Assembly (NCBI GenBank): GCA_017303715.1
Contig: JAFLBZ010000043.1
Coordinates: forward strand, 1 to 35,999
Reading direction: 5' to 3'
DNA from: Rhodothermia bacterium
GTDB taxonomy: Bacteria > Bacteroidota > Rhodothermia > Rhodothermales > UBA2364
Length of the DNA: 35,999 bases
Numbering within the stretch: position 1 is the stretch's first letter; every line of letters starts with the position of its first letter. A program made the position numbers and the translations under genes. A model generated the notes under the pieces. The model did not search any database and was not told the DNA's origin. It was given only the letters and a program-made list of their open reading frames with translations. Shown here piece after piece: positions 1 through 35,999 of the stretch.

Positions 1-2
1 CT

Positions 3-194
3 CAAGCAGAATTAGATGTAAATTTAGATCAAGCATCATACAAGAAACGGTTCACGATTGAGCGTACATTTGCATGGGAAGACAAATTTAGACGATTAGT
101 AGTACGGTATGAACGGCTGGCAGAAATCTTTCTTGCCTTCAAAATGCTCGCCTTTATCCTCATAAATTTAAAGGACTTAGTCAATAAAACATGA
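3..194 (+). CDS. IS5-type (DDE) transposase, C-terminal fragment
   Basis: The reading frame is open from the left edge to TGA at 192-194 and gives about 63 residues; the N-terminus lies outside the window. The sequence YKKRFTIERTFAW followed by FRRLVVRYERL is the C-terminal catalytic region of IS5-type transposases (the Y-x2-R-x3-E signature that carries the last acidic residue of the DDE triad). The frame has no internal disruption, so the element may be complete to the left. It ends 34 bp from the stop codon of the convergent tail-collar gene. I could not define the terminal inverted repeat in the short stretch after the stop. The family is read from the motif only; another DDE family with the same signature is possible. 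Confidence 0.75.
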   Translation, partial: QAELDVNLDQASYKKRFTIERTFAWEDKFRRLVVRYERLAEIFLAFKMLAFILINLKDLVNKT

Positions 195-228
195 CTTGCA
201 ACCAGTTTTTTGAAAGAAAAAGACAGCA

Positions 229-894
229 TCAAGGGCGTAAGGGAAATATCCCTGCTATGGCAACACACATATTGATGGCTAAGTAGGGCGACATATTGTT
301 ATGGGGCAGTCCACTGCCCGCATTGCTTAGGGCAGAAGACACGCTCCCACGGTCGCCGCCAGTTGCACCGCCTGTTACCACTGGTGGTGTTGTACCACGT
401 GGGCGCACTTGCTTGAATGTGCCTGAAAGGGCATGGTTATGCGCAGGAATTTGTGTAGATAATAACGTAACGGTTTCTGCACCGCCCGTCTCTCCCAAAG
501 AACGTACCGAGAGTCCTGGTCCAGTGCCTTGTTGCAAAGGCATACGCCCGCGTAAATCGGGAAGGGCAAAAGTTGTGGTACCGTTGCCCCCAAACGTCGT
601 GCTTAATATCGTAAAAAGTGCTGCGTATTGTTGAATAGGAAGCACTTGCCCATTGCAGGCATTCCAGTTTCGAGGCGCAAAGTTAAAAGCAAATAGCCCT
701 ATTTTACCGATAAAAGGGTCGGCACTTCTTATTGGTGTTTTACCTTTGTTTTTCATCGCGGAATTTTTAGGATACGAAGCGGCTTGCATTTTCTCCCGAA
801 ATGCGCTTCCAAATAGCATTAAGCCACAAAAAACCATGAGGCGTTTCAAAAAAAGCCGCCTTGTTTCATGAAACGTTGAAAATATTGTTTTCAT
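229..894 (-). CDS. tail-collar domain protein, paralogue 1 (Tat-like signal)
   Basis: This 221-residue protein belongs to the phage tail-collar / microcystin-dependent-protein family. The domain begins near residue 60 with DPFIGKIGLFAFNFAPRNW, then the conserved NGQVLPI, TTFGGNGTTTFALPDLRGR and GGAETVTLL segments and the closing HNNMSPYLAINMCVA. Unlike typical members, which begin almost at the DPFIGEI motif, it has an N-terminal extension: T-R-R-L-F-L-K followed by the hydrophobic run LMVFCGLMLFG, which looks like a twin-arginine export signal. It is the last gene of a three-paralogue run (26 bp after paralogue 2). No phage head, tail or lysis genes lie nearby, so a domesticated, exported role is more likely than a virion part. 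The substrate or partner is unknown. Confidence 0.85.
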   Translation of the reverse strand: MKTIFSTFHETRRLFLKRLMVFCGLMLFGSAFREKMQAASYPKNSAMKNKGKTPIRSADPFIGKIGLFAFNFAPRNWNACNGQVLPIQQYAALFTILSTTFGGNGTTTFALPDLRGRMPLQQGTGPGLSVRSLGETGGAETVTLLSTQIPAHNHALSGTFKQVRPRGTTPPVVTGGATGGDRGSVSSALSNAGSGLPHNNMSPYLAINMCVAIAGIFPLRP

Positions 895-920
895 TATAAT
901 ATACCAATTAATTTAAATCT

Positions 921-1550
921 TTAATTTTGAGAAGGATATAGCCCTTGAGTTGCAATACAAAAACTAAGTACCAAATATGGCGGCATATTATTATGCGCTT
1001 GGCTTGCACCTGCATTGGCAAGGGTAAGATCGGTGGTTGTTCCCAAACTGCCCACTTGCACCATGCCGGTAACTTGGGTACCTGTCCCCAACACTTGCCC
1101 CGTAGATGTGGTGAGGGTATGGGTGTGTTGTGGCATTTCGGCAACCGTAAGTGTATGCGTTGGAGTGCCTCCTATTTCCCCAATGGTATAAGGGGATAGC
1201 CCAAAGCCTTCCCCAAAATGTATGGGGCAACGCCCACGAAAATCGGGCAGCGCAAAGGTTGTTACGCCGTTTCCACCATACGTCGTGCCTAAGAGCGAGA
1301 ATAAAGCTGCGTTTGTATTAATGTTTAATATCTGCCCATTGCACAATGCCCAACCTTGAGGTGCATAATTAAAAGCCGTAATTAGAATTTCGCCAATAAA
1401 TGGATCGTCCATGAAATAGGGCTGGTTTAGGTTAAATTTTTCATTGTGTTCCGCAATTTCGGGCGGCAAAAGGGCATTTTGCTCGAAGAAACGCCGTAAG
1501 AAACCACGACGGTTGGTAACGTTTTCGGCAGAAGTGGTGATATTTGACAT
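921..1550 (-). CDS. tail-collar domain protein, paralogue 2
   Basis: A 209-residue tail-collar family protein. The domain starts near residue 48 (DDPFIGEILITAFNYAPQGW), with ALCNGQILNI, TTYGGNGVTTFALPDFRGR, GGTPTHTLT, MPQHTHTL and NNMPPYLVLSFCIA. About 47 residues precede the domain and include N-R-R-G-F-L-R-R, a twin-arginine-like motif, but no good hydrophobic core follows, so export by Tat is uncertain. It is the middle gene of the triplet: 71 bp after paralogue 3 and 26 bp before paralogue 1, presumably co-transcribed. All three share the collar fold but have unrelated N-termini, which suggests different attachment or targeting. Function is unknown; homologues are often annotated as phage tail protein without experimental support. 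Confidence 0.85.
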   Translation of the reverse strand: MSNITTSAENVTNRRGFLRRFFEQNALLPPEIAEHNEKFNLNQPYFMDDPFIGEILITAFNYAPQGWALCNGQILNINTNAALFSLLGTTYGGNGVTTFALPDFRGRCPIHFGEGFGLSPYTIGEIGGTPTHTLTVAEMPQHTHTLTTSTGQVLGTGTQVTGMVQVGSLGTTTDLTLANAGASQAHNNMPPYLVLSFCIATQGLYPSQN

Positions 1551-1621
1551 AATAGTTAAGGATTGAAATTTTACTTCAAAATGGGAATGACTTTTAAGAA
1601 GATTCGCATGGTTTAGCTTGG

Positions 1622-2272
1622 TTACGGATAAGTGCCTTCCAAGGATATAATGAAATTCAACCCCAGAAACGGCGACATATTTTGGTGTGAAGCACCACCG
1701 CCTGTATTGGTCGAAGTAGGAGCGGTAAGCGTTCCCAACTCTGTTCCCGAAGTCAAGCCTGCGCCTTGTGTGCCTGTACCGCGTACCACACCTGTAACCA
1801 TGTTATGCGAGTGCGCCGGTAGATGATTGGTAGTAAGCGTTACCGTTTCCGTTCCACCTGTATTCCCTATTATATACGTAGGAAGCCCCGGACCTGTGCC
1901 ATGATGAATCGGAATGCGCCCGCGTAAATCGGGGAGGGCAAATGTAATCTGTCCATCGCCGCCATACGTTGTTCCGATGAGTGAATAAAGGGCTTCATAT
2001 TCCAAAATTTGGAGGATTTGCCCATGACAGAATACCCAACCTGCAGGTGCGTAGTTGCCCGCGAAAATAGAGATTTCCCCGAGATAAGGGTAGCCTTCTC
2101 GGCGCATCATGAATCCAGATTCGTTGGTGTCTGTTTCTTCATGGTTTGTTTGTTCTGTTTGGGGAGCGACATATTCGGCGCTTTCGCTCCATGCGTCTTT
2201 CATACGCCCCCAAAAACCCTTTGAAGAAGTAGCATCTGAACGGTGATCTTCTAAAATAGTGGTGTCTTTCAT
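1622..2272 (-). CDS. tail-collar domain protein, paralogue 3 (first in operon)
   Basis: A 216-residue tail-collar protein and the promoter-proximal gene of the triplet. The collar domain starts near residue 62 (YPYLGEISIFAGNYAPAGW), then FCHGQILQI, TTYGGDGQITFALPDLRGR, GGTETVTLT, LPAHSHNM and HQNMSPFLGLNFIISLEG. The N-terminal 60 residues are acidic and Ser/Thr-rich (SESAEYVAPQTEQ and onward) and look unstructured. A short stretch SSKGFWGRMKD sits where paralogue 2 has its RRGFLRRF motif, so the N-termini may be diverged from a common form. The start at 2272 is an ATG. The upstream side is a long AT-rich gene-free region that contains a perfect inverted repeat at 2388-2427. Confidence 0.85.
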   Translation of the reverse strand: MKDTTILEDHRSDATSSKGFWGRMKDAWSESAEYVAPQTEQTNHEETDTNESGFMMRREGYPYLGEISIFAGNYAPAGWVFCHGQILQILEYEALYSLIGTTYGGDGQITFALPDLRGRIPIHHGTGPGLPTYIIGNTGGTETVTLTTNHLPAHSHNMVTGVVRGTGTQGAGLTSGTELGTLTAPTSTNTGGGASHQNMSPFLGLNFIISLEGTYP

Positions 2273-2547
2273 AGTATTTCCAGAATTTAATAAATAGGAT
2301 ATGTGAGTTTTCTTATTGTTTTAACAATTATTTAAGCTGCTAACCAAACACATCATTTTATGCTAACCAAATCATGTAGATTTTTACACTTATATTAATT
2401 TTTTATCCGGAAAAAATTAATATAAGTTTTATATGAACTGATTGCAAGTCCTTTAGATTTTTGAGGATAAAGTCAAGTAAGTAACAAATTATAAATAGCT
2501 TATATTATTTTGTATATTGCCTTTTTTTTGGTTAAAATAGTCTAATT
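2273..2547. other. AT-rich intergenic region upstream of the tail-collar operon
   Basis: No convincing coding frame is visible. It should hold the promoter of the leftward tail-collar operon, but no clear TTTG/TAnnTTTG pair could be picked out on the minus strand. The only strong structure is the inverted repeat at 2388-2427, listed separately. Confidence 0.5.
2388..2427. repeat. perfect 17-bp inverted repeat with 6-nt spacer
   Basis: The left arm is 2388-2404 and the right arm 2411-2427; they are exact reverse complements (ACTTATATTAATTTTTT on the left) around the spacer ATCCGG. The stem is almost pure A/T. It lies between the leftward tail-collar operon and the IS630 remnant. It could be a protein-binding palindrome, the remains of a mobile-element end, or a weak bidirectional terminator; it lacks the GC-rich stem of a classical terminator. 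Confidence 0.8.
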
Positions 2548-2846
2548 ATGGGTCGGGTCAATAAATCAACCGTTGTGGTCTTAGTTAATGCCAAGATTTA
2601 GATGGCTAAATTGATTGAAAACCAAAAGAGATGCTGGCAAAACAGAGGCTTATTTATTTTTTATTTGCGTGCTTATTCACCTCAACTCAATATATAGCTA
2701 AAACGCTGTGGCGTATAATGAAAACCAAACAGATTGATCCCGAACATTATTTGGACAAGGAGACTCTCTTTTATTACACAAATCGTTGTTTTGCTCGTTT
2801 GGGGGATAAATGATCAATTCAGTTCGCAACTTTTAATGTAAACTAA
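2548..2846 (+). pseudogene. decayed IS630-type transposase, C-terminal remnant
   Basis: Two adjoining frames together rebuild the end of an IS630/DDE_3 transposase. The first frame (from 2548) reads STVVVLVNAKI, stop, MAKLIENQKRCWQNRG and LFIFYLRAYSPQLNI; the second continues AKTLWRIMKTKQIDPEHYL, DKETLFYYTNRCFARLGDK, stop, SIQFATFNVN. Compared with the family (VVLDNxxIH, LPPYSPxLNxxETLW) the catalytic Asp of VLDN is Val, the His codon after NAKI is a stop, PPYS is RAYS, and a frameshift falls right after QLNI. At least two in-frame stops plus the frameshift make it inactive. No N-terminal half was found upstream, so the copy is also truncated. Confidence 0.75.
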
Positions 2847-3411
2847 TTTTAAGCAGTTTCTTATATTTAAGGCAAAAAATATCCTATCTTGACGTTCATA
2901 GTGTATTACAAAAGTGATTAAATTTAGCTCCACATGTAAAAAATGTGTTCAACTATATTGAGCCAGCCTTTAACATAAAAGGATTTTAATGCTTTAACGT
3001 GGGATAAGGGTTGATCAAGTCCAAGCCTGCCTTCTACGCGCAGCCAAGACTGCAGATGGCCTTCTTTTGTGCGGCCAAAAGAAGCAAGGTAGCTGAGCGT
3101 AGTCAAAGTTAAACCAGTCCCGACCCTTCTATTCAAAAATAATGGAGGAAATCTCGTAATTGCGTAAATGCAGGTTTTAGAAGGGTTTGTTCCAATCACG
3201 AATAAACCGAAAAGCCCCATCGGGGTAGTATCTTAGTAGAAATCGGTTTCCAAATACACAACAAAGCCCCGTAGGGGTGGTCTCTATATATGACGAAGCA
3301 TAACTGGTTGAGTGAAGCCTAAGCCCAGTGGCTAAGCGTAGTCGGCGGACTTTTCTAAGCGTTGCCCTGCCATTATTGAACAATACCTTATACTATAAGA
3401 TAGAGGCGATC
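2847..3411. other. gene-free region with palindromic repeats
   Basis: No credible gene is visible; the minus-strand frames here translate repeat DNA. It contains two CCCC-N-GGGG palindromic units (3210-3292), a spaced 9-bp inverted repeat ACCCTTCTA/TAGAAGGGT at 3123-3131 and 3178-3186, and two related GAGCGTAGTC / AAGCGTAGTC strings (near 3094 and 3333). It lies just downstream of the gldG-type gene. I saw no clear terminator for that operon. Confidence 0.55.
3210..3292 (-). repeat. two copies of a CCCC/GGGG palindromic intergenic repeat
   Basis: Copy one (about 3210-3246) reads AAAGCCCCATCGGGGTAG with TAGTAGAAATCGG after it; copy two (3263-3292) reads AAAGCCCCGTAGGGGTGG. The palindromic cores start 52 bp apart. 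On the opposite strand copy one reads GATTTCTACTAAGATAC then the CCCC core. A related unit occurs at 26231-26265. Short repeats of this look are common between genes in Bacteroidota; no function can be read from the sequence. Confidence 0.65.
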
Positions 3412-4920
3412 TTAGTACCATATATTTTTTCGTAACCGCCAGCGTATAAAGCCCAATACAACGACCAAAAGCGACGGAAACAGGATAGCAAACCACTTGA
3501 TTGCCCCTTTCGTGCCATCGCTCACGGGATCCAATGGACGCGGATTTAATTGCTTGCTCCGAATCGAAGAAAGGGTTTGGTCTTGCAAAAGCCAGTCAAT
3601 GGCATTCATTGCAAAAATCAGGCTGCCTTCTGGTGGTTGCCCCACGATCCCTTCGTTCATAAAGTCGCCATCGCCCAATACAAGCAAACGTGTTGAGGTC
3701 CCAACTTTATTGGCCTCAAATACACTCGGAAAATGGCCTTCATAGGTCGCACCCAAAACATATGGCCCTCCCGAATAAATCGGATTTGGATCTGCATTGG
3801 GGTTTGGTTGGATGTTAAACACGTTCTTTTGTACGGAACTGTTTGGCGAGGAATAGATCAGGGGAATTGCCTTTATGGCTTTTGGGGCTTTGCCTAGATC
3901 TAACGTACTTACAAATGGCAGGAGCATCTCCCGTACTCCCTCTGTAATGGGATGCGGGTTAAATTGTGTAACGATCGGTAAAAACGCATATGGAATTTGC
4001 ATCGTAAAAGGGCCATTTTGTGCAGATATTGGCGCACTTTGGCGGTCTTGTACCAAGTTGGGTTGGAGTACGATGCCATATTTTTCCAAGAGCTGCTCCA
4101 AGCCTGTATCTAAGATGCTGGCTGTTCCGGTTTGGATGCTTGCATTGATCCGGTTTAGGAAAAAGCCCACTTTTCCGCCTTGCATCACATAATCATCTAA
4201 TGCCTGAAGTGCCGACACGGACAAAGGTGAAGACGGCGCAATAATCAATAAAACATCTGGTTTATTAGAAAATTGCCCTGTAGAGTCCACCTCAACTTGA
4301 AGAATTGTATAGCTTTTCTCTAAGCCCTGCTTCCAAAAACGCATCACCTCGTCGGGGTTGGGTTCGCCATTACCCGTTAGAAATCCAATTTTGGGTAGGT
4401 TTTCCGAGGAAAGTTTTCGGATAGCCGTGGTAAGCTCATACTCTAAATTAGACAAATCCTGAACAACGGGAAGCACCTCGTTTTGTCCACCATATGAAAC
4501 AGTAAGTCCCATATAAGCATTTTTGATCTGCAAAGCATCGTTCTCCATTACCTGAACTTGGATGGGTGGTACACCAGCTTCATTGGCGGTTTTCTTGCTC
4601 TTTTCGTCATCTGGACTGATAAATTGGTATTGGAATTTCTGCCCTGCAAAAGCACGGTATTCATTTAGTTTATCTTGCAAGAGTCGCCGATTTGCGTTGT
4701 AAGGAGCCGGAAGATTGTCTGTAAAATAAACCTTCACCGTAACGGGGTCTTTCAGTTTTTGCACCATTTCGATGGAGGAGGGCGCAAGGGTAAACACTTG
4801 GTCATCGGTCAGATCTAAACGGCTAAACCACTGTAGGCCCAAGAGGTTTAGCACCACCAAAATGGCACCAATGAGCAAGATGGAAATTTTTGAAGTAAGA
4901 TTATGTTTGATGTTTAACAT
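3412..4920 (-). CDS. gldG: GldG-type ABC transporter auxiliary protein
   Basis: This 502-residue protein matches the GldG / ABC_transp_aux family: one N-terminal membrane segment (about residues 12-32, ISILLIGAILVVLNLLGLQW), a large periplasmic region opening with the family hallmark FSRLDLTDDQVFTLAPSS, and one C-terminal membrane segment (about 478-496) followed by a basic tail. GldG acts with GldA (ATPase) and GldF (permease); in Flavobacterium these three are required for gliding, but the same family also occurs in non-gliding Bacteroidota, so motility cannot be assumed. It is the last gene of the operon, 12 bp after the permease stop. The substrate is unknown. The frame is intact and of normal length. 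Confidence 0.88.
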   Translation of the reverse strand: MLNIKHNLTSKISILLIGAILVVLNLLGLQWFSRLDLTDDQVFTLAPSSIEMVQKLKDPVTVKVYFTDNLPAPYNANRRLLQDKLNEYRAFAGQKFQYQFISPDDEKSKKTANEAGVPPIQVQVMENDALQIKNAYMGLTVSYGGQNEVLPVVQDLSNLEYELTTAIRKLSSENLPKIGFLTGNGEPNPDEVMRFWKQGLEKSYTILQVEVDSTGQFSNKPDVLLIIAPSSPLSVSALQALDDYVMQGGKVGFFLNRINASIQTGTASILDTGLEQLLEKYGIVLQPNLVQDRQSAPISAQNGPFTMQIPYAFLPIVTQFNPHPITEGVREMLLPFVSTLDLGKAPKAIKAIPLIYSSPNSSVQKNVFNIQPNPNADPNPIYSGGPYVLGATYEGHFPSVFEANKVGTSTRLLVLGDGDFMNEGIVGQPPEGSLIFAMNAIDWLLQDQTLSSIRSKQLNPRPLDPVSDGTKGAIKWFAILFPSLLVVVLGFIRWRLRKNIWY

Positions 4921-4932
4921 GGTTCAGCCCGT

Positions 4933-5661
4933 TTATATGTCTCGTTTAGCAAGGTTGTGTGCCGTCATCAAACCAAAGAAAAGCATGAGTGAAGCGTAGT
5001 ACAACAAATCGCGGGTGTCTATTACGCCCCTCATCAGGTTGTTGTAGTGGTAGTCGGTTCCAAGATACTCCACGACATTGCCAAACGTTGCCGGAAGCAG
5101 GGGCGCAGATTTATCCAAAAGAAAGAATACAAGAATGATTACAAAACCAAGTAGATAAGCTACAATTTGGTTACGTGTTAGGCTTGAGGCGTAAATGCCA
5201 ATGACCGCACAGGTTAAGCCATACAGTGCCATTCCGATATAGCCACCAGTGGTTGCGCCAGCATCCATATTTCCGAGTGCGGCAATAATAAAAACATAGA
5301 CCAATGTAAATGAAATGGCGATAAGGCACAAAACGGTGGTTGCAAGAAGCTTTGCCAGAATAACTTGCCAATCGCGAAGGGGCATGGTGAGCAATAACTC
5401 TAAAGTGCCACTACGCCTTTCTTCTGCAAAGGCTCCCATCGTAAGCGCGGGAACAAAGAACATAAAGAGCAAAGGCGTCATGTCAAAGATTTGCTGTACG
5501 GTTGCGATATTGTTAATAAACAAGCTGTTGCCAAAAAACCATCCGGTGATAAGCAAGAAAAAGACCAGTACCACATAACCCGTAAGCCCATCAAAGTAAG
5601 CCTTTAACTCGCGGCGTGCAATCAACCAACTTTGGGCAATTTTGTGAAGCATCACATTCAT
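4933..5661 (-). CDS. gldF: GldF-type ABC-2 permease
   Basis: A 242-residue integral membrane protein with about six hydrophobic segments, the length expected for GldF. Conserved features include the amphipathic N-terminus (SWLIARRELKAYFDGLTGYV) and the cytoplasmic stretch FAEERRSGTLELLLTMPLRDWQV, the typical EERRxGTLExLLxxP motif of ABC-2 permeases that contacts the ATPase. It sits 13 bp after the ATPase gene and 12 bp before gldG, so the three are certainly one transcript. A second ATG three codons in (MNVMLHK) could be the real start. What the transporter moves is not established for the family. Confidence 0.9.
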   Translation of the reverse strand: MNVMLHKIAQSWLIARRELKAYFDGLTGYVVLVFFLLITGWFFGNSLFINNIATVQQIFDMTPLLFMFFVPALTMGAFAEERRSGTLELLLTMPLRDWQVILAKLLATTVLCLIAISFTLVYVFIIAALGNMDAGATTGGYIGMALYGLTCAVIGIYASSLTRNQIVAYLLGFVIILVFFLLDKSAPLLPATFGNVVEYLGTDYHYNNLMRGVIDTRDLLYYASLMLFFGLMTAHNLAKRDI

Positions 5662-5674
5662 TTTTCTAATTCTT

Positions 5675-6604
5675 TCAAGAGGTTGTGACCAAGCGGAAGA
5701 TTTCTTCCAGATTTACTTTTTCCCGATAAAGCTCGGTAAGCACCCAGTTTTGTGCCACTGCCAACCGGAATAATTCAGGCCGGATGTCTGGCTCCGACAC
5801 ATACATTAGGTTGAGGATTAGCGTATTTTCTTGTCGTTCGGAACTTTGCAAAGACAAGCCTTCAATGCTTTCTAAAACTGGCATCACCGCTTCTTGGCTT
5901 ACTTCCAGAATACCCAAACGGATATTCTGACCGCCTGAAAAGGCCGCTTTTAGCTCAGACATGGTTCCATCCGCAACCAATTTCCCAGACGCAACAATGA
6001 GCGCCCGTTCACAAATGGCCTCCACCTCCGATAAAATATGGGTCGAGAGAATCACCGTTTTATCGTCCCCCAAATGGCGGATCAAATCCAGAATTTCGCC
6101 TTTCTGGTTGGGATCAAGACCCGATGTAGGCTCATCTAAAATCAGCACATCAGGGTCATGAATGAGGGCTTGCGCCAAACCAACCCGCTGTTTGAACCCT
6201 TTGGAAAGTGTTCCAATTTGCTTGTGTAACATGTCCTTTAGCCCACATCGAGCGCCATATTCTATGACACGGTTGCGCAACTTGGCCTTCTCTATGCCGC
6301 GCAATGCCGCCGTATAATGTAGGTAGTCAAAAACATTCATGTCTTCGTAAAGTGGATTTTGCTCTGGCAAATACCCAATTTTACGACGAATTTCTATGCT
6401 GTGTTCAAGAATGCTCAAACCATCAATTTTTGCATTTCCTGAAGTTGGCGGCAAAAAGCAGGTAAGCATCTTCATCGTGGTGGTTTTCCCCGCACCATTT
6501 GGCCCCAGAAAACCCGTAATTTGGCCTTTGGAAATCGAAAAAGACAACGCGCTGACCGCCGGATCAGTCCCATAGGTCTTAGACAAAGACAAAACTTCTA
6601 TCAT
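5675..6604 (-). CDS. gldA: GldA-type ABC transporter ATP-binding protein
   Basis: A 309-residue ABC ATPase. Walker A is GPNGAGKTT at residues 34-42, the signature LSKGF at 133-137, Walker B VLILDEPTSGLD from 153, and the switch His in LSTHIL near 189. The C-terminal 90 residues form the regulatory extension seen in ABC-2-type ATPases. It heads the operon gldA-gldF-gldG and would power the permease encoded 13 bp downstream. Without the neighbours it would be called a generic ABC-2 ATPase; the GldF- and GldG-type genes directly behind it support the GldA call. The gene starts on ATG, and the upstream 268 bp is shared with the divergent HNH gene. Confidence 0.88.
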   Translation of the reverse strand: MIEVLSLSKTYGTDPAVSALSFSISKGQITGFLGPNGAGKTTTMKMLTCFLPPTSGNAKIDGLSILEHSIEIRRKIGYLPEQNPLYEDMNVFDYLHYTAALRGIEKAKLRNRVIEYGARCGLKDMLHKQIGTLSKGFKQRVGLAQALIHDPDVLILDEPTSGLDPNQKGEILDLIRHLGDDKTVILSTHILSEVEAICERALIVASGKLVADGTMSELKAAFSGGQNIRLGILEVSQEAVMPVLESIEGLSLQSSERQENTLILNLMYVSEPDIRPELFRLAVAQNWVLTELYREKVNLEEIFRLVTTS

Positions 6605-6862
6605 ATATCCATCGTCTTATGAATGAAAGATGCGAAAAAATAAACCTTTTTAGGGCTGGATTGTATAGTCAGGCTTTAACCAAATTTGTTAAGGTGGTTA
6701 AAACCCGTAAAACACAAAAGTAAGTGGTTTTGGGCAAACCAATGTCCGAAAATCCATGAAAAAAAACAAACGTCGTTACACCCAGATAAAGAAATGCAGA
6801 TGGTTTCCATTGGGCATTTTTTTACCGTATTATACTGTTCTTCCAAAACTTACCTTTAAATT

Positions 6863-6867
6863 GGAGG
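6863..6867 (+). promoter_or_regulatory. ribosome-binding site deciding the HNH start
   Basis: GGAGG lies 5 nt before the ATG at 6873. The frame is open further back to an ATG at 6756, but residues encoded there look like translated intergenic DNA and that ATG has no such site, so 6873 is preferred. Confidence 0.7.
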
Positions 6868-6872
6868 ACTAC

Positions 6873-7373
6873 ATGGATGGACATGTTCTGATCCTAAACC
6901 AAGACTATCGGCCCATTGGTGTAAGTACGGTTCAACGTGCAGTTACTTTAGTACTCTTGGAAAAAGCCGATTTGGTGGCCGATAAATCCTCCAGAAAAAT
7001 ACGGGCCGCTGATTTTGTTTTCCCCTTTCCAAGTGTCATTCGTCTAAAACGCTATGTTTCCGTTCCGTATCGCAACGTAATATTGTCACGCAAAAACATC
7101 TTGCGGCGAGACCACTTCCGGTGTCAATATTGTCAATCCACCCAACGCTTAACCATAGATCACGTTCTTCCGAGATCGCGAGGTGGCAAAGACACATGGG
7201 AAAATTTGGTAACGGCTTGTATGCCTTGTAATACCCGCAAAGGAAACCGCACCCCAGAAGAGGCGGGCATAACCTTGCGGTACAAGCCTTATCGTCCAAG
7301 TCATGTGCTGTTTATCCGTGACTACGTCGGGCATTTGGAGGATGAATGGAAGCCCTTTCTTTTTTTAGATTAA
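6873..7373 (+). CDS. HNH endonuclease
   Basis: The 166-residue protein begins MDGHVLILNQDYRPIGVSTV, a conserved start of a widespread HNH protein of bacteria, and carries the HNH nuclease core in its C-terminal half: FRCQYCQ (first Cys pair), LTIDHVLPRSRGGKDTWEN (catalytic DH and the following N) and CMPCN (second Cys pair), which together bind zinc and a catalytic metal. The N-terminal half contains a short alpha/beta region of unknown role. It is a stand-alone gene with no restriction methylase or phage genes beside it, so its target is unknown. It is divergent from the gldA operon. The start was chosen from the GGAGG at 6863. Confidence 0.88.
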   Translation: MDGHVLILNQDYRPIGVSTVQRAVTLVLLEKADLVADKSSRKIRAADFVFPFPSVIRLKRYVSVPYRNVILSRKNILRRDHFRCQYCQSTQRLTIDHVLPRSRGGKDTWENLVTACMPCNTRKGNRTPEEAGITLRYKPYRPSHVLFIRDYVGHLEDEWKPFLFLD

Positions 7374-7433
7374 ACTGTAACCTATCCAGAACTGAAATCG
7401 TTAGTCCTAAAACACTCCTTCCACTTAATCCAA

Positions 7434-8165
7434 ATGAACATGAACATGAACAAACGTAACTTTTTGGGCGGATTATTATTGACCTTCTTTCTTTCCGCAA
7501 TCACTGCCTTCGCACAAAATGAAAATTGGACTACCGACAAACGAAACGTCCAAAGTTTCAAAGCGATTTCTTTCGAAACTGCTGGCGATTTATATATTTA
7601 TATTGGTGATCGCTTCAGTGTTGAGGTGGAGGGAAGTCCCGAAACGGTTGGCAAAATCGTAACAGAAGTTGCTAACCAAACACTGATTATCAAAAACAAA
7701 CAACGTATCTTTACGTGGAATTCCAAACAAAACCCACTTAAAATTCGTGTTCGTCTCCCGCTTTTGGAGAGAATGGACTTAAGTGGCTCTGGAGATGTCG
7801 AAGTCAAAGGGGTGATCCGTCAAGCACGCTTCGAGGCAAATCTTTCCGGCTCTGCGGATGTCAGCATCGAAAAAGTTGCTGTTCGTGACTTGCAAATCCG
7901 CCTTTCCGGATCGGGAGATATCACCTTTGCGGGTGGAAATGCAGATTCTGGCGACCTCCGCCTTTCGGGATCAGGTGCGATTATGGCGCGGAATGTACAA
8001 CTTACCGATGGGCGTGCAAATCTCTCTGGTTCCGGAAAAATTGAAATTTGGGGGATGCGGTATTTAGACCTCGAATTGGGAGGTTCTGGCTCTATCGGCT
8101 ACCGTGGCAACCCACAAATTTCCAAAGAAGTGGACGGATCTGGCTCGGTGCGCCGTCTTCAATGA
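7434..8165 (+). CDS. head-GIN domain (DUF2807) adhesin-like secreted protein
   Basis: A 243-residue exported protein. A Sec signal peptide (about residues 1-28: NFLGGLLLTFFLSAITAFA, then QNEN) precedes a head-GIN domain opening with FKAISFETAGDLYIYIGD. The rest is a beta-helix-like array in which LSGSG-type turns recur about every 20 residues: LSGSGDVEV, LSGSADVSI, LSGSGDITF, LSGSGAIMA, LSGSGKIEI, LGGSGSIGY and VDGSGSV. The family is described as a putative autotransporter adhesin head, but its biochemical role is not known. Three Met codons (7434, 7440, 7446) are alternative starts. A good terminator hairpin follows 33 bp after the stop, so the gene is probably its own transcription unit. 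Confidence 0.85.
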   Translation: MNMNMNKRNFLGGLLLTFFLSAITAFAQNENWTTDKRNVQSFKAISFETAGDLYIYIGDRFSVEVEGSPETVGKIVTEVANQTLIIKNKQRIFTWNSKQNPLKIRVRLPLLERMDLSGSGDVEVKGVIRQARFEANLSGSADVSIEKVAVRDLQIRLSGSGDITFAGGNADSGDLRLSGSGAIMARNVQLTDGRANLSGSGKIEIWGMRYLDLELGGSGSIGYRGNPQISKEVDGSGSVRRLQ

Positions 8166-8198
8166 GAAGCGTATGAAGGCAGAACCTAAGCCTTTATG

Positions 8199-8234
8199 AA
8201 GCGTTTGGCTGTTCTACACCCGAACGCTTTTTTT
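8199..8234 (+). terminator. rho-independent terminator after the head-GIN gene
   Basis: AAGCGTTTGG (8199-8208) pairs with CCGAACGCTT (8220-8229) as a 10-bp stem with one wobble around an 11-nt loop, followed by an uninterrupted T run to 8234. The next gene's likely ATG is at 8235, directly after the T run. Confidence 0.8.
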
Positions 8235-8717
8235 ATGTCTAAATTTACCAAATACTTCTGGCTGATCCCCGCAACACTTATGGCTTTGCTCATCCATCAA
8301 GCCTATATTGCTTATAGCCTGCAAAATACAATGAATAATGGTTTTGCGACTATGGCCAAAGTCAAAAACTTAGAGGTCAAAGACATGGTTGCGCAGTCTC
8401 ACGGCTTGGTGGAATTGGAAGTGCCCCTAAAAGAAGGTGGCATCTTGGTCAAAAAAATGACCATACCCGCCGCGTGGGTCTATACCTTGGGTAAACGTAC
8501 CTTAAACGAAATGCCCGTACATGTACTACCCGGGACAGGCGAAGAGGTCATTATGGACGACATTGCAAGGGTTCAGATGCGCACACTCATCATCAATATT
8601 GCCATTCTGGTGCTGTTCATCGCCATGACCACTGGTGGGGTATGGGCTTGGGTGCAATATCTGAAAAAACATGGCGACCCTTCCCGACGCCATGTCCCCG
8701 ATGCCGTTCCCGTCTAA
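8235..8717 (+). CDS. small two-TM membrane protein (DUF3592-like layout), unknown
   Basis: About 160 residues: a membrane segment at 8-26 (FWLIPATLMALLIHQAYIA), an extracytoplasmic region of about 90 residues with a small beta-rich domain (ELEVPLKEGGILVKKMTIP), a second membrane segment at 117-141 and a short basic tail. This two-TM layout resembles DUF3592-type proteins, but I do not recognise the family. An upstream in-frame ATG at 8196 would add 13 residues (MKRLAVLHPNAFF), but it lies at the foot of the terminator hairpin of the preceding gene; neither ATG has a clear ribosome-binding site. The protein might not be made from a transcript coming from upstream. Confidence 0.6.
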   Translation: MSKFTKYFWLIPATLMALLIHQAYIAYSLQNTMNNGFATMAKVKNLEVKDMVAQSHGLVELEVPLKEGGILVKKMTIPAAWVYTLGKRTLNEMPVHVLPGTGEEVIMDDIARVQMRTLIINIAILVLFIAMTTGGVWAWVQYLKKHGDPSRRHVPDAVPV

Positions 8718-8815
8718 CTTGGGAACAAAATATCGGTATTACCATACTAAAACAAGAAGGGCTTGCCCAAACTAGTTTTTTGCAAACCACTATATTTCAA
8801 CAATCACGTACTCCT

Positions 8816-9091
8816 ATGAACGATGATAGAAGCTCCGCCGGAACAGTCCTCATGGTACTTTCTGCCTTTATTGGTGGCATTGGTTTAGGCATCTTGCTTG
8901 CGCCTCGCTCTGGCGAAGAAATCCGACGGACGATTGGCAATGAAGTCCGTAAACAACGGGATGCGGCAACACGCCAAGCCCGACATCTGGCCGACGAAAC
9001 AGCGCGTAGGTATGTGCCCTTGCACGACGACGACGAGCAAGAGTGGGCCAATATTGGGAAAGGACTCACCAAAGAACTGTCTCGTCTCTAA
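8816..9091 (+). CDS. YtxH domain-containing protein
   Basis: A 91-residue protein with one N-terminal membrane segment (TVLMVLSAFIGGIGLGILLA) followed by APRSGEEIRRTI and a charged helical tail, the classic YtxH layout (GxxxGxLLAPxSGxExR). YtxH proteins are small general-stress-associated membrane proteins of unknown mechanism. The open frame reaches back to 8642 but that part overlaps the previous gene; ATG at 8816 starts exactly where family members start. The gene is 98 bp after the two-TM gene and 44 bp before the bacilliredoxin, and may be co-transcribed with the latter. Confidence 0.8.
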   Translation: MNDDRSSAGTVLMVLSAFIGGIGLGILLAPRSGEEIRRTIGNEVRKQRDAATRQARHLADETARRYVPLHDDDEQEWANIGKGLTKELSRL

Positions 9092-9135
9092 TCCGGAAAT
9101 TCTAATTACCTTTTCATATTAGACATATAATTAAT

Positions 9136-9651
9136 ATGCCTTACCCCGAATATTTGCTTACCCCAATGCGGGAAGAACTTACCCGCTTGGGTGTACAAGA
9201 GTTAAAAACTGCCGAGGCAGTGGACGATGCGATGGATGCCGCACAAGAAGGGACTTCCTTGTTTATTGTTAATTCGGTATGTGGTTGTGCAGCTGCCAAT
9301 GCCCGCCCGGCTGTTGCCTTGGCCACGCAAGCAGAGGTACAACCAGACCGAATCTTTACGGTTTTTGCGGGACAAGACTTGGACGCAACCACGCAATTCC
9401 GATCTTATTTGCCCGGCGTTCCGCCTTCTTCACCGTCCATGTTCTTATTCAAGAATGGGGAACCGGTATATCTTATTGAGCGCCGATTCATCGAAGGTCG
9501 CTCGGCGCAATCCATTGGTATGGACTTGGTAAACGCCTATCGTAAATATGTTGGAACCGAGGAAATGCCGGATGTACCGGAAATACCAGATGTGCCCATG
9601 CCACAATTTGCAATGGGGGGGCGTCCGGGTTCTTTCCGTTCCATCATGTAG
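9136..9651 (+). CDS. bacilliredoxin, BrxA/BrxB family
   Basis: A 171-residue thioredoxin-fold protein of the BrxA/BrxB (YphP/YqiW) family. The diagnostic motif NSVCGCAAANARP is present with Cys49-Gly-Cys51, the redox pair that removes bacillithiol from S-bacillithiolated proteins. LTPMREEL at the N-terminus and PSSPSMFLFKNGEPVYLIERRFIEG also fit. Family members are usually about 145 residues; this one has an extra Pro/Met-rich tail of about 25 residues (EEMPDVPEIPDVPMPQFAMGG). Bacillithiol-making genes are not in the window, so the thiol used is an inference. The gene ends at a terminator shared with the convergent hydrolase gene. Confidence 0.9.
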   Translation: MPYPEYLLTPMREELTRLGVQELKTAEAVDDAMDAAQEGTSLFIVNSVCGCAAANARPAVALATQAEVQPDRIFTVFAGQDLDATTQFRSYLPGVPPSSPSMFLFKNGEPVYLIERRFIEGRSAQSIGMDLVNAYRKYVGTEEMPDVPEIPDVPMPQFAMGGRPGSFRSIM

Positions 9652-9672
9652 TCAACACTTTTTGTAATATAG

Positions 9673-9704
9673 AAGCCCCTCTCCAGTTCGGATGGGGGCT
9701 TTTT
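9673..9704. terminator. bidirectional terminator between convergent genes
   Basis: AAGCCCC (9673-9679) pairs with GGGGCTT (9695-9701) around a loop containing CAGTTCG, with a T run on the plus strand to 9704. It lies between the bacilliredoxin stop (9651) and the stop of the minus-strand hydrolase (9703), and partly overlaps the latter. Confidence 0.75.
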
Positions 9705-10596
9705 ACCAATAATGGAGCTTCATACAAAAAACCGAACCGCCTGCCTTTATAAACTCGTCCGTTTCGCATGGAATAACCGAGAAGCCCGCTTCTTCGAGGC
9801 GGCGTTTGGTGATTTCACTCCCAGACTGCATTAAAACATGTTGCTGGTCGGGACAAAAAGCATTCACAGCAAACCGATATCGGGCTTCCTCTTCGGGAAC
9901 TTCGATTACATTTGGAAAGACGCTACGGATGAGGTCAAGTCCTTGTGGTTGAAAAGCGCCGTCATAAATCAAAACAGAGGTTTCATTTAGGATACACATA
10001 CAAGTATCCAAATGGTAAAAATCAGGGTCACGTAACTCGATTGCCAAAACAGGCGTCTGCAAGGAGTCCGCAAGCAGTTCGTACATATCCAGAGATGTTC
10101 TAAAGCCATATCCACCCCACAACAACCTTTTCCCCGGATGCCAAAGTGCATCACCCATCCCCTCAAAATCCGATGTACAAGAGGACGGGAATGAACGTAC
10201 TTCATACCCTTTTTGCTGAAAATATTCCTTAAAAAAGACCACTTCTCCCCGGCGTTCTGGTGCATGCATCTGTGCACAAAAAATGCCTTTGGAGCCATCC
10301 GGCATTACAAATGGGAGGGTTTGATTGGCACAAAACACCATATCTGGAAGCCCTTGCTTCCCCTCCAAAACCGTTACCGGAATAGATAAGGATTCATATA
10401 CGGCCAAGAGACTCTGCCATTGGTTGCGTGCCTGTTGGGGATTAACTTTCCCGATTTGCCCCGCCATATGTGGATTAATGACGTAGCTAACCTCAAAATA
10501 GGTGGGGGCGACCATTAACAAACGATCTGCTAAAGGCATAGACGGAACTTTTGCAAGTGAGTCTGTCAATTCTTGTAAGTTGGTAATTATTTTCAT
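9703..10596 (-). CDS. DDAH / arginine-deiminase-type amidinohydrolase
   Basis: A 297-residue protein of the amidinotransferase/DDAH superfamily (pentein fold). Expected catalytic features are in place: an acidic residue in LPDMVFCANQ (Asp85), DFEGMGDAL (Glu145), the catalytic His in FYHLDTCMCIL (His195), and the nucleophilic Cys in GGSVFCMKL near the C-terminus (Cys291). Such enzymes hydrolyse guanidino groups of arginine, dimethylarginine or related compounds to citrulline or ornithine plus an amine or ammonia; the exact substrate cannot be told by eye. The family runs to about 300 residues, so it is full length. Its stop overlaps the shared terminator. The next gene upstream (esterase) ends 88 bp before its start, so it may have its own promoter. 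Confidence 0.82.
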   Translation of the reverse strand: MKIITNLQELTDSLAKVPSMPLADRLLMVAPTYFEVSYVINPHMAGQIGKVNPQQARNQWQSLLAVYESLSIPVTVLEGKQGLPDMVFCANQTLPFVMPDGSKGIFCAQMHAPERRGEVVFFKEYFQQKGYEVRSFPSSCTSDFEGMGDALWHPGKRLLWGGYGFRTSLDMYELLADSLQTPVLAIELRDPDFYHLDTCMCILNETSVLIYDGAFQPQGLDLIRSVFPNVIEVPEEEARYRFAVNAFCPDQQHVLMQSGSEITKRRLEEAGFSVIPCETDEFIKAGGSVFCMKLHYW

Positions 10597-10684
10597 CGTT
10601 AGGTTAAGTCTTAAATAGAAATTAATCTTTGATAGCTGAGTTGATTAAGCAATTAATAAATAAGGAGATAGCCTACGACTTAAT

Positions 10685-12088
10685 TCATATTAATAATGTG
10701 CCATCTTCTACAACTCCTTGAAAGCAGGAAGCTGGAAGTTTTGCACGGTTAACCAAATTGGGTGTTGCGGTATTGTGCCAAGCAAAACGAATATGCGTAG
10801 GATGTTTTACTGCGGCTGAGGAAAGTACGATGGTGTTTTCTACAACTTTAGCGATTGCGGGATGATAAACTCCGGATTCATCCGCCAATTCAAAATGGGT
10901 AGGGGGTTGACTGTCTGAAGTATGGAGTTCTAAATCATTTTCAAAATATGCGATTACTTGCCCATCATTGTACCATGCTTTTCGGAATAGTGGGCCAGAG
11001 GTAAGCCCCGTTTCTTGCTGGTAGTGGCTGTTTAGGGCTAAATTTGCAAACCGGAGGCCCACATCTAACTTGTTCATTGGGTGGATGTCGTTCACATTTC
11101 CAATATCACTTGTCACGACCAAGCCGCAATGGGGTGTTTGGTTCGCCACATGTCGTTGTGCATCTCGGACAATCGCGCCAACTTCGGGGATTTCGTAATC
11201 GTAAGGAGCAATTTGCGCCAGATAAAACGGTAATGGCTCGTTCCATGCTTCGCGCCAGGAGGCAATTAGGGTATCCAGTAGGTCCGCATAGGCGTGTGCA
11301 TTTTCAACATTGGATTCTCCCTGATAATACAAAAATCCCGCAATTTTGTACGGTACCAAAGGTGCAATCATGGCATTGTATGTTTTACCGGGTTCGTGTG
11401 GCCCCCAAAGCCGTGGTTTCTGCAGCTTTGAAGCGGTCAAGATCACAGGGTTTTCGTTGATGGCCTTTTGGGGAATCCAGACCTCTGCGGGTGTGCCTCC
11501 CCAAGCCGACTGAATGAGGCCAATCGGAATATCCAAGACTTCTTGTAATCGGCGTCCAAAAAAATAGGCCACCGCACTAAAGTTCTGCATAGTGGCCGGC
11601 GTACAGATTTGCCATTTTCCCGTTAACCGATCAAGCGGGGCGTCTGAAGTGTTACGTTCTACGTTGAAAAACCGGATATTGGGATGGTTTGCGGCCTCAA
11701 TTTCCAATCGTCCATTTTCGATGCCCATATTGGCGCTCCATTCCATGTTGGATTGGCCGGAACACAGCCAAACTTCGCCGATAAGGATGTTTTTGAGCTG
11801 TTTTCTTTGGTGTCCATCGGTCATGGTGAGGGTAAATGGTCCACCAGCCTTTGGAGTGGGGAGTTTTGCGTGCCACAGGCCATGTGAGGTTACAGTGACG
11901 GAGAAGGATTCCTTTAGCCAATCGGCAGTTATCGTGAGCGAACTATCTGGCTCAGCCTTTCCCCAAATGGGGGCCTCACTTTGTTGCTGCAAGACCATGC
12001 CATCCGAGAATTGTGCGGGTAGCCATATCGAAAGTGGCTGTCGGACTTTTAACAAGTATAAGGTTTTCTTGATAAGTTGACGGAACAT
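10685..12088 (-). CDS. sialate O-acetylesterase (SGNH/SASA)
   Basis: A 467-residue protein of the sialate O-acetylesterase family, which removes acetyl groups from sialic acids and other sugars. The N-terminus has the usual beta-sandwich (LPAQFSDGMVLQQQSEAPIWG), then the GEVWLCSGQSNMEW block with the nucleophilic Ser113, IPIGLIQSAWGGTPAEVW, FLYYQGESN, and the Asp-His block NDIHPMNK. The open frame extends to a TTG at 12139 (preceded by GGAG), which would add 17 residues; the ATG at 12088 is preferred but the choice is not certain, and neither start gives a convincing signal peptide although family members are usually exported. The start of the gene faces the truncated end of an IS1595-type element. 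Confidence 0.85.
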   Translation of the reverse strand: MFRQLIKKTLYLLKVRQPLSIWLPAQFSDGMVLQQQSEAPIWGKAEPDSSLTITADWLKESFSVTVTSHGLWHAKLPTPKAGGPFTLTMTDGHQRKQLKNILIGEVWLCSGQSNMEWSANMGIENGRLEIEAANHPNIRFFNVERNTSDAPLDRLTGKWQICTPATMQNFSAVAYFFGRRLQEVLDIPIGLIQSAWGGTPAEVWIPQKAINENPVILTASKLQKPRLWGPHEPGKTYNAMIAPLVPYKIAGFLYYQGESNVENAHAYADLLDTLIASWREAWNEPLPFYLAQIAPYDYEIPEVGAIVRDAQRHVANQTPHCGLVVTSDIGNVNDIHPMNKLDVGLRFANLALNSHYQQETGLTSGPLFRKAWYNDGQVIAYFENDLELHTSDSQPPTHFELADESGVYHPAIAKVVENTIVLSSAAVKHPTHIRFAWHNTATPNLVNRAKLPASCFQGVVEDGTLLI

Positions 12089-12278
12089 ATAGGGGTGCGG
12101 CAAGGATGAACAATCATACGGCTTAAAAGGAAATAACAAACCGCTCCGAAGATACGGAATGGTTTGACAAGTTCTTTTGGAAAACGCACTTGCCTTTTAG
12201 AAAAACCGCAACCGACACCCACTTGATAGACGAATCTGAAGGAGTACGTAGAAACTGTCTGGGGATTAGGTGTACCTT

Positions 12279-13077
12279 TTGTTACTAAGAGGGATATCAA
12301 AGCAGAAAGTGGAACTTGTCCTCGTTTTCTAATGTTGTGTAAAAACTCAAAGAATCCCAAATAGTAAGGGAGCCTTTCTTGTGAAATACCACGATGAGGT
12401 CTTAACCAAGGTCTTAGTAAAGACCAAAACCCTTCCATTGTATTGACATGGACTTCATGCTTACCATCCCCGTCATCATCTTTTGAACATTATCAATCAT
12501 ACGGATTATGACCATGCCATTGCGTTGAATCGTGCCCAATATGTGTGGTTTATCGTCTTGAGCTGTACCCCGTCCTCGTTTACCTTTCAAGCGACGACGG
12601 CGAGCTTTACGCTTTTTTTTTAACAGCACTTGGTTTACCTGTATGACCTGCAATGAGGTAGAGTTCATCAAATTCTACTTCTCCTTCTAAGACCTCTTAA
12701 GGGCGTTTTTCGTAAACACCTTCCCTTAAAAGGCTGGTCATAGCATGGCAATCATTTTTGGTTATGCCTATTTCTTGAGCTATTTGTGCATTTGACAAGT
12801 TTAAACTCATCAAATACAAGCAAATAATCCATATTTTTAAAGGCTGATGATGCCCTTGAAAGATTGTATTGGTCAAATCATCAAAGTATTTTGAGCAAGT
12901 TTTACACTGGTAGCGATAACGATGTTCGCAATTGTTGTGATGTCCATGACGTTTATGCTCTTTACTTTGACAAAATGGGCAGTTTACACCCTCTGACCAT
13001 CTAAGTTCTCGAACTTTTTCGTAACATAGACGGTCATCTACTATATCTTTTATTCTAAATAAATCTTGTAGTTGCAT
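12279..13077 (-). pseudogene. IS1595-type transposase, multiply disrupted
   Basis: The N-terminal part (13077 down to 12697, 126 residues) is intact: the zinc ribbon CPFCQSKEH ... YQCKTCSKYF and a helix-turn-helix-like NAQIAQEIGITK. It then ends at TAA inside EKRP-stop-EVLEGEVEFDEL, before the first catalytic Asp. The frame continues to a run of nine A, where a shift is needed to go from SAVKKKA-stop to KRKARRRRLKG. The sequence then jumps from MIDNVQK straight to MTGMVSMKS, whose third frame reads DDDGDGKHEVHVNTMEGFWSLL; the segment carrying the second catalytic Asp appears deleted. The own stop codon is lost too. This copy cannot encode an active transposase. Confidence 0.85.
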
Positions 13078-13126
13078 CTCTTTTTTTTACAATGATACGG
13101 CAGCAACTTGAAATCATAATTGAGCC
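12279..13126 (-). mobile_element. IS1595-type insertion sequence, copy 1, truncated and decayed
   Basis: The right boundary is set by a 25-bp terminal repeat (13104-13128) that is the exact reverse complement of the left end of copy 2 (35815-35839). The opposite terminus is missing: homology to copy 2 begins at 12279 (TTGTTACTAAG), exactly where the terminal repeat should lie. Over the 162 bp both copies share at this end (12279-12440 against 35837-35998) I count three mismatches. The element's transposase is broken (see next entry). Size is about 850 bp, short for the family. Confidence 0.85.
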
Positions 13127-13128
13127 AA
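13104..13128 (-). repeat. terminal inverted repeat of the IS1595-type element (copy 1, 5' end)
   Basis: The 25-bp sequence begins CAACTTGAAATCATAATTG and is the exact reverse complement of 35815-35839. If the element starts with GG, as is usual in this family, the boundary is 13126. Confidence 0.85.
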
Positions 13129-13260
13129 AAGTTAATTCGTATAATAACATTAACTTAAAATCGCAATTTCCATAAACAAAAACTTTGTCTCCGCTCCTTC
13201 CGACGTACTAAGCATAAGTACTTAGACGTATATTCTTCTAAAAACCAGATAATAAGCGAT

Positions 13261-14247
13261 TTATCTCTGTTCATTCTCGAAAGAAATTTTCAAGAAAGCC
13301 CCTTGTGCATTGGCATCTGTCACCACGCTTGGAAGCCCATTGATCAGGTCTAATGTTGGTTCATGGATATGACCACTAAAAGCAACGATCACATTAGGTG
13401 CGGTAGTCGCTTCTTTGTAAAACTGCATGGTCGTGTGGGAATGGCCTTTTTCGGGCCAACGTTGTCGGCGCTCTACTGTGAAACTCCGATCCGATTGCGC
13501 ATTCCACGCCGGATGACCACAGCCATAGCCCACATTCCGCCCCATAGCATACAATGGGATGTGCATCATCAGAACAATGGGCTTACCCTGCCGCACTTCT
13601 TTTCGGAAAAAGGCAAGTTGCTTGGGAAGAATTTCGTAATACGAGTTATCAAAAACCACAAACCGTATCCCATTCACCTCGCGCACCTGCATCAAAGGAT
13701 TTCCTCCTTGATAGAAGTGACGCAATCGTTTGTCAATCCACGTTTTACGAAGTTCATAAAGTGTGCCTTCCAGACCTTCGTAGTGCCAATCATGGTTCCC
13801 AGCCACATAAACATATGGCAAACCGACAGCCTTCAGTTGTTCATCGGCCCACGCTATTGCCGCCTCGGATGGGAAACTGAAAATATCCCCCAATAGGGCG
13901 ACAAAAGCAACATTTTCTTGCTTTGCTAATGCTAAAGTTTCGGTAAAACATTGTTCTGGGTGAGTAATTGTGCCCGTTCGGAAATGTTTGGTTTGGTTAT
14001 ATGCCTTTGCCATGCGCCCACTGTATATTTGAAATGGCGCTCCACGCTCATCATCACGAAAAAGGTGAGTATCGGCAATAACAATCACTTTAAAAGGCGA
14101 ACTTACGCTCCGATGATAAATCTTTATATTGTTTCCATCTTGGGAAAAAAAGCCCCGTTCAACACTGTTTACGGCTTGGGGATGAAGAGAAAAATCGGGT
14201 GCAGTCACAAATGCACCAGTCGCTAAAAGTGCTTCTCGTCTATTCAT
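13261..14247 (-). CDS. calcineurin-like metallophosphoesterase, exported
   Basis: A 328-residue metallophosphoesterase with all metal-binding motifs in order: Asp59-x-His61 (IADTH), Gly-Asp121 (LLGDIF), Gly-Asn151-His152-Asp153 (AGNHDWH), His229 (MMHIP) and Gly-His293-x-His295 (SGHIHEP). These bind a dinuclear metal centre and cleave phosphoester bonds. The N-terminus MNRREALLATGAFVTAP resembles a short twin-arginine signal, so a periplasmic location is likely. The substrate is unknown. The gene is monocistronic by spacing. Downstream lies the intact terminus of the broken IS1595-type element at 13126. A small imperfect hairpin at 13202-13228 lacks a T run and is not a convincing terminator. 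Confidence 0.87.
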   Translation of the reverse strand: MNRREALLATGAFVTAPDFSLHPQAVNSVERGFFSQDGNNIKIYHRSVSSPFKVIVIADTHLFRDDERGAPFQIYSGRMAKAYNQTKHFRTGTITHPEQCFTETLALAKQENVAFVALLGDIFSFPSEAAIAWADEQLKAVGLPYVYVAGNHDWHYEGLEGTLYELRKTWIDKRLRHFYQGGNPLMQVREVNGIRFVVFDNSYYEILPKQLAFFRKEVRQGKPIVLMMHIPLYAMGRNVGYGCGHPAWNAQSDRSFTVERRQRWPEKGHSHTTMQFYKEATTAPNVIVAFSGHIHEPTLDLINGLPSVVTDANAQGAFLKISFENEQR

Positions 14248-14395
14248 TATTTTGCGTGGATTTATCGTAACTTTCTGGTTAATAAAGTCATTAAGTTATC
14301 AGATATTTGCATTGATCAATACCTAAAATAAGAAAACATTCATAAAGCCAATTCACTCCTTAATAATGGTTTAGTACCTATCATTTACGTTGTAT

Positions 14396-15952
14396 TTACG
14401 GCATTTTTTTGGTAAATGTATAAACCAAAGGGTCAAGAAAATCGGGCCTTATTTGCAAGGAAAACGATTTTACGTCGCCTTTTTCCGATTTAAATGAAAC
14501 AAAAGTCCGACCAAATTCCGGGTCATTAAAGCGCACCAAAAAGCGATCATTGTTCCAGTGTTCCAATGTTCCAGAAATTCCCGGATGTGCCAAAAGATGG
14601 AGGGTCATTTTCTCCCCAGACATCACGATTTCAACTTCACCGTACCCTTCGTTTTCATAAACCCCAATAAGCGTTTCTATTGAAAAAGAGGGTTTTTTAT
14701 CCGTTTTTTTTCGATTCAGTTCATTTTGCCACATGCGTGCATTTTGGGCATCTTGTTCTTTTTGTTCTTCCAAAAAATATTGGCTCCAGTCTCGATAAGG
14801 AACCTTTAGATACGCATCTATGATGTGATACATCAGGGCGGTTGGAAGCGAATTTCCCGTATCTAAATTGCTCAGGATGACCCATCCTAAATTCAGTTCA
14901 GGCATAAAACCCGTTTGGGAGATCATGCCATCTACCCCGCCGCCATGTTCAAACAACAGTTTGCCGTGGTAGTCGCGTACAAACCAACCTAAAGCATAGC
15001 CGCCCATATGTGTGGCCGGAAAGGTGGGATTGTCGTAGGGCATATAAGCTATCAGGTTGTTTGGGTAATGCGTGCGGCGGATTACATTGGGTTTAAAAAT
15101 CTCCTTTCCGTCCACCTTCCCAAGCGAATCGGCTTGGAGGATAAGCCATCTTGCCATATCTCCAGCAGAAGACGTGATAGATCCTGCCGGGCCAATATTG
15201 TCTATGTTTCGATAGGGAATGGTGAGTATTTTCCCATCAACATCTATGGTATGTGGCAAGGCAACATTCTCGAAGGAAGCCAAATCTTGGTGCTTTGTTG
15301 CACTCCGAGACATGCCCAAAGGCCGAAAGATTTTCTCCGTCACCCAGTCGTCCCAGCGTAGTCCGGCTACTTGCCCAGCGATTTCACCAGCGGCCATAAA
15401 TGGTACATTTTGGTATCCAAATCCAGAACGAAAGCCATAAACAGGTTTGATGTGACGATATCTTTCAAGGATTTCTGCACGAGAATAACGGCTGCCCCAC
15501 GCCACCAAATCGCCATGCCAAGTTCCCAATCCAATCCGATGACAGAGTAAATCCCGAATTGTAACCAATGCCGTTGCATTTGGGTTGTTTAGGGTAAAGA
15601 GCGGCAAGTGTTTTGTGACGGGGTCTTCTAAACTCAATTTGCCTTCCGCCGCCATTTGCGAAACCATGAGCGAGGTGAATGCTTTGGTGTTTGAGCCAAC
15701 CGCAAAAATGGTTTGCGCATCCACCGGTGCATTATTTCCCATTTCCCGAACGCCAAAACCATTTGCATAGACCAACTTACCATTATGAACAATGCCCAGC
15801 GCAAGACCCGGAACCTTCCATTTCTGCATGGATTCGTTCACATAGCGTTCAAGATCACCTAATCCTGAAGGCAACGCTTGGCCAAAAACCGGAAATGTCC
15901 AGAAAAAAAGGAAAAATCCTAAGAGATAAGATTTGCGTGAAACGGTTTTCAT
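14396..15952 (-). CDS. serine hydrolase, class C beta-lactamase / PBP fold, with C-terminal DUF3471-like domain
   Basis: A 518-residue exported protein: signal peptide (residues 1-25, YLLGFFLFFWTFPVFGQA), then a beta-lactamase-fold domain with the catalytic Ser87-x-x-Lys90 (GSNTK), Tyr180-x-Asn182 (YQN) and the H-x-G equivalent His336-GGG (FEHGGGVDG). The C-terminal 130 residues after a charged linker (KEQDAQNARMWQN) form a beta-rich domain with YENEGYGEVEIVM, as in proteins with a DUF3471 tail. Such proteins act as D-alanyl peptidases, esterases or amidases rather than antibiotic-resistance enzymes; the substrate cannot be inferred. It starts 51 bp after the phosphatase-operon terminator stem and is probably transcribed alone. 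Confidence 0.87.
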   Translation of the reverse strand: MKTVSRKSYLLGFFLFFWTFPVFGQALPSGLGDLERYVNESMQKWKVPGLALGIVHNGKLVYANGFGVREMGNNAPVDAQTIFAVGSNTKAFTSLMVSQMAAEGKLSLEDPVTKHLPLFTLNNPNATALVTIRDLLCHRIGLGTWHGDLVAWGSRYSRAEILERYRHIKPVYGFRSGFGYQNVPFMAAGEIAGQVAGLRWDDWVTEKIFRPLGMSRSATKHQDLASFENVALPHTIDVDGKILTIPYRNIDNIGPAGSITSSAGDMARWLILQADSLGKVDGKEIFKPNVIRRTHYPNNLIAYMPYDNPTFPATHMGGYALGWFVRDYHGKLLFEHGGGVDGMISQTGFMPELNLGWVILSNLDTGNSLPTALMYHIIDAYLKVPYRDWSQYFLEEQKEQDAQNARMWQNELNRKKTDKKPSFSIETLIGVYENEGYGEVEIVMSGEKMTLHLLAHPGISGTLEHWNNDRFLVRFNDPEFGRTFVSFKSEKGDVKSFSLQIRPDFLDPLVYTFTKKMP

Positions 15953-15957
15953 AAAAC

Positions 15958-16003
15958 AAAGAGGCTAACGTGAAGGCCAAAGACTTCCTAAGTTAACCTC
16001 TTT
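15958..16003 (-). terminator. terminator of the YbbR-phosphatase operon
   Basis: On the minus strand AAAGAGGTTAAC pairs with GTTAGCCTCTTT (12-bp stem with one G-T wobble, loop of about 22 nt), followed by GTTTT. It lies 36 bp past the phosphatase stop and 5 bp before the next gene's start codon at 15952. Confidence 0.65.
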
Positions 16004-16039
16004 TGCAGCCATAAAAAAGACGTTACACAAATCTAAGAA

Positions 16040-16681
16040 CTACAGATGAGTCAAATGAACAATATTTCGGAGGTGCAAGGTGTCGTTTAGGATTTCTGCA
16101 TGGAATTTTTTGCCGTCGAAGGTCAAGACATTCAAAGAGGTATTGGTATGTTTGATCATCTCCATTCGTGCGAGGCCATATTCCGACAGGATGCTTGCCA
16201 GAAGCACCCTGAGAAAGCGGCCATGTGTTACAACTAATACCGACTCGTCCATGTGTTGTGACACGATATTCATCAAGGCGCGTTTTGCCCGTTTTTCAAG
16301 TTCAAAGGCCGACTCCCCGCCTTCTATTTTGGCCTCGAATTGCCCCTTTTGCCAAGCGTGACGTAATTCATCGAATGTTTTTTTCTGCGATTCGTTGGGT
16401 TGTTTGCCTTCACAAATGCCCCAAGAGATTTCCTCCAAGTCTATCATTTTTCTTGGGCTTAGGTATGGGTGCGATCGGGCTACCGTCTCGGCGGTTTGGG
16501 CAGCTCGTATAAGTGGGCTACAATAAATCGCATCCAAAAATACATTGGAGAGCCGTTCGCGCAAAGCTTCTGCCTGAAGTAGGCCGTTTTCGTTCAAAGG
16601 TGCATTAACCCCTCTCCCCTGCACAATGCCAGCACGGTTTAAATCTGTTTCACCATGCCGTGTTAAATAAATTGTCGTCAT
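16040..16681 (-). CDS. histidine phosphatase (phosphoglycerate-mutase superfamily)
   Basis: A 213-residue branch-1 histidine phosphatase. The signature TRHGET (catalytic His9) stands at the N-terminus, then QGRGVNAPLNENG, CSPLIRAAQTAE (second Arg), the acid region DLEEISWGICEGK and the second His in VVTHGRFLRVLL. Candidates include alpha-ribazole phosphatase or a general small-molecule phosphatase; the sequence does not decide. The open frame runs back to a TTG at 16690, but the ATG at 16681 puts TTIYLTRHGET in the normal place and has TGAGGA upstream. It is last in a likely four-gene run with YbbR-like, DUF4230 and a membrane protein, and is followed by a terminator. Confidence 0.87.
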   Translation of the reverse strand: MTTIYLTRHGETDLNRAGIVQGRGVNAPLNENGLLQAEALRERLSNVFLDAIYCSPLIRAAQTAETVARSHPYLSPRKMIDLEEISWGICEGKQPNESQKKTFDELRHAWQKGQFEAKIEGGESAFELEKRAKRALMNIVSQHMDESVLVVTHGRFLRVLLASILSEYGLARMEMIKHTNTSLNVLTFDGKKFHAEILNDTLHLRNIVHLTHL

Positions 16682-16738
16682 AAACCACAAAATCCTCAGT
16701 TCTTATACGTAAGATTAGCGTTTAGTATTTTTTGGAAA

Positions 16739-17416
16739 TTAATTATTACGATCGAAAACTTGTTGGTTTGCTGTTACATCCACCTTTTCTGATCTTGCGA
16801 TTTTATGGATGAGGGCCTGCAAGAGGAAATCGGGGCGAGACATTCCAAATTTCTTTTCCCAATAACTTTCCAACCAATTGGACATAATCTTGTTCAACAA
16901 CTCGAATCGTAGGATCACATAGCCAATTACACCCATCAAAATCCCTTCAATTGTGCCTATTTGGTTTGTGAGGCGATACCAATTTGCCAGAGCGAGCCAA
17001 GCCAAGACATTCACCAAAAGCGTTAGGCCGTTTTTTCCGATAGCCGTAAGATTTCGGGACAATGCAACACTTATTTTGGGTGAAGCGAACAGTTCCCAGA
17101 GCAGCCAAGTCAATAGTGCCAAGGCCAAAGAAAGCGGATAGATCGGAACGAGTATCAACAACACGGGCAAGAGCCAAAGCCCAATGGTAGAACCGGTTTT
17201 ATACCATGCGGTCGTCAGTTTGACCACTTCTTCTAATGGCATTTTATTAAATGCTGCTCCAAATTGGTCCTTTAGGGCTTTTTCGGTGGTAGTGAATTGC
17301 GTCCCTGTGGCCGGAGCATAGATGCCACGGGGCGTATCTACATAGGTCGCATGTGCCAAATGGTCTAAAGTAGATGTACCCGATTTAAATGGTAGTTCAC
17401 TCATTTTTATGGTCAT
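16739..17416 (-). CDS. unknown multi-pass membrane protein
   Basis: I do not recognise this 225-residue protein. The N-terminal 65 residues are soluble (TTTEKALKDQFGAAFNKMPLEEVVKL). Then come about four hydrophobic segments, near residues 75-91 (IGLWLLPVLLILVPIYP), 93-110, 131-147 (LTLLVNVLAWLALANWY) and 155-170. The C-terminal 50 residues are soluble and charged (NWLESYWEKKFGMSRPDFL). Its ATG overlaps the stop of the DUF4230 gene by one base (TAATG), so the two are translationally coupled and likely work together. A second Met at residue 5 is an alternative start. Confidence 0.75.
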   Translation of the reverse strand: MTIKMSELPFKSGTSTLDHLAHATYVDTPRGIYAPATGTQFTTTEKALKDQFGAAFNKMPLEEVVKLTTAWYKTGSTIGLWLLPVLLILVPIYPLSLALALLTWLLWELFASPKISVALSRNLTAIGKNGLTLLVNVLAWLALANWYRLTNQIGTIEGILMGVIGYVILRFELLNKIMSNWLESYWEKKFGMSRPDFLLQALIHKIARSEKVDVTANQQVFDRNN

Positions 17417-18075
17417 TAGCCTTTCGGAAAAATGGATTCACGTTTGAGCCGGACTTGGATTTGCGGATTTTGCATCCCAGCGGCGCTCAAAACGGGCACT
17501 AATATACGACGAATTGCCTTCACCGTGTTTTCCGAAGCCTTGCTCTCAGCTTTTATCAAACGCTCTTCACCAATTTGGCGCATCTCTGCTGGAATACTTT
17601 TGATGGCACGGTGTTCAAGGTGCTTGCCGCTAAAGGCTTGGAAGCGTGCCCAGCCCAATTTGGTTTGTATGTCCATCTTCGCGAGTTCGGGTTCTACCGA
17701 AAACACGCCAACGGGTGGGATATAGACCGTAATGTTTTGTCCATTAATCTCTATATCGTCTGCACGGAGTTGGCCAATCGGGAAGCCATAAGTTACCCTG
17801 CCGGGAACACGTACTTGCACTTCGGTTGTGCCCATGGGAATACCCCAAAGTGTTTTCTCGTCCACAATCTTCTTGGTTACTTCCATACCCAAATAACCTG
17901 TCACCAAATAGGTGGTGTCTGCCTCAACTTGTAGCGTACTCACCACCACCTCCCGCAGTTGTTGGTTGTTTAACCCAAAAGAAAACCCGCGAATAGACCA
18001 GCCCACAAACAAACCAATAATTAGCAGCAAAATGGCCACGATGGCAAGCGCAATGTAACGACCTTTTAAAAACAT
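17416..18075 (-). CDS. DUF4230 membrane-anchored protein
   Basis: A 219-residue protein with one N-terminal membrane segment (residues 7-29, IALAIVAILLLIIGLFVGW) and a DUF4230-type domain: VVVSTLQVEADTTYLVTGY, VRVPGRVTYGFPIGQL, IEINGQNITVYIPPVGVFSVEPE, and a helical end with EERLIKAESKASENTVKAIRR and a final LKRESIFPKG. The domain resembles band-7/SPFH-like extracytoplasmic domains, but its role is unknown. It is 44 bp behind the YbbR-like gene and overlaps the next gene by one base. The consistent pairing with a membrane protein suggests an envelope complex; this is inference. Confidence 0.8.
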   Translation of the reverse strand: MFLKGRYIALAIVAILLLIIGLFVGWSIRGFSFGLNNQQLREVVVSTLQVEADTTYLVTGYLGMEVTKKIVDEKTLWGIPMGTTEVQVRVPGRVTYGFPIGQLRADDIEINGQNITVYIPPVGVFSVEPELAKMDIQTKLGWARFQAFSGKHLEHRAIKSIPAEMRQIGEERLIKAESKASENTVKAIRRILVPVLSAAGMQNPQIQVRLKRESIFPKG

Positions 18076-18119
18076 GGAATTAGAATCAAGTTTGGGGTTT
18101 AAATTAAATCATTATGTGC

Positions 18120-19133
18120 TTAATTGATGTCGTCTCGAACAATGAAGTAAGAAAGTCGGCGATTAATAATCCGGCTTATTCGAACATGAAGACCTTTTGG
18201 CGTTTCGATCGTTGGAGCGACCGTACCATCGGATTTGTCTGCGGCAATAACATAAAAGGGAACGTATGCCTTAAACCCATCAGATTGTTCTGCTGCGTTG
18301 TACTCGGAAACGGGAACCCGATAGACCACTTCTACTTGCGGAGGGTTAAACTGAACTCGGCTTACATTGGGCGGTAATTGGGTTACTTGTACCCGAAGGA
18401 TTCTGGAGGACTCCGTAAATTGCTCAACGGGTAGTACAAAATTGGTTTGTTTGATGTTTGGACTTACGAGACCGGCCAAAGTGTCGGAAACCAGCACCAT
18501 TTCATTAATCGAAGACCGGATGTTTTTGTACGTCTGTTCTTCGATTGGCCAACTGCGGAGGCTTCTCAAAATCCGTTCTGGCCCCGTAACCATTACTTGT
18601 GCAGGTTCAAAGGCGGGCTTTCGAATGGCCTCGTAAGTGGCGCTATAGTCCAAAGTCCCACGAAATTGCAAGGGAAGTTGTTTGCTGGTTTTTCGGTCTA
18701 ACTCAAGCAAGGTTTGTGCAGGGGTGATCTTCACAATTTCAACACCTAAAGGAAACTGGCGCGGCTGGATGAGTTTTTGAAAATCAATTCGGCGCGAGCT
18801 TCCGTTTTTTTTGAGGTCAACATAAATGGGCGGCGGTTGCTGCGAAAGTTGCAACAATTGCCAGCCAATGCCCGAAACCTCCACCTTCACTTCATTCGGA
18901 AAAGCATTTAGCGGTACAAAGCCTTCCGGCATCTTCTCCAAAAAAACCGGCAAAGACACCTCGTAGCTATAGGATTTTCTCATGTTCAACGTAAACCAGA
19001 GTAACAGCGAAATCACCAATGCAACAAACATCATAAACCATTGGCTCACTTGTTCTGAATCTGGTCTATTTTGGTTAAACTGCGAAACAATGCGTTCGCT
19101 AATCAATTCGAGGGTCGTTTTTTTCCGGGGCAT
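18120..19133 (-). CDS. YbbR-like domain protein (CdaR-type)
   Basis: A 337-residue protein: a cytoplasmic N-terminus, one membrane segment (about residues 34-50, FMMFVALVISLLLWFTL) and several YbbR-like repeats in the periplasm, each with the pattern of a hydrophobic LPVFLEKMPEGFVP or LPLQFRGTLDYSATY strand followed by P-x-x-V-x-V-x-G (FPNEVKVEVSGIG, PAQVMVTGPE, PPQVEVVYRVP). In Firmicutes CdaR activates the diadenylate cyclase CdaA, which is usually adjacent; no cyclase gene is next to this copy within the window. It is the first gene of the run with DUF4230, and the upstream 205 bp is shared with the divergent importer operon. Confidence 0.82.
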   Translation of the reverse strand: MPRKKTTLELISERIVSQFNQNRPDSEQVSQWFMMFVALVISLLLWFTLNMRKSYSYEVSLPVFLEKMPEGFVPLNAFPNEVKVEVSGIGWQLLQLSQQPPPIYVDLKKNGSSRRIDFQKLIQPRQFPLGVEIVKITPAQTLLELDRKTSKQLPLQFRGTLDYSATYEAIRKPAFEPAQVMVTGPERILRSLRSWPIEEQTYKNIRSSINEMVLVSDTLAGLVSPNIKQTNFVLPVEQFTESSRILRVQVTQLPPNVSRVQFNPPQVEVVYRVPVSEYNAAEQSDGFKAYVPFYVIAADKSDGTVAPTIETPKGLHVRISRIINRRLSYFIVRDDIN

Positions 19134-19281
19134 GGCTGCTTAGATATAGGGGCGAAACCCATTTTTTGCCGAGAACATCCAATCTGGCTATAAAGTACGT
19201 TCTTTCCGACCAATTCCAAGTTCAGAATTGTAAAATGAATGCGGATTGATCCGACGGAGTGCTTGCTGTGCTTCTTACATT

Positions 19282-19314
19282 TTTGGTTGTACTTCCTGAA
19301 AAATTGTATCTTCA
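19282..19314 (+). promoter_or_regulatory. probable Bacteroidota-type promoter of the Ynj-type operon
   Basis: TTTG at 19282-19285 and TATCTTCA at 19307-19314 are separated by 21 bp, close to the -33 TTTG / -7 TAnnTTTG pattern of Bacteroidota promoters. They lie 25 bp before the start codon of the binding-protein gene. The -7 box lacks the final TG. Confidence 0.45.
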
Positions 19315-19338
19315 GAGTTCAAACCAAACATTTCTTTC

Positions 19339-20565
19339 ATGAAAAAACCACTTTTTGCTTTCATTATCCTGCTGTTTTTATTTGCTTTAAGTGCGTGTAA
19401 GCCAGAGAAGAGCACCACTGCCGAACTTCCGAAAAATTGGGAACACATGGCGGCGGCGGCAAAGGGGAGTACGGTTCGGATGTTTATGTGGACTGGCGAC
19501 CCCTACATCAATCGCTATATGCAGGATTATGTAGTCCCAGCCGTCAAAACACAATTTGGGATAGACCTACAGATCAGTTCTGGGCAGGGAAATCAGTTGG
19601 TTTCCATGATGGCGACCGAGCTTGAGGCCGGACAAGAAACCTCTTCTGCGGATATGATGTGGATCAATGGCGAGACCTTTTACCAACTTCGCCAACTAAA
19701 CGCCCTATATGGCCCTTTTCTGGATCGTCTGCCCAATAGCAAACTCCTTAACTTGGACAGTCCTTTTATCAACACGGACTTCCAACAGAAAGTGGATGGT
19801 TTTGAAGCGCCCTGGGGGAATGTGCAAATGACCTTTATCTACGATACCACGCGCGTACAGCAACCACCGCAGAACCGTATAGCACTTGCCGAATGGATAA
19901 AGGCACATCCCGGACGTTTCACACTTGATACCCAATTTGCCGGACTCACTTTCCTAAAAGGTTTGCTGATTGATCTTGCCGGTGATAAAAACGCCCTAAA
20001 TGGCCCCTTTAATGAAGCCTTATACCAAAAATACAGCAAAGAACTTTGGCAGTATCTGACCCAACTACGCCCTTATTTCTGGCGTAATGGAACAACTTAT
20101 CCAGAGGGCGTAGCACAACTACACCAACTTTTTGCAAACCGAGAAATAGACTTTACCATGAGCAATAACGATGGCGAAGTGGACAATAAAGTATTACAAG
20201 GACTTTTCCCACCCACAGCAAGGGCCTATGTCTGGGAAATTGGAACCATACAAAACAGCCATTTTTTAGGGATTTCGGCCAAGTCTGGTAACAAAGCTGC
20301 TGCAATGGTCGTTATCAATTTTTTGCTCTCGCCAGCGGCGCAACGTAAGAAAATGGAACCCCAAGTTTGGGGAGATGGAACGGTTTTAGACCTTGCTAAA
20401 CTCGGCCCCAAAGATCGGGAAGCCTTCTCCCAAATCCCCGGACGAAAGTTTGCACCAGACCGCATCACCATCCAAGACCGTGCGTTGATGGAGCTTGCAC
20501 CAGCATATATGATCCGACTTGCTGCCGACTTCCGAACGTATATGATTGAAGGGAAGACACCATGA
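19339..20565 (+). CDS. ynjB: YnjB-type ABC transporter substrate-binding lipoprotein
   Basis: A 408-residue periplasmic binding protein. A lipoprotein signal (FAFIILLFLFALSAC, lipidated Cys20) is followed by NWEHMAAAAKGSTVRMFMWTGD, the opening typical of E. coli YnjB, then MWINGETFYQLR, APWGNVQMTFIYD and FLLSPAAQRKKMEPQVWGDGTVLDL. YnjB resembles thiamine- and metal-type binding proteins, but its ligand is not established. The gene is first in a four-gene operon; its TGA overlaps the ATG of the first permease. No thiamine riboswitch motif was seen upstream, which argues mildly against thiamine as ligand. Confidence 0.85.
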   Translation: MKKPLFAFIILLFLFALSACKPEKSTTAELPKNWEHMAAAAKGSTVRMFMWTGDPYINRYMQDYVVPAVKTQFGIDLQISSGQGNQLVSMMATELEAGQETSSADMMWINGETFYQLRQLNALYGPFLDRLPNSKLLNLDSPFINTDFQQKVDGFEAPWGNVQMTFIYDTTRVQQPPQNRIALAEWIKAHPGRFTLDTQFAGLTFLKGLLIDLAGDKNALNGPFNEALYQKYSKELWQYLTQLRPYFWRNGTTYPEGVAQLHQLFANREIDFTMSNNDGEVDNKVLQGLFPPTARAYVWEIGTIQNSHFLGISAKSGNKAAAMVVINFLLSPAAQRKKMEPQVWGDGTVLDLAKLGPKDREAFSQIPGRKFAPDRITIQDRALMELAPAYMIRLAADFRTYMIEGKTP

Positions 20566-21404
20566 GCCGTTTTGTCGGGCGGATGGGATTGGCGCTTTTT
20601 GTATTGGGAGCCGTTTTTCCCATTTTATTCAGCATTATTTATGCACTTTTATACAGCGTTGGCTTAATGGGCTTTGGAGCTACAGGCTTTACGACAGCGT
20701 ATTGGATCAAGTTATTTTCGCAAAGTCAAGTGGCCGAGTCCTTTCTCTTTAGTGCTTATATTTCCATAACTTGCTCCTTATTAAGTTGGTTGATTGCCAT
20801 AGCATTGTTCGAGGGCTTTGGCGATTTTTGGTTGCGTAGTTCTTGGACAACTTTTTGGTTCTTACCTCTCACCCTTCCAGCAATGGTGTCGGGTTTTTTG
20901 GTACTTCAGTTGCTTTCTGGTGGCGGTTGGTTGGCGAGGGTTGCGTATCACTTTGGATGGATTTCTGTACCACAAGATTTTCCGATTTGGACAAATGATC
21001 CATATGGTATAGGTATTATTGTAGCCCATTTGCTTACAGGTATTCCTTTTTTTCTATTGCTTTTTCGCTCCATTTGGAAAGAAGCCCATCTTGCGGCATT
21101 TGATGTATTGGCGGCTTCACTTGGCGCACACAAGTGGCAAATACGTTGGCGGGTTCACATGCCTATTTTGTACAATCGGTCTAAAGGAAATGTCCTTTTG
21201 TATGTTTTAGCCGTTTTTGGAGCCTATGACATTCCGCTTTTGGTTGGATCACAAGCCCCACAAATGATCTCGGTGTTGGCTTTGCGCAAGTACGAACGCT
21301 TTGATCTGACCGAAAAGCCGGAGGCGTTCATTATTGCGCTTCTTTATACGCTCCTTGTTTGTCTCATTATCCTTTGGAAACCGAGCAATGAAGAAAATCT
21401 TTAA
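20562..21404 (+). CDS. ABC importer permease, first half of a YnjC-type protein
   Basis: A 280-residue permease with about six membrane segments. The cytoplasmic coupling (EAA-type) loop is AFDVLAASLGAHKWQIRWRVHMP near residue 180. In E. coli the permease YnjC is one protein of about 510 residues with two such domains; here this gene corresponds to the N-terminal half and the next gene to the C-terminal half. The ATG overlaps the preceding TGA (ATGA), and the stop overlaps the next gene by 17 bp, so synthesis of both halves should be coupled. The frame is intact, so this looks like a natural two-gene form rather than a mutation. Confidence 0.85.
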   Translation: MSRFVGRMGLALFVLGAVFPILFSIIYALLYSVGLMGFGATGFTTAYWIKLFSQSQVAESFLFSAYISITCSLLSWLIAIALFEGFGDFWLRSSWTTFWFLPLTLPAMVSGFLVLQLLSGGGWLARVAYHFGWISVPQDFPIWTNDPYGIGIIVAHLLTGIPFFLLLFRSIWKEAHLAAFDVLAASLGAHKWQIRWRVHMPILYNRSKGNVLLYVLAVFGAYDIPLLVGSQAPQMISVLALRKYERFDLTEKPEAFIIALLYTLLVCLIILWKPSNEENL

Positions 21405-22155
21405 GACACTCGGCATTGTGGCATTTGTGCTGGGAATGCTCTTCCCGTTTGCCTTTTTGGGATACTGGGCTTTGGGCGAGGGCTGGCGCTTTCCGCAACT
21501 ATGGCCGGATCGTTGGTACACCACAGCCTTCCAGTCTTTTTTTTCGGGGAAGTTTTTGCAAAGTTTTTTACTTTCGATGGCAATTTCACTGACCGTTGCC
21601 GTTTTTGCGACGGCTTTGGGCTACATCACGGCACAATATGTGGCTTACCATCGGCAGCGAAAATGGCTTTTGCGGATTGCTTATTTGCCCTTTGTCGCTT
21701 CGCCCGTCATTTTGGCCACTTGCTTGCTCTTTTTATGGATAAAACTCCGGCTGGCCGGGACTCTTTTTGGCGTTGTACTGGCACAATGGATGTTTGCATT
21801 TTCCTTTGCCATCATTTTCTTCGTGCCTTTTTGGTCGCCAACCATCCGAGCTACCGAGGAATTGGTTTATACTTTGGGCGGAACTGCTCGGCAAGCCCTG
21901 CAAAAGGTTTTGTTTCCGATGTCAGTCTCTTCGCTTCGGATTTGCTTTTTCCAAACCTTTTTAATGTCTTGGGTGCAATATGGCGTCACGTTGATGGTGG
22001 GTGGTGGAAAGGTGCAAACCCTGCCCGTTTTGGTCTATTTTTATGTAAATGAGGCCAATATAACCTTTGCGGCAATGGCCTCCTTGCTCCTTACCTTGCC
22101 TCCACTGCTCTTACTGGCTTTTAATAAGCAATACCTTTGGAATACACATGGATGA
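21388..22155 (+). CDS. ABC importer permease, second half of a YnjC-type protein
   Basis: A 255-residue permease with six predicted membrane segments and its own coupling loop EELVYTLGGTARQALQKVLFP near residue 170. The open frame extends back to a TTG at 21334, but the ATG at 21388 gives a normal N-terminus (MKKIFKTLGIVAFVLGMLFPFAF) that parallels the start of the first permease. It overlaps the first permease by 17 bp in another frame and overlaps the ATPase gene by 8 bp. It would pair with the first permease as a heterodimer in the importer. Confidence 0.83.
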   Translation: MKKIFKTLGIVAFVLGMLFPFAFLGYWALGEGWRFPQLWPDRWYTTAFQSFFSGKFLQSFLLSMAISLTVAVFATALGYITAQYVAYHRQRKWLLRIAYLPFVASPVILATCLLFLWIKLRLAGTLFGVVLAQWMFAFSFAIIFFVPFWSPTIRATEELVYTLGGTARQALQKVLFPMSVSSLRICFFQTFLMSWVQYGVTLMVGGGKVQTLPVLVYFYVNEANITFAAMASLLLTLPPLLLLAFNKQYLWNTHG

Positions 22156-22891
22156 TCAAACCTTTCTAATAGTGGAGAACCTTTCAAAGTCCTTTGGAAA
22201 CGAGCAAGTCCTCAAAAATATCTCGTTTACGCTGGAAAAAAATGCACTGATGGCCATTCTGGGGCGTTCTGGAAGTGGCAAAACCACCCTCCTAAAGTGT
22301 TTGGCCGGACTGGATTCACCCGGTTTTGGCGATGTTCTTCTGTCAGAACAGCCGATAAACAAACTTCCACCCCAATCGCGTGGCGTGGTTTATTTATTCC
22401 AAGAACCTTTGTTGTTCCCCCACCTGAATGTCTATGAGAACCTTGCCTTTGGGTTAAGACTTAGAAAAACAACAGATTCCGTCATCAAAAAAGAAGTCGG
22501 AGAAATGTTAGCACAGTTGGATCTTACCGATCATGCAAAAAAAGCGCCCCACCAATTATCCGGTGGACAACGACAACGGGTATCTTTTGGTCGCGCCCTG
22601 ATGATCAAACCCCGTTTATTGCTTCTAGATGAACCTTTTGCCAGTTTAGATGTGGATCTGAAAGCACAAATGCAAGCGTTGTTTTTAAAACTTGCCCGAA
22701 GTTATGACATAACCTCAATCTGGGTGACGCACGACTTAAAAGAGGCGCTTATCATGGGAACAAGTTTTGGGTTTATGCAAAATGGCCATCTGCGGCTTTA
22801 TGCGTCAGGTATTGACTTTGTTGCGGACACACAAACAGGTGTTCAAAGCGAAATAATTTTTTGGAAAGGAATTCTTGACCAAGAAAAGTGA
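22148..22891 (+). CDS. ynjD: ABC importer ATP-binding protein (YnjD-type)
   Basis: A 247-residue ATPase of the importer class. Walker A is GRSGSGKTT at residues 39-47, the Q-loop YLFQEPLLFPHLNVYENLAFGL, the signature LSGGQRQRVSFGRALM, Walker B LLLLDEPFASLD and the switch His WVTHDLKEAL. Length fits YnjD-like ATPases, which lack a large regulatory domain. The open frame extends back to TTG at 22067, but ATG 22148 gives the standard MDDQTFLIVENLSKSFG start and overlaps the permease stop by 8 bp. It is the last gene of the importer operon. Assignment to YnjD rather than another importer ATPase rests mainly on its neighbours. Confidence 0.85.
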   Translation: MDDQTFLIVENLSKSFGNEQVLKNISFTLEKNALMAILGRSGSGKTTLLKCLAGLDSPGFGDVLLSEQPINKLPPQSRGVVYLFQEPLLFPHLNVYENLAFGLRLRKTTDSVIKKEVGEMLAQLDLTDHAKKAPHQLSGGQRQRVSFGRALMIKPRLLLLDEPFASLDVDLKAQMQALFLKLARSYDITSIWVTHDLKEALIMGTSFGFMQNGHLRLYASGIDFVADTQTGVQSEIIFWKGILDQEK

Positions 22892-22966
22892 CGCAAGCTA
22901 AATCCTTTTCCCATTGTTTTTCTTTATAAAATCCCGTAGCTTCAATATACCCACAGCCATCACTAA

Positions 22967-23003
22967 AACGTCCTAATCCTAAAATGATGGGCGTTCATTT
23001 TTT
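22967..23003 (+). terminator. possible terminator of the importer operon
   Basis: AACGTCC (22967-22973) pairs with GGGCGTT (22989-22995) with one wobble around a 15-nt loop, followed by CA and a run of six T. The short stem makes it a weak call. Confidence 0.4.
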
Positions 23004-23026
23004 CAAAAAGATCAACATTAAGAAAC

Positions 23027-23509
23027 ATGGGATTCTTTGACAAAGTCAAGAAATTTCTTGGCGTGAACACGATTGAGGTTACAATCGAGGCCCAACCCAC
23101 CTTTTCCGTTACTGATCAAAAAGTGTCTGGCGTCATTACCTTAACGGGCATCTCCGACCAAGTGATCAAATCCGTTGTCCTTGAATTTTATCGAGAATAC
23201 GAGATCCAGGATCGCGATTCGGAAGGGAATACAAGTAGCCATACAAAAACATCCAAGATGGGTAAATGCTACGTGGAGGCCCCAAGTACAATTCAGAAGG
23301 ATGAGGTCCTTAAACTCAACTTCGATCTGCCGTTCTTCTACGAAAAAACCTTCACTGAGCGCATGAAAGCGAAAGATGGAATTGTCGGTGGCATTTTCAA
23401 ACGGGCTGAAGATGGCTTTTTAAGCGACCAATACATCATTGAGGTTGTGGTGGACTTGGCAGAAGTATCCTTGGATCCTTCCGCAAAAACAACTGTAAAA
23501 CGGGTCTAA
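23027..23509 (+). CDS. Spo0M-like (arrestin-fold) protein
   Basis: A 160-residue cytoplasmic protein beginning MGFFDKVKKFLGVNTIEVTI, followed by a beta-strand pattern (PTFSVTDQKVSGVITLTG, IKSVVLEFYREYEI, KLNFDLPFFYEK, SDQYIIEVVVDLAEVSLDPSA) that fits the arrestin-like Spo0M family. Spo0M was named for a sporulation effect in Bacillus, but homologues are widespread in non-sporulating bacteria and their role is unclear. The match is to pattern only and moderately sure. It stands alone between the importer operon and a repeat-rich region; a terminator follows about 20 bp after the stop. Confidence 0.6.
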   Translation: MGFFDKVKKFLGVNTIEVTIEAQPTFSVTDQKVSGVITLTGISDQVIKSVVLEFYREYEIQDRDSEGNTSSHTKTSKMGKCYVEAPSTIQKDEVLKLNFDLPFFYEKTFTERMKAKDGIVGGIFKRAEDGFLSDQYIIEVVVDLAEVSLDPSAKTTVKRV

Positions 23510-23530
23510 CGTATTTATTTTTTGTCGTTA

Positions 23531-23564
23531 AAAAGCTCTTCCTTCTGCTGGATGGGCTTTTTTT
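23531..23564 (+). terminator. terminator of the Spo0M-like gene
   Basis: AAAAGCTCTTCC pairs with GGATGGGCTTTT (one mismatch, one wobble) around TTCTGCT, ending in a run of seven T to 23564. Confidence 0.65.
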
Positions 23565-24242
23565 CATCTGTAATACAACATAAATTTTGGATTTTAAGTT
23601 CTTGTTATTAAACGTATTAGCCCCATGAATTGAGCAAATTTCCTTCAATTAAGCAACCCATGAATTTCTATGTCATCTTCGCTTGACAGGACGACCCATA
23701 GAAGTTCCGCCAGAGCAAAGACGACACCCCGCCACAAAGGAAGTGACGCCAAATGGTGTCTAATTCCACGAAAAGTTGGACAGTGTATCGCAACGTCTCC
23801 CATCTGGGAGGAGAGGAGAACACCAAAACAGCAACGCCGTCCTTCAGCGCAGAGATGAGGCACAAAAACCAGTAATTCCGTCCTTCAGCGCGGTGAAATC
23901 GACAACCCTAAACACAAACTCCGTCCTTTATGGCGGAGATGAAAACACCAAATAACACTAAATTCATCCTTTAGGACGGTGAGAACGACACCCAAACTTC
24001 AGAGGGCTTCAGCCCTAAAAGATCACATAGTCTATATGCCCCGTGTATTGGAAATTGATTTCAATTATGATGTCAGAGTTGTGTAAAAAGTGTTATCGCT
24101 TATTTTCTCTTAAGAAAGGCTTATTACACAATCCCGATGCCGTGCATTCAGAAATCGTTTTCTAAATGCAATAACTTGGTAGCCTTACTTGATTTGAGCG
24201 TCCATAGCTTGATTAACCGATAACCCACGTTAAAATAAAACA
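23565..24242. other. gene-free repeat-rich region
   Basis: No credible gene is visible. The centre is occupied by degenerate tandem units (23837-24020). A string GAAATTGATTTCAATTATGATGTCA near 24051-24075 is closely similar to 26231-26255. The last 160 bp before the nucleoside-phosphorylase-like gene are AT-rich and should contain its promoter, but no clear box pair was found. Confidence 0.55.
23837..24020. repeat. degenerate tandem repeat, period 41-43 bp, 4-5 units
   Basis: Units begin at 23837, 23878, 23921 and 23964, and a more diverged one near 24000. Each has a CCGTCCTTCAGCGC-like core that is partly palindromic (CATCCTTTAGGACGGTG in unit four, GGGCTTCAGCCC in unit five), then GGAGATGA or GGTGAAAT and an A/C-rich segment (ACACCAAAT, ACAACCCTAA). 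The parts between cores resemble each other, unlike CRISPR spacers. Confidence 0.75.
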
Positions 24243-25049
24243 ATGCCTCATCAACACGAAACCAAAACGTCTATCGCCGTCATACTGGGAAGTTCATTCC
24301 AAACCAACACATTCTGCGAATGGGACTTGGAAGAAACTCTTTTTGAAACCCCTTTTGGGATGGCGGTTTTGCACCGCGTTTTGGGACTTGGGCGGGACGC
24401 TTGGGTGCTTTTCCGGCATGGCGCACCACACCGCTTGTTACCCAATCAGATCAATTACCGAGCGAATGCGTATGCACTAAAAATGGTTCAGTGTAATGCC
24501 CTCTTGGTCACCAGTTCGGTGGGTGTATTAACCGCCAACCTTCCTTTGTATAACCTCTTGATCTTAAATGACTTAATTTATCCCGAAAACCGCTTGCCCA
24601 ATGGAGAAACCTGCACCATGTACCCCAATCCATCAACCGATCATGGACATTTGGTTTTAAACGAAGGGCTTTTTTCAACTGCCCTAAAAGCGCAACTTCG
24701 CGCCTCATTTGCTCTGCTACAAGCTCCCATTCCCGATGAAGTTGTGTTTGCCTATGCGGGTGGTCCACGTACCAAAACACCGGCTGAAAATCGCTATTGG
24801 GCAAAAATGGGTGCAGAAGTCAACTCCATGACCTTGGCCCCAGAAGTGGTTTTGGCGAATGAGTTGGAAATTCCCTGTGCCGGCTTGGTGGTGGGGCACA
24901 AATACTCCATTCCCGGAATGCGTAGCCCCGAAAATGACTCCATTCAAGATACTTTAGATACTGCACGTGAGCGTCTTGAGCAGGTTATCCGGCTGTTTTT
25001 AATAGAAGCCCAACCCGTAGCGTTTGGCAATCATATTTTCAGATTCTAA
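24243..25049 (+). CDS. purine nucleoside phosphorylase / MTA phosphorylase-like protein
   Basis: A 268-residue protein of the PNP/MTAP superfamily, which splits nucleosides with phosphate. Seen: a phosphate-loop-like VILGSSF (residues 13-19), FRHGAPHRLLPNQINYRANAYALK (57-80; the RHG-x-x-H and INYRAN motif of MTAP/PNP), TSSVGVL, YAGGPRTKTPAENRYWAKMGAEVNSMT (171-197) and LAPEVVLANELEIPCAGLVVGHKYS. Where PNP has TN and MTAP has TD to recognise the base, this protein appears to read GH (residues 218-219), so its base specificity may differ. It is 44 bp upstream of an MtnK-like kinase. A role in methylthioadenosine or nucleoside salvage is likely, but the exact substrate is open. Confidence 0.78.
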   Translation: MPHQHETKTSIAVILGSSFQTNTFCEWDLEETLFETPFGMAVLHRVLGLGRDAWVLFRHGAPHRLLPNQINYRANAYALKMVQCNALLVTSSVGVLTANLPLYNLLILNDLIYPENRLPNGETCTMYPNPSTDHGHLVLNEGLFSTALKAQLRASFALLQAPIPDEVVFAYAGGPRTKTPAENRYWAKMGAEVNSMTLAPEVVLANELEIPCAGLVVGHKYSIPGMRSPENDSIQDTLDTARERLEQVIRLFLIEAQPVAFGNHIFRF

Positions 25050-25093
25050 TGCAAAAGTGCAAAGAATTTCGTCAATAAAGTAGCCCAATAATA

Positions 25094-26149
25094 ATGCAAG
25101 CCCAAACCACAGCCTTTGCTCCTCTGAAGTTAGAAGAAGCCCAATATTTGTTTCCAGAAATACAGGTTCCTCCACATTGGGAGGCTTTATCGGGCGGACA
25201 ACTCAACTTCGTTTGGCGCTGGGGTGTATTTCCAAACTCGGTAATTGTTAAACAAAGTCCGCCGTTTATTGCCCATATCCCGCAAATCACATTAGATCCG
25301 AGTCGCCACCACTTCGAGTATAACGCATTATCATATTTACACACAAACACACCGACTTTTCTACAGACTTTTACAACAAAAATCCCAAAACTTTTAGGCC
25401 AAGATCCCCAACGTCATGTTTTGATTATAGAAGATTTTGGTGCATGTGACGCATTGGATAAAGCCATAACAAACAATGATTTTAGTATAGCAAAAGCCAA
25501 GGATTTAGGGCGTTTTATCCAAAACCTCCATCTACAAACCCAAGGTGATGAAGCCCTGGCACGCGACCATGATCATAAAAATGTACAGGCGACAAGACTT
25601 GAAGTACAATACCAACGTATCGGCAAACAAGCCATTGCACTCGCGCTTCCTTTTGCTGCAGAAATTCAACAGGCAGCCTTAGAGGTCGGACACTGCTTTT
25701 TAGAAAAAGGCAAATGCCTCATCATGGGTGATTTGTGGCCTGCTTCTATTTTGGATACAAGGCACGGCTTTGCCTTGATTGATTGGGAACTTTCCCATTA
25801 CGGCCAACCAGCGCAAGACATCGGACACCTTGCCGCTCATTGCTGGATGCTCGCACATCGAACAGAAAACCCTCAATCCTATGTAAGCATCAAACAGTTT
25901 TGGCATCATTTTGTAGAGCAATACCTTCATCAAAACACCTACTTCGGCGATGAGCAAGCCATTTTGGCCAGCCAACACATGGGGGCCGAAATATTAGCAC
26001 GTACCATTGGGGCGTTTCAGGCGGGCTATTTATACGATGGCCTTCCGGCCTCGCACCCCGCTATGACTTCAGCCATTTCGGTGGCCACAGACCATTTATT
26101 GAATCCAATTCCATTTTTTTTACGGATGGACATTATGGGTTCTAAATAG
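25094..26149 (+). CDS. APH-fold kinase, 5-methylthioribose-kinase-like
   Basis: A 351-residue small-molecule kinase of the aminoglycoside-phosphotransferase fold. The N-lobe has LSGGQLNFVWRW and VIVKQSPPFIAHI (Lys53), the hinge HVLIIEDFG, the catalytic loop LIMGDLWPASI (residues 209-219) and the metal-binding ALIDWELSHYGQPAQDIGHLAAH (Asp230). KQ-x-PP-F/Y and GDLxxxSI are closer to MtnK, which phosphorylates 5-methylthioribose, than to antibiotic kinases with HGDLxxxN. It follows the phosphorylase-like gene with a 44-bp gap, so the pair probably serves one salvage pathway. The usual His of the HGD motif is Met here. An acyl or choline-type substrate cannot be excluded. Confidence 0.7.
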   Translation: MQAQTTAFAPLKLEEAQYLFPEIQVPPHWEALSGGQLNFVWRWGVFPNSVIVKQSPPFIAHIPQITLDPSRHHFEYNALSYLHTNTPTFLQTFTTKIPKLLGQDPQRHVLIIEDFGACDALDKAITNNDFSIAKAKDLGRFIQNLHLQTQGDEALARDHDHKNVQATRLEVQYQRIGKQAIALALPFAAEIQQAALEVGHCFLEKGKCLIMGDLWPASILDTRHGFALIDWELSHYGQPAQDIGHLAAHCWMLAHRTENPQSYVSIKQFWHHFVEQYLHQNTYFGDEQAILASQHMGAEILARTIGAFQAGYLYDGLPASHPAMTSAISVATDHLLNPIPFFLRMDIMGSK

Positions 26150-26575
26150 TTGCTATTAAATGAATTAGGTTTTGAAATTGGTCTAATTTATACAACTTCA
26201 CCTTCGGCAACGATCTTTTCAGTATCCTTTAAAATTGGATTTCTATTATGATGTCGCCCCGATATAGCTAAGTACCGATTACTCATTACACACGGCTAAA
26301 GCCGATGGTAGTGGCCAGTTACACCAACCCCACTCTAAAGCGGGGATTAACTTTAGTTCAATAGCATGTAGCAAGAAAACCCGAAATATAATCGAAACCA
26401 TACTTGCGCTTTCCGAATGTCAACATTTGCAACATCGCCAGCGCATAACCGAAGCCCACGTCTTTAGAATCCATCAATTTCCCATAATGAGCCAAGCCGG
26501 GCCAAACAAATTTTCAAAAATAACGGACACTTTTATATATTACGGCTTGATTCCAGCAAAAAATCCTACAAAAAA
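26150..26575. other. intergenic region with palindromic repeats
   Basis: No gene is visible. It contains a member of the CCCC-type repeat (26231-26265), the hairpin CGGCTAAAGCCG at 26293-26304, and CCCC/GGGG arms at 26328-26331 and 26342-26345 around CTCTAAAG. The last 100 bp are AT-rich and presumably carry the peptidase promoter. Confidence 0.55.
26231..26345 (+). repeat. cluster of short palindromic intergenic repeats
   Basis: GATTTCTATTATGATGTC then GCCCCGAT (26239-26262) matches the opposite strand of the repeat at 3210-3246 (GATTTCTACTAAGATAC then CCCCGAT). It is followed by CGGCTAAAGCCG and a CCCC...GGGG hairpin. Similar 'ggctaaagcc' and 'ccccgctctaaagcgggg' strings are commonly seen between Bacteroidota genes. 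Confidence 0.55.
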
Positions 26576-28033
26576 ATGAAAAAACTGCTTTGGCTCCTCT
26601 TGTTTTTACCGCTTACGGTACTTGCTCAGGCGGACATCCCGCTTATCCGAACCGATTTTACTGCCGCAGCGTTTACCGAACGTCGTGATAAGATCATTCA
26701 AAATATTGGCAGTGAAGGTATTGCCATCCTGAAAGGTGCGCCCAGTCCACGCGGATTTACCCGGTTCCGTCAAACCAATGAATTTTATTACCTTAGCGGT
26801 ATAGAAGTGCCCCATGCCATTTTGGTTATGGACGGCAATACCAAGCAATCCTTCCTATTTTTACCTAACCGAAATGAGGCAAGGGAGCGGAGTGAAGGTA
26901 AAATGCTCTCGGCAGAAGACGCCGATATGCTGCGAGATACGCGGGAATTTGATGGCGTTTACAGTACCGACCTATTTGCCGAGTGGTTGGGACGTGCGGC
27001 AAGACGTGGCAAACCTTATACCCTTTGGACGCCTTTCCAGCCGGCGGAAGGTTTTGCAGAAAGCCGAGACATGGGCTTACGTGTTAATGCAGACCTCTTT
27101 TCAGATCCGTGGGATGGCCGTCCAAGTGCGGAAGGGAGGTTTATATCGTTACTAAAGGAGCGCTTCCCCATGTTTGAACTTCGGGACTTGAACCCCATGA
27201 TGGACGATATGCGCCTCATAAAAAGTCCGGCAGAATTGGAATTGATCAAAAAGTCCACTTATCTCAGCGGCCTTGCATTGATGGAGAGCATGAGGTCCGT
27301 ACAGCCAGAGATGAAAGAATTGGAATTAGATGCGATTGCCAAGTTCATTTTTTATCGTGAAGGTGCAATTGGCGATGCCTATTACTCATTGGTTGCCAGT
27401 GGTCATAATGCCTTTTTCCCGCATTATAATGCAGGCCAACGGACGATGAAATCAGGCGATTTCTTACTGATGGACTATGCGCCAGACTACGGCTATTATA
27501 TGAGTGATGTGACCCGAATGTTTCCCGTGAATGGCAAATTTAGCCCTTGGCAGCGGGAACTTTATGGGTTTTACTTGGGGTGTTATAAGGCCATTCTCAA
27601 AAACATCAAACCCGAAGAAACAGCAAGCCAAATTCGCGCCAAGGCAGTAGTCGAGATGGAAGCCTTACTTGAAAAAACCAAATTTTCCAAACCTGAATAT
27701 GAAAAGGGCGCACGTAGTTTTGTGTTCAGTTATCGGGCGGGATCGTTTAACATGTTCACCACATTAGGTCATGGTGTTGGCATGGCTACGCATGATGTTG
27801 GGAGCTATAATGGCCCCTTAAAACCCGGAATGGTCTTTACAATAGAACCCGCCTTGCGCGTGCCCGAAGAAATGATCTACATCCGTCTCGAAGACATGAT
27901 TGTGGTGACGGAAACGGGCATAGATGTCTTATCGGATTTTGTGCCAATGGAGATTGACGAAATCGAACGATTGATGGCAGAGCCGGGGATTTTACAAACC
28001 TATACTCGGACAACAGCGGGCATCAAGCGATAA
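26576..28033 (+). CDS. Xaa-Pro aminopeptidase, exported (M24B)
   Basis: A 485-residue peptidase with a Sec signal peptide (MKKLLWLLLFLPLTVLAQA), an aminopeptidase-P N-terminal domain (FTERRDKIIQNIG, FRQTNEFYYLSGIEVPHAIL) and a pita-bread catalytic domain. Metal ligands are visible: LLMDYAPDYGYYMSDVTR (two Asp), TLGHGVGMATHDVG (His), FTIEPAL (Glu) and RLEDMIVVTETG (Glu). It removes an N-terminal residue before proline. The signal peptide places it in the periplasm, which is unusual for E. coli PepP but common in Bacteroidota. miaA starts only 5 bp after its stop, so the two are co-transcribed though functionally unrelated. Confidence 0.9.
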   Translation: MKKLLWLLLFLPLTVLAQADIPLIRTDFTAAAFTERRDKIIQNIGSEGIAILKGAPSPRGFTRFRQTNEFYYLSGIEVPHAILVMDGNTKQSFLFLPNRNEARERSEGKMLSAEDADMLRDTREFDGVYSTDLFAEWLGRAARRGKPYTLWTPFQPAEGFAESRDMGLRVNADLFSDPWDGRPSAEGRFISLLKERFPMFELRDLNPMMDDMRLIKSPAELELIKKSTYLSGLALMESMRSVQPEMKELELDAIAKFIFYREGAIGDAYYSLVASGHNAFFPHYNAGQRTMKSGDFLLMDYAPDYGYYMSDVTRMFPVNGKFSPWQRELYGFYLGCYKAILKNIKPEETASQIRAKAVVEMEALLEKTKFSKPEYEKGARSFVFSYRAGSFNMFTTLGHGVGMATHDVGSYNGPLKPGMVFTIEPALRVPEEMIYIRLEDMIVVTETGIDVLSDFVPMEIDEIERLMAEPGILQTYTRTTAGIKR

Positions 28034-28038
28034 ATTGC

Positions 28039-28920
28039 ATGAAAGCTCCGATTATTCAAGTCATTGTTGGCCCAACCGCAGTAGGAAAAACGGCTTATGC
28101 CATCGAAGTTGCCCTTAAAAACAACGGAGAAGTGGTTTCGGCGGACAGTCGTCAAGTTTTTAAGGAGTTAAATATTGGGACGGCAAAACCAAGTCGCGAA
28201 GAATTGGCTGCCGTCCCCCATCATTTTATTGATGAAAAGAGTCTTGTAGAATCCTTTTCGGCGGGTATTTTTGCCGAAGAAGCAAATGTGCGGTTAACGG
28301 AAATTATAGCACGCGGGAAAAATCCGATTCTTTGTGGCGGCTCTACTTTGTACGTTCAAGCTTTGGTGCAGGGATTGGCCGAGGTTCCAGCGGTTAATCC
28401 CGAAGTACGCACCAACCTGATGGCCGAGCTTGAAGAACGTGGACATTTGGCGCTGTATGAAGAGTTACAACAAGCCGATCCCGTTTTTGCTCAATCCTTA
28501 GACCCAACCAAAAGCCAACGTCTCCTCCGTGGTCTTGAGGTTTTTCGTGGGACTGGCAAACCAATATCTTATTTCCACCAACGGCAAACAAAGCCAACGT
28601 TTGAATTTGAGGTCACGGTTTTGACAAGAAACCGTGCCGTTTTGTATGAACGCATCAATCAGCGTGTAGAGGTTATGCTAAAGGACGGTCTATTAGAGGA
28701 AGTGCAAGGACTTTTAGTGGCGGGTTATAGTCCAGAAATTAATGCCCTAAAAACCATTGGGTATCAAGAGCCGATTTCTTATCTCGCAGGAGAAATGAGT
28801 TACGAACGGATGGTAATACTCCTTAAGCAAAATACCCGCCATTATGCAAAACGGCAAATCACTTGGTTTAAACGTTTCTCCCACCATAAAACGTTAGATG
28901 AGCAAAATAATTCTGCATAA
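28039..28920 (+). CDS. miaA: tRNA dimethylallyltransferase MiaA
   Basis: A 293-residue enzyme that adds the dimethylallyl group to A37 of tRNAs reading UNN codons. Family motifs are all present: the P-loop GPTAVGKTA (residues 11-19), SADSRQVFKELNIGTAKPS with the catalytic Asp36, PHHFID, LCGGSTLYVQALVQGL, and the C-terminal EVQGLLVAGYSPEINALKTIGYQEPISYL and TRHYAKRQITWFKR. Length is normal for bacterial MiaA. It lies 5 bp downstream of the aminopeptidase gene. The ATG at 28039 places the P-loop at its usual distance from the N-terminus. Confidence 0.96.
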   Translation: MKAPIIQVIVGPTAVGKTAYAIEVALKNNGEVVSADSRQVFKELNIGTAKPSREELAAVPHHFIDEKSLVESFSAGIFAEEANVRLTEIIARGKNPILCGGSTLYVQALVQGLAEVPAVNPEVRTNLMAELEERGHLALYEELQQADPVFAQSLDPTKSQRLLRGLEVFRGTGKPISYFHQRQTKPTFEFEVTVLTRNRAVLYERINQRVEVMLKDGLLEEVQGLLVAGYSPEINALKTIGYQEPISYLAGEMSYERMVILLKQNTRHYAKRQITWFKRFSHHKTLDEQNNSA

Positions 28921-29056
28921 TTAATCCGCTTTGTCAGCATTGTTTCTTAAACTTCATTCTTAGAATTTTCTCTTTTTTATACCCATATAACTGTATCATG
29001 ATGTTGACAATTTCGCGACTTACAAAGAACAACATTCATCGTTCAAATAAGATAAT

Positions 29057-29088
29057 TTTGAAAACAGAAGATGCGGTACTATATTTTG
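29057..29088 (+). promoter_or_regulatory. probable Bacteroidota-type promoter of the SBP-LysM gene
   Basis: TTTG at 29057-29060 and TATATTTTG at 29080-29088 are 19 bp apart, close to the TTTG / TAnnTTTG consensus (one extra base in the second box), 26 bp before the start codon. Confidence 0.5.
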
Positions 29089-29114
29089 ACATCCGCAAAT
29101 AAACCCGAAACATC

Positions 29115-30128
29115 ATGAACAGCACAAACTATACGGGCAAGTGGCCTTTGTTCTTCTTGCTCATCTTGGTTTCCATTGCAGCCTTCTGGTACTTTCGTGG
29201 TCCAAAAGACGATCCTTCCGAAAAAAATACCGACCCCTCAACGACTTCATCGGGTGTAACCCTTGACCAAATCCGACAAAGAGGCGTTCTAAAGGTAGGA
29301 ATGGAGCCAGAGTCACCACCTATGTATTTTGAAGAAGATGGTCGGAAACAAGGGTTTGACATGGAAGTCATTGAAAGCCTCGCAGGGCGTATGGGCGTGG
29401 ATAAAGTGGAGGTTGTGGAAGCCTTATATGACTATCTACCGGATTTGGCTAAAAGTGGGAAAGTAGATGTTTTTCTAAGTGGCTATATTCCCGATGACAG
29501 TATCGAAGGGGTGGATTGGTCGGATGGCTACTTAGAGTTTGGTTTTTGCCTTATCACCAAAAAAGGGAGCGGTATTCAAAATATCCGTCAGTTAAAAGGG
29601 AAAAGAATTGGGATTTACGACGATCCAGCAGCCGAAGTTTGGGTTAAAGAGAATATTGCTGGCATTGCTGGACTCTAAAAATATCAGGGCGTTGGTTGGA
29701 TGCGTAATTTGGACAATGGGAGTGTGGATGCCGTGATTTATGACTACCCCTTTGCAGCCAAGGAAGTCTTGGAATTTCCCGATTTACGGATTGTAGAACT
29801 CAACCTAAACATCACACAATATGCCATTGGGATGGCAAAAGGTAGTACCGAATTAAAGAACACCCTTAACAAACTATTGCCCTCCTTTCTCACTTCTGCT
29901 TCGTATGAACGAATTGTGAAGGCTTATTTGGCAAGTGAAGCGGTTGAAGTGGAAGACCTGCCTGCCAGTGCCAAGACCTACTTGGTTAAAAGCGGTGACA
30001 CCTTACGCCAAATTGCACAAAAAGAATTGGGAGACGCCCAAAAATGGAAGGTAATTTGGGAATTAAACAAAAAACGCTTGCCCAATCCAAACCTGATCGG
30101 AACCGGACTTTCGCTTCAAATGCCGTAG
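29115..30128 (+). pseudogene. solute-binding (SBP_bac_3)-LysM fusion gene interrupted by one in-frame TAA
   Basis: The frame encodes an N-terminal membrane anchor (about residues 9-26, WPLFFLLILVSIAAFWYF), a Ser/Thr-rich linker, a family-3 solute-binding domain (LDQIRQRGVLKVGMEPESPPMYF, GFDMEVIESLAGRMG, DVFLSGYIPDD) and, after a TAA at 29676-29678, the rest of the same domain in the same frame (VDAVIYDYPFAAKEV, YAIGMAKGSTELK) plus a C-terminal LysM domain (TYLVKSGDTLRQIAQKELGD). No shift is needed to join the halves: GIAGL-stop-KYQGVGWM. So this is one gene with a nonsense codon, or two separate products, or a sequence error. Without readthrough the first half lacks the second lobe closure and LysM. 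No permease or ATPase is adjacent; a peptidoglycan-sensing or MltF-like non-catalytic role is possible. Confidence 0.8.
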
Positions 30129-31231
30129 GTAAATTGGGATTTCTTACAGGTTTTCATTATATAAGAGGGGTCGCGGCCTTGTGGGTGGTTTTTTTTCACC
30201 TTAAACTCTACTTGTTCCCAGAACATAATGAAATCTGGCTTAAACCCATTCAGCGCGGTTATCTTTTGGTGGATCTTTTTTTTGTGCTAAGTGGTTTTTT
30301 AATGGCCTATTTATATGGTTCATTCTTTGAGAATACCTTAAATAAAAAAGCTATTGGCACATTTTTAAAAGCCAGAATCGCCCGAATTTATCCGCTGCAT
30401 TTTTTTACTTTTTTGCTCTTATTTTCTTGGTATTGCTTCAATGTTTTTATACTTGGCAAACCAAGAGAATATGGACGCATTTACGAAGAAAGTGCCGTTT
30501 TATCTCAGTTGTTCTTGGTTCAGGCTTGGGGAATCCATTCAGGAAATACATGGAATATTCCGGCGTGGTCAATCAGTACAGAATGGGCGGCCTACTTGGT
30601 TTTTCCTTTTTGGTGGCGGTTCTGGTCAAAAATGGGCGTGCGTGGAGCATTTTTCTTCCTCCCTATGGCGCTTTTGGGGTATTTCATTTTGGAAATATTC
30701 CATACTAAACAAAATTTGGATATTACCTTTGATTGGGCTTTGCTTCGGTGCTTTTTGGGTTTTGGATGCGGTATGGCACTTTTTGTAATAACACCAACAA
30801 TAGTTACTTTTTTTGAAAAACAAAGCCTTCTGAAAGCACTAAATAGTTTGACTTTACTTGTGGTAACCTGTCTGGTAATGGTATTTTCATCCAATGACAC
30901 AAGTGTTGTTGCACTCTGGCCTATCTGGGTGTTTTATTCATTTTGGAAAAGTGACTTGTATCCAGCGGGCTTGCAAAAAACCTTACATTTTTTAGGCAAT
31001 ATTTCTTTCTCGCTCTATTTGATTCATTTACCATTGCTGTATTTGGTTCCTCAAGCCCTAAATATGGGCGACCCAATCAATTTGCCAGAATATACACGGC
31101 TAAGTATTTCCTTTGTTTTTTTGGTGACAACTTTGGCGCTTTCACAGCTCACCTATCACAAGATTGAGCAGCCTATGCGGTCATGGTTGCGAAAAAAATT
31201 AGGCTTATCGGCGGCACCTTCTTTTACATAA
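30044..31231 (+). CDS. membrane acyltransferase 3 (OafA-type)
   Basis: A 395-residue multi-pass O-acyltransferase. It opens its domain with GFHYIRGVAALWVVFFHL (family RGxAAxxVxxxH motif with the catalytic His), then LLVDLFFVLSGFLMAYLY, FLKARIARIYPLHFF (R-x-x-R-x-x-P), NIPAWSISTEWAAYLVFPF and, at the end, NISFSLYLIHLPLLY. Such enzymes acetylate or acylate surface sugars or lipids. The ATG at 30044 makes the gene overlap the upstream LysM frame by 85 bp; an in-frame TTG at 30134 would begin directly before the first conserved motif. I keep the ATG but the start is uncertain. The downstream amine oxidase begins 62 bp later. Confidence 0.85.
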   Translation: MEGNLGIKQKTLAQSKPDRNRTFASNAVGKLGFLTGFHYIRGVAALWVVFFHLKLYLFPEHNEIWLKPIQRGYLLVDLFFVLSGFLMAYLYGSFFENTLNKKAIGTFLKARIARIYPLHFFTFLLLFSWYCFNVFILGKPREYGRIYEESAVLSQLFLVQAWGIHSGNTWNIPAWSISTEWAAYLVFPFWWRFWSKMGVRGAFFFLPMALLGYFILEIFHTKQNLDITFDWALLRCFLGFGCGMALFVITPTIVTFFEKQSLLKALNSLTLLVVTCLVMVFSSNDTSVVALWPIWVFYSFWKSDLYPAGLQKTLHFLGNISFSLYLIHLPLLYLVPQALNMGDPINLPEYTRLSISFVFLVTTLALSQLTYHKIEQPMRSWLRKKLGLSAAPSFT

Positions 31232-31293
31232 AAAAAGAAATGCTTATTTTGCCTTAATACATCCTTCATCCTAACTTCTTACCCCTCTTTGCT

Positions 31294-32925
31294 ATGAAAA
31301 AATCCACTGGCCATACCCCACTTTTTTCCTCTTTGCGGCGTGCCATGAGGCTTGCTCGTGTGACAAACCACAAAAATGCCCCCTCCGCAGACGAAATCCT
31401 TGATCTCTATAACGAAGAACAGGCAAAGCGTTTCTTTTCGCGTCGTGAATTTCTGGCACTTGGAGCCGGAGCTGCTACTTTAGGCTTATCAGGATGTTTG
31501 CCTGAACCCACTAACAAACCCGAAAACCCCAAGAAAGTATCGGAAGTGGCAAAAATTGCCATTGTTGGGGCTGGCATAGCGGGGCTTCATGCGGCCTATG
31601 TCTTGCAAAAGGCCGGGGTTCAGTCAACGGTTTTCGAGGGAAGTGGTCGTGTAGGTGGACGGATGTTCACCGGAATGGACGTTGTTGCACCGGGGCTTTA
31701 TGCAGAGTTGGGTGGTGAATTTGTGGACTCTGGGCATGAGGACATGATTAACCTTTGTAATGAATTTGGCCTAAAACTCAATGACCGCTTAGACCCAAAA
31801 GGCGAAGGAAAGTACAAAAATGCCTATTTCTTTGAGGGACGGCATTATACCGAACAAGAGGTGATTAAAGCCTTCCAGCCCATTGCCACACGCATGGATG
31901 TGGACATCAACAAATTGAGCGAATATTTTACTTACAACAGTTTTTCGCCAGAAGACCAACGGTTAGACCGGATGTCCATCGCCACCTATTTGGACAGTAT
32001 TGGGGTTTCTGGGTGGTTTAGGAAGTTATTAGATGTGGCGTGGGTAACGGAATTTGGGCGCGAAACCCAAGAACAAACTGCGCTTAATTTGCTCTGGCTC
32101 ATCAGTACCGATACTTCAGAAGGCTTTAGTATTTTTGGCGAAAGCGATGAACAATTCAAAATTGAAGGCGGTAGCGAGCAACTCACACGCGCACTTTACA
32201 AAAAACTACAAGCACAAATCAAAATTTCTCACAAATTAGAAGCCATTCGTGCAGGAAAAAATGGCGGTTATACCCTTTCTTTTGCTTCAGGAGGCGGAAC
32301 CAAGGATGTTGAGACGGAAATGGTCATACTGACCCTTCCCTTTACCCTGCTCCGCGAGGTGGACATTCAGGTTCCCTTGCCTGAGGTGAAGAAAAAAGCG
32401 ATCAAAGAATTGGGATATGGCACAAATGCCAAGTTGTATGTTGGGTTTAAAGACCGCATTTGGCACGCCAAAAACTATTCGGGGGAAGCCTTCACGGACG
32501 AAGGATTCCAGCTTTCTTGGGACAACTCCGCTTTTCAGCCCGGCCCAGCTGGTGGATTAACCTTATTCTCAGGGGGGACAAGTGGCGTTGTTGTGGGCAA
32601 TGGAACACCGGAAAGCCATGTAAATAACTTTATGAGTGGCGTAGAAAAGGCTTTTCCGGGCGCAAGTGCAGCAAGAAATGGACAAACAGCCCGCTTCCAT
32701 TGGCCAACCTACGAATGGGCTAAAATGTCCTATGCCTGTTATCTGCCGGGACAATACACCACCATTGCCGGCGCTGAATTCGAGCCAGTCGGCAACCTGT
32801 TTTTTGCAGGCGAACATACCAGTTTAGACTATCAAGGCTATATGAATGGCGGCGCCGAAACAGGACGACGTGCCGCAGAGGGTATTTTAGAAAAGTTGGG
32901 CATCAAAAAAGCAGAAAACGCATAG
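31294..32925 (+). CDS. flavin monoamine oxidase-family protein, Tat lipoprotein
   Basis: A 543-residue FAD-dependent amine oxidase. The N-terminus is unusual: about 48 residues precede a twin-arginine signal SRREFLALGAGAATLGLSGC (residues 49-68) with Cys68 as a lipobox Cys, so the folded flavoprotein is probably exported and lipid-anchored. The FAD-binding Rossmann motif is IVGAGIAGLHAAYVLQKAG (from residue 91), then VFEGSGRVGGRMFT, and near the end GNLFFAGEHTSLDYQGYMNGGAETGRRAAE, the second FAD motif of the family. The amine substrate is not evident. A perfect bidirectional terminator follows. Confidence 0.9.
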   Translation: MKKSTGHTPLFSSLRRAMRLARVTNHKNAPSADEILDLYNEEQAKRFFSRREFLALGAGAATLGLSGCLPEPTNKPENPKKVSEVAKIAIVGAGIAGLHAAYVLQKAGVQSTVFEGSGRVGGRMFTGMDVVAPGLYAELGGEFVDSGHEDMINLCNEFGLKLNDRLDPKGEGKYKNAYFFEGRHYTEQEVIKAFQPIATRMDVDINKLSEYFTYNSFSPEDQRLDRMSIATYLDSIGVSGWFRKLLDVAWVTEFGRETQEQTALNLLWLISTDTSEGFSIFGESDEQFKIEGGSEQLTRALYKKLQAQIKISHKLEAIRAGKNGGYTLSFASGGGTKDVETEMVILTLPFTLLREVDIQVPLPEVKKKAIKELGYGTNAKLYVGFKDRIWHAKNYSGEAFTDEGFQLSWDNSAFQPGPAGGLTLFSGGTSGVVVGNGTPESHVNNFMSGVEKAFPGASAARNGQTARFHWPTYEWAKMSYACYLPGQYTTIAGAEFEPVGNLFFAGEHTSLDYQGYMNGGAETGRRAAEGILEKLGIKKAENA

Positions 32926-32968
32926 CTCTCACCTCAACCAAGATTAATGTAAAGGCTACATTAACCCA

Positions 32969-33004
32969 AACGCCCCAATCCTTTTCAGCATTGGGGCGTT
33001 TTCT
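32969..33004. terminator. bidirectional terminator between convergent genes
   Basis: AACGCCCCAAT (32969-32979) and ATTGGGGCGTT (32990-33000) form a perfect 11-bp stem with a 10-nt loop, followed by TTCT on the plus strand and preceded by an A-rich side that gives a short T run on the minus strand. It serves the amine oxidase (stop 32925) and the metalloprotease (stop 33021). Confidence 0.85.
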
Positions 33005-33020
33005 GTTACATGTTGCAAGA

Positions 33021-35585
33021 TTATTTGTTGGGATCAAAGATTCTTTCAATCCGAACGAGGGAATCTTGATAATGTAAACGGGTCAACTCGTCGCGTGTTT
33101 TCGGAAGTGCCGCACGTAGTTGGGCTTGTAGTTTTTGCAATTCGCCACGTACCAAAGCCCTTACATCCGACTGGCTCGCGTTTACACCAATTCCAAACAA
33201 TTTGGCCGGATTGAATGTCGCAGAAGGCGTAAATGCAGGAACTGTATTGGTATTCATAAGTGCATCCGCACGGTCTAAATAGCCGCGCTGGAGGTTACGG
33301 CGATAGGCATCCACCGCTCCACCCGAAGCCGCCTCCGTCCAAACCCCATTACGTAAATCTGTGAGCATTTGGAGTGCGGTGTATTGTCCGCCGGATTCGC
33401 CCAATGCACTTGCTTCGATCAAGCGTCCAATCCGTGAGATTTCCATCACTTGGTTCAGAACGCCAACTTGCGTGCTGCGAACGCGCTCCATCATACCCGT
33501 GCCTTCAAAACGGCGTATGACGTTCGGGTCTATCATCCACGTTGGGGTCTTAAAGCACTGGTCAATCAAGAATTGCATGGCACGCTTTTGTTTTTCAGCC
33601 GGAACCATGGTATAAACAACACCGGCCTGATCCATCGTTTTGTAGTGTTCATACACCCCACCAATGTTGTTCAAAACGTGGCCCATATATCGGCGGTATT
33701 GTCCCACCACTTGGCCATAAAGTTCCTCTAAGTCCTTGTAATCCTTAGCAGTTTCCATCGTCCAATTCTGAAGATTAGGCAAGATTCGTTTTAGGTTGCG
33801 AATACCATAATCACTGGCTCGCATGGCATCATCGCCCAAATCCTCTGTTTGCGAGGAAGGATCGAAGCCACCTTGCTTGCCAAAGCGGTACATGGGGTTG
33901 TTCTCCTTTTCCCGAATCCAAGCATTTAGGGTTGGGCGTTCTTCCTCTGGCGTTTTGGCCTCTGGAATCGGGCGATATCCCCAACGGATGGCATGAAGAT
34001 CATAGACACCAATGCCGGGAAAAAGATTTACACCCTTGTCTTCGGGTTGTGCAACATAATTGAACCGCGCATAGTCCATGATCGAAGGCGCCACATTGTG
34101 CTTTTTCGTAAAGGCAGCAGAACGGAGCGAATCCACCGGAAACGCTGAAGAAGAACCCATGTTGTGGGGTAAACCAAGCGTATGACCGACTTCGTGGGCA
34201 GCAACAAAGCGAATCAATTCGCCCATCAATTCGTCCGAGAACTTTATTTTACGGGCATCAGGATTAACGGCTGCTGTTTGGATGAGGAACCAATTCCGAA
34301 GTAGGTTCATCACGTTATGATACCAACCAATGTCCGATTCAATGATTTCGCCGGAGCGTGGATCCGCCAAACTTGGGCCATACGCATTTTCAATATCTGA
34401 TGAGAAATAGCGAATCACCGAATAACGAGCATCTTCCGGGCTAAATTCGGGGTCTTCAGCTTTGGTAGGTGGATCTTTTGCGACAATGGCATTTTTAAAT
34501 CCGGCGGTTTCAAAAGCGGCACGCCAATCATCTACCCCTTGTTTGAGATAAGGCCGCCATTTCTCCGGAGTCGCTGGGTCTATATAATATACGATAGGCT
34601 TAATCGGCTCTACCAGTTCCCCACGTTTCCAAGCATTCCAGTCTTTGGGTTCCAATCGCCAGCGCTTAATAAAGGTTCTCGTCTCGGCACGTTGGACATC
34701 CAAGCCATAATCTTTGGTGGAAACGGAGAAATACCCGACACGGTTATCCAATAAACGTGGTTGCATGGGTTTTTTGGGCAATAGCAACATGGATTGGTTC
34801 ATCTCCAAGGAGATGGTTCCAGAGGCTGATTGACTGGGAGGCGCACCAGCGTCATACGTTAAAATGTGGCGCACTTCAATATTGATCGGATAGCTGTTCA
34901 TCCGAACGATCATGGTGCGTTCGGGATCTAAACGGCGTACTTGATATTGGGTTCTTTGGAAGGAAGGTAATCCCAAAATCGGAATGTCTTGCGTAAACAA
35001 GGACGTGGCATCAATTACAACGGCAGAGGAATCTTTGTTTAAGGCACGAATATCAAACGCGCGAATGATCGGCTCAAAATTGGAAGCCTCTACTGCTTTG
35101 CGGATGGGTAAGCTATCTGCGGCGGTATTTCGGTAGCTAACGGTTCGTAACAAGATTTTTTTATCTGCCTTTTGCCAACGGATGACTTGCTCGCTCTGGC
35201 TTTGTTCACCGCCATATCCCAGATTATCGGCGGTTTTGGCGATACGACTTACCAACAGCATTTCGCGGTTTAAAAGTGAATCTGGTACTTCAAAGAACCA
35301 TTTTCCATCCAATTCATGTACCCAGAAAAGACCCTTGTCGGTTTTAGCCTTTTCGGTGATGACATCTTTATAGGGCTTGATACCCGTATCCGGCGTTCCC
35401 GGACGTGCCGCAGAAGGCGTTGTGGATGGTGTTGTAGTGGCTCCGCCCGATGGAGCAGTAGCGGGTTTGGTTGCTGTACTTGCTGCTGGCGTGGCGGGAG
35501 CAGTTGGTGTCGTCGGTTTTGAACCCGAACAGCCCGCAATAAAAACAACCATACCAAGCAAGTATTTGCTTATTGAACGACGCAT
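33021..35585 (-). CDS. zinc-dependent metalloprotease lipoprotein (DUF5117/DUF4953 type)
   Basis: A large (854-residue) lipoprotein. The signal SKYLLGMVVFIAGCSGS has a lipobox Cys at about residue 19, followed by a Thr/Ala/Pro-rich linker of about 45 residues. The middle carries EKAKTDKGLFWVHELDGKW and LLVSRIAKTADNLGYGG, typical of the DUF5117 region, and the metzincin-type zinc site AHEVGHTLGLPHN (His464, Glu465, His468, His474). It would be an outer-surface or periplasmic protease. The open frame extends to a TTG at 35636, but ATG 35585 gives the proper lipoprotein signal. Function in Bacteroidota is unstudied as far as I know. The gene is convergent with the amine oxidase. Confidence 0.9.
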   Translation of the reverse strand: MRRSISKYLLGMVVFIAGCSGSKPTTPTAPATPAASTATKPATAPSGGATTTPSTTPSAARPGTPDTGIKPYKDVITEKAKTDKGLFWVHELDGKWFFEVPDSLLNREMLLVSRIAKTADNLGYGGEQSQSEQVIRWQKADKKILLRTVSYRNTAADSLPIRKAVEASNFEPIIRAFDIRALNKDSSAVVIDATSLFTQDIPILGLPSFQRTQYQVRRLDPERTMIVRMNSYPINIEVRHILTYDAGAPPSQSASGTISLEMNQSMLLLPKKPMQPRLLDNRVGYFSVSTKDYGLDVQRAETRTFIKRWRLEPKDWNAWKRGELVEPIKPIVYYIDPATPEKWRPYLKQGVDDWRAAFETAGFKNAIVAKDPPTKAEDPEFSPEDARYSVIRYFSSDIENAYGPSLADPRSGEIIESDIGWYHNVMNLLRNWFLIQTAAVNPDARKIKFSDELMGELIRFVAAHEVGHTLGLPHNMGSSSAFPVDSLRSAAFTKKHNVAPSIMDYARFNYVAQPEDKGVNLFPGIGVYDLHAIRWGYRPIPEAKTPEEERPTLNAWIREKENNPMYRFGKQGGFDPSSQTEDLGDDAMRASDYGIRNLKRILPNLQNWTMETAKDYKDLEELYGQVVGQYRRYMGHVLNNIGGVYEHYKTMDQAGVVYTMVPAEKQKRAMQFLIDQCFKTPTWMIDPNVIRRFEGTGMMERVRSTQVGVLNQVMEISRIGRLIEASALGESGGQYTALQMLTDLRNGVWTEAASGGAVDAYRRNLQRGYLDRADALMNTNTVPAFTPSATFNPAKLFGIGVNASQSDVRALVRGELQKLQAQLRAALPKTRDELTRLHYQDSLVRIERIFDPNK

Positions 35586-35814
35586 GTGTTTTGGTTTTGG
35601 GTGAGAAAAAATGGTAGGCACTATAATATACCTCAATTTCTGGACGGAAATGGAAAATATCGGTTACAGATCTCACCAATCCTTTTGAAGACCTCCACAT
35701 GATACAAATGTAGTACAGACGCACGATTTTTCGTCCAAATTCAAGCACTAGTGGGCGATATTCAGCGATACTTGAGTTTGTTTAAAGAAGGTTGCCGAGA
35801 AAAATATTTAAATC

Positions 35815-35839
35815 TTGGCTCAATTATGATTTCAAGTTG
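35815..35839 (-). repeat. terminal inverted repeat of the IS1595-type element (copy 2, 3' end)
   Basis: The 25-bp sequence begins TTGGCTCAATTATGATTTC and is the exact reverse complement of 13104-13128. If the element begins with GG, the boundary is 35817. It contains the TGA stop of the transposase. Confidence 0.85.
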
Positions 35840-35999
35840 TTACTAAGAGGGATATCAAAGCAGAAAGTGCAGCTTGTCCTCGTTTTCTAATATTGTGTAA
35901 AAACTCAAAGAATCCCAAATAGTAAGGGAGCCTTTCTTGTGAAATACCACGATGAGGTCTTAACCAAGGTCTTAGTAAAGACCAAAACCCTTCCATTGA
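35817..35999 (-). mobile_element. IS1595-type insertion sequence, copy 2, partial at window edge
   Basis: The terminal repeat at 35815-35839 is intact, and 35837-35998 matches copy 1 (12279-12440) with only three mismatches. The element continues beyond the window, so whether this copy is complete cannot be seen. Confidence 0.85.
35832..35999 (-). CDS. IS1595-type transposase, C-terminal fragment (5' end outside window)
   Basis: The frame from the right edge is open for 55 codons and ends at TGA (35832-35834) inside the terminal repeat. It reads MEGFWSLLRPWLRPHRGIS, QERLPYYLGFFEFLHNIR and ends SLLVTT. MEGFWSLL with its Glu is the last catalytic motif (H-x-N-x-x-E-x-x-W) of the IS1595 family. 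Unlike copy 1 it retains its own stop and terminal repeat, so it may belong to an active element. Confidence 0.8.
   Translation of the reverse strand, partial: SMEGFWSLLRPWLRPHRGISQERLPYYLGFFEFLHNIRKRGQAALSALISLLVTT

Follow-up and report, generated by a model that had tools for sequence, protein, structure and literature searches.

Bacterial genes with a single internal stop codon can still yield a second or a full-length product, according to the sections of PMC11327459 consulted here, which counts against equating such a stop with loss of the gene. The closest described cases are the interrupted diguanylate cyclase genes of Shigella flexneri. As presented in those sections, they share with the locus described here one stop in an otherwise readable sequence, a methionine codon shortly after the stop and intact orthologues, but some of them were shown to yield a second or full-length product, whereas the present gene is known from its sequence alone (PMC11327459).

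The domain affected is a family-3 solute-binding domain (PF00497, SBP_bac_3). A profile of the intact homologues matches the ancestral PF00497 protein AncQR (4zv1) at E 1.1e-32 and the binding domain of MltF (4oyv) at E 2.1e-13. Unlike in AncQR and MltF, the domain here lies between an N-terminal hydrophobic helix and a LysM domain, and no match to a permease or transglycosylase domain was found in the interrupted gene or in the homologues profiled. The same architecture is found, uninterrupted, in a protein of 383 amino acids from Thiothrix caldifontis, with 45% identity to the first part of the interrupted protein, and in a protein from another Bacteroidota family (genome G454), 43% identical to that part. 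Thiothrix belongs to another phylum than the genome studied.

The gene lies in a window of 35,999 nucleotides, the whole stretch of DNA analysed, from a Rhodothermia bacterium in UBA2364 (genome G000). On the forward strand, translation of the frame at 29115-30128 (338 codons) gives 187 residues, a TAA at 29676-29678, a further 149 residues in the same frame and a normal terminal stop, TAG, at 30126-30128. Two open reading frames are listed accordingly, at 29115-29678 (187 amino acids) and 29700-30128 (142 amino acids). Translation confirms the original prediction of a single in-frame TAA in an otherwise open frame. That the downstream half keeps the frame and continues the domain also holds, in that both halves align without a shift to the two halves of the intact sister proteins; the identity to the protein of the sister genome G002 is 84% over 336 residues.

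The 5' part (29115-29675, 187 amino acids) encodes the N-terminal hydrophobic helix and the first portion of the solute-binding domain, and matches PF00497 with 46.5 bits (E 4e-12), above the curated cut-off of 26.4; the intact G002 orthologue reaches 60.4 bits. The 3' part (29679-30125, 149 amino acids) encodes the remaining solute-binding domain, with partial matches to binding-protein models that are below their cut-offs, and the C-terminal LysM domain (PF01476), which at 20.4 bits (E 5.2e-4) is just under the cut-off of 20.9. The LysM domain is above that cut-off in G002 (22.3 bits) and in the Thiothrix homologue (34.1 bits). The stop is positioned within the solute-binding domain. Structure prediction for the intact sister protein gave a poor model (mean pLDDT 62.5, pTM 0.52) that was used solely to place the stop, which at residue 187 would fall between a helix (residues 170-179) and a strand (192-196) where the model confidence is below 50. 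The hydrophobic helix is predicted at residues 10-28 in the same low-confidence model, and a Foldseek search with it gave, among the 50 matches listed, mainly family-3 binding proteins at an rmsd of about 9-13 Å.

Three genomes of the family were compared, all in one genus (G000, G001 and G002), and the gene is present in all three. The orthologues in G001 and G002 are intact, with 336 amino acids and no internal stop, and are found in the same place after the prenyltransferase gene (miaA); G000 alone has an internal stop, the one TAA. Both sisters have TCG (Ser) at this site. The two more distant homologues, in Thiothrix caldifontis and G454, carry Val and Arg, which makes the position a variable one across the four aligned homologues (Ser, Ser, Val, Arg). 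A sense codon in relatives, the outcome that the original prediction had said would refute it, is thus seen at species level only, where private means private among three species of the genus, and it does not tell a sequencing error apart from a mutation private to this genome.

Outside the genus the gene is rare. With the window's genome counted it was found in 3 of 244 genomes of the class at E 1e-30 and in 4 of 394 genomes of the phylum sample, the fourth being G454. When the first part alone was used as query, 4 of 60 relatives including the own genome matched, one of them at only 25% identity, and a scan of genome contigs gave two loci, in UBA2364 (L006) and in Thiothrix caldifontis (L007). 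The distribution of the solute-binding LysM gene is patchy, with one genus in the class searched and one other genus in the phylum sample in addition to Thiothrix (29115-30128 in the window, 2740-3891 in L007 and 449-1570 in the G454 locus L165), and this patchiness suggests that it may have been spread by horizontal transfer. A second copy or intact paralogue was not found elsewhere in the window's genome, where the sole other match is a LysM stretch; an intact paralogue taking over the function was rejected on this ground.

The interruption is probably a recent nonsense mutation, private to G000 among the three genomes compared, and the gene an incipient pseudogene. Most likely the mutation truncates a membrane-anchored family-3 solute-binding protein with a C-terminal LysM domain. 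A pseudogene of the nonsense type is marked by an in-frame stop deep within a gene whose orthologues in relatives are intact, and this is what was found. The stop would have arisen at a site that is variable between homologues, within the portion of the gene that was evolving fastest in this lineage even before. Ribosomes would be expected to stop at the TAA, and since the resulting 187 amino acids end before the binding domain is complete and include no LysM domain, the product would probably be non-functional. In that case the gene would be a young pseudogene with a downstream half that has not yet decayed. What speaks against a recent nonsense mutation is that TCG to TAA takes two changes relative to the sisters, so that an intermediate codon must be assumed.

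The sequence around the stop has itself changed considerably. The most diverged stretch of the gene (29655-29678) ends in the stop, and its last seven codons (29658-29678, corresponding to sister codons 180-186 counted from zero) differ from G002 at 14 of 21 nucleotides, the maximum in the gene; the N-terminal variable region is nearly as diverged, with 13 differences in 21 nucleotides. The cluster at the stop is significant (p = 0.00035 in 20,000 codon permutations over codons 49-335, counted from zero). Both the permutation test and the codon models below omit the codons before 49, the N-terminal variable region among them; the models also skip the stop codon, and one codon of the window (an extra residue near position 41) was dropped from the alignment to hold the register. 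G001 and G002 are identical over the cluster except for the third base of codon 180. The window has an imperfect tandem of 9 nucleotides, ATTGCTGGC ATTGCTGGA, at 29655-29672 that is absent from the sisters, and the length at the stop site is the same as in the sisters with no insertion or deletion. A copied segment was rejected as source of the cluster: the 28-mer spanning the stop has no second match in the genome at up to 3 mismatches, and a search for exact matches of at least 9 nucleotides within 1.5 kb, or at least 13 anywhere in the window, gave one nearby 10-mer only. The simplest reading is that the cluster represents a loop that tolerates change and evolves fast in this lineage, and that the stop came late there.

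The junction with the next gene has also been altered. The gene is preceded by a miaA-type tRNA prenyltransferase gene (PF01715) and followed by an acyltransferase-3 gene (PF01757); further upstream, 25094-26149 encodes an APH-family phosphotransferase (PF01636). The acyltransferase ATG, from which its frame is open, shares bases with the terminal TGA in both sisters (CCATGA). In the window (30120-30140) the overlap is lost (CCGTAG) and GTA replaces the sister ATG. The acyltransferase frame is open from 30044 in the window, and its start is likely to be TTG at 30134 or ATG at 30044. The description of the gene as otherwise perfect is therefore right for the open frame but not for the cluster of changes at the stop or the lost overlap, and the claimed lack of any other damage overlooks the former.

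Purifying selection has left its imprint on both sides of the stop, and the downstream half shows no sign of relaxed selection. The amino acid identity to G002 is 124/137 before the stop (codons 49-185), 82/91 in the rest of the binding domain and 46/58 in the LysM part. A codon model of the three sequences gives an omega on the window branch of 0.022 before the stop and 0.028 after it, absolute values that were not used as such, the branch length being at the bound of the optimiser with synonymous sites saturated. Constraining the ratio of window to background omega to one value on both sides of the stop lowers lnL by 0.1. When a neutral period was added for the downstream half, 0.05-0.1 substitutions per codon changed lnL by -0.04 to +0.4 compared with none, 0.2 per codon by -0.5 to -1.4 and 0.3 per codon by -3.3 to -4.5, the ranges covering two versions, with and without the divergence cluster. 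Constraint is similar on the two sides of the stop, which is compatible with a young event, and decay of the downstream half appears to be absent or short. Because the sequence is no less constrained downstream than upstream, any loss, if real, would have come late in the long branch and be recent relative to the divergence of the species. With saturation of synonymous sites on the window branch, this gives a loose upper limit and not a date. The codon test does not tell whether selection has already stopped, because a short neutral period fits about equally well, and efficient readthrough would leave an identical continued constraint.

The main rival to a recent nonsense mutation is an error in base calling, consensus or assembly, the true genome having a sense codon and an intact gene. 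This is unlikely but has to be weighed, because the gene has no further sign of decay and one erroneous base in a private sense codon would suffice. A screen for interrupted genes bears on it in both directions. It compared 1,624,610 bases of G000 (of 4,353,183, with the window included) with 723,887 bases of G002, using non-overlapping reading frames with at least 55% identity and 80% query cover, thresholds that let badly broken genes escape. An earlier version, in which 21 of 166 and 19 of 167 frames appeared interrupted, many of them overlapping or antisense, was replaced by this one. Among 164 frames of G002, ten had some stop in the match, six of them only in the first 15% or the last 5%. 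The four with an interior stop were the gene described here, an over-extended start, an antisense frame and a spurious frame in 23S rRNA, which leaves this gene as the sole confirmed mid-gene stop in the sample. Three frames gave matches in several pieces, two of which look like tandem paralogues while the third is the rRNA frame. In the reverse direction, 8 of 165 frames of G000 had some stop in G002, two of them interior. True pseudogenes thus look rare in the sample, in favour of an error, but so few interruptions also argue against an error-rich assembly (completeness 100, contamination 0.01). In addition, two of the three codon positions differ from both sisters, and the codon is part of a diverged stretch that has kept its length and frame, which is not easily attributed to an error.

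Functional readthrough, in which the TAA is decoded often enough by a near-cognate tRNA for the full-length protein to be maintained, is improbable. It would account for a downstream half constrained like the upstream half, and the variability of the site would allow it. There is also a precedent in nonsense-mutated bacterial genes that gave a full-length product, the cause of which was unclear to the authors in the sections consulted (PMC11327459). However, none of the four aligned homologues has a stop at the site; a sense codon is found in all of them. All 42 tRNA matches in the genome carry sense anticodons according to ARAGORN (150 of 227 first-look candidates were scored), and no stop-reading anticodon was found among them. 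No Rfam match was found at E 1 in 29000-30300, and no stimulatory RNA structure was seen in the 121 nucleotides at 29660-29780, which fold less stably than 193 of 200 shuffled versions (z 1.55). Of 164 reading frames of G000 that have their orthologue within the portion of G002 sampled, most end in TAA (107, against 32 in TAG and 25 in TGA), which speaks against readthrough and agrees with the original prediction that TAA is a normal stop elsewhere. That prediction had left the choice between a recent event and function. A recent private event is favoured by the sense codon in the four homologues and by the constraint downstream, while function has gained no positive support from tRNAs, conservation of the stop or RNA signals. 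Nothing found in the sequence favours a new decoding mechanism. There is also a slight chance that the TAA is leaky and selected, giving mostly a short anchored product and some full-length protein; this would tune attachment to the wall and would need neither a suppressor tRNA nor an RNA element.

The stop could alternatively have split the gene in two, with reinitiation at the ATG at 29700-29702 giving a distinct second product that acts together with the first. This ATG is found seven codons past the stop where both sisters carry TTG (Leu), and the frame of 142 amino acids is open to the normal end. A precedent is given by dgcM and dgcQ in Shigella, each of which gave two proteins that match its stop and a methionine about three codons later, as far as the sections of PMC11327459 consulted describe them. 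However, a protein started at 29700 would have neither the hydrophobic helix nor the first lobe and would be expected to be cytoplasmic, apart from the first product. The gap of 21 nucleotides between stop and ATG is also about where published coupling fails. The part of PMC10666635 consulted reports near-complete loss of coupling at about 20 nucleotides, with points in E. coli at +2, +14 (a 40-80% drop) and +38 nucleotides (almost none) and points at +22/23 nucleotides from Haloferax; no Bacteroidota are among those points. Bases resembling a ribosome-binding site are, by eye, poorer in the window (CAGGGC) than before the TTG in G002 (CAAGGA). Reinitiation, listed as a possibility in the original prediction, would probably not restore the protein, given the missing helix and first lobe and the 21-nucleotide gap, and a functional split of the gene is highly doubtful. 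An alternative genetic code was rejected on account of TAA being the commonest stop and the lack of a stop-reading tRNA, and a frameshift or hop was rejected because the frame is the same on both sides with no change in length compared to the sisters.

If the interruption is an ordinary recent nonsense mutation it is of little significance in itself, one more gene seen soon after the mutation that broke it, in a gene found in few genomes. If strains or proteomics showed the stop to be retained with the downstream half still under selection, the gene would be a clean natural case of TAA readthrough in Bacteroidota.
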